Shown here: piece by piece, positions 1-32,835 of the stretch
How positions within the stretch are numbered: the stretch's first letter is position 1
Layout of the letters: every line of letters begins with the position of its first letter
Source: an uncultured Actinomycetes bacterium
GTDB taxonomy: Bacteria; Actinomycetota; Acidimicrobiia; Acidimicrobiales; RAAP-2
NCBI GenBank assembly: GCA_903825765.1
Contig: CAIKBU010000035.1
Span: 1-32,835 of the forward strand
Direction of reading: 5' to 3'
Length of the DNA: 32,835 nucleotides
Position numbers and translations under genes: made by a program
The notes under the pieces: generated by a model
Seen by the model: the letters and a program-made list of their open reading frames with translations, nothing else
The model's database searches: none
Told to the model about the DNA's origin: nothing

Positions 1-55
1 CACTTCAAATCCGGACTTTTGTATGTCCGAACCGCCTACTTCTGTATTTGTCTGT

Positions 56-143
56 TGGCGGAGGAGGTGGGATTTGAACCCACGGTGAGTTTCCCCACGC
101 CGGTTTTCAAGACCGGTTCATTCGGCCGCTCTGACACCCCTCC
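56..143 (-). tRNA. tRNA-Ser(UGA)
   Basis: Read on the minus strand this folds as a class II tRNA. The 7-bp acceptor stem pairs GGAGGGG with CTCCTCC (one G-T pair), the anticodon stem CCGGT/ACCGG encloses loop CTTGAAA with anticodon TGA, a long variable arm follows, and the T-arm is GTGGG-TTCAAAT-CCCAC. The discriminator base is G (position 59) and the 3' CCA is encoded (58-56). The long variable arm and UGA anticodon identify a serine tRNA reading UCA-type codons. It lies downstream of typA on the same strand but is separated from it by a strong terminator and has its own -10 element. Confidence 0.97.
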
Positions 144-150
144 ATCCTCA

Positions 151-156
151 ATTCTA
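151..156 (-). promoter_or_regulatory. -10 element of tRNA-Ser(UGA)
   Basis: TAGAAT on the minus strand ends 7 bases before the mature tRNA 5' end at 143. That is the same spacing seen between -10 elements and leaderless start codons elsewhere in the window, so transcription may begin at the first tRNA base. No clear -35 is visible. Confidence 0.6.
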
Positions 157-241
157 GTGGAACTGCCGAACCGCCACTGATGGCGAGCAATCGACCGTCG
201 TCACGACGGCTGGCCCCACGCCAACACGATGGTGGGGGGGG

Positions 242-274
242 AAAAATGCCCCTCCATTTGGAGGGGCATTTTTT
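242..274 (-). terminator. Rho-independent terminator after typA
   Basis: A 14-bp hairpin (242-255 with 260-273, loop ATTT) has core TGCCCCTCC/GGAGGGGCA flanked by A and T runs. On the minus strand it ends in a five-T tract just after the typA stop at 288. The symmetric A/T flanks could make it work in both directions. Confidence 0.9.
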
Positions 275-287
275 GAACGTGTGCTTC

Positions 288-2105
288 CTAGCCTTTTTTG
301 CGGGCTCGAGCGCGGCCGGCCTGGTCGAGAATGACCTTGCGCAGTCTCACTGACTTCGGGGTGATTTCTACCGCTTCGTCGTCGGCAATGAATTCGAGCG
401 CCTGCTCGAGCGACATGACGGTGGCGGGCGTAATGCGCTCAGTGTGGTCGGAACCAGACGCACGCATGTTGGTGAGCTTCTTTTCCTTGGTCGGGTTGAC
501 GTCCATCTCCTCGGAACGGGAGTTTTCACCGACGATCATGCCTTCGTACACTTCGGTACCGGGCGAGACGAACAAGGTGCCACGGGCCTCGAGGTCGATG
601 AGTGCATTTCCCGTCGTCGCACCCTTGCGGTCGGCCACCAGCACACCATTTGCACGAAGGCGGATGGGTCCGAACCATGGTTCGTAGCCATCAAAGTTGG
701 TGTGCATCATGCCCGCACCGCGAGTTTCGGTCATGAACTCGGTGCGAATGCCCACGAGACCACGAGCAGGAATCTTCCATTCGAGTCGGACCCATCCGGT
801 GCCGTGGTTGATCATGTCAATCATGCTGCCCTTACGGGTGGCGAGAAGGGTCGTAATGGCCCCAACGAACTCGTCGGGAGTGTCAATGGTGACGTGCTCG
901 ACGGGCTCCCAGGTCTTGCCGTCGACGACTTTGGTCACGACCTGGGGCTTGCCGACCGTCAGCTCGAAGCCTTCACGACGCATGGTCTCAATAAGGATGG
1001 CCAACTGGAGTTCACCTCGGCCTTGGACTTCCCAGGCGTCAGGACGCTCGGTGTTGAGTACCCGCAGCGACACGTTACCCACGAGCTCCTTGTCGAGGCG
1101 GTCCTTTACCTGGCGAGCGGTCAAGAGCTTGCCTTCGGTACCGGCGAGCGGCGACGTGTTGATACCAATGGTCATGGACAAGCTGGGCTCGTCGACGGTC
1201 AACGGCGTCAGTGGAATTGGGTTGTCAGGGTCGGCCAGGGTTTCACCAATGGTGATGGTTTCGAAACCAGCCACGGCGACAATGTCACCGGGGCCCGCCT
1301 TGTCCGTGGGGACGCGGTCGAGGGCTTTGGTGATGAAGAGTTCCGAGACTTTGGCGTACTCAATGGTCCCGTCAACGTGACACCACGCGACGCGCGAACC
1401 GCGCTCGAGTTCACCGTTGATAACGCGCAACAGGGCCAGGCGGCCAAGGTACGGCGAGGCGTCAAGGTTGCAAACGAGCGCCTGGAGACCGTGACCCTCT
1501 TCGTACTCGGGGGCCGGGACGTAGTCAACGATGGTCTGGAACAGCGGTCCTAGGTCACCACTGGTGTCTTCGATGTTGGTCGACGCCCAACCCTGACGAG
1601 CCGACGCGTAGAGGATAGGGAACGAGATCTGCTCTTCGTCAGCGTCGAGGTCGAGGAAGAGGTTCTCAACTTCGGCCACCACTTCGGAGGTGCGAGCGTC
1701 GGCACGGTCGACCTTGTTGATTACCAACACCACGGGAAGTCGCTTCTCGAGCGTCTTACGAAGGACGAAGCGAGTCTGGGGCAGGGGGCCCTCGGCGGCG
1801 TCGACGAGCAAGATGACGGCGTCGACCATGGCGAGTCCACGCTCCACTTCACCACCGAAGTCGGCGTGACCAGGGGTGTCGATGATGTTGATCGTCAGGT
1901 CGTTGTACTGAACGGCCGTGTTCTTCGCGAGGATAGTAATACCCTTTTCGCGCTCGAGGTCGCCGGAGTCCATGACTCGTTCAGCGACCGCCTCGTGCGC
2001 GGTGAAGGAGCCCGTTTGGCGGAGCATGGCGTCGACCAATGTGGTCTTTCCATGGTCAACGTGGGCAATGATGGCAATATTACGGAGGGAGGTGCGAAGT
2101 GTCAT
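288..2105 (-). CDS. typA: Ribosome-associated GTPase TypA/BipA
   Basis: A 605-residue translational GTPase of the TypA/BipA family, which binds the ribosome and supports subunit assembly and stress adaptation. The N-terminal G domain shows G1 AHVDHGKTT (14-22), the switch region ending GITI (55-58), G3 DTPGH (76-80) and G4 NKVD (130-133). EF-G-like domains and the TypA-specific basic C-terminus follow. Length matches the family. ATG at 2105 is the first start and places the G1 motif normally. A TAGCGT hexamer (2120-2115) lies 9 bases upstream, so besides reading from the two genes before it, typA may have its own promoter with a 2-3 base leader. A strong terminator follows. Long open frames on the opposite strand are shadows of this gene. 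Confidence 0.97.
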
Positions 2106-2145
2106 GTCCGCTCTACGCTAGTAGGCATTGGCCGAGAGCGCAGAA

Positions 2146-2946
2146 CTAGGCCGCGACGGTGAGGAGTCCGCGCCGCTGCACGACCGCCGCTCGGACGATG
2201 TCACGGGCCCCCGCACGAAGGTTTTCCATGGTTCCGTCAACGCTCAGGGCAAGACCCGCGTCGGGCCAAAGCCCAATGAATCGCCCCGCGCTGAGCCCTT
2301 CGGGGTGACCGAGGGCATCAATAACCAAGTCGGTTCGTAGTCCCGCTCCGGCACTCTTGCCCGGCGTACCGTGGCGCACGCGAATAACCACTCGTTGTGG
2401 CGTTTCGGTGATGACCATGTCGCGTCGGCCACGTAACGTCGTTTGGGCTGCGCTGACGTTGTAGTAAGTGTCAGCCTGACAGAGCGTGGCCGACGCGCTG
2501 ACAATTTCCCGGGTTTCGAGTAGCAGGTGACACCAATTGGTGGCTTCGGCCACCACGAGGCCCAGGGTGGCGGGCGCCAGAGAGCTCAGCCAGTACCCCA
2601 GTGATCCGAAGTGAGCCTGACCGTTCACGGCACGAAAGAGGTAGTCGTCGATAACGTCACGCACGGCCTCGTGCGCCCGCCGCTGGTCACGCTGAACTCG
2701 GTGTGCCGCCGCCGTGCCGATAAGTCGCCGAGCAGTGCGCGGGCGCCAACAAAATGCCTCACCAGTCTGGCCGGCCTGCTCGACGAGCCAGGCGTCAAGG
2801 CGCCGTGACTGAATGGTGGGCACCGAGCGAAGTCGGGTACTGAAACTGTTCCGCTGTTCGGCGTCAAGAGCCGCACCTAGTTCGGGGGCCGACGAAATGA
2901 GGACAGCGAGGTCCTCACTCGTGGAGCGTCGTTGGGTCAACATCAT
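2146..2946 (-). CDS. Hypothetical protein, downstream partner of a nuclease-like protein
   Basis: A 266-residue protein with no signal peptide or membrane segment that I can see, rich in Ala and Arg. I do not recognise it with confidence. Its C-terminal third (strand VVIRVRHG, then RTDLVIDAL and a final helix) has roughly the layout of the C-terminal part of the preceding gene's product, but with Arg where a PD-(D/E)XK nuclease would carry its acidic and Lys residues, so any relationship is speculative. Its ATG overlaps the stop of the upstream gene (ATGA type), indicating translational coupling. A second ATG three bases on (2943) is an alternative start. It is followed 40 bases later by typA on the same strand. 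Confidence 0.7.
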   Translation of the reverse strand: MMLTQRRSTSEDLAVLISSAPELGAALDAEQRNSFSTRLRSVPTIQSRRLDAWLVEQAGQTGEAFCWRPRTARRLIGTAAAHRVQRDQRRAHEAVRDVIDDYLFRAVNGQAHFGSLGYWLSSLAPATLGLVVAEATNWCHLLLETREIVSASATLCQADTYYNVSAAQTTLRGRRDMVITETPQRVVIRVRHGTPGKSAGAGLRTDLVIDALGHPEGLSAGRFIGLWPDAGLALSVDGTMENLRAGARDIVRAAVVQRRGLLTVAA

Positions 2947-3752
2947 GCCGCCACCGCCGCCGTCGAGAGGTACGTGGTGAGATCGTCGATGGCGCGCTGC
3001 AGGAGTGCGGTGTCAACGTCACGGATTAGGCAGTCCGCGGTCGCGGTCGAGAACAAGGCGACGCGTAGCGGCACGACGCCGCTGCGGAGGGTTTGCACCA
3101 GCGCGTGGTATCGCAGGGTCTGATCGGCGGTGTCACCGAGCGGCGCGGTGGTGATGTCGAGCAGTGAGAGGGCGGCATTCGCATCAACCACGGACCCGAC
3201 CATGAGGTCAACTTCATCGCGTAAGACGAAGGCGCCGCCCGACAGCATGACCACCGAACGAACGCCGGTCTGTGGACGCCACGACGAGGCAAAGGTGCCC
3301 AAGTGTTCTCGTAATACGCTGACGTGGGAACGCACGTCGGCCCGAAGGCGGGCCTGCACGTCAGCGTCGGCCGCGGAGAATGCGGCCAGGAGCGTCGCTT
3401 CGCCCTGGTTGCTGCACCACGCGGACATGGTGTCCTCGAAGGGATCGGTCAGGTGTTGGTCGTGGACCAGCAACGTGAGCGCTGTCGTTACCAGCAGCCC
3501 ACGCAGGCGCGCCAGCGGGCTCGATTCGAGTGGGCGAATGCTGGAGCGCAGTGAGCTCGAGCGAAGTGTGAGCGGGTTCGTCGGGTGAAGCCCGGAACTC
3601 GCCACAATGTCGTCAATTTGTGCGCGAAGGCCGGGTGCGGAGGTGATGTCACGCGAGGGTCGGGCCGTAGGGGTGCCGCGCAGGCGAGTGGCGAGTGACA
3701 GTGGCGTCGTCGTGGTGTTCGTCATGCTTCCACTGTTGTCGGCACCTGTCAC
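2943..3752 (-). CDS. Hypothetical protein, degenerate PD-(D/E)XK nuclease-like
   Basis: A 269-residue protein read from GTG at 3752; ATG at 3725 (starting MTNTTTTPL) is an equally possible start. The C-terminal region has the order seen in RecB/Cas4-type PD-(D/E)XK folds: an acidic strand DEVDLMVG, a strand LSLLDITT where active relatives usually show D-x-K-T, then a helix with QTLRYHALVQTL and the following strand. The position expected to be the catalytic Lys is Thr (DITT), so if the fold is right the nuclease is probably inactive or uses another residue. Family assignment is my reading of the pattern, not a search result. It is translationally coupled to the next gene and shares a short divergent promoter region with a small membrane protein. 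Confidence 0.65.
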   Translation of the reverse strand: MTGADNSGSMTNTTTTPLSLATRLRGTPTARPSRDITSAPGLRAQIDDIVASSGLHPTNPLTLRSSSLRSSIRPLESSPLARLRGLLVTTALTLLVHDQHLTDPFEDTMSAWCSNQGEATLLAAFSAADADVQARLRADVRSHVSVLREHLGTFASSWRPQTGVRSVVMLSGGAFVLRDEVDLMVGSVVDANAALSLLDITTAPLGDTADQTLRYHALVQTLRSGVVPLRVALFSTATADCLIRDVDTALLQRAIDDLTTYLSTAAVAA

Positions 3753-3757
3753 ACGAC

Positions 3758-3763
3758 TAACCT
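3758..3763 (+). promoter_or_regulatory. -10 element, leaderless type
   Basis: TAACCT ends 6 bases before the GTG at 3770, with no Shine-Dalgarno sequence between. The spacing matches the leaderless pattern seen across the window. Confidence 0.5.
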
Positions 3764-3769
3764 GAAGAC

Positions 3770-3895
3770 GTGTTTCTCGCGCAAACCACCGTGGCCTTCG
3801 ACGTCGTCTTCGGGATTTTCCTCGTCGCTATCGTCGTACTCACGGTGCTGACCGTGCGTTTTATCCGACGCCAGGACCGAGCGCGCCGCCGCTAG
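3770..3895 (+). CDS. Small single-pass membrane protein (41 aa)
   Basis: A GTG-started frame of 41 residues with a short N-terminus, one hydrophobic segment of about 22 residues (VAFDVVFGIFLVAIVVLTVLTV) written here only by its ends VAF...LTV, and a strongly basic tail containing RRQDRARRR. The positive-inside rule predicts an N-out, C-in membrane protein. Three things support it being real: a TAnnnT -10 placed for a leaderless transcript, a coherent membrane topology, and a TAG stop nested in a CTAG that also ends the convergent gene, an arrangement repeated at 10576-10579. No function can be assigned. Confidence 0.6.
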   Translation: MFLAQTTVAFDVVFGIFLVAIVVLTVLTVRFIRRQDRARRR

Positions 3896-4119
3896 CCCCG
3901 AGCGTCGAGTCGAGCCTCGAGTGCCTTCGTGGTGCGATCGAGATCGGCGATTGCTCGTTCGAGCACACTGAGTCGGTCACGAAGAATCGTGTCCACCCGC
4001 TCGTCCACGCGCTTATCAACTTCGTCACGAAGTTTGGCGTCGACTGAGTCAACGAGTGGCTGGGTGAGTTGCTTGAAGCGGGCTCGAATATCGGGTCCGC
4101 GTTCGTCTGAGGCATCCAT
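3892..4119 (-). CDS. Small coiled-coil protein (75 aa)
   Basis: A short, highly charged protein from ATG 4119, preceded by GGGAGAGA as a plausible ribosome-binding site. From about residue 10 onward it is almost entirely alpha-helical with heptad-like spacing of Leu/Val/Ile (LVDSVDAKLRDEV, RVDTILRDRLSVLERA), so a coiled coil is likely. It begins 11 bases after the stop of the large secreted protein and is probably cotranscribed with it. No cysteines, signal peptide or membrane segment. A longer frame from 4188 would overlap the upstream gene and is rejected. Function unknown. Its stop shares CTAG with the convergent 41-residue gene. Confidence 0.75.
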   Translation of the reverse strand: MDASDERGPDIRARFKQLTQPLVDSVDAKLRDEVDKRVDERVDTILRDRLSVLERAIADLDRTTKALEARLDARG

Positions 4120-4130
4120 AGTTCTCTCCC

Positions 4131-6227
4131 TTACGGCTTGCAGTACACGCCGGCGTTGAACTGCAGTGTATTGAACTGCCCGAACCACGGGGCGCCGAGC
4201 AACGTCTTCTCCTCAGACTTTAGGGTCGACGTTGGCGTGCAGGTGGCGCTGAAGGCGATGTAGCCAAGGACGTTGGCTCCGTTCCCTCCCGCGATCAGGG
4301 TGAGCCCTCCTCCGCCAAAGGCCACCGCTTCAAAAATGGGCAGCGGGGCGGTCGAGAGGTGATAGTTGCGGTATTCCGATTGCGAAGCGTAGAGGCCCGG
4401 GTGAAGCGCCGGGTCGACACTGGCCATGCCGTCGATCCAGCCCTGAACCATCGAACGCCAGTAGGTCGCGTAAAGGGCGATAGTGGCGCTCGAAGCCCCC
4501 GGGGGGGCATCGAGGTGGGAGTGGTTGTCGGGAAGTCCTTCGGGGTCGAAGATGATCCAGTTCGGCAGTTGCGTCAAACCCAACGCCTTGTAGGCGTCAA
4601 TCTGTTTCGCGACCCACTGACCGGCCAGGAGGCCGTGAGAGTAGTACGAGGCGGTGGACTGCACTTGCCCTCCGAGGGGGCCGCTCGCGGTCCAAAACGA
4701 CAGCCAGGTAACGGCCCGGTGACTCTGCTGAATGGCCTTGCCGAGAAGATAATCGGGTGACTGAGCCACGCCGCCACTCGTCACGAAGCCGACCCACGGT
4801 GCCTGGTAGGTGCCGAGACCACCGGTGTCGGACACAATGGGCCACCCGTCACTGATGGCCCGGGCGTTGTCGGCCTGGGGGATGGCGTAGACGCCGACCC
4901 CCTTGGGCGAAATGAATCCATTCGCGAACGCGAAGAGCGCGAGTTGCCCGTTGATGTAGGTGCTTTGGACCGTTGCGGACACCGTCTGCGCCGCGTTACT
5001 CGCGTGTTGTGAGAGGTCGGTCGTGGTCCACGCGGTCGTGGCGAGCGGTGTCGAGTAGAGGAAAAGATCGCCCCACTGTTGTGCGGCGCCAGCAATGGTG
5101 AGCGTCGTGGCTGAAACCGCCATGGTGATCGTGCCGGCGAGGGGTGGTGCCCCTGACGTAATATTCGTCACGTTCACGTACAGCCACGTCGACGAGGGTT
5201 GCGTGATGACGTGAGGTGTACGGATGGATCCGAGCTCCGCGCCGTTGGCGACACTAAAGAGTTGGACGCTGCCATCAGTGCCGAGCCCAGCGAGGTAGTC
5301 CGTCGTGGCGGTGGCGACCGCGGTGAGAGCGCTGGCGGTGGTGGGCGAATTAGTCGCCACGGTGACGTTGAGGGTCGCCCAGCTTCCCGTCGCGGATTGC
5401 TGAAAGGCCATGATGTTGCCGTTGAGCAACACCGCACAAAAAAGCGCTTGCGTCGAGTTGCTGGGCATCATCACCGGGGCGCCCGCCAAGGCGGGAGTGC
5501 TCGTGGCGGTGGTCACGTCGGTGAACGCACTGACGGTAGGCGGTTGGTTACTCGTTGGCCACGTGAGGGTCAGATACTGGGCATTCCCGCCTGCGTCGCC
5601 AGCGACGACCGACGCCGACGCTCCGTGAAGAAACACACTCGGCGCGGATGGGGCGAACGTCACCCCACTGCTCAAGGTCAGGTCAGCAATGTCGTAGGGG
5701 GCGAGCGAACGGACACGTTCGTGATGCGTTCGTAGAAGGCTGGCGGGAGTGAGCAGTATCAAATCCCCGTTAGTAGCCACGTAGGTCACGTCCACGTTGT
5801 GCCACGGATCAAAAAAGACGACAGGATCGCTCCCGGGCGGGGGCGAGTTAAGACCAGTCGTCAGGTCGAGCACGCTCGACGTCGCCCCCGCGGAACGCTG
5901 GGAGAGGAGGAGGTCTCCGGTCGCACTCCGAGCGGCAATCGCCACAATCCCATTACCGCTAATCACACTGGGCGTTCCTTGCAACGTGGCGTTGGCGAAT
6001 GAAGACTCCATGGAACTGGCGTTCCATGGGATGGCGCTGACGCCCGAGTTCACGAACGTAATGTAGGGGTTTCCCTGCAGTGTGCCGGGGGTGAGGGGCG
6101 GCACGGTGATGGCGGGCAAAAAGGTCGTGACGAGCACCAGACGAGAAGTGATTGTTCGCGAGCGCTTCGCCCACGACACGGCCCGTGACCACACCGTCAA
6201 GCGGCGGAAGCTACGAGGTCGTGACAC
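4131..6227 (-). CDS. Large secreted protein with possible glycoside-hydrolase-like C-terminus
   Basis: A 698-residue exported protein. GTG 6227 is chosen because it lies 14 bases after the upstream stop with an AGGACAGGA ribosome-binding site, and gives a basic N-region followed by the hydrophobic segment LVLVTTFLPAITV; a longer frame from 6278 would overlap the protease gene. The middle is Thr/Ser/Ala-rich beta-type sequence with repeating strands, perhaps a propeller or Ig-like array. The last 230 residues contain WIIFDPEG (D561, E563), then HPGLYAS and a final GQFNTLQFNAGVYC, a layout like the Rv2525c/DUF1906 or GH25-type TIM barrel where D/E residues at strand ends act on peptidoglycan or polysaccharide. 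That domain call is tentative. It sits between an S53 protease and a coiled-coil gene, probably in one operon. Confidence 0.75.
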   Translation of the reverse strand: MSRPRSFRRLTVWSRAVSWAKRSRTITSRLVLVTTFLPAITVPPLTPGTLQGNPYITFVNSGVSAIPWNASSMESSFANATLQGTPSVISGNGIVAIAARSATGDLLLSQRSAGATSSVLDLTTGLNSPPPGSDPVVFFDPWHNVDVTYVATNGDLILLTPASLLRTHHERVRSLAPYDIADLTLSSGVTFAPSAPSVFLHGASASVVAGDAGGNAQYLTLTWPTSNQPPTVSAFTDVTTATSTPALAGAPVMMPSNSTQALFCAVLLNGNIMAFQQSATGSWATLNVTVATNSPTTASALTAVATATTDYLAGLGTDGSVQLFSVANGAELGSIRTPHVITQPSSTWLYVNVTNITSGAPPLAGTITMAVSATTLTIAGAAQQWGDLFLYSTPLATTAWTTTDLSQHASNAAQTVSATVQSTYINGQLALFAFANGFISPKGVGVYAIPQADNARAISDGWPIVSDTGGLGTYQAPWVGFVTSGGVAQSPDYLLGKAIQQSHRAVTWLSFWTASGPLGGQVQSTASYYSHGLLAGQWVAKQIDAYKALGLTQLPNWIIFDPEGLPDNHSHLDAPPGASSATIALYATYWRSMVQGWIDGMASVDPALHPGLYASQSEYRNYHLSTAPLPIFEAVAFGGGGLTLIAGGNGANVLGYIAFSATCTPTSTLKSEEKTLLGAPWFGQFNTLQFNAGVYCKP

Positions 6228-6241
6228 GGCGTCGTCCTGTC

Positions 6242-8641
6242 CTAGACCGGAGTCACGACACGAAGTGGTCGCGACCACGGTCCGGCGCCATTGCGGTTGA
6301 CGGCGCGAAGTTCGAGTGAATAGTGGTGCGCGGATTTCAGATTACGTAGCGAAAACTTGGTGGCACTTCCCGTGAAGCTAAACCACGTCTTTCCTTGATC
6401 GAGAGAGAGCTGATACGTACGCACTGGCGGAATTTTGGTCGCATAAGGGCGAAGGGCAACCGCCAACGACGTGCCGCTCACCCCCGCGGCCACCAAGGTG
6501 GGGCGCACTGGCACGAGCTGGCTCAATGGCACTGCCACGAACGTGACGGTGATGGTCGAGACAGTCTGCCCCCCGACCGTTTCGCGTACGGTCACTGGGC
6601 CGGGCTGGGTCTCGCTGAGTGACACGGTGGCCGCGCCCGTGGTCGCGGCGTTGACGGTAACGATGGCACCAGAACCGCTGGCGGTTCCTGTTTCGTTGTC
6701 AAACAGCACCTGGCCAACCGTGGTCGAGGCCGTAAAGGTCACGGGGCGGTTGACCATCGCGGCCCCACTCGTGTCGTGAAGGAACGCAGTAAGGGTGATT
6801 GAACTGTTGACGTACGCCGCGTGCTTGCTCGCCACCAGTGGACTCTGGGACACGTCGAGCGCGGAGGGACACAGCGCGTTGACCAGTGCGGGACTCGGGC
6901 TGCCGAGCCCCGAGGCCAGGTCGAACCCCGTACCGGCACTGTACGCATGTTGGGCGAAGGCGTCATTGGTACCGCTGGTCACGTCGACGAAGTTACCCGC
7001 GGTGGTGGCGGCACTGTAGAGGGTGGGATTGAGAAAGCCCAGTCGATTCGTGCCGCCAAGTTGTAGCGCTGAGCAGGTTTGGGTGGCGATGGCCACCACA
7101 GCACTGAGAATGGGTGCACCAATCGACGTGCCACCAATGCTGCTCCAACCGACGCACGACGAATGAGAGCAGTTGACATTCGTGGTGTTGTCACCAGTGA
7201 AGTACTGGATGAAACCAGTGGAGGGGTCGGCCATGAGGGAGACATCGGGCACCATGCGTGAGGTGGCCGACGCGACCCCTTGTGAGGTGTCATTCGTGAA
7301 AAGCGACCCCCGCTGCCACCAGGGGCGAGACCACAGTGCAGACACGCCACCACCACCGGCGCCCCCATTGTTATTCCAAACGGTCTCATTGAGTGGTGAC
7401 AGGGCAGCAACGGTGAGCCCGCCCACGCCGGTTACGAAGGGCTGCGACGCAGGGTCGTCGACGGCCGGCGCATTGGTCGTAATGCCGTTGCAGTCCGAGG
7501 ACCCATTATCGCCCGAAGCGGCGACGACGGTGATGCCTTCAGCGGCCATTTGTTGAAAGAGCGGTGCTTCGGCATTAACCGCGCCCGACGGATCATTTTC
7601 GCAGTCACCCCACGATGTCGAGACGACGGTGGCGAGGTTGTCATCGGCAATTTTGGCGTAGAGGTCAACTGGTCCGTTATTCGTATTTGGCCCGCTGTAG
7701 ACGTTGATGGTTGCCCCGGGCGCCAGCGCGGCGGCTTGCTCAATGTCCATCGTGGCCTCGTCGCTATAGCCCCCGGTGGCGCCGCCATCAACCTTGATGG
7801 TGTGAATGGTCGGGCTGACGTGGTAGCAGGAGAAAAAGACACGGGTATCGGTGGGGTCGTAGTTGCCGAGTTCGTACATCGCAATCACGGCGTTCTGCCC
7901 AGTGTTGCCCTGGAGCCATTGGCTGGTGAGTCCGTAGAGCTGCCCCTGTTGTTGGATGGTGTAGCCCCCGAGCGCATTGGGCTGTGTTCCGCTCGAAGCT
8001 CCGGCACTGGGGCATGGGCCCACGTAGTTCGGTGGCGTCGTCGTCGTTGTCGTAGCGTGCGACGTCGTGAGACTCGTGGTGCGGGGCAATGAACTCGTGA
8101 GACCGGCAATCGCCGTCACACTCGGGGCGAGGGTGGCGGGCAGGGTGGCGGGTGTCGTGAGTTGGGGCACGACGACACCGTCGGTGCGACGCACGCGAGC
8201 CACCCGTGCCGCGAAGGCGTGGGCAATGGCACGGAGTGGGCCATGGACCGACAGCACCAGGTGACCGCGACTGAGCGCGCCAACGTGGAGTCCCTGGTGG
8301 GTGAGGTACGCCCGTAGAGCGGCGACGTGGGCCGCGGGTGCACCGAATCGCTGGGCGAAGGCATTTGGCGTCAAAAAGTGACGATACTGCGGGGAACTCG
8401 GCGTGCTCAGCGCGCGCAGGAAGGATTGCTCGCCGGCTGGGTTGGCCGAGGTGAGCACTACGTCGAACTGGCCATTTCCCGAGGCGGGCAGCGCCGTTGC
8501 GCCAGGCGCCAGCGGCTGGGGGGTTGCCACCACAATGCGCGGATGCGCGACGGCGTTGGCCACCGCGGGCGAGGCCACCGCGGCGAGGGCCAAGAGGCTC
8601 GTGGCAACGAGCGCCCGGACTGGTCGTGAGTACCGATACAT
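6242..8641 (-). CDS. Secreted S53 (sedolisin/kumamolisin) serine-carboxyl peptidase with Ig-like and Fn3 tail
   Basis: A 799-residue secreted endopeptidase. Residues 1-31 are a signal peptide. About 40-180 form the pro-kumamolisin activation domain (SPQYRHFLTPNAFAQRFG is typical), followed by a Thr-rich linker. The catalytic domain spans about 220-590 with the E-xxx-D pair E295/D299 (DEATMD), oxyanion Asp D378 (ASGDNGSSDC) and nucleophile S506 (GGTSIGAP). A C-terminal calcium-site region (FVDVTSG...GFDLASGLGSP) closes it. An Ig-like segment (about 600-700) and a fibronectin type III module (about 705-799) follow, likely for wall or substrate binding. S53 enzymes work at acid pH by established family knowledge. 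A GGAGG ribosome-binding site precedes ATG 8641, and a TAGGCT -10 (8656-8651) lies only 9 bases upstream. Confidence 0.95.
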   Translation of the reverse strand: MYRYSRPVRALVATSLLALAAVASPAVANAVAHPRIVVATPQPLAPGATALPASGNGQFDVVLTSANPAGEQSFLRALSTPSSPQYRHFLTPNAFAQRFGAPAAHVAALRAYLTHQGLHVGALSRGHLVLSVHGPLRAIAHAFAARVARVRRTDGVVVPQLTTPATLPATLAPSVTAIAGLTSSLPRTTSLTTSHATTTTTTPPNYVGPCPSAGASSGTQPNALGGYTIQQQGQLYGLTSQWLQGNTGQNAVIAMYELGNYDPTDTRVFFSCYHVSPTIHTIKVDGGATGGYSDEATMDIEQAAALAPGATINVYSGPNTNNGPVDLYAKIADDNLATVVSTSWGDCENDPSGAVNAEAPLFQQMAAEGITVVAASGDNGSSDCNGITTNAPAVDDPASQPFVTGVGGLTVAALSPLNETVWNNNGGAGGGGVSALWSRPWWQRGSLFTNDTSQGVASATSRMVPDVSLMADPSTGFIQYFTGDNTTNVNCSHSSCVGWSSIGGTSIGAPILSAVVAIATQTCSALQLGGTNRLGFLNPTLYSAATTAGNFVDVTSGTNDAFAQHAYSAGTGFDLASGLGSPSPALVNALCPSALDVSQSPLVASKHAAYVNSSITLTAFLHDTSGAAMVNRPVTFTASTTVGQVLFDNETGTASGSGAIVTVNAATTGAATVSLSETQPGPVTVRETVGGQTVSTITVTFVAVPLSQLVPVRPTLVAAGVSGTSLAVALRPYATKIPPVRTYQLSLDQGKTWFSFTGSATKFSLRNLKSAHHYSLELRAVNRNGAGPWSRPLRVVTPV

Positions 8642-8717
8642 AGTGCCTCCAGCCTACGAACTCTTGAGCGCGCCCATCTCGATTGGGCGACGAGTTGTCA
8701 CCGTGGTGGGCAAATAT

Positions 8718-9227
8718 TTAAGAAGCGTCGGACGATGCAGCCAAACGGGCGTAGTGGGCGCGCAGATCACCACATTCGACGCAGATACTCTCGGGCACGA
8801 GACCGAATCGAATACCCCAGCCGAAGAGGGTGCACCCTAGGCAGTACCCGAAAAAGCCTTCGAGGGATGCCGCGATAGCGAGTGGCACCAGAATCCACCG
8901 AGCGGTACTGAATCCGTTCAAGTAGCACACGATATCGGTGGCAACGCAGAACGTGAGGCCAATGAACTGGGCAAACCGTTTCGGTGGTCCCGGAACAAAT
9001 TTTTGCCAAGCGGTCAAACGGGGTCCCGCGACGCGAACAGCAAATTGACCGAGCGGCGACATGGTTGGTCCGGTCGCAACTCGCGCGAGGAACCCGTAGG
9101 TGAGTGGTGCGAGAAGCCACGACCAGCCGGTGACGAGTGCACCAAGGCTCATCGCGACCACGCCAAGGGCCACGGTACGGGCGGCCGCATCATTGACGGG
9201 ATTAGGAAAGGAGAAGAAGCGTTTGAT
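8718..9227 (-). CDS. DUF4395 family membrane protein, probable ATC start
   Basis: A membrane protein of 169 residues with about four hydrophobic segments and conserved cysteines near the end (FGYCLGC and SICVECGDL). DUF4395 proteins start with a short F-P-N-P-V-N motif; here FPNPVNDAAARTV is encoded in frame (9209 down to 9171) but upstream of the first ordinary start, GTG 9173. Between that motif and the in-frame stop at 9257 no ATG, GTG, TTG or CTG occurs. ATC 9227 lies 7 bases after a TAGACT -10 and would give a basic start (MKRFFSFPNPVN). ATT 9230 is the alternative, 6 bases after TATAGA. Only the start is uncertain; a conservative annotation would begin at 9173 and lose the motif. It lies directly downstream of a TauE/SafE exporter. 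Confidence 0.85.
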   Translation of the reverse strand: MKRFFSFPNPVNDAAARTVALGVVAMSLGALVTGWSWLLAPLTYGFLARVATGPTMSPLGQFAVRVAGPRLTAWQKFVPGPPKRFAQFIGLTFCVATDIVCYLNGFSTARWILVPLAIAASLEGFFGYCLGCTLFGWGIRFGLVPESICVECGDLRAHYARLAASSDAS

Positions 9228-9234
9228 AATTCCT

Positions 9235-9240
9235 AGTCTA
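9235..9240 (-). promoter_or_regulatory. -10 element of the DUF4395 gene
   Basis: TAGACT on the minus strand ends 7 bases before ATC 9227. An overlapping TATAGA (9242-9237) ends 6 bases before ATT 9230. No Shine-Dalgarno sequence fits in the remaining space. Confidence 0.5.
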
Positions 9241-9263
9241 TAGGTAGGAAATAGTCATCTGCT

Positions 9264-10031
9264 TTACACCAGTAGTCGCACCGTCGTGCCGAGCCCGAGG
9301 GCGATTATGACGAAACGGACCGTGCGTGGCGTCATGCGCTGGAGCATCATCGTGCCAACGGCCCCACCGAGCAACGTACCCACCATGATGGCCGCTACCG
9401 CTGAACCAACGAGGTGCCCGCGGACAAGGAAGACGACCGAACTCGTAAGGGCGGTCAGACCGGCCAAGACGTTACGGAGTCCCTGCAGTTCGCGGAGTTC
9501 GAACGGTAAGGAAACGGCCATAACGGCCAGCAACATGATGCCGAGACCCGCCCCGAAATAACCGCCGTAGACGGCACACAGTGCGATACCGATGCGCAGG
9601 CCCCACCAGTGACCCCTCCCGGAGGGGTGGAGTGTGGCCAGTCGAGCGCTGATGCGGGGCGCGAAGGCAAACAGCACGGTGCCACCGAGGACGAGCCACG
9701 GTACAACCGCTCGAAATGCACCGGGTGGAAAGAATAGAAGGAGCCCACACCCCACGAGGGCGCCCAGAACGCACGAAGGCACGAGCGAAAGTATGAGATC
9801 TCGGTGGCCACGTAAGTCGGTGCGAAAGCCCCGTATCCCTCCCACGTAGCTGGGCACGACACCCACCGTCGTCGTCGTGTTGGCCACCAAGGCGGGAATG
9901 CCGAGGGAGAGCAAGGTGGGGAAAGCGATAAAGGTGCCGCCCCCCGCGATGCCGTTCGCAATACCCGCGCCGACCCCCGCGACCAGTTCAATCACACAAC
10001 GCAGCTGGGGGGTGAGAACTAGGGTCCACAT
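9264..10031 (-). CDS. TauE/SafE family anion (sulfite/organosulfonate) exporter
   Basis: A 255-residue polytopic inner-membrane protein with about eight hydrophobic segments in two similar halves. Each half starts with a Gly-rich motif typical of the TauE/SafE (former DUF81) family: AGIANGIAGGGTFIAFPTLLSLG near the N-terminus (shown by its ends AGIAN...SLG) and GGYFGAGLGIMLL in the middle. The family moves sulfite, sulfoacetate and related anions, but substrate cannot be read from sequence. ATG 10031 lies 7 bases after a TAGGAT -10 with no ribosome-binding site, so the mRNA is probably leaderless. A DUF4395 gene follows 36 bases downstream with its own -10. Confidence 0.92.
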   Translation of the reverse strand: MWTLVLTPQLRCVIELVAGVGAGIANGIAGGGTFIAFPTLLSLGIPALVANTTTTVGVVPSYVGGIRGFRTDLRGHRDLILSLVPSCVLGALVGCGLLLFFPPGAFRAVVPWLVLGGTVLFAFAPRISARLATLHPSGRGHWWGLRIGIALCAVYGGYFGAGLGIMLLAVMAVSLPFELRELQGLRNVLAGLTALTSSVVFLVRGHLVGSAVAAIMVGTLLGGAVGTMMLQRMTPRTVRFVIIALGLGTTVRLLV

Positions 10032-10038
10032 CGTTACT

Positions 10039-10044
10039 ATCCTA
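10039..10044 (-). promoter_or_regulatory. -10 element of the TauE/SafE gene
   Basis: TAGGAT on the minus strand, 7 bases before ATG 10031; leaderless type. Confidence 0.6.
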
Positions 10045-10101
10045 CGGAGGTGTCCTTTCGCTCCGTGATCGCTAATCCCCCCATGTGCTTCGCGACTGCT
10101 C

Positions 10102-10107
10102 TACCGT
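10102..10107 (+). promoter_or_regulatory. -10 element of the NUDIX gene
   Basis: TACCGT ends 7 bases before GTG 10115; leaderless type. It lies inside the longer open frame beginning at 10085, which argues against that upstream start. Confidence 0.6.
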
Positions 10108-10114
10108 TAGCGAT

Positions 10115-10579
10115 GTGTTTTTAATGACCGGTGAACTTATTATTCCCGCTGACGCGCCCGTCGACCTGATTCGCGCGGCGGGTGGTGTTGTTCTTCGTGA
10201 TGCCGGACTCGGTGCGTACGAAGTGGCGTGTATCTACCGCGAGGCCCGGGGTGACTGGACGTTCCCCAAGGGCAAGCTCGATCCAGGTGAGACGTTCGAG
10301 CAGGCCGCGCTCCGTGAGGTCCTCGAAGAGACGGGGCTGCACTGCGACATCACGCGATTCGTCGGCACCACGAGCTACGTGCACCGCAAGGGGCGTCCGA
10401 AGATTGTTGCGTACTACCTCATGAGCGTTTCACACGGTGAATTCGTCGCCAACGAAGAAGTTGATGAATTGGTGTGGTTGCCACTCGAAAAGGTGCGCGA
10501 GCACCTCACGTGGGACCGCGACCAAGAGCTGTTCGATCTCGTTGTGACACTCCCCGGCCTTCGCGCCGAAGCGTCCTAG
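10115..10579 (+). CDS. NUDIX hydrolase
   Basis: A 154-residue single-domain NUDIX pyrophosphohydrolase, cytoplasmic. The full NUDIX box is present: G53 KLDPG E59 ... R67E68 V L E71E72 TG, which binds the metal and cleaves a nucleoside diphosphate linked to another group. The short form with AAGGVVLRD near the start and GDWTFPKGKLD before the box resembles diadenosine polyphosphate hydrolases and MutT1-like enzymes, but the substrate is not determined. Start GTG 10115 is chosen from the -10 at 10102-10107; ATG 10124 is an alternative with only three residues fewer. Its TAG stop overlaps the stop of the convergent ABC ATPase in the tetramer CTAG. Confidence 0.93.
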   Translation: MFLMTGELIIPADAPVDLIRAAGGVVLRDAGLGAYEVACIYREARGDWTFPKGKLDPGETFEQAALREVLEETGLHCDITRFVGTTSYVHRKGRPKIVAYYLMSVSHGEFVANEEVDELVWLPLEKVREHLTWDRDQELFDLVVTLPGLRAEAS

Positions 10580-11307
10580 CTGCGAACTCGGGAGAGGAAC
10601 GCACGAGTGAGCTCGTGCTCGGGTGCGTCGAGCATCTGCCCTGGTGTTCCGGCTTCGATGACAACGCCTTCGTCGAGGTAGGCCACCGTGGTGGCGACCT
10701 CGCGAGCAAAACCCATTTCGTGCGTGGCAAGCAGCATGGTCGTTCCCTCGTGTGCGAGTTCACGCAACAGTTCGAGCACCTCGCCCACCAACGTTGGGTC
10801 GAGCGCACTAGTGACCTCGTCGAGCAACAACAGCGATGGCTGCATGGCGAGTGAGCGAACAATGGCGACGCGCTGCTGTTGACCACCCGAAAGGCGCTCC
10901 GGGTACTCATCGGCCCGAGTGGCTAACCCGATGCGCTCGAGCAGGGCCATGGCGTCAACTCGCACCTCATCGGTGGGGCGCTTCAACGCGTGCACGGGGC
11001 CGAGCATCACGTTCTGCAACACGCTCAAATGCGGAAAGAGATTGAAGGATTGAAAGACCATGGCGATGTGTCGCCGCACGAGATTTTCGTCGATGCGAGG
11101 GTCGAGGAGTGACTGACCGAACAACGTGACGTCACCACCATCCACTCGTTCGAGCAGGTTGGCGCAGCGGAGCAGCGTGGACTTGCCAGATCCCGACGCG
11201 CCGATGACGCAGACGACGTCGTGGCGATTGAGTTCGAGGGTGACGCCCCGTAGGACCTCAGTGGTCCCGAAGCGCTTCGAGACATTGTGAAAACCGAGCA
11301 CGCTCAC
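10576..11307 (-). CDS. Polar amino-acid ABC transporter, ATP-binding protein
   Basis: A 243-residue ABC ATPase of the GlnQ/GluA type that powers amino-acid uptake. Visible motifs are Walker A GASGSGKST (36-44), the Q-loop in VFQSFNLFPHLSV, signature LSGGQQQR (about 139), Walker B LLLLDEVTSALDP and the switch His in LATHEMGFA. The motif LFPHL and the LDP after Walker B are typical of the polar amino-acid subfamily. GTG 11307 overlaps the permease stop (GTGA), so translation is coupled. It is the last gene of a substrate-binding protein, permease, ATPase operon. The stop overlaps that of the convergent NUDIX gene. Confidence 0.96.
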   Translation of the reverse strand: MSVLGFHNVSKRFGTTEVLRGVTLELNRHDVVCVIGASGSGKSTLLRCANLLERVDGGDVTLFGQSLLDPRIDENLVRRHIAMVFQSFNLFPHLSVLQNVMLGPVHALKRPTDEVRVDAMALLERIGLATRADEYPERLSGGQQQRVAIVRSLAMQPSLLLLDEVTSALDPTLVGEVLELLRELAHEGTTMLLATHEMGFAREVATTVAYLDEGVVIEAGTPGQMLDAPEHELTRAFLSRVRS

Positions 11308-12185
11308 GCCGCACCGGCCAATCGTCGAGTGCGGTCTTTGGCGATGAGTCGGTCGGTCAGTCGTGTGAGGGGCACAGTCATGAGCAAAAAGAGCAGGGCC
11401 GCCACCACGAGTCCCGAGTCATTGAAATTCTGCGCCGCGTCAATCTGCGCACTCTGTACGGCTTCGACGATGCCGAGGATTGACACGAGGGCCGTGTCCT
11501 TTTGCATCGAAATGAAGTCGTTGAGCAGTGGGGGGATAACCGTGCGAACGGCTTGGGGAAAGATGACTTGTCGCATGGTCGCCGGTTGCGAAAGGCCGAG
11601 AGACCGTGCCGCGAGAATCTGTCCGTGGGGCACCGAATGGAGCCCCGCTCGGTAGACCTCCGCGACGTAGGCCGTGTAGGTCAAGGTGATGGCCACGCAA
11701 CCGTAGAAGGCCGGCGTTTGGTGGGAGATCCACCCAATATTGAGTTCCGCCAGTCCGAAGCCGACGATGATAAACACGAGCAGGATCGGAATACCGCGGA
11801 ACACGTCGGTGTAGATCGTGGCGAGCGCTCGAAGCGGGGCCAGCACGGGTGCGCGAGAAATACGCACCCAGGCCAAGAGCAGCCCGAAGATGAGGACGAG
11901 GACTTCGCAGAGGCTAAACATCCAGACGTTCGTCACGATGCCCTTGCCGACTGAAGCCAGCCCCTGATGACTCCCGACCAGGGCAATCCACATCTGGTGG
12001 GGATCGAAGAAAAAGTGACGAAACGCCACGCCACCCGGGGCGTAAAAGACAATGGCGCTCAGAACGCCGAGCACGACCACCGTCGAAAGCGAACTCACGA
12101 GCCTTGAGTGGCGTCCGGTGAGGAGCCGCCGACGACGCGACGAGAAGAGTGAGGGAATGTCCCCGGTGGGGACCGGGGACGCCAC
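11304..12185 (-). CDS. Polar amino-acid ABC transporter, permease
   Basis: A 293-residue permease of the HisM/GlnP family with several membrane segments. It carries the cytoplasmic EAA-type loop contacting the ATPase (EVYRAGLHSVPHGQILAARS, then LGLSQPATMRQVIFPQA). A single permease gene is present, so the transporter core is probably a homodimer. The N-terminal 35 residues are basic and not membrane-embedded. GTG 12185 is preferred because it follows the substrate-binding gene's stop by 5 bases with AAGG before it; the longer open frame from 12233 would overlap that gene. The C-terminus overlaps the ATPase start. Confidence 0.93.
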   Translation of the reverse strand: MASPVPTGDIPSLFSSRRRRLLTGRHSRLVSSLSTVVVLGVLSAIVFYAPGGVAFRHFFFDPHQMWIALVGSHQGLASVGKGIVTNVWMFSLCEVLVLIFGLLLAWVRISRAPVLAPLRALATIYTDVFRGIPILLVFIIVGFGLAELNIGWISHQTPAFYGCVAITLTYTAYVAEVYRAGLHSVPHGQILAARSLGLSQPATMRQVIFPQAVRTVIPPLLNDFISMQKDTALVSILGIVEAVQSAQIDAAQNFNDSGLVVAALLFLLMTVPLTRLTDRLIAKDRTRRLAGAA

Positions 12186-12190
12186 TGGCC

Positions 12191-13057
12191 TTAGGGCTTG
12201 AGCATGGGCACGGCATTGTAAATGCCGAGCCACTTCTTTTGCAGGGCGGCCAGTGTGCCGTTCGCGCGAAGGGCGTCAAGTCCGGCGTTCACACACGCCG
12301 TGATGGCGTCGCCCTTCTGGAACAAGAGGGAGTAGTGCTCACCCACTGAAGGGAACTGGCCAACTTGCGTGGCGATGAGCTTGCCCTTCGCGTCGGTGAG
12401 TTGCGCTGAGGCCATGTATTGACCGGTTGGGGTGTCGACCACCAGGGCGTCGACCTGTCCCGCCTGAAGCGCCGTCAAGGCCCCGTTCAGCGTTGGGTAG
12501 ACACGCGGGGCCTTGGTGGGGTTCAGTTGGTCCTGGATGAATGAGAGACCCGTGGAGCCGAGCTGGTCGCCGTAGAGGTATCCCTTCAGGTCAGCGGCCG
12601 AGTGCTTGGTCACGATCGGATTGGTCTTCAGGGCAATAATCGACTGGTTGACGTCGAAGTAGCTCACCGAAAAGCTGACCGCCTTGGCCCGAGCGGGCGT
12701 GTAGGAGATTTCATTCACGTCAAAGTCAAAGCTCTTGTACCCGGGGGTGAAGCTGGCGTCGAACGGCTCCGTCGACCACTTGACGTTGGATGACGATACG
12801 CCGAGTTCTTTCGCGAGGGCGTAGACCACGGCGGACTCGTAGCCCTTTGCGTTGCTCGGCGTGTTATTGACGAACCATGGCGTGTAGGCGGGGTTGTCCG
12901 TTGCGACGCTGAGGGTGCCGGCGTGCTTCTCGAGCGAGGGCAGTGAACTGCGGCACGAGGTGACGCTTGGTGTGCTCGCGAAGGCGCTGGCGCCGGTGGT
13001 GAGCACAACAATCGAAGCCAGGAGGCTGCCGGCAAGGGAAAGTCGGACAGTACGCAT
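12191..13057 (-). CDS. Polar amino-acid ABC transporter, substrate-binding protein (SBP_bac_3)
   Basis: A 288-residue exported binding protein of family 3. Residues 1-28 are a Sec signal peptide ending FAS. The mature part has the two-lobed family pattern: LSVATDNPAYTPW, GYESAVVYALAKELG, FDFDVNEISYTPAR, then LKGYLYGDQLGSTG and ALVVDTPTGQYMA. The ligand is likely a polar amino acid, perhaps glutamate or a related compound, but this is not proven. There is no L-x-G-C lipobox, unusual for a Gram-positive binding protein, which normally needs a lipid anchor. ATG 13057 has a GAAAGGG ribosome-binding site. The longer frame to 13264 runs through the reverse complement of tRNA-Ser and is an artefact. 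Confidence 0.94.
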   Translation of the reverse strand: MRTVRLSLAGSLLASIVVLTTGASAFASTPSVTSCRSSLPSLEKHAGTLSVATDNPAYTPWFVNNTPSNAKGYESAVVYALAKELGVSSSNVKWSTEPFDASFTPGYKSFDFDVNEISYTPARAKAVSFSVSYFDVNQSIIALKTNPIVTKHSAADLKGYLYGDQLGSTGLSFIQDQLNPTKAPRVYPTLNGALTALQAGQVDALVVDTPTGQYMASAQLTDAKGKLIATQVGQFPSVGEHYSLLFQKGDAITACVNAGLDALRANGTLAALQKKWLGIYNAVPMLKP

Positions 13058-13088
13058 GAAAGGCCCTTTCAAAACTGGAATGTTTCTC

Positions 13089-13094
13089 ATTCTA
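13089..13094 (-). promoter_or_regulatory. -10 element of the amino-acid ABC operon
   Basis: TAGAAT on the minus strand lies 31 bases before ATG 13057, giving a short leader that contains the GAAAGGG ribosome-binding site. It diverges from the tRNA-Ser(GCU) promoter. Confidence 0.5.
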
Positions 13095-13123
13095 TTGACC
13101 GAGTTGTCACGGAAAATTCGCTC

Positions 13124-13153
13124 TTGTGACAAAGCGCCAAAAGTTACTAGGAT
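13124..13153 (+). promoter_or_regulatory. Promoter of tRNA-Ser(GCU)
   Basis: A -35-like TTGTGA (13124-13129) and a -10 TAGGAT (13148-13153) are separated by 18 bases and lie 10 bases before the mature tRNA. Confidence 0.7.
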
Positions 13154-13163
13154 GGAACTGCTT

Positions 13164-13257
13164 GGAGAGGTGGGTGAGTACGGTTTAAACCACATTCCTG
13201 CTAAGAATGCGACCTGCGAAAGTGGGTCCGAGGGTTCGAATCCCTCCCTCTCCGCCA
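13164..13257 (+). tRNA. tRNA-Ser(GCU)
   Basis: A class II tRNA: acceptor stem GGAGAGG/CCTCTCC, anticodon stem CATTC/GAATG enclosing CTGCTAA with anticodon GCT, a long variable arm (GCGACCTGCGAAAGTGGGTC, approximately), T-arm GAGGG-TTCGAAT-CCCTC, discriminator G and encoded CCA (13255-13257). It reads AGC/AGU serine codons. It is followed by its own terminator and then rimO. Confidence 0.97.
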
Positions 13258-13261
13258 AGTG

Positions 13262-13292
13262 CACCGAGCCTCCGTGCTCGGTGTTTATCTTT
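13262..13292 (+). terminator. Terminator after tRNA-Ser(GCU)
   Basis: An 8-bp perfect stem CACCGAGC (13262-13269) with GCTCGGTG (13276-13283), loop of 6, followed by TTTATCTTT. It lies 14 bases before the rimO start, so read-through could also link the tRNA transcript to rimO. Confidence 0.85.
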
Positions 13293-13305
13293 ATGAAGGA
13301 GACCC

Positions 13306-14610
13306 GTGCGCTACTGGATTGAAACGCTGGGTTGTCCGAAGAACCACGTTGACTCCGACAAGCTGGCCGGTCTGTTGATCTCCCAGGGCTACACCGTGGC
13401 CGACTCCGCGAGTGAGGCTGACTTGGTCGTCGCCAACACGTGTGCCTTCATTGAGGCTGCGCGCGAGGAGTCAATTGAGACCGTCTTGGCGCTCGCCGAC
13501 CTCAAGCAGAACAACGCACGATTGGTTGTCACTGGCTGCATGGCCGAACGGTACGGCCAGGAGCTCGCCGATGCCCTGCCCGAGGTCGACCTCGTGGCCG
13601 GTTTCAACGAGAGCCTGACGGCGCTCGCCCCCGCCACCCCGGTACGCCTTGGCTCAAAGCCGAAGAATGATTTCGACCTCCTCAACTTGCCCCGTCCCGC
13701 CACGTCGGCGCCGTGGGCCTACGTCAAGATTGCCGAAGGTTGTGATCGACGTTGTGGCTTCTGCGCCATCCCGACGTTCCGGGGTGACCAGCGCTCACGC
13801 TCAACCGAGGAAATCCTTCGTGAGGCTCGCGAACTCACCGCCGGAGGCGTCAAGGAACTCGTCCTGATCGCGCAAGACCTCGCGAGCTGGGGAAATGATC
13901 GACGACGCGCCGCCTTGGGTGAAGCCGTGGAAGTCCTCGACGAGGGTGGCACGCAGCCACTAATTGACCTGACCAACGCACTCCGAGGCGAAGTTGAACG
14001 CGTCCGTTTGTTGTACCTCTACCCGTCGGGTCTCACCAGTGGCTTGATTGACACGATTCTGGCGACGGGGGTGCCGTATTTCGACCTTTCGCTTCAGCAC
14101 GCCTCTCGCCCGCTCCTTCGCGGTATGCGTCGATGGGGTGATGGGGATCGCTTCTTAGAGCGCATCGCCGCTATTCGTGCGGCGGAGCCCATGGCGACGT
14201 TCCGTTCCTCCTTTATTCTCGGGTACCCCGGCGAGACGGAGGACGACCAGCGGGCACTGCTTTCCTTCATCGAAGAAGCGCAACTGGACTGGGCCGGCTT
14301 CTTCACCTTCTCGTCCGAAGAGGGGACACACGCGAACGACTTGCCGAACCAGGTCCCGCACGAATTGGCGCTCGAGCGACTGCGTGAAGTTGCCGAACTT
14401 CAAGACGCCATTACGGCTCGCCGCCGCGACATGCTCGTGGGTACCACGCAACGAGTGCTCATCGATGCGCCCGGTATCGCCCGTAGTGTGAGGGAGTGTC
14501 CAGAAATCGACGGCATCATTATGGTTGACCCCGCGCTCGAAGTCGGCTCGTTCTACGACGTCTCGATCGTGGCCAGTCACGGTACCGACCTCGAGGCGGT
14601 TCTCGGATGA
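13306..14610 (+). CDS. rimO: Ribosomal protein S12 methylthiotransferase RimO
   Basis: A 434-residue radical-SAM methylthiotransferase that modifies a conserved Asp of ribosomal protein S12. The N-terminal UPF0004 domain has its three cluster cysteines C10 (TLGCPKN), C46 (ANTCAFIE) and C78 (VTGCMAER). The radical-SAM motif CDRRCGFC gives C146, C150 and C153. A TRAM-like domain ends the protein. RimO rather than MiaB is indicated by ETLGCPKNHVDSD at the start. GTG 13306 has AAGGAG 5-6 bases upstream and leaves the first cysteine in its usual place. Its stop overlaps the pgsA start (ATGA), so the two are cotranslated. Confidence 0.96.
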   Translation: MRYWIETLGCPKNHVDSDKLAGLLISQGYTVADSASEADLVVANTCAFIEAAREESIETVLALADLKQNNARLVVTGCMAERYGQELADALPEVDLVAGFNESLTALAPATPVRLGSKPKNDFDLLNLPRPATSAPWAYVKIAEGCDRRCGFCAIPTFRGDQRSRSTEEILREARELTAGGVKELVLIAQDLASWGNDRRRAALGEAVEVLDEGGTQPLIDLTNALRGEVERVRLLYLYPSGLTSGLIDTILATGVPYFDLSLQHASRPLLRGMRRWGDGDRFLERIAAIRAAEPMATFRSSFILGYPGETEDDQRALLSFIEEAQLDWAGFFTFSSEEGTHANDLPNQVPHELALERLREVAELQDAITARRRDMLVGTTQRVLIDAPGIARSVRECPEIDGIIMVDPALEVGSFYDVSIVASHGTDLEAVLG

Positions 14611-15182
14611 CGTCTCGCGAACGGGTCTACGGAGAAACTGCGCTGCTGACGCCGGCGAACCTCATGACCTTCCTGCGCCTCGGCCTGGCCCCGGTGTTGA
14701 TGTACTTTCTCGTCTTCCACCGCACATCGTGGTGGACGGTCGTCCTCGGTGCAGTAGCGGCGGCATCTGACTATTTGGACGGCATCGTGGCTCGCCGCTA
14801 CGGCACCACGACCTCGGGTGCCTACCTTGACCCCCTCGCCGACAAGATCATTGTGCTTGGTGGCCTGTACGCCCTGATCTTCACGCACCCGCACCACCTG
14901 ACCTTCGTCATCGTGCCGGCCGTCATCATCACGTTGCGAGAAGTGTGGATGAGTGTCCACCGATCGCGCGCCGCGAAGGTTGGCATCTCTATTCCCGCCG
15001 TGAAAATCGCCAAGTGGAAGACGTTCGTGCAGGACTGGGCCATCGCCTTTTGTGTCTTGCCGTACTTTCACGAACACCTCGTGTACGCCCAGGTGACGCT
15101 CTGGCTCGCCGTCGTGATGACGGTGTACACCGGTTGGCGCTACTACGTCGATGGAAAGAAATTGCTGGCTAATGCGCGTTGA
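14607..15182 (+). CDS. pgsA: CDP-diacylglycerol-glycerol-3-phosphate 3-phosphatidyltransferase
   Basis: A 191-residue membrane enzyme of the CDP-alcohol phosphatidyltransferase family that makes phosphatidylglycerophosphate, the first committed step to phosphatidylglycerol and cardiolipin. The signature is D55-YL-D58-G-IV-AR, then G71, D75 and D79 (AYLDPLADK). Seven residues rather than eight separate AR from the Gly, a spacing I recall from actinobacterial members. Several membrane helices follow. ATG 14607 overlaps the rimO stop, and the gene's end overlaps the cinA start by 11 bases, so rimO-pgsA-cinA form a tightly coupled operon. PgsA is preferred over phosphatidylinositol-type synthases because of the ADKI motif and neighbourhood. 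Confidence 0.93.
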   Translation: MTSRERVYGETALLTPANLMTFLRLGLAPVLMYFLVFHRTSWWTVVLGAVAAASDYLDGIVARRYGTTTSGAYLDPLADKIIVLGGLYALIFTHPHHLTFVIVPAVIITLREVWMSVHRSRAAKVGISIPAVKIAKWKTFVQDWAIAFCVLPYFHEHLVYAQVTLWLAVVMTVYTGWRYYVDGKKLLANAR

Positions 15183-16431
15183 AATTGTGGCCATCGGCAC
15201 GGAACTACTGCTGGGCCAGATTGCCGACACCAACTCCCAGTGGCTGGGTGAAAAGCTCGCCGCTAACGGCATTGGATCGCATTTCCACCAGCACGTTGGC
15301 GATAATCACGAACGCATTGTTTCGGCCCTGCGCATTGCCCTGGGTCGTGCTGACGCGGTCATCATCTGCGGGGGTCTCGGGCCGACGCAGGATGACATTA
15401 CGCGGGCCGCCGTTGCTGAAATTATGGGTGTTTCCCTCGTCCGCGAGGACTATTTGGCCACGCGTATTGAAGAAATGTTCACGGCGCGCGGACGCACGAT
15501 GGCGCAGAACAACTTGCTCCAGGCCGACGTCCCCGAAGGTGCCACCGTTATCGACCAAGTCCGCGGGACCGCGCCGGGGCTCATCTGTCCCGTTGGTACG
15601 CAGGTCATCTACGCCGTTCCCGGTGTGCCCTACGAGATGAGCGAGATGTTTGAGCGGGCAATTTTGCCCGACCTCGTGGCACGCTCGCGCGCACTCGGCG
15701 AAAAGAACGTCATTGCCTCGCGTGTGCTGCGCACCTGGGGGGCTGGTGAATCGGCACTCGCCGAAGCCGTGGACAGTCGTTTCGACGAGCTGGAGGCCTC
15801 TGACCGCGTGACCATTGCTTTTCTCGCTTCGGGCATTGAGGGAATCAAGGTGCGGCTCACCGCCCGCGGTGATGATGAAGCCCACGCGCAGTCACTCCTC
15901 GCGAGTGAAGAAGCGACGGTGCGGGGCCTCATTGACGCTGTGTTTGGTGACGTCATCTTCGGCGTTGACGACGAAACCATGGAGGACGCCGTTGCGTCAC
16001 GACTGGTGGCCCGAGGGCTGACTCTGGGACTGGCCGAGTCGGTGACCGGTGGACTCATCGCTTCGCGGCTCGTGAATGTGGCCGGCGCATCCCAGTGGTT
16101 CCGAGGTGGACTCGTGAGTTACGCCTCGGACACGAAGTTTTCTCTGCTGGGTGTCACCCCTGGTCCGGTCGTGAGTGCGTCCGCCGCCGAAGAGATGGCT
16201 CGGGGGGCACGCACCTTGCTCGGTTCCGACGTCGCCGTATCGGTGACCGGTGTGGCGGGACCGGATGAGCAGGATGGACAGGTGCCCGGCACCGTGTTCG
16301 TCGGCATCGCTCTCGGGGATACCGTAACCCACGTTTCACTGCGACTTCCGGGTGATCGCGCTCGGGTGCGGACGTACGCTGCCATCAGTGCCCTCGATGC
16401 ACTGCGCAAGGCGCTCGACGCCACGCTCTAA
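15172..16431 (+). CDS. cinA: CinA family nicotinamide-nucleotide amidohydrolase
   Basis: A 419-residue two-domain protein. The N-terminal MoaB/MogA-like domain (about 1-170) starts VEIVAIGTELLLGQI and contains GGLGPTQDD. The C-terminal domain (about 255-419) is the PncC-type nicotinamide mononucleotide deamidase, recognised from LAESVTGGLIASRLVNV, SYASDTKFSLLGV and SVTGVAGPD. It recycles pyridine nucleotides, and its position beside recA is a classic arrangement. ATG 15172 is chosen because it gives the conserved MRVEIVAIGTELL start; it overlaps the end of pgsA by 11 bases. A longer frame from 15151 lies inside pgsA and is not needed. Confidence 0.95.
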   Translation: MRVEIVAIGTELLLGQIADTNSQWLGEKLAANGIGSHFHQHVGDNHERIVSALRIALGRADAVIICGGLGPTQDDITRAAVAEIMGVSLVREDYLATRIEEMFTARGRTMAQNNLLQADVPEGATVIDQVRGTAPGLICPVGTQVIYAVPGVPYEMSEMFERAILPDLVARSRALGEKNVIASRVLRTWGAGESALAEAVDSRFDELEASDRVTIAFLASGIEGIKVRLTARGDDEAHAQSLLASEEATVRGLIDAVFGDVIFGVDDETMEDAVASRLVARGLTLGLAESVTGGLIASRLVNVAGASQWFRGGLVSYASDTKFSLLGVTPGPVVSASAAEEMARGARTLLGSDVAVSVTGVAGPDEQDGQVPGTVFVGIALGDTVTHVSLRLPGDRARVRTYAAISALDALRKALDATL

Positions 16432-16460
16432 TTTTTTCACGTACGTCAGAAAAATCCCCA

Positions 16461-16480
16461 CTACGAACATCTGTTCGTAG
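16461..16480. promoter_or_regulatory. LexA operator (SOS box) of recA
   Basis: A perfect 8+8 palindrome, CTACGAAC-ATCT-GTTCGTAG, containing the GAAC-N4-GTTC core of Gram-positive and actinobacterial LexA sites. It overlaps the TAGTAT -10 candidate at 16478-16483, so bound LexA would block recA transcription until DNA damage. Confidence 0.92.
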
Positions 16481-16483
16481 TAT
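16478..16483 (+). promoter_or_regulatory. SOS-controlled -10 element of recA
   Basis: TAGTAT overlaps the end of the LexA operator and would give a leader of about 70 bases containing the AAGGAG ribosome-binding site. Confidence 0.5.
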
Positions 16484-16524
16484 GTTTACTCCAGCGGGGA
16501 ACGACCGATGTGACTGGGGGTCCC

Positions 16525-16530
16525 TAACGT
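16525..16530 (+). promoter_or_regulatory. Possible second, leaderless-type -10 of recA
   Basis: TAACGT ends 7 bases before GTG 16538, which is in frame with recA. It lies outside the LexA operator, so it could drive basal expression. Confidence 0.35.
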
Positions 16531-16561
16531 GCCTCAGGTGAAGAAAAACAAGGAGACAGCA

Positions 16562-17614
16562 ATGGCAACTGACGACCGCGCAAAGGCTCTCGAATCGGCA
16601 CTCGGCCAGATCGAGAAGCAGTTCGGTAAGGGTTCGGTTATGCGCATGGGGGAAAACCTCCACATGCAGATTGAATCGATTCCCACTGGTGCTTTGGCAC
16701 TGGACATGGCACTGGGCATTGGTGGCCTGCCCCGTGGTCGCATCATCGAGCTCTACGGCCCCGAATCCTCAGGTAAGTCAACTCTGGCTATGCACGCCGT
16801 CGCCGAGGCCCAGCGCAACGGTGGCGTCTGTGCCTACATTGACGCCGAGCACGCTATGGACCCGGTCTACGCACGGGCCATTGGAGTGAACATCGATGAC
16901 CTGCTTATTTCACAGCCCGACACCGGTGAGCAGGCACTCGAAATTGCCGACATGCTGATTCGCTCGGGCGCGCTCGACGTCATCGTCATTGACTCGGTGG
17001 CGGCCTTGACCCCACGCGCCGAAATCGAAGGCGACATGGGTGACTCGCACGTCGGTCTCCAGGCTCGTCTCATGAGCCAGGCGCTGCGCAAGTTGACCGG
17101 TGGCCTCTCGAAGTCCAACACCGTGGCTATCTTCATTAACCAGTTGCGCGAAAAGATTGGTGTCATGTACGGTTCGCCCGAAGTGACCCCCGGTGGTAAG
17201 GCGCTTAAGTTCTACGCCTCGGTGCGACTCGACATCCGTCGTATTGAGTCCATCAAGGACGGCACTGACGTCGTCGGTAACCGCACCCGCGTCAAGGTCG
17301 TGAAGAACAAGTGTGCCGCACCGTTCAAGCAGGCCGAGTTCGACATCATGTACGGCCAGGGTATTAGCCGTGAGGGATCCATCCTCGATGTCGCCGTGGA
17401 GTTGGGCTTCGTGAAGAAGGCCGGCGCATGGTTCACCTACGAAGGTGAGCAGATGGGTCAGGGTCGTGAGAACGTCAAGACGTTCTTGCGTGAGAACCCG
17501 GCCACCATGGTCGAAATCGACACCCGAGTGCGTGCCCACATGGCAGCGGCGCTGTTGCCCGCCGTCGAAGAAGATGCCGGTATCGACATCGACAGCCCAC
17601 TCTCGCTGGACTAA
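16562..17614 (+). CDS. recA: Recombinase RecA
   Basis: A 350-residue RecA, the DNA-dependent ATPase for homologous recombination and for LexA self-cleavage. Walker A is GPESSGKST (66-74), Walker B runs VIVID (140-144), loop L1 is near [10 protein letters not shown] and L2 within [13 protein letters not shown] and the following [13 protein letters not shown] 16562 has a good AAGGAG ribosome-binding site and gives the usual start [10 protein letters not shown]. An in-frame GTG at 16538 placed for a leaderless transcript could give an eight-residue N-terminal extension (MKKNKETA). Expression is expected to be SOS-controlled. A perfect hairpin terminator follows. The recX gene common next to actinobacterial recA is missing here. 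Confidence 0.98.
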
Positions 17615-17630
17615 TACCGTCAGCAGTTGT

Positions 17631-17677
17631 AAGAAAGTGGTCTTTGGTGACACAAGTATGCCAAAGACCACTTTCTT
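17631..17677 (+). terminator. Terminator after recA
   Basis: A 17-bp perfect stem (17631-17647 with 17661-17677; it starts AAGAAAGTGG and pairs with CCACTTTCTT) with a 13-base loop, followed by U-rich ATTTCTG. It ends six bases before the ribosome-binding site of the next gene and could also act as an attenuator for it. Confidence 0.88.
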
Positions 17678-17695
17678 ATTTCTGAGGAGCTTCGA

Positions 17696-18502
17696 GTGCG
17701 AGTACTACAACGACTATCCGGTGCGCTTCTGTTCGTGAGTATGAGTCTGGCAACGTCGGCGTCCGCCTCGACGTCGCCCAGTACGGTCGTCACTTCGAAC
17801 ACTGTTGTTCACGGTTTCTTCAGGCACGATGTCTCACTGGATCACGGAGCGCTCACTATTACGCCGGTCGCTGGCGCGCCGGTGGTGAGTGCCACGATAC
17901 GTCGGCAGCTGCAATGGGCGGCGGGCAGTTGGCCGGCCGCATCAATCAAAGCGAGTGGCGTCGGTGTTGTCACGATCGATGCGTCACGCACCGCCACCAC
18001 ACAACAACCTCGAGTCACTGCCCTGAGACACGAGGTTGCTGCAATTGCGTTGATTCACGTCGATTCGACGTACCACTGCCCGATGATGTTGACGAGCGGG
18101 CACTACACCACGCAGGTCCCCGTCTCACAAGGGTGGTCTGCGGTTATCGTGCCCCTCGACCCGACGAAATCAGACGCAGTCTTCACCGCGTCGAGCCTTA
18201 TCTGCGGTCGTGTACGCAGGAATGCCGTAGTCACCGCGACCTACACCGAATCGGTCAATTGGCACCTTGGCAATGACGGAACGCGACCCGTCATTGTGGT
18301 GTCGGTGCCGGCGTGTGGCGTCATTAGTGAAACGGGGGGCGGGGGTAACGAACGCTCGGGGGTGTTCAGCTTCGGCGCAGTGGCGACGGTCATTGATCGG
18401 CCGCTGACCCGCTGCAGTCCGGCGACCACCGTGGACGAGGGGCCGAATTACGCGTCACCGACCACCACGCATCGTCGAACTGGTGTGAACGTTTCTTGGT
18501 GA
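17696..18502 (+). CDS. Secreted hypothetical protein
   Basis: A 268-residue exported protein from GTG 17696, preceded by GAGGAG with good spacing. Residues 1-25 form a signal peptide (basic start MRVLQRL, hydrophobic ALLFVSMSLA, cleavage near ASA). The mature part is beta-rich, with four cysteines (in YHCPMM, LICGR, PACGV and TRCSP) that could form two disulfides outside the cell, and a low-complexity Thr/Pro C-terminus. No family recognised. It lies between the recA terminator and an acyltransferase gene and may depend on read-through from recA or a local promoter I cannot identify. Confidence 0.85.
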   Translation: MRVLQRLSGALLFVSMSLATSASASTSPSTVVTSNTVVHGFFRHDVSLDHGALTITPVAGAPVVSATIRRQLQWAAGSWPAASIKASGVGVVTIDASRTATTQQPRVTALRHEVAAIALIHVDSTYHCPMMLTSGHYTTQVPVSQGWSAVIVPLDPTKSDAVFTASSLICGRVRRNAVVTATYTESVNWHLGNDGTRPVIVVSVPACGVISETGGGGNERSGVFSFGAVATVIDRPLTRCSPATTVDEGPNYASPTTTHRRTGVNVSW

Positions 18503-18543
18503 ATCTCCGCTTCATCACACCGTTGACGTTCTGAACTGACCAC

Positions 18544-18549
18544 TAGCGT
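18544..18549 (+). promoter_or_regulatory. -10 element of the acyltransferase-MFS operon
   Basis: TAGCGT ends 7 bases before GTG 18557, with no ribosome-binding site; leaderless type. It places the start downstream of the GTG at 18548, which overlaps the hexamer itself. Confidence 0.6.
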
Positions 18550-18556
18550 GGTCCCC

Positions 18557-19198
18557 GTGACCGCTCGACTTCGCTTCCGACGTTGGCTGGGTGCGCGGGT
18601 CCGAGCAACGCGCGCTTACGCAAATGACGTGGCGACCATTGGCCCCGACGACGCCTACGCCCGACGGTTCTACTTCTTTGATCGGGGCGCTGGACTACTG
18701 GCCCCACAGGGCACGATCTACAACGAACGCTACATAGCCCTGGGTCGCGACACGTTGATTGGCCCACTGGTGACATTGTCGGTGGGCATGTCACCCGACC
18801 AGGAGATGATGAATGCTCCCGTCATCACCATCGGTGAGCGCTGCATTATTGGACGAGGCTCTCACCTGATTGGCCACTGGTCGATTGAGTTGGGCGACGA
18901 TATTCAAATTGGTCCCAACGTGTACATCACGGATCAGAACCATTCGTACGAGGACCCTGATGCCCCCGTCGGTTGGCAACCCCCGAGTGAAGAGGGTGTC
19001 GTGATTGGTTCGGGCAGTTGGATTGGCACCAACGCCGTAATTTTGCCCGGGGCGCATCTCGGGAGAAATACCACTGTGGCCGCCGGTGCCGTGGTGCGGG
19101 GGCGATTTCCTGACGCGGTGGTGTTAGGCGGCGTACCGGCTCGTATTTTGCGACACTACGTCGCCAACGAGGGGTGGCGTGAGGGGGCGCCGGCATGA
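18557..19198 (+). CDS. Hexapeptide-repeat acyltransferase
   Basis: A 213-residue protein with a left-handed beta-helix made of I/V/L-G-x4 hexapeptides: ITIGERCIIGRGSHLIGHWS, then IELGDDIQIGPNVYI, and after an insertion VVIGSGSWIGTNAVILPGA with LGRNTTVAAGAVV. The loop between the two coils (TDQNHSYEDPD) contains a His usual in the xenobiotic/maltose O-acetyltransferase group. These trimeric enzymes move acetyl or other acyl groups from CoA to sugars or antibiotics; the acceptor is unknown. The N-terminal 50 residues are basic. The stop overlaps the start of an MFS exporter (ATGA), so the pair is coupled and could process and export one compound. Confidence 0.9.
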   Translation: MTARLRFRRWLGARVRATRAYANDVATIGPDDAYARRFYFFDRGAGLLAPQGTIYNERYIALGRDTLIGPLVTLSVGMSPDQEMMNAPVITIGERCIIGRGSHLIGHWSIELGDDIQIGPNVYITDQNHSYEDPDAPVGWQPPSEEGVVIGSGSWIGTNAVILPGAHLGRNTTVAAGAVVRGRFPDAVVLGGVPARILRHYVANEGWREGAPA

Positions 19199-20478
19199 GT
19201 CTGTGGGGTCTTGACGTTGCGCCACTGCGCGCCTCGAAGGAATTTCGTCGGCTCTATATCGCCAGTGCGGTGACGGCGCTGGGCACGCAAGCCACCTACG
19301 TCACGATGCCCTACCAACTCAAAGAGCTCACGCACTCGCCGTTGCAGGTTGGCGCACTCGGCTTGGCCGAACTCGTGCCACTCGTGTTCTGCGGCCTCTA
19401 CGGTGGCATCTTGGCCGACCGCATGAATCGCCGCCGCCTCATCATCACGATGGAGGCGTTGCTGATGCTGACCACGGCCCTCATATTCGCAAACGCGCTC
19501 CTCGGTCACCCTTCCATCGTCATTCTCTACGTGACCGCCTTCTTTAATGCCGCCGTGTCGAGCCTGCAGCGGCCCAGTATTGCGGCACTCAATCAGTCCT
19601 TCGTCCCGCACGACCTCCAACGAAGTGCGTCCACCTTGCAGATGATTAGTGGGACGACGGCGTCAATCATTGGCCCCGTGACCGGCGGTCTCGCCGCGGT
19701 GGCGCTGGGAGCGCAGTTCGTCTACGGCGCCAATCTTCTGACGTTCTGCGCCTCACTCATCTTGTTGTCGCGGCTTAGCCGTCAGGACACCCCCGTGGTC
19801 AGTGACCAGAGTGACCGTGCCGCCTTCCGCGCGGGTCTGGATTTCCTCCGCTCACGTCCCGACATCATTGGCACCTACGTGATTGACCTCGTGGCCATGG
19901 TCGTGGCCTTTCCGGTCGCGATGCTGCCCTTCGTCGCGAGCCGATTCCACGAGACCTACGCACTCTCACTCCTGTACGGCGCGATGCCCGTCGGGGCGCT
20001 GGTGGCGTCGGTGACGTCGGGTTGGTCTACGCGTGTCCACCACTACGGGCGTGCGGTCGTGGCCGCTGCAATCACCTGGGGCCTCGGTATCGCGGTCTTT
20101 GGCTTGTCCTCTTCTCTCACGCTGGCGCTGATTGGACTGGTTGTCGCCGGCGGGGCGGACGCCTTGAGTGCGGTCTTTCGCGCCACCATGTGGAACGAGT
20201 CCATTCGCCCCGATATCCGCGGTCGGATGGCGGGAATGGAGATGATCTCGTACTCCATTGGGCCAACAGCGGGTCAGTTCCGGGCCGGGCTGATGGCGGC
20301 GTGGACCTCGTTACGCTTTTCGCTCACCGCCGGTGGCCTCGGCTGCAGCGCTGCAGTGGCCGGCGTCGCGGGCGCCCTTCCGTCCCTGTGGCGATTTGAC
20401 GTTCGCACCGACGTCCACGTCGCGGAGGTTCGAGAACTGCGGTCCGCCGAAGCGTCGAATGAGACGCGCGAGAACTAA
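19195..20478 (+). CDS. MFS transporter, EntS/MFS_3-like exporter
   Basis: A 427-residue major facilitator with about 12 membrane segments. The cytoplasmic loop after helix 2 shows the MFS signature GGILADRMNRRRLII, and the start EFRRLYIASAVTALGTQATYVTMPYQL (abbreviated here EFRRL...PYQL) fits the MFS_3/enterobactin-exporter subgroup, which extrudes siderophores or drugs. Substrate is not known. ATG 19195 overlaps the acyltransferase stop. The C-terminus is an acidic cytoplasmic tail. A new promoter for serB starts immediately after its stop. Confidence 0.92.
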   Translation: MSLWGLDVAPLRASKEFRRLYIASAVTALGTQATYVTMPYQLKELTHSPLQVGALGLAELVPLVFCGLYGGILADRMNRRRLIITMEALLMLTTALIFANALLGHPSIVILYVTAFFNAAVSSLQRPSIAALNQSFVPHDLQRSASTLQMISGTTASIIGPVTGGLAAVALGAQFVYGANLLTFCASLILLSRLSRQDTPVVSDQSDRAAFRAGLDFLRSRPDIIGTYVIDLVAMVVAFPVAMLPFVASRFHETYALSLLYGAMPVGALVASVTSGWSTRVHHYGRAVVAAAITWGLGIAVFGLSSSLTLALIGLVVAGGADALSAVFRATMWNESIRPDIRGRMAGMEMISYSIGPTAGQFRAGLMAAWTSLRFSLTAGGLGCSAAVAGVAGALPSLWRFDVRTDVHVAEVRELRSAEASNETREN

Positions 20479-20484
20479 TACGCT
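20479..20484 (+). promoter_or_regulatory. -10 element of serB
   Basis: TACGCT begins at the base after the MFS stop codon and ends 6 bases before GTG 20491; leaderless type. Confidence 0.6.
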
Positions 20485-20490
20485 TAGGGG

Positions 20491-21669
20491 GTGCCTCAGA
20501 CCTACCTCGTTACCGTCAGCGGCCCCGACCGAATCGGGGTAGGCGCGGAACTCTTTGCCGCGCTCGACCGTGTGGTGGCCCGGGGCGGACACTTGGCCGA
20601 CGTGGGTCAGATCACGATTCGCGGCGCCTTAGTGCTTTGTGGTGAGGTGACGGTGCCCGATGAGATCACCGAGGCTGACGTTCGCCACGCCGTTTCACTG
20701 AGTGATATCGAGCGCGATGGCATCACCGCCACGGTTGAGCTCGTCACCGTGTCCGACGAATCGAGCGGTAGTCGGCTTCTGGTCACCGTACTGGCCAAGA
20801 CGGTCGGGCCACACCAATTGAATGACGTCTTTTCTGCCTTCGCCCGCGTGGGGGCTACCTGCGAACGCATTGTTCACCTCGCCACCTACCCCGTTGACTG
20901 CTACGAGCTCGTGGTGCGAAGCGCTGACCACGCCGCGCTGCGCGAACAGGTCACCAGGGCGGCCAAGAACAACGGACTCGACGTGGCAATTCAACGAGCC
21001 GGACTGCACCGGCGCGCGAAGCACCTCGTGGTCATGGACGCCGACTCCACGTTGCTGCAGGACGAAGTAATCGACCTCCTGGCCGAGGAGTGCAATTGCG
21101 CTGAAGCAGTGGCCGCCATCACCGAACGGGCGATGGCCGGTGAACTGGACTTCGCCGAATCACTCCGCGAGCGCGTGGCGTTGCTCGCGGGACTTGATGC
21201 GTCGGTGCTCGACACCGTGCGCGCGAAATTGCGACTCACCCCCGGCGCTCGAACGTTGCTACGCACACTGCAACGACTGGGCTACGTGCCCGCGGTGGTA
21301 TCGGGCGGTTTCGTTGAAGTCCTCGCTCCACTGTTGCGCGAACTCCAAGTCGACTACCTCGAGGCCAATGAACTCGAGATTGTCGATGGCAAGTTGACCG
21401 GCCGGCTGTCGGCGCCGATCGTGGACCGAGCCGCCAAAGCCCGAGCGCTGCAGCGGTTCGCCGCCCAAGTCGGCGTACCGCTCGAGCAGACGGTGGCCGT
21501 GGGCGATGGAGCGAACGACATCGACATGATTTCGGTCGCCGGACTCGGCATTGCCTTCAACGCCAAGCCGGTCGTGCGCGAGCACGCTGACGCGGCGCTG
21601 TCGGTGCCGTATTTGGACGCGGTGCTGTACTTCCTCGGTATTAGTCGCGAGGAAATTGAGGCGGACTAG
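20491..21669 (+). CDS. serB: Phosphoserine phosphatase SerB with N-terminal ACT-type domains
   Basis: A 392-residue enzyme of the last step of serine biosynthesis. Residues 1-170 form two ACT-like regulatory segments (TYLVTVSGPDRIGVGAELF; SRLLVTVLAKTVGPHQLNDV). The HAD phosphatase domain begins with D183-A-D185-S-T, the nucleophile and acid/base aspartates, continues with the Ser motif VVSGGFVEVL, and ends in VGDGANDIDM that holds the magnesium-binding aspartates. GTG 20491 is the first start and is placed for a leaderless transcript. The long N-terminal extension is like that of mycobacterial SerB2 and suggests feedback by serine, though this is inferred from the family. Confidence 0.96.
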   Translation: MPQTYLVTVSGPDRIGVGAELFAALDRVVARGGHLADVGQITIRGALVLCGEVTVPDEITEADVRHAVSLSDIERDGITATVELVTVSDESSGSRLLVTVLAKTVGPHQLNDVFSAFARVGATCERIVHLATYPVDCYELVVRSADHAALREQVTRAAKNNGLDVAIQRAGLHRRAKHLVVMDADSTLLQDEVIDLLAEECNCAEAVAAITERAMAGELDFAESLRERVALLAGLDASVLDTVRAKLRLTPGARTLLRTLQRLGYVPAVVSGGFVEVLAPLLRELQVDYLEANELEIVDGKLTGRLSAPIVDRAAKARALQRFAAQVGVPLEQTVAVGDGANDIDMISVAGLGIAFNAKPVVREHADAALSVPYLDAVLYFLGISREEIEAD

Positions 21670-21675
21670 GGGCTC

Positions 21676-21696
21676 GTGTCGTCGTCGCGACGACAC
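21676..21696. terminator. Convergent hairpin between serB and pepP
   Basis: Perfect 9-bp stem GTGTCGTCG/CGACGACAC around a TCG loop, between two convergent genes. No T tract, so it is a weak or Rho-assisted terminator candidate. Confidence 0.55.
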
Positions 21697-21715
21697 GACG
21701 CACTGGTGCTTTCCG

Positions 21716-23209
21716 CTACGAGCGAGATAAGTCGCCCGGTCCCTCGGCCCACAACGCGGCCATCCACGACTCGATGGCGTCGGGATCGCGTGGTAGAGCC
21801 GCCGACAGATTGACCGCACCATCGTTGGTAATCAGAATGTCGTCTTCGATGCGAATACCAATACCGCGGTACTCCTCGGGAACGGTGAGGTCGTTCCACT
21901 GGAAGTAGAGACCTGGTTCGACCGTCATGACGTAGCCGGCCTCGAGGGATCCTTCGTTGTGGGCGTCTCGCGACAACGTGCAGTCGTGCACGTCGAGACC
22001 CAGCATGTGGCTCGTGCCGTGCAGGGTGTAGCGCCGGTGGAGCTGGCGATCCTTTCGCAAAATGGTGTCGATGTCGTGGTCCAAGATGCCCAGTTCGACC
22101 AGGCCTTCGGCGAGCACTCGCGTGGCGGTCTGGTGCGACGTGATGAAGGGGATACCGGGACGCAAGGCGGCGATTGCTGCGTTGGAAGCGCGCAGCACGA
22201 TGTCGTAGAGGCGACGCTGGGCGGGCGAGAACCGGCCATTCACTGGCATGGTTCGCGTGACGTCGGCGGTGTAGAGCTCGTTCACTTCGACGCCGGCGTC
22301 AAGCAAAAGGAGGTCGCCATCCTTCACTGGTCCATTGTTTTCCATCCAGTGCAAGATGGTGGCGTTCGACCCCGACGCGGCAATGGTGTTGTAGCCAACG
22401 TCATTGCCCTCGACTCGAGCTCGTAGGTTGAAAACACCTTCAATGACGCGCTCGCCACGCCGCTGAGCGGTGGGGAGAGCACGCACAACGTCCTCGAAGC
22501 CGAGAATGGTGAAGTCCACGGCCGCTCGCAGCTGGGCAATCTCAAACGCATCCTTTACGAGACGGTGATCACTCAAGGTGGCGGCAATCATGGCGTCACG
22601 AGGGGCGGCGGCCACCATGACGTCAACTGGTGCATCGACACCACGTTCGACCAGAATCTCGGTGCCGGCGAGGCCGGCGAGGTCGTCACGCAAGAGCGCC
22701 AGGTCGCGAGTGGCAATGGCGAAGTACTGAGCGGTTTCACGGAGGCCCCGACGGGCGCCGACCCAGAGTTCGCCGTAGCGAGAATCGGTAAAGAATTCGT
22801 GCGTCGACTGGTCTCGCCGCGGCGCCACGTACAAGGTGGCGACGTGACCGCCGGCCACGGGCGTCATGACGAGAACGACGTCGGCGTCTTGGCAACCGGT
22901 GAGGTAGTAAAAGTCCACGGTGGTGCGGAAGCGGTAGTCGGTGTCGTGACTACGCACTTTGTAGTTGCCGGAGGGAATGACCAAGGTGGCGCCCGGCAGC
23001 GCTCGTGATAGTGCGTCGCGTCGAGCGGCGAAGCGAGCCACTTCGGGATGCTGATCGGAGGGGAGCGGCGGCGTTTGCCACTTGTGCGTCATGTGATCGG
23101 TCAGGGCCCGTGGCATGGGCGGCCGATGAGCACCGGTGTAGACCCAGTGTTCAGAAATGGGGTGGTCGGCGGAGACGTCTGGTTCGGGTGCGGAAGGCCA
23201 ACTAGTCAT
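21716..23209 (-). CDS. pepP: Xaa-Pro aminopeptidase (M24B family)
   Basis: A 497-residue cytoplasmic metallopeptidase removing N-terminal residues before proline. An aminopeptidase-P N-terminal domain (about 55-210) precedes the pita-bread catalytic domain with all five metal ligands in order: D in LLLDAGVE, D in YTADVTRTMP, H in HGTSHMLGLDVHD, E in TVEPGLYF and E in IRIEDDIL. An extra 45-residue N-terminal stretch mentions WVYTGAHRPPMP, seen in other actinobacterial homologues as I recall. ATG 23209 lies 6 bases after a TAACGT -10 with no ribosome-binding site (leaderless). bioY lies 26 bases upstream on the same strand. Confidence 0.95.
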   Translation of the reverse strand: MTSWPSAPEPDVSADHPISEHWVYTGAHRPPMPRALTDHMTHKWQTPPLPSDQHPEVARFAARRDALSRALPGATLVIPSGNYKVRSHDTDYRFRTTVDFYYLTGCQDADVVLVMTPVAGGHVATLYVAPRRDQSTHEFFTDSRYGELWVGARRGLRETAQYFAIATRDLALLRDDLAGLAGTEILVERGVDAPVDVMVAAAPRDAMIAATLSDHRLVKDAFEIAQLRAAVDFTILGFEDVVRALPTAQRRGERVIEGVFNLRARVEGNDVGYNTIAASGSNATILHWMENNGPVKDGDLLLLDAGVEVNELYTADVTRTMPVNGRFSPAQRRLYDIVLRASNAAIAALRPGIPFITSHQTATRVLAEGLVELGILDHDIDTILRKDRQLHRRYTLHGTSHMLGLDVHDCTLSRDAHNEGSLEAGYVMTVEPGLYFQWNDLTVPEEYRGIGIRIEDDILITNDGAVNLSAALPRDPDAIESWMAALWAEGPGDLSRS

Positions 23210-23215
23210 TCGCCA

Positions 23216-23221
23216 ACGTTA
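23216..23221 (-). promoter_or_regulatory. -10 element of pepP
   Basis: TAACGT on the minus strand, 6 bases before ATG 23209, in the 26-base gap after bioY; leaderless type. Confidence 0.6.
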
Positions 23222-23235
23222 TCGTCAGCGGTGCG

Positions 23236-23829
23236 CTACTGGGCGTTGGTGTCAACCAAGCGGCGTGCGCCTGGCAACAAGGTACCCGCGACGACGGCCT
23301 TCGCGATGTCCCAGACGAGGAAGGGCACAAGGCCGTTCGTAATGCCCCAGCTCAGTGGCTGGTGGTAGGTGTGGGCCAGCCACGGCACGCCAATGGCGTA
23401 GATGGCGAGTTCGCCCAATACGAAGAGCCCAATGGCACTCGACACCGTGCGGTCATTGCCCTTGGCGGCGAGCCAACTCATGAGCGCCGAGGCCACGATG
23501 AAGCCAAGGAGGTACCCGAGCAGCGCCTTGACGTTGGTGTAGCCCGAGGCGTGTCCGGCAAACCATGGCACGCCCGCTAGTCCAGCGACGAGGTAGAGCG
23601 CCAGTGCGGCAATGGCGCGTCGGAGGCCGAACGTGGCCCCGACGACCAGCACGCCGAGTGTCTGGCCAGTGAACGGAACGACGAAGGGGTGCACGGTCCA
23701 CGAGATCTGGGCCAGAGCGCCGACGAAAGCCGCACCGAGGAGGGCGAACGTGGCGTCGGTACGAAGCGTTGGCTTCACGAGTGTGTCGAGGACGGTACGA
23801 CGCTGAGGTGAAACGGCAATGGTAGACAT
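23236..23829 (-). CDS. bioY: Biotin transporter S component BioY
   Basis: A 197-residue membrane protein with about six hydrophobic segments. It has the BioY hallmarks VPFTGQTLGVLVVGATFGLRRA (abbreviated VPFTGQT...LRRA) after the second helix, LYLVAGLAGVPWFAG with the Gly-x-Pro-x-Phe motif, and GYLLGFIVAS. BioY binds biotin and works alone or with an ECF energising module, whose genes are not in this window. ATG 23829 has a clear AAGGAG ribosome-binding site; the longer frame to 23940 would overlap rmlA. A TACCCT -10 lies 26 bases upstream, so this gene has a leadered mRNA unlike its neighbour pepP. Confidence 0.95.
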   Translation of the reverse strand: MSTIAVSPQRRTVLDTLVKPTLRTDATFALLGAAFVGALAQISWTVHPFVVPFTGQTLGVLVVGATFGLRRAIAALALYLVAGLAGVPWFAGHASGYTNVKALLGYLLGFIVASALMSWLAAKGNDRTVSSAIGLFVLGELAIYAIGVPWLAHTYHQPLSWGITNGLVPFLVWDIAKAVVAGTLLPGARRLVDTNAQ

Positions 23830-23855
23830 GGTGACTCCTTCGTCAATTTCGATAC

Positions 23856-23861
23856 AGGGTA
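23856..23861 (-). promoter_or_regulatory. -10 element of bioY
   Basis: TACCCT on the minus strand, giving a leader of about 20 bases with the AAGGAG ribosome-binding site at 23840-23835. No biotin-repressor palindrome was recognised nearby. Confidence 0.4.
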
Positions 23862-23896
23862 GCAAACCCGTTTCGTCATCGCGGGTTACTGCTCGG

Positions 23897-24682
23897 TTAG
23901 TCAATCCAGCCGTGATCACGGGCGATTTGCTCCGGGTCACCGATGCGGAAACCAGTGCGGTGTTGCAACGCGCGAATGAGGCCGCCGGCCTCGTAGAGCG
24001 ACTCGTGCGTTCCGGTGTCCAGCCAGGTCACCGCGCGAGACAAGGTCTGAACATGCAGTTCGCCGAGTTCGAGGTAGGCGTTATTGAGGGCCGTGATTTC
24101 AAGTTCGCCGCGGGCACTGGGCGACAAGGTCTTGGCGAGTGCCGAGGCCTTTTCGTCATAAAAGTAGAGACCGGGAATAGCGAAGTGTGATTTCGGCTCC
24201 TTCGGCTTTTCTTCGATGGAGACAACACGACCATCGTCATCGAATTCGACCACGCCGTACGCCGAGGGATCGGCCACTTCGTAGGCGTAAATCAAGGCCC
24301 CCGTGACGTCCGTATTGGTTTCGAGCTGCGTACCGAGGCCGGGGCCGTGGAACAGGTTGTCACCGAGAATGAGGGCGCATTTGTCGCCGTTGAGGAACGC
24401 TTCGCCGAGGATGAGCGCTTGCGCGAGGCCATCGGGCTTGTCTTGCACGACCCAGGAGATCTCGAGCCCGAGGTGGCTACCGTCACCGAGCAGGCGCTGG
24501 AAGGCCGGCTGGTCGTGGGGCGTGGTGATGAGGAGAATCTCGCGTATGCCACTCAACATCAGCGTGCTGAGTGGATAGTAAATCATCGGCTTGTCGTAGA
24601 CGGGGAGCAGTTGCTTCGACACCGCACGCGTAATCGGGTAGAGACGCGTGCCACTGCCGCCGGCCAAAATGATTCCCTTCAC
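23897..24682 (-). CDS. rmlA: Glucose-1-phosphate thymidylyltransferase RmlA
   Basis: A 261-residue nucleotidyltransferase making dTDP-glucose from dTTP and glucose-1-phosphate, the first step of dTDP-deoxysugar synthesis. The nucleotide-binding motif [16 protein letters not shown] stands at the start, followed by [33 protein letters not shown] and [12 protein letters not shown] 24682 is chosen because it yields the canonical MKGIILAGG start and sits 6 bases after a TATACT -10; a longer frame to 24808 is rejected. The protein ends at HGWID, about 25-30 residues before the end of many homologues, so it lacks the usual C-terminal helices. It diverges from rmlB. Confidence 0.95.
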
Positions 24683-24687
24683 ATCAT

Positions 24688-24694
24688 TAGTATA
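24688..24694. promoter_or_regulatory. Bidirectional -10 between rmlA and rmlB
   Basis: The heptamer TAGTATA reads TAGTAT on the plus strand (24688-24693) and TATACT on the minus strand (24694-24689). The minus hexamer is 6 bases before the rmlA GTG; the plus hexamer would give rmlB a leader of about 34 bases with GAGG. Confidence 0.5.
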
Positions 24695-24733
24695 GGAAGC
24701 GTTCATCCTTCTCTTTTTGACCGAGGTATTTCT

Positions 24734-25702
24734 ATGCGCATCGTGATCACGGGAGCCGCTGGTTTCATCGGTTCTCGCTTCGTCGAACTTCTGTTGGGCG
24801 CCGAGCACCTCGGCTATGACGAGGTCATCATTCTCGATTCGCTGACCTACTCGGGTCGCCGCGAAAACATGGAAACCGCCCTGCGTGACTCACGGGTTTC
24901 GTTCGTGCACGGGTCCATCGTTGACGCCGACATCGTTGACGAGACGTTGCGGGGCGCCGACGCAGTCGTCCACTTTGCCGCCGAAAGCCACGTCGACCGC
25001 TCAATCACCGGCGCCCGCCTCTTCTTTGAGACCAACGTGCTCGGGACCCAGACCTTGCTGGAGGCGGCCCGCCGTCACGAGGTCGGTCGTTTCGTGCACG
25101 TTTCAACCGACGAGGTGTACGGCTCAATCCCCGAGGGTTCGTGGAAAGAGGACCACATCCTCGAGCCGAACTCGCCCTACTCATCGTCGAAGGCCGGTTC
25201 CGACCTCGCCGCGCTGGCCTATCACCGCACCTACGGCATGCACGTCAACGTGACTCGATGCTCAAATAACTATGGCCCTCGCCAATTCCCCGAAAAGGTC
25301 ATCCCTCTCTTCGTGACGAATCTGATGGATGGCTTCAAGGTCCCCCTCTACGGTGACGGACAGAACATTCGCGACTGGCTCCACGTCGACGACCACTGCC
25401 GCGGCATCATACTCGTCCTCGAGGGTGGCCGCCCTGGCGAGATTTACAACATCGGTGGGGGCACCGAACTCACCAACAAGGAACTCACTTACCAATTGCT
25501 CGCCCTCATGGGTAAGAGCGAGGCGAGCATCGAGCCCGTGGCGGATCGCCTCGGTCACGACCGCCGGTACTCCGTGGACTGTGGCAAGATTCGCAACGAA
25601 CTTGGCTACACCCCGCAGGTGCCCTTCGAAACCGGCCTCGCTGCCGTGGTCCAGTGGTACGTGGATAACGAAGCGTGGTGGCGCCCACTGAAGGACGCGT
25701 AA
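24734..25702 (+). CDS. rmlB: dTDP-glucose 4,6-dehydratase RmlB
   Basis: A 322-residue short-chain dehydrogenase-like enzyme converting dTDP-glucose to dTDP-4-keto-6-deoxyglucose. The NAD-binding motif GAAGFIG is at 7-13; the catalytic set T125-D-E127 (STDEVYG) and Y149-SSS-K153 is complete; the substrate region [18 protein letters not shown] and [16 protein letters not shown] are typical of RmlB. ATG 24734 has GAGG 7 bases upstream and gives the normal [10 protein letters not shown] start; a much longer open frame reaching into rmlA is a shadow. The TAA stop overlaps the rmlC ATG. Confidence 0.97.
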
Positions 25703-26262
25703 TGAAGATCATTGAAACGGCTATTGCTGGTTGTGTCATTCTCGAATCGGGTGTCTTCGGCGATGATCGCGGACTCTTCCGCGAATGGTTCAAGTTGGGC
25801 GACCTCGAGGCCGCCGACCTGTCGTTCTCGGTCGAACAAGCGAACTTTTCAGTTTCGTCAAAAAATGTGGTTCGTGGGCTCCACTATTCCGTTGCCCCTC
25901 GCGGTCAAGCAAAGCTCGTGACCTGCGCGCAGGGAACGCTCGACGACGTAATTTTTGACATTCGAGAGGGTTCACCAACGTTCGGTCAGTTGGTGGTGGT
26001 TTCGCTCGCCGCTGACCACGGTCGCTCGGTGCTCTTGCCGGCCGGGGTGGCCCACGGTTTTTGTGTGACCAGTGAAACTGGCGCCCTCGCGTACCTCTTG
26101 TCGTCGCCCTATGACGCCGCGAACGAGCTCGAGATTCACCCCTTTGACGACGAAATTAACGTGCCGTGGCCACTGACTGGCGAGGCCATCATGAGCCCGA
26201 AGGATGCCGCTGCCCCCTCCTGGGCTTCACGCCGTGCTGAAGGCTTGGTCCCGACGTACTGA
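25702..26262 (+). CDS. rmlC: dTDP-4-dehydrorhamnose 3,5-epimerase RmlC
   Basis: A 186-residue cupin epimerase acting on the RmlB product. The core motif RGLHYS (59-64) carries the catalytic base H61, followed by QAKLVTCAQGTLDDVIFDIREGSPTFG (abbreviated QAKLV...SPTFG), PAGVAHGF with H118 and AYLLSSPYD. ATG 25702 overlaps the rmlB stop (TAATG) and gives the typical [13 protein letters not shown] start. The fourth enzyme, RmlD, is not next to it, so the final sugar could be rhamnose made with a distant rmlD or another 6-deoxyhexose. A 3-epimerase of an antibiotic pathway is possible, but the neighbourhood fits general surface polysaccharide. Confidence 0.94.
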   Translation: MKIIETAIAGCVILESGVFGDDRGLFREWFKLGDLEAADLSFSVEQANFSVSSKNVVRGLHYSVAPRGQAKLVTCAQGTLDDVIFDIREGSPTFGQLVVVSLAADHGRSVLLPAGVAHGFCVTSETGALAYLLSSPYDAANELEIHPFDDEINVPWPLTGEAIMSPKDAAAPSWASRRAEGLVPTY

Positions 26263-26502
26263 TTCCAAGTCTTCGTGCAGTCCTGCGAGATGGGTTGATT
26301 GCTTGCTCCGACGAAGCAGCGGAGCTGACTGGCTCGGAGGAGTGCGTCAGGCAAAGAATTGCGTCGATGACCAAACGGACGTGGTGGCCTCGAAATTTGG
26401 TCAGTTCCCGCTGTCCGTCCACATAACGGGCGGGCGATTCTTTACCAGTAGCGGCGCAATCTGGACGAGGCTCAAGCAGTAGCCCACGGCGGGTGCGCTG
26501 AT
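26263..26502. other. Intergenic gap without a convincing gene
   Basis: 240 bases between the convergent rmlC and the methyltransferase gene. Open frames exist on both strands (a plus frame over 26204-26482 and a minus frame over 26189-26515), but both run into rmlC, have no start signals and no family features. No terminator hairpin with a T tract is visible. It could be a decayed gene remnant. Confidence 0.5.
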
Positions 26503-27276
26503 CTAAAGGTCCCACCAGATCGTCGCGAGTGGGCGAGTTGTCGCCACGGGATTCGTGGCGAGAAAATCACGCACCTCACCTTCGCGTTCGATGGGAAGAC
26601 ATAGTCGGATTCTCATGAAGTGGGCGGCTTGATCGAGATCTTGTTCGACGCGCAGCGGGCCATTCCAGTGTTCGATCTTCGGACGAAAACCGAGGTCGGC
26701 AATGACGTCCATGAGCAACTCCGGCGACGGACCAGTTGGTCGTTCGAGTTGCCAAAAGTGTTGCCACGCCGAGGTCATTGAGGCGAGCGGGTGCTGTGCA
26801 GGCAACTCGAGAACCACCCGGTGACGAGCATGCTCTGCCATGGCCGTGAGAAATGGCTCGATGTCCCCGACGTTGTAGACGACGTGATGTGCGGCCGCGA
26901 CATCACAAACCGGTGTCTGGGCCGCGACGTCGGGCCAGTCCCCAAAGACGGTGGAGACGGGAATGGCAAATCGTTCGCCATTGTCGCGGTACATAGCGAG
27001 CATCGCTTGTTGGTGATCGACTCCAACCGCCGAGCGAAGGTCACTCGCTATGGCGAATGTCGCGATGCCTCCGCCACAGCCGATGTCAAGAATGCTGGCG
27101 TCACCGCTCAGTGCCTCGCGAGCTCGTTCGTGCGACGGTGATGAAGCAATCGCTGCGGGGAGTTCAAACAGCACCGGTGGATGAATCCACGGACTCTCTG
27201 GCGCTTGCTCAAGGATTGCCGCGGGGATCGACCATTCCGCGAGGGCCGCACGCCACGAGCGAGCTGCAGCGGTCAC
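26503..27276 (-). CDS. Class I SAM-dependent methyltransferase
   Basis: A 257-residue cytoplasmic methyltransferase. Motif I is ILDIGCGGGIAT (from about residue 62), followed by the acidic end of strand 2 (VGVDHQQAML) and the post-I loop, and a motif IV-like stretch CDVAAAHHVVYNV. The substrate is unknown; the His-rich AAHHVVYN does not match protein or RNA types I know. GTG 27276 is chosen because it follows the stop of the upstream Cys-rich gene by two bases, implying coupled translation. A longer frame to 27351 overlaps that gene and is not used. It shares the operon with a 57-residue zinc-ribbon-like protein. Confidence 0.88.
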   Translation of the reverse strand: MTAAARSWRAALAEWSIPAAILEQAPESPWIHPPVLFELPAAIASSPSHERAREALSGDASILDIGCGGGIATFAIASDLRSAVGVDHQQAMLAMYRDNGERFAIPVSTVFGDWPDVAAQTPVCDVAAAHHVVYNVGDIEPFLTAMAEHARHRVVLELPAQHPLASMTSAWQHFWQLERPTGPSPELLMDVIADLGFRPKIEHWNGPLRVEQDLDQAAHFMRIRLCLPIEREGEVRDFLATNPVATTRPLATIWWDL

Positions 27277-27278
27277 TG

Positions 27279-27452
27279 CTATCGACCCAACAGTCGGGCG
27301 AAAAAGCCCTTGCCCTTCGCTCCCGCGAGGTCGCTCGCGGTGCACGTGCACCGCTCGCTCTTGGGCACCGTTGCGAGAGCCTGCTCAATATGGTTCCCGC
27401 AGCCCTTCCAGGTTGGCTTACCGCAGTTTTTACACGTTGTCTGGCTACACAT
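27279..27452 (-). CDS. Small Cys-rich, zinc-ribbon-like protein (57 aa)
   Basis: A 57-residue protein from ATG 27452 with six cysteines at 2, 7, 10, 18, 35 and 37: MCSQTTCKNCGKPTWKGCGN opens it, then a helix and the pair RCTCT. It resembles a small actinobacterial hypothetical family with the pattern C-x2-C-GK-T-W-x-GCG-x-H and VPxSxRC, which I recognise from memory only. It probably binds zinc or a cluster. The ATG lies 6 bases after a TAGGCT -10 (leaderless). It ends in a basic, hydrophobic tail (FFARLLGR) and is followed two bases later by the methyltransferase. Confidence 0.85.
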   Translation of the reverse strand: MCSQTTCKNCGKPTWKGCGNHIEQALATVPKSERCTCTASDLAGAKGKGFFARLLGR

Positions 27453-27458
27453 GATCAC

Positions 27459-27464
27459 AGCCTA
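27459..27464 (-). promoter_or_regulatory. -10 element of the Cys-rich/methyltransferase operon
   Basis: TAGGCT on the minus strand, 6 bases before ATG 27452; leaderless type. Confidence 0.6.
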
Positions 27465-27536
27465 CGGGTGGACTTCGCGACTTCGGGCTGAGGTGATGAG
27501 GAGAATCAGAAATGGTCTGGACCAGCGTGGTGCTTC

Positions 27537-27542
27537 TAGGAT
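27537..27542 (+). promoter_or_regulatory. -10 element of the DUF1905 gene
   Basis: TAGGAT ends 6 bases before GTG 27549; leaderless type. This argues for GTG 27549 over TTG 27543. Confidence 0.6.
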
Positions 27543-27548
27543 TTGCTC

Positions 27549-27839
27549 GTGGAGTTAGTTTTTTCTGGTGAAGTGTGGTTTTGGCGGGGGCCGGCACCGT
27601 TTCATTTCGTGACGGTGCCACTCGAGTACAGTGCCGATATTCGTGCGATAGCGGGGGCGGTGACCTATGGATGGGGCATGATCCCCTGCGAGGTCACCGT
27701 GGGCACCACCACGTTTGAGACGGCCTTGTGGCCGAAGAATGAGACGTACATTCTTGGCCTGAAGAAGGTTGTCCGCGATCGTGAATCGATCGCTATCGAC
27801 GATGACATCACGGTGGTATTGCGGATCGGCGACTTCTGA
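27549..27839 (+). CDS. DUF1905 domain protein
   Basis: A 96-residue protein that is essentially one DUF1905 domain: ELVFSGEVWFWRGPAPFHFV, then TVPLEYSADIR, YGWGMIPCEVTVGTTTFETAL, and LGLKKVVRDRESIAIDDDITVVL (each given in part). The family is a small beta-barrel of unknown function, often found with or without YdeI-like helices. GTG 27549 is set by the -10 spacing. It diverges from the Cys-rich gene and is followed by a hairpin before kup. Confidence 0.92.
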   Translation: MELVFSGEVWFWRGPAPFHFVTVPLEYSADIRAIAGAVTYGWGMIPCEVTVGTTTFETALWPKNETYILGLKKVVRDRESIAIDDDITVVLRIGDF

Positions 27840-27848
27840 GGTTCCTTC

Positions 27849-27871
27849 AACGTTCCGCGGTTTCGAACGTT
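27849..27871 (+). terminator. Hairpin after DUF1905
   Basis: Stem AACGTTC (27849-27855) with GAACGTT (27865-27871) and a 9-base loop; no strong T tract follows, so termination is uncertain. Confidence 0.4.
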
Positions 27872-27947
27872 CGCTGTTATCCACTTTCTTCATCGTGACT
27901 ATGCAGTCACCTCGGAGCATTCCCACCACCTCAACGGTCAAGTGAAG

Positions 27948-27953
27948 TAGTGT
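27948..27953 (+). promoter_or_regulatory. -10 element of kup
   Basis: TAGTGT would start a leader of about 53 bases before kup, unusual in a region where most genes look leaderless. Confidence 0.4.
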
Positions 27954-27972
27954 CGGTCTCGGTGTGACGGGA

Positions 27973-28008
27973 AGCCTGGTCGTCGTTGGGGTTTGTCGAC
28001 GAAAGGCT
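27973..28008 (+). promoter_or_regulatory. Hairpin covering the kup ribosome-binding site
   Basis: AGCCT (27973-27977) pairs with AGGCT (28004-28008) and TCGTCG (27980-27985) with CGACGA (27997-28002), enclosing an 11-base loop. The 3' strand contains the AAAGG ribosome-binding site, so folding would hide it. It is too short for the known ydaO (c-di-AMP) riboswitch. Confidence 0.4.
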
Positions 28009-28012
28009 CACT

Positions 28013-29866
28013 ATGAAACGCACCACCTCCACGCCCGTACTGGCGCTCCTCGCCCTCGGCGTCGTCTTCGGCGATATTGGTACCAGCCCGATTTACGCCT
28101 TCCAGCAGTCAGTATCGGATGGCCACGCCACCGTGAGCAGCATTTACGGAGTGGCCTCTCTCATTTTCTGGGCCATCATGATCGTGGTGTCACTCAAGTA
28201 CCTGGTCTTTGTGTTGCGCGCCGATAACCGAGGTGAGGGTGGTGTCCTCGCCCTGTTCTCTTTATTGCCCCGAACAATTCGGCGACCGACAAGTCGGCGG
28301 CAGTACGCGGTGTTCTTTGCTCTCTTGATGGCAACAGCCTTCCTTTTCGGTGACGGCTTCATTACACCGGCCATCTCCGTTCTCTCGGCGGTCGAGGGAA
28401 CCGGCGTTATTAATCCGTCGTGGGTGCACTACGAGGTGCCATTGACCGTGATCATTCTGGTGATCTTGTTTGCGGTGCAGTCCAAGGGAACGGCAAAAAT
28501 CGGCGCCTTCTTCGGACCGATCACTCTTCTCTGGTTCATCACCATTGGTGGCCTCGGCATTCGACAAATCATGAAGCAACCGGCGGTGCTGGGGGCCCTT
28601 TCACCGACCTACGCTGTGTCGTTTCTTGCGCAAAACCAGCTGCACTCGTTGGTAGTTCTGTCCTCGGTCATCCTCGCGATTACGGGTGTCGAGGCCCTCT
28701 ACGCCGACCTCGGTCACTTCGGTGCACGGGCCATTCGATTGGCGTGGTGGTTCGTCGTGGCGCCCGCACTTATCCTGAATTACCTCGGGCAGGCCGCGGA
28801 AGAAATCGTGAGTCCGCATTCGTCGAGCAACTTGTTCTTCGCTCTGGCGCCAAACCGAACGTTCCTCTACTTCCTCGTCATCATCTCGACGGCAGCCACC
28901 GTAATTGCTTCGCAGGCACTGATATCGGGCGTCGGTTCTGTCTCTCGCCAGGCCGTGCAGATGGGGCTCTTCCCCCGTTTGCGGATTCTCCACACGAGCT
29001 CCAAAGAATCCGGACAGATTTTCGTGCCGTTCATCAATGCCTTCGTTGGTGTTGGCACCATATTGCTCGTCATCATCTTCAAGACCTCGGCCAATCTGGC
29101 GAACGCCTACTCGTTCGATATTTCGGGGACGATGCTGATCACGACGTTGGGGCTCGCCATCGTGGCGAGCTACCGCTGGCACTGGAAGAAGTGGCTCGTT
29201 GGCGTCCTGTTTGGCCTGTTCGGCGTCATCGACCTCTCGTTCTTTGCCAGCACCGCAACCAAGTTGTTCAAGGGTGCGTGGGTTCCACTCGCCATCGCAC
29301 TCGTAATTTTGTTCTTCATGCTGGTTTGGCGCCACGGCAATGCCGTGTTGACGCGGCAACTGCGTGAGGCGGCCGTCACATGGGCCGACCTTGACGAACA
29401 ACTTCGGCAAAGCCACGTCTTTCGACCACCAACGACCGGCGTCTTTCTCGCGTCGCAACTCGATGTCGTGCCTCAAGCGGCTCTGTCACAGATTCGTCAG
29501 ATGCACGTCCTCCCCGCTCGACTCGTGGTCGTCAAGGTGACGACCACTGACGAGCCCTACGAGGAACACGTCGAGGCGTTGATGGAGGTGGCCCCCGGCG
29601 TGACGACCGTGGAGTTTCACCTGGGGTACATGTCGCCAGTCGACCTCCCCGCGCTACTGCGAACGCACCTCAAGGATGATCTGGATGAGTCCAGCGTGAC
29701 CTACTACCTCGCTGACCGAAAGTTCACGAACCGGGGCCGCGGTGAGATTACTGGCGTGACGGAACGGGTGTTTACCTTTATGCACCGCAATTCGGCAACC
29801 GCTTCTCGCTATTTTGGCTTGCCCGACGAGCGGGTGGTTACCCTCGCCACGCAACTCGACCTCTAA
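28013..29866 (+). CDS. kup: Low-affinity potassium transporter Kup
   Basis: A 617-residue KUP/HAK/KT potassium-proton symporter. The first helix has the family motif GVVFGDIGTSPIYAF. Further hallmarks are the RADNRGEGGVLALFSL loop, LFGDGFITPAISVLSAVEG, the SSVILAITGVEALYADLGHFG region and a final cytoplasmic domain of about 170 residues. About 12 membrane segments are present. ATG 28013 has GAAAGG 6 bases upstream and begins just before the first helix; an upstream frame from 27986 adds an unneeded extension. Kup works as a proton symporter and is useful at low pH. Its ribosome-binding site lies in a leader hairpin. Confidence 0.96.
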   Translation: MKRTTSTPVLALLALGVVFGDIGTSPIYAFQQSVSDGHATVSSIYGVASLIFWAIMIVVSLKYLVFVLRADNRGEGGVLALFSLLPRTIRRPTSRRQYAVFFALLMATAFLFGDGFITPAISVLSAVEGTGVINPSWVHYEVPLTVIILVILFAVQSKGTAKIGAFFGPITLLWFITIGGLGIRQIMKQPAVLGALSPTYAVSFLAQNQLHSLVVLSSVILAITGVEALYADLGHFGARAIRLAWWFVVAPALILNYLGQAAEEIVSPHSSSNLFFALAPNRTFLYFLVIISTAATVIASQALISGVGSVSRQAVQMGLFPRLRILHTSSKESGQIFVPFINAFVGVGTILLVIIFKTSANLANAYSFDISGTMLITTLGLAIVASYRWHWKKWLVGVLFGLFGVIDLSFFASTATKLFKGAWVPLAIALVILFFMLVWRHGNAVLTRQLREAAVTWADLDEQLRQSHVFRPPTTGVFLASQLDVVPQAALSQIRQMHVLPARLVVVKVTTTDEPYEEHVEALMEVAPGVTTVEFHLGYMSPVDLPALLRTHLKDDLDESSVTYYLADRKFTNRGRGEITGVTERVFTFMHRNSATASRYFGLPDERVVTLATQLDL

Positions 29867-29909
29867 TCGATACCGGGCTACCCAGAGGGAACTGGACCAC
29901 ACTCCTTCA

Positions 29910-29935
29910 ATGACGGTGGAGGTCATCACCGTCAT
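29910..29935. terminator. Convergent hairpin between kup and the deacetylase
   Basis: Perfect 9-bp stem ATGACGGTG (29910-29918) with CACCGTCAT (29927-29935), loop of 8, between convergent genes; no T tract. Confidence 0.55.
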
Positions 29936-29971
29936 GTGCTGCTTCACTGGCGGCGAGCGGACGTAGGGGTC

Positions 29972-31432
29972 TCACGGAGTGGCCCACACCACGGAGTGAC
30001 TCGTGGTGCTGATGCTCACGCCGCCTTGATTGGTAACGCGGAGTTCGTCGTGGGGTTGAGCGGGTACCGCGCTCGACCAAACAACTGCACCGCTCGTAGT
30101 GGCCGTCACGAGGTTGCCGTCGGGGCGCAGTTCGGTGGCAACGCCTCCCACGTGACGTCCATCGCGCCAGAGGACCTGCTGGTCGGCGCCGAACAGTGTG
30201 AGCTCGCCCGTTGTGCGCTGCAGAAGGCGACAACGTCCATCGGGTGACGAGACGTACCATCCGGGTCGAAGCAGCGCCCCAGTGCGCATCGTGGTGAGCG
30301 TGGTCGGCGTAGTAAATAACGCGCGGGCGCCCTCCGCAAGGGTGAGCGAGCCATTGGCGTTTAGGTGAAGCGCTCCCGACGTTGCGCTGGTGTTCGTCGA
30401 CCAGACCACCGTGCCAGCTGCTGAGCGGAGGGCGAGCACGCCGCTGCGGAAACTCGCAGAAGCATTCGGGCCGGCAGCCACGGGGGCCACCCACATCACT
30501 GGTCCACCGACCTCGTGGTAGTTCAACTTCCCCTCGGATGAGACGGACAACGCAAACTGCCCATGGGGTGAGAGTCGCTTCTGGCCAACACGCAAGACGA
30601 CACCGTCACCAACGGTGGTGGAGGCAGATGGTGGTGATGGAATTGCCGGGTCACCACAGGTATTAGGGGGTCCACTTCGGCCGAGCAAGTCAACGAAGCG
30701 GTAGCCGTGGGTGAGAAACCAGCGAATGATTGTCGGGAGCGCTGCCACCGTGGCCGGCATGTCGATGGGCTGATTGTGGAGAAGTACGACGGGGTGGTCT
30801 TGACCCTGCGCTTCGGCGATGACGTTGCGTTCGATGTAGTTAATCCAATAACTCGACCCCGAGCCTCGGGCCTCCCAGTCACCCCCACCGTCACTCCACA
30901 TCCACAACGACATATCGAGTTGGTTCGCCATGGCGATGGTGTCGTTGTTGTAGTCACCGTAGGGGGGGCGAAAGACGCAGTCCACGGTCGACGTGAGTGC
31001 GCGTTGTTGACGATCTACTTGCGTCATCTCCTCGAGTTGATTGGAGGCGGGAAGAAGTGCCATATCGGGATGGCTCACCGTGTGGTTGCCAAGGAGGTAG
31101 CCCGCGGCGCGCTCATTGAGTAGCGACGAGGTGTAGTCAGCTATCCCGTAGCCGACGTTGAAAAAGGTGGCGCGAACGTGAAACGAGTTGAGAATTGCAA
31201 GAATTGCGGGGGTTGAACGGCCCGGCCCATCATCGAATGTGAGTGCGACGGTCTTTGCCCCAGTCGCAATCGTGGGCGCCGTATTTGACACCCCACTGCT
31301 GTAGGGCGGGCATGAGGTGAGTGGGAGGGACTGCGCGATCGTTGCGGGGACGGCAGGCGCGCTGTTTACCCCGAGGCCACACACCATGATGGTGCCGGCG
31401 ATGACACCTCGCCACGAAGTAATTGTTCTGAT
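29972..31432 (-). CDS. Secreted NodB-type polysaccharide deacetylase with bulb-lectin domain, probable ATC start
   Basis: An exported protein of 486 residues if started at ATC 31432. The NodB domain (about 55-255) shows TFDDGP (D67, D68), H117 and H121 in NHTVSHPD, RPPYGDYN, the DWEARG motif and LLHNQP (H219), all catalytic or metal-binding positions of carbohydrate esterase family 4, which removes N-acetyl groups from peptidoglycan or other glycans. A bulb-type mannose-binding lectin region (about 275-486) with repeated G-xLxL and VWST/VWSS elements follows. The first ordinary start (ATG 31387) falls inside the hydrophobic core of the signal peptide. Going upstream, no ATG, GTG, TTG or CTG occurs before the in-frame stop, while ATC gives MRTITSWRGVIAGTI and a proper signal. 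Confidence 0.9.
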   Translation of the reverse strand: MRTITSWRGVIAGTIMVCGLGVNSAPAVPATIAQSLPLTSCPPYSSGVSNTAPTIATGAKTVALTFDDGPGRSTPAILAILNSFHVRATFFNVGYGIADYTSSLLNERAAGYLLGNHTVSHPDMALLPASNQLEEMTQVDRQQRALTSTVDCVFRPPYGDYNNDTIAMANQLDMSLWMWSDGGGDWEARGSGSSYWINYIERNVIAEAQGQDHPVVLLHNQPIDMPATVAALPTIIRWFLTHGYRFVDLLGRSGPPNTCGDPAIPSPPSASTTVGDGVVLRVGQKRLSPHGQFALSVSSEGKLNYHEVGGPVMWVAPVAAGPNASASFRSGVLALRSAAGTVVWSTNTSATSGALHLNANGSLTLAEGARALFTTPTTLTTMRTGALLRPGWYVSSPDGRCRLLQRTTGELTLFGADQQVLWRDGRHVGGVATELRPDGNLVTATTSGAVVWSSAVPAQPHDELRVTNQGGVSISTTSHSVVWATP

Positions 31433-31438
31433 GTGGTC

Positions 31439-31444
31439 ATGCTA
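31439..31444 (-). promoter_or_regulatory. -10 element of the deacetylase gene
   Basis: TAGCAT on the minus strand ends 6 bases before ATC 31432. An ATG overlaps it at 31440 but is out of frame. Confidence 0.5.
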
Positions 31445-31507
31445 CGTCGCGCTCGACGTGTGGTCTCTCAAAAGGCCCTTGAGTCCACCAAGCAACGAGA
31501 CGATTGG

Positions 31508-31513
31508 TAGCCT
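31508..31513 (+). promoter_or_regulatory. -10 element of deoC
   Basis: TAGCCT ends 7 bases before ATG 31521; leaderless type. Confidence 0.6.
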
Positions 31514-31520
31514 GACTGGC

Positions 31521-32462
31521 ATGACCGCAGCGACGACCCAAGCACCGACGCTCACTGGTACGGCACTGCGGGGCGTCCTCGCCGGGCTCGCCGGCGTCGA
31601 TGCCGTGGGGCTCGAGGCCAGAGTGGCAAAACTCGGTACCCGCTCACTGAAGGGCGACACCAAGCGTCGGGCCATCGATCTCGCCATCACGATGGTCGAC
31701 CTCACCACGCTCGAAGGTGCTGACACCCCGAGTCGGGTGCGGGCCCTTTGCACGAAGGCCTGGCACCCTGACCACGGCGACCCCACCACCCCGAGTGTCG
31801 CGGCGGTCTGTGTCTACCCCGACCTCGTCGCGGTGGCGAAGGAGGCGTTGAGTGGTGCCGACGTCCAGGTGGCCTCCGTGGCCACCGCCTTTCCATCGGG
31901 AAGGTCCTCTCGGGCGGTAAAACTGCTCGACGTGACCGAGGCCGTGGCCGCCGGCGCGGATGAGATTGACATGGTCATCGACCGCGGAGCCTTCCTCTCG
32001 GGTCGCTACGAACACGTCTTTGAGGAGATTGTGGCGGTCAAGGCGGCGTGCGGGTCGGCCCACCTCAAGGTGATTCTCGAGACGGGCGAACTCGTCACGT
32101 ACGACAACATCAAGAAAGCCTCCTGGCTGGCCATGCTCGCCGGTGCTGACTTCATCAAGACCTCAACCGGCAAAGTGGGCGTGAATTCGACCCTGCCCAC
32201 CGCCCTGGTCATGCTCGAAGCGGTGCGTGATTATGCGACACTCACCGGCTCAGTGGTGGGGGTCAAGGTAGCCGGCGGTATCCGCACGACGAAGGACGCA
32301 CTCAAGTACTTGGTGGTCGTGGATGAGACGGCCGGATCGACGTGGCTGCACCCCGCTACCTTCCGCTTCGGTGCCTCCGCACTCCTCAATGACCTGCTGT
32401 TGCAGCGACGCAAGCAGCGCACCGGTGCCTACGGCCGACCTGACGTATTCTCGGGGGACTGA
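31521..32462 (+). CDS. deoC: Deoxyribose-phosphate aldolase
   Basis: A 313-residue class I aldolase splitting 2-deoxyribose-5-phosphate into acetaldehyde and glyceraldehyde-3-phosphate. The Schiff-base lysine is K213 in DFIKTSTGK, the proton-relay lysine K249 in GVKVAGGIRT and the aspartate D150 in DEIDMVID. The protein is longer than E. coli DeoC (about 260), mainly at the N-terminus and in a C-terminal tail, resembling other actinobacterial forms. ATG 31521 is fixed by the -10 spacing; a longer frame from 31317 crosses the divergent promoter region. An aldehyde dehydrogenase gene follows after one base, fitting disposal of the acetaldehyde product. Confidence 0.96.
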   Translation: MTAATTQAPTLTGTALRGVLAGLAGVDAVGLEARVAKLGTRSLKGDTKRRAIDLAITMVDLTTLEGADTPSRVRALCTKAWHPDHGDPTTPSVAAVCVYPDLVAVAKEALSGADVQVASVATAFPSGRSSRAVKLLDVTEAVAAGADEIDMVIDRGAFLSGRYEHVFEEIVAVKAACGSAHLKVILETGELVTYDNIKKASWLAMLAGADFIKTSTGKVGVNSTLPTALVMLEAVRDYATLTGSVVGVKVAGGIRTTKDALKYLVVVDETAGSTWLHPATFRFGASALLNDLLLQRRKQRTGAYGRPDVFSGD

Positions 32463-32463
32463 T

Positions 32464-32835
32464 ATGAGCGATGACACCACTTCCTCTGTCGTGAGTTCGC
32501 TCACCTACGCCACCGCGCTCGAGTCAACGGCCGTCGTGCAACTTCGACCGAGCTACGGCCTCTTTCTCAACGGGGCCTTTAGCGACCCCTCGGCGCACGA
32601 ACAGTTCGCCACCCTCAACCCCGCCACCGGCGACGTGCTCGCCACGGTGGCCCAGGCCAGCGCCGGTGACGTTGACGTGGCGGTCCGCCACGCCCGTCAC
32701 GCCTACGACACGGTGTGGTCGACGACGTCAGGGGCCGAGCGCGCCAAGTACCTGTTCCGCATTGCGCGCATCCTGCAGGAGCGCGCGCGCGAGTTCGCGG
32801 TCCTCGAGACCATGGACAATGGCAAGCCAATTCGC
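32464..32835 (+). CDS. Aldehyde dehydrogenase family protein (partial, cut by window end)
   Basis: The first 124 codons of an NAD(P)-dependent aldehyde dehydrogenase, open to the window edge. It starts one base after the deoC stop (ATG 32464). Recognisable N-terminal family features are LFLNGAFSDP, FATLNPATGDVLATVAQAS, VAVRHARHAYD and the ERAKYLFRIARILQERAREF helix ending in ETMDNGKPIR. The NAD-binding and catalytic Cys/Glu regions lie outside the window. Next to deoC it probably oxidises acetaldehyde, and in actinobacteria deoC is often followed by such genes; this role is inferred. Confidence 0.93.
   Translation, partial: MSDDTTSSVVSSLTYATALESTAVVQLRPSYGLFLNGAFSDPSAHEQFATLNPATGDVLATVAQASAGDVDVAVRHARHAYDTVWSTTSGAERAKYLFRIARILQERAREFAVLETMDNGKPIR

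Follow-up and report, generated by a model that had tools for sequence, protein, structure and literature searches.

Near-cognate start codons are known in bacteria, above all in infC, the gene for IF3, which begins at AUU or AUC. AUC, AUU and AUA are described as rare bacterial starts (PMC9094748), and in Caulobacter 0.25% of the mapped starts are listed as other near-cognate codons (PMC4117421). The leaderless mRNAs of E. coli are reported to use AUG, with GUG, UUG and CUG much weaker, and in three actinobacteria, Mycobacterium smegmatis among them, GUG leaderless starts are reported to work better (PMC9031893). Mycobacterial leaderless mRNAs have been defined as beginning with RUG, and mutated start codons there reduced reporter output but did not abolish it (PMC9094748). 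In vitro, weak third-base pairs are excluded by IF3; with 1.5 uM IF3, AUC gave no product when fMet was carried by an initiator with anticodon UAU or AAU in place of the natural CAU (PMC10158994). How the 70S ribosome chooses a codon at a 5' end that has no Shine-Dalgarno is presented as an open question (PMC9031893). In a partial literature search, mostly of titles and abstracts, we did not find a leaderless gene with an AUC or AUA start described.

The window is the whole 32,835-nt stretch of DNA that we analysed. It is one contig (C35) of the 1.75-Mb genome of an uncultured soil-type actinobacterium, in 129 contigs and 96% complete. Two of its genes appear to start at ATC in a leaderless arrangement, and the first of them has the following features.

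29972..31432, minus strand: secreted polysaccharide deacetylase (NodB domain) with a C-terminal lectin region, 486 aa, from profile matches
31361..31432, minus strand: predicted signal peptide given an ATC start, from hydropathy and the -3/-1 rule only
31387-31385, minus strand: ATG, the first canonical in-frame codon, within the hydrophobic core of the signal peptide
31432-31430, minus strand: ATC, putative leaderless start codon, 40 residues ahead of a conserved Cys (38-52 for the best candidates in the family)
31438-31433, minus strand: spacer GACCAC, 6 bases between TAGCAT and ATC, sequence read
31444-31439, minus strand: -10 box TAGCAT, read directly, matrix score 7.9 at a gap of 6 from ATC
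31521..32462, plus strand: divergent neighbour with a leaderless-type start, TAGCCT-N7-ATG 31521, sequence read

The protein can be placed among the NodB polysaccharide deacetylases by its PF01522 match, well above the cut-off (E 3.7e-28, 98.4 bits against 23.1), and by its TFDDGP and HxxxH motifs. The NodB motifs TFDDGP, HTVSH (the HxxxH) and RPPY are all present in the open 486-aa frame. The C-terminal part (29972-30900, minus strand), fused to the NodB domain, has weak similarity to models of B-lectin and of lectin-like bacteriocin (putidacin): the B_lectin match (PF01453) has E 1.3e-5 and 26 bits, under its cut-off of 32.4, and the lectin-like bacteriocin model gave 58.6 bits for residues 398-484, far under its cut-off of 275. 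An orthologue with 52% identity is present in the MAG Acidimicrobiaceae bacterium palsa_657. The divergent neighbour is presumably deoxyribose-phosphate aldolase-like. The promoter region between the two genes (31444-31521) is short, with leaderless spacing on both strands.

On the minus strand the start region reads CGACG TAGCAT GACCAC ATC AGA ACA ATT ACT TCG TGG CGA GGT GTC ATC GCC GGC ACC ATC ATG GTG. The first half of the TAGCAT box is itself an in-frame stop (TAG, 31444-31442), and between it and ATG 31387 we read no in-frame ATG, GTG, TTG or CTG. By eye, GACCAC directly ahead of ATC 31432 offers no Shine-Dalgarno. Given the ATC start, the predicted signal peptide has two Arg and a hydrophobic stretch with the core IMVCGLGV, and cleavage after residue 24 is one of four sites allowed by the simple -3/-1 rule. 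An earlier note on this DNA had said that TAGCAT stands exactly 6 bases before the ATC, that no usual start precedes 31387, which it put inside the hydrophobic core, and that starting at the ATC gives basic residues, a core and a cleavage site. The sequence agrees with the first two claims, and hydropathy and the -3/-1 rule agree with the third.

We surveyed 489 kb of the source genome (28%, window included), where a simple codon model predicted 434 genes, and tallied how often a TANNNT box stands ahead of each kind of in-frame codon close to a predicted gene start. At gaps of 6 and 7 bases, respectively, the box precedes 34 and 17 of 579 ATG codons and 37 and 15 of 719 GTG codons. The same counts were 2 and 2 of 339 for TTG, 1 and 4 of 504 for CTG, 3 and 3 of 452 for ATT, 2 and 2 of 438 for ATC (including both ATC codons studied here) and 0 and 1 of 71 for ATA. 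Internal ATG and GTG codons, taken from 264 kb as a control, had TANNNT in 0.1-0.2%, a figure that is biased low because internal codons at gap 6 cannot hold TAA or TAG. The enrichment before ATG and GTG bears out the earlier reading of a 6-base gap as the leaderless spacing here, and it is the signature of many leaderless genes limited to ATG and GTG. We did not find leaderless TTG above background in the source genome, and the local leaderless rule looks strict.

We then applied a -10 matrix built from 125 leaderless sites, none of them in the window. Only 5 of 18,343 in-frame codons other than ATG and GTG near predicted starts reach the 7.9 of ATC 31432, compared with 20 of 1,005 ATG and GTG codons, so the context of this ATC is beyond chance. 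An altered initiator tRNA was rejected as an explanation: in the 40 stretches sampled from other parts of the genome we found a single tRNA-Met of initiator type (L033:4270-4346), and it is an ordinary one with anticodon CAU, the GGG/CCC anticodon stem and, by reading, a mismatched 1-72 pair.

The NodB-lectin protein was matched in 22 of the 99 genomes of the genus (own included). We kept the 19 with a usable N-terminus and left out three weak partial matches (G069, G070 and G074); two further rows were second pieces of the genes in G089 and G072. Candidate starts were scored from 28 to 62 residues ahead of the conserved Cys-Pro. The chosen starts lie 38-52 residues from the Cys (own 40, L003 42, L004 41, L058 42, L018 38). 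Twelve members have [TC]ANNNT at a gap of 6 or 7 and two more have AANNNT at a gap of 6; the other five have no good -10 box (L057, L005, L006, L008 and L063), and their starts are guesses. For L004 and L058 there is also a shorter GTG (28 and 29 residues) with a fair box (3.8 and 3.2), weaker than that of the chosen start (6.0 and 6.4).

Seventeen of the 19 chosen starts (own included) are ATG or GTG, one is the ATC of our genome, and one is an ATA in genome G114, which belongs to another species. The G114 gene (L062, on C7; also in L115) reads TAGCAT-TGAGGC-ATA AGA CTT CGC. From its upstream TGA to the ATG adjoining the Cys, which lies beyond the signal peptide, there is no in-frame ATG, GTG or TTG. 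By hand count, its ATA is aligned with the GTG of a relative (L007) and is at most one residue from the ATG of another (L061). In -10 score the two near-cognate members, ATA and ATC, rank above the other 17 (8.5 and 7.9, against at most 7.8). We regard the ATA as an independent second case, apparently a separate change in a separate assembly.

The second ATC gene of the window was found at some distance from the first.

8718..9227, minus strand: DUF4395 gene, 169 aa, PF14340 with E 1.4e-29, present in 95 of 99 genomes of the genus (own included)
9227-9225, minus strand: ATC, leaderless-type start, in a column where all 89 relatives read have ATG or GTG
9240-9235, minus strand: -10 box TAGACT, sequence read, matrix score 4.9

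Its start region is TAGACT-AGGAATT-ATC AAA CGC TTC TTC TCC TTT CCT AAT CCC GTC. We could read the start column in 90 of the 95 matching genomes (G084, G097, G088, G115 and G007 were left out), and it holds 65 ATG, 24 GTG and one ATC, that of the source genome alone. TANNNT precedes the start in all 90 loci, with a gap of 7 in 69 and of 6 in 21. Because the column and the gap hold in every locus, the start position at ATC 9227 is hardly in doubt. The box is ordinary by itself, with 243 of 18,343 non-start codons reaching 4.9. Directly ahead of the ATC is another near-cognate codon, ATT 9230, and only three bases separate the ATC from an AGGA, which by eye is not a Shine-Dalgarno at normal distance. 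The protein has no deviations at 45 near-invariant columns. As 83 of the 90 loci pass likewise, this is a mild test, and it speaks only against visible decay or an abundance of errors.

The two genes thus have the same arrangement in the DNA: a homologous start position, a common -10 box and spacing (TAGCAT-N6-ATC 31432 and TAGACT-N7-ATC 9227), an intact frame, and recurrence. In both, the codon at this place in the source genome is ATC, where AUG or GUG is expected of a leaderless gene, and neither has an in-frame ATG, GTG or TTG upstream of its conserved N-terminus. For the deacetylase, the earlier note had proposed a start at ATC 31432. The position is strongly supported by the orthologue lengths, the -10 boxes, the TAGCAT-N6-ATA orthologue and the second ATC gene; that the AUC is translated, leaderless and with formyl-Met, we would put only conditionally.

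Our preferred reading, held with moderate confidence, is that in both genes AUC has taken the place of AUG or GUG and works as a leaderless start, though a weak one. RNA polymerase would use the TAGCAT box and begin the transcript at the A of ATC 31432, giving an mRNA that starts 5'-AUC. An ancestral AUG or GUG at 31432 would have changed to AUC, and the 70S ribosome would still initiate there, inefficiently, using formyl-Met-tRNA(CAU) despite a C:C mismatch at the third base. This would yield the whole signal peptide and little protein. DUF4395 (AUC 9227) would have undergone the same change, and so would the other species' NodB-lectin orthologue, there to AUA. What we infer from the DNA arrangement is where the transcript begins, that AUC initiates, that Met is the first residue and that output is low. 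It is the recurrence in a second gene and a second species that lifts the AUC start above a curiosity.

The strongest competing explanation, which we consider unlikely, is start loss: the ATG or GTG of both genes changed to ATC, and they are now silent or nearly so, as recent pseudogenes that have not decayed. The ATC positions do match the ancestral starts of both genes, AUC is a poor initiator in published work (PMC10158994), and the NodB-lectin gene is patchy in the genus, three of its 22 matches being weak and partial. However, both frames are fully open, DUF4395 is kept in nearly every genome and is clean at its near-invariant columns (by the mild test above), and the second species has ATA in a NodB-lectin orthologue that is also open. 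Neither gene has decay of the frame or of invariant residues, although a recent loss would not show such decay. The sequence alone cannot tell a recent start loss from a working weak start.

Less probable still is an error of consensus or assembly, or a minority strain variant, in an organism that really has ATG or GTG at these places. These are metagenome contigs, and as a caution both ATC cases of the source genome are on a single one of 33 kb. At columns where the nearest relative compared (G112) has ATG, our genome reads ATC in 5 of 114 cases in window genes (the reverse in 1 of 115) and in 29 of 1,183 elsewhere (the reverse in 15 of 1,167), which is slightly higher in the window but not decisive. 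On the other side, two errors would hardly fall by accident on two start codons within 33 kb, DUF4395 is intact at its 45 near-invariant columns, and the window has long open frames, a non-systematic check for frameshifts. The earlier note had held that orthologues with ATG at this position would suggest a sequencing error. Most orthologues do have ATG or GTG, so this is partly the case, but the ATA orthologue has the same TAGCAT-N6 arrangement and comes from another assembly. Together with the other ATC gene, this independent ATA makes a base-calling error unlikely.

A true NodB-lectin start elsewhere is very improbable, and we rejected all three candidates: ATT 31423 also yields a signal peptide, with one Arg, but its -10 score is weak (-4.2); ATG 31387, without a signal peptide, has no -10 box (-11.8) and by eye no Shine-Dalgarno, and at 25 residues from the Cys is too short for the family; and ATG 31440, the nearest ATG, is out of frame, has no -10 box at the right distance by reading and needs a frameshift as an extra event.

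How common a weak leaderless AUC might be was estimated from two kinds of search. A strict scan of three sampled genomes looked for TANNNT-N6/7-X with no ATG, GTG or TTG anywhere between the upstream stop and the 14th codon after X. It matched 2 of 69 ATC codons (31432 and 9227), 1 of 12 ATA codons (the G114 gene) and 1 of 38 ATT codons. We took the ATT match as chance, as it is upstream of a gene that starts with ATG. There were 33 further matches over 19 other codons, 27 of them at least 16 codons ahead of the coding core. Leaderless AUC is not supported as a habit of the whole genome, since the strict scan of 489 kb (28%) of the source genome gave just the two window cases.

The second kind was comparison between genomes. 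Among the matches listed for 172 gene pairs between the source genome and G112, where the NodB-lectin gene could not be paired, we recognised a leaderless near-cognate start in DUF4395 alone. The 48 other flagged rows were rejected by eye as conserved promoters before ATG or GTG, antisense frames, or the TrmH case described below. A looser comparison over all the loci collected flagged 9 of 154 genes in the source genome, 13 of 121 in G112, 2 of 60 in G114 and 10 of 79 in G103; by eye only three of these are near-cognate leaderless candidates, namely the NodB-lectin and DUF4395 genes of the window and the NodB-lectin gene of G114. Both comparisons favour the window, as the G112 stretches were partly chosen for synteny and the loci were chosen for these two genes. 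We also looked at the three genes adjoining DUF4395. A canonical start was available in all but one of 236 usable rows, and in the exception the alignment begins at residue 37; 17 of 253 rows had been dropped where the alignment began late. This test is lenient, with any canonical codon upstream of or near the alignment start counting. Six matches to a leaderless TTG in these rows were set aside as chance, each having another canonical in-frame codon upstream. Near-cognate leaderless starts thus appear rare, with 2 of 19 NodB-lectin genes and 1 of 90 DUF4395 genes.

AUC starts of the leadered kind probably exist in the same genome. The gene that we named infC from its sequence (L050, minus strand) reads AAGGAG-TCGGTT-ATC GCA ACA GTG CCT, and in G112 (L169) it reads AAGGAG-ATCGTT-ATC GCA ACA GTG CCT. 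A start at this ATC, with the Shine-Dalgarno AAGGAG six bases upstream, is probable but not certain, because in both genomes a TTG is in frame 16 codons upstream. Ahead of infC there is an inverted repeat GCGACGTCA...TGACGTCGC that by eye differs slightly between the two species. A TrmH/RlmB-type methyltransferase gene is directly after rplT (L050, about 8884-9693, minus strand; also in L169). In these two genomes there is no ATG, GTG or TTG before codon 13 of the conserved protein, whose homology begins at residues 1-6 in 96 of 99 genomes. An ATC is at the conserved beginning and a CTG at codon 6 is the alternative. We consider an ATC start in a coupled, leadered setting probable for this gene.

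If the weak leaderless AUC is real, it bears on a working rule, that leaderless 70S initiation needs AUG or GUG; use of AUC and AUA would make this rule not absolute. The natural AUC and AUA leaderless genes and their orthologues with ATG or GTG in the same column are ready-made test pairs. Programs that call starts would misplace or shorten such genes: the next canonical start would cut most of the NodB-lectin signal peptide and the conserved FPNPVN stretch of DUF4395. More tentatively, and as something we would not yet bet on, leaderless 70S initiation in this genus may accept AUC and AUA in general, with a strong -10 box and a weak start together setting a low output of certain envelope genes.

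Compared with known systems, the closest are the leaderless genes of actinobacteria such as mycobacteria, which like the genes here have a -10 box 6-7 bases ahead, no usable Shine-Dalgarno and coding from the presumed transcript start; the genes here differ in starting with AUC (AUA in one orthologue) and not with AUG or GUG. Genes of the infC kind share with them an AUH codon where no canonical start is available. However, infC has the strong Shine-Dalgarno AAGGAG, whereas the two ATC genes appear to be leaderless. With the NodB-family polysaccharide deacetylases (PF01522) the protein at 29972..31432 shares its domain, catalytic motifs and apparent secretion, and its gene differs from theirs by the C-terminal lectin-type region and by its start codon.
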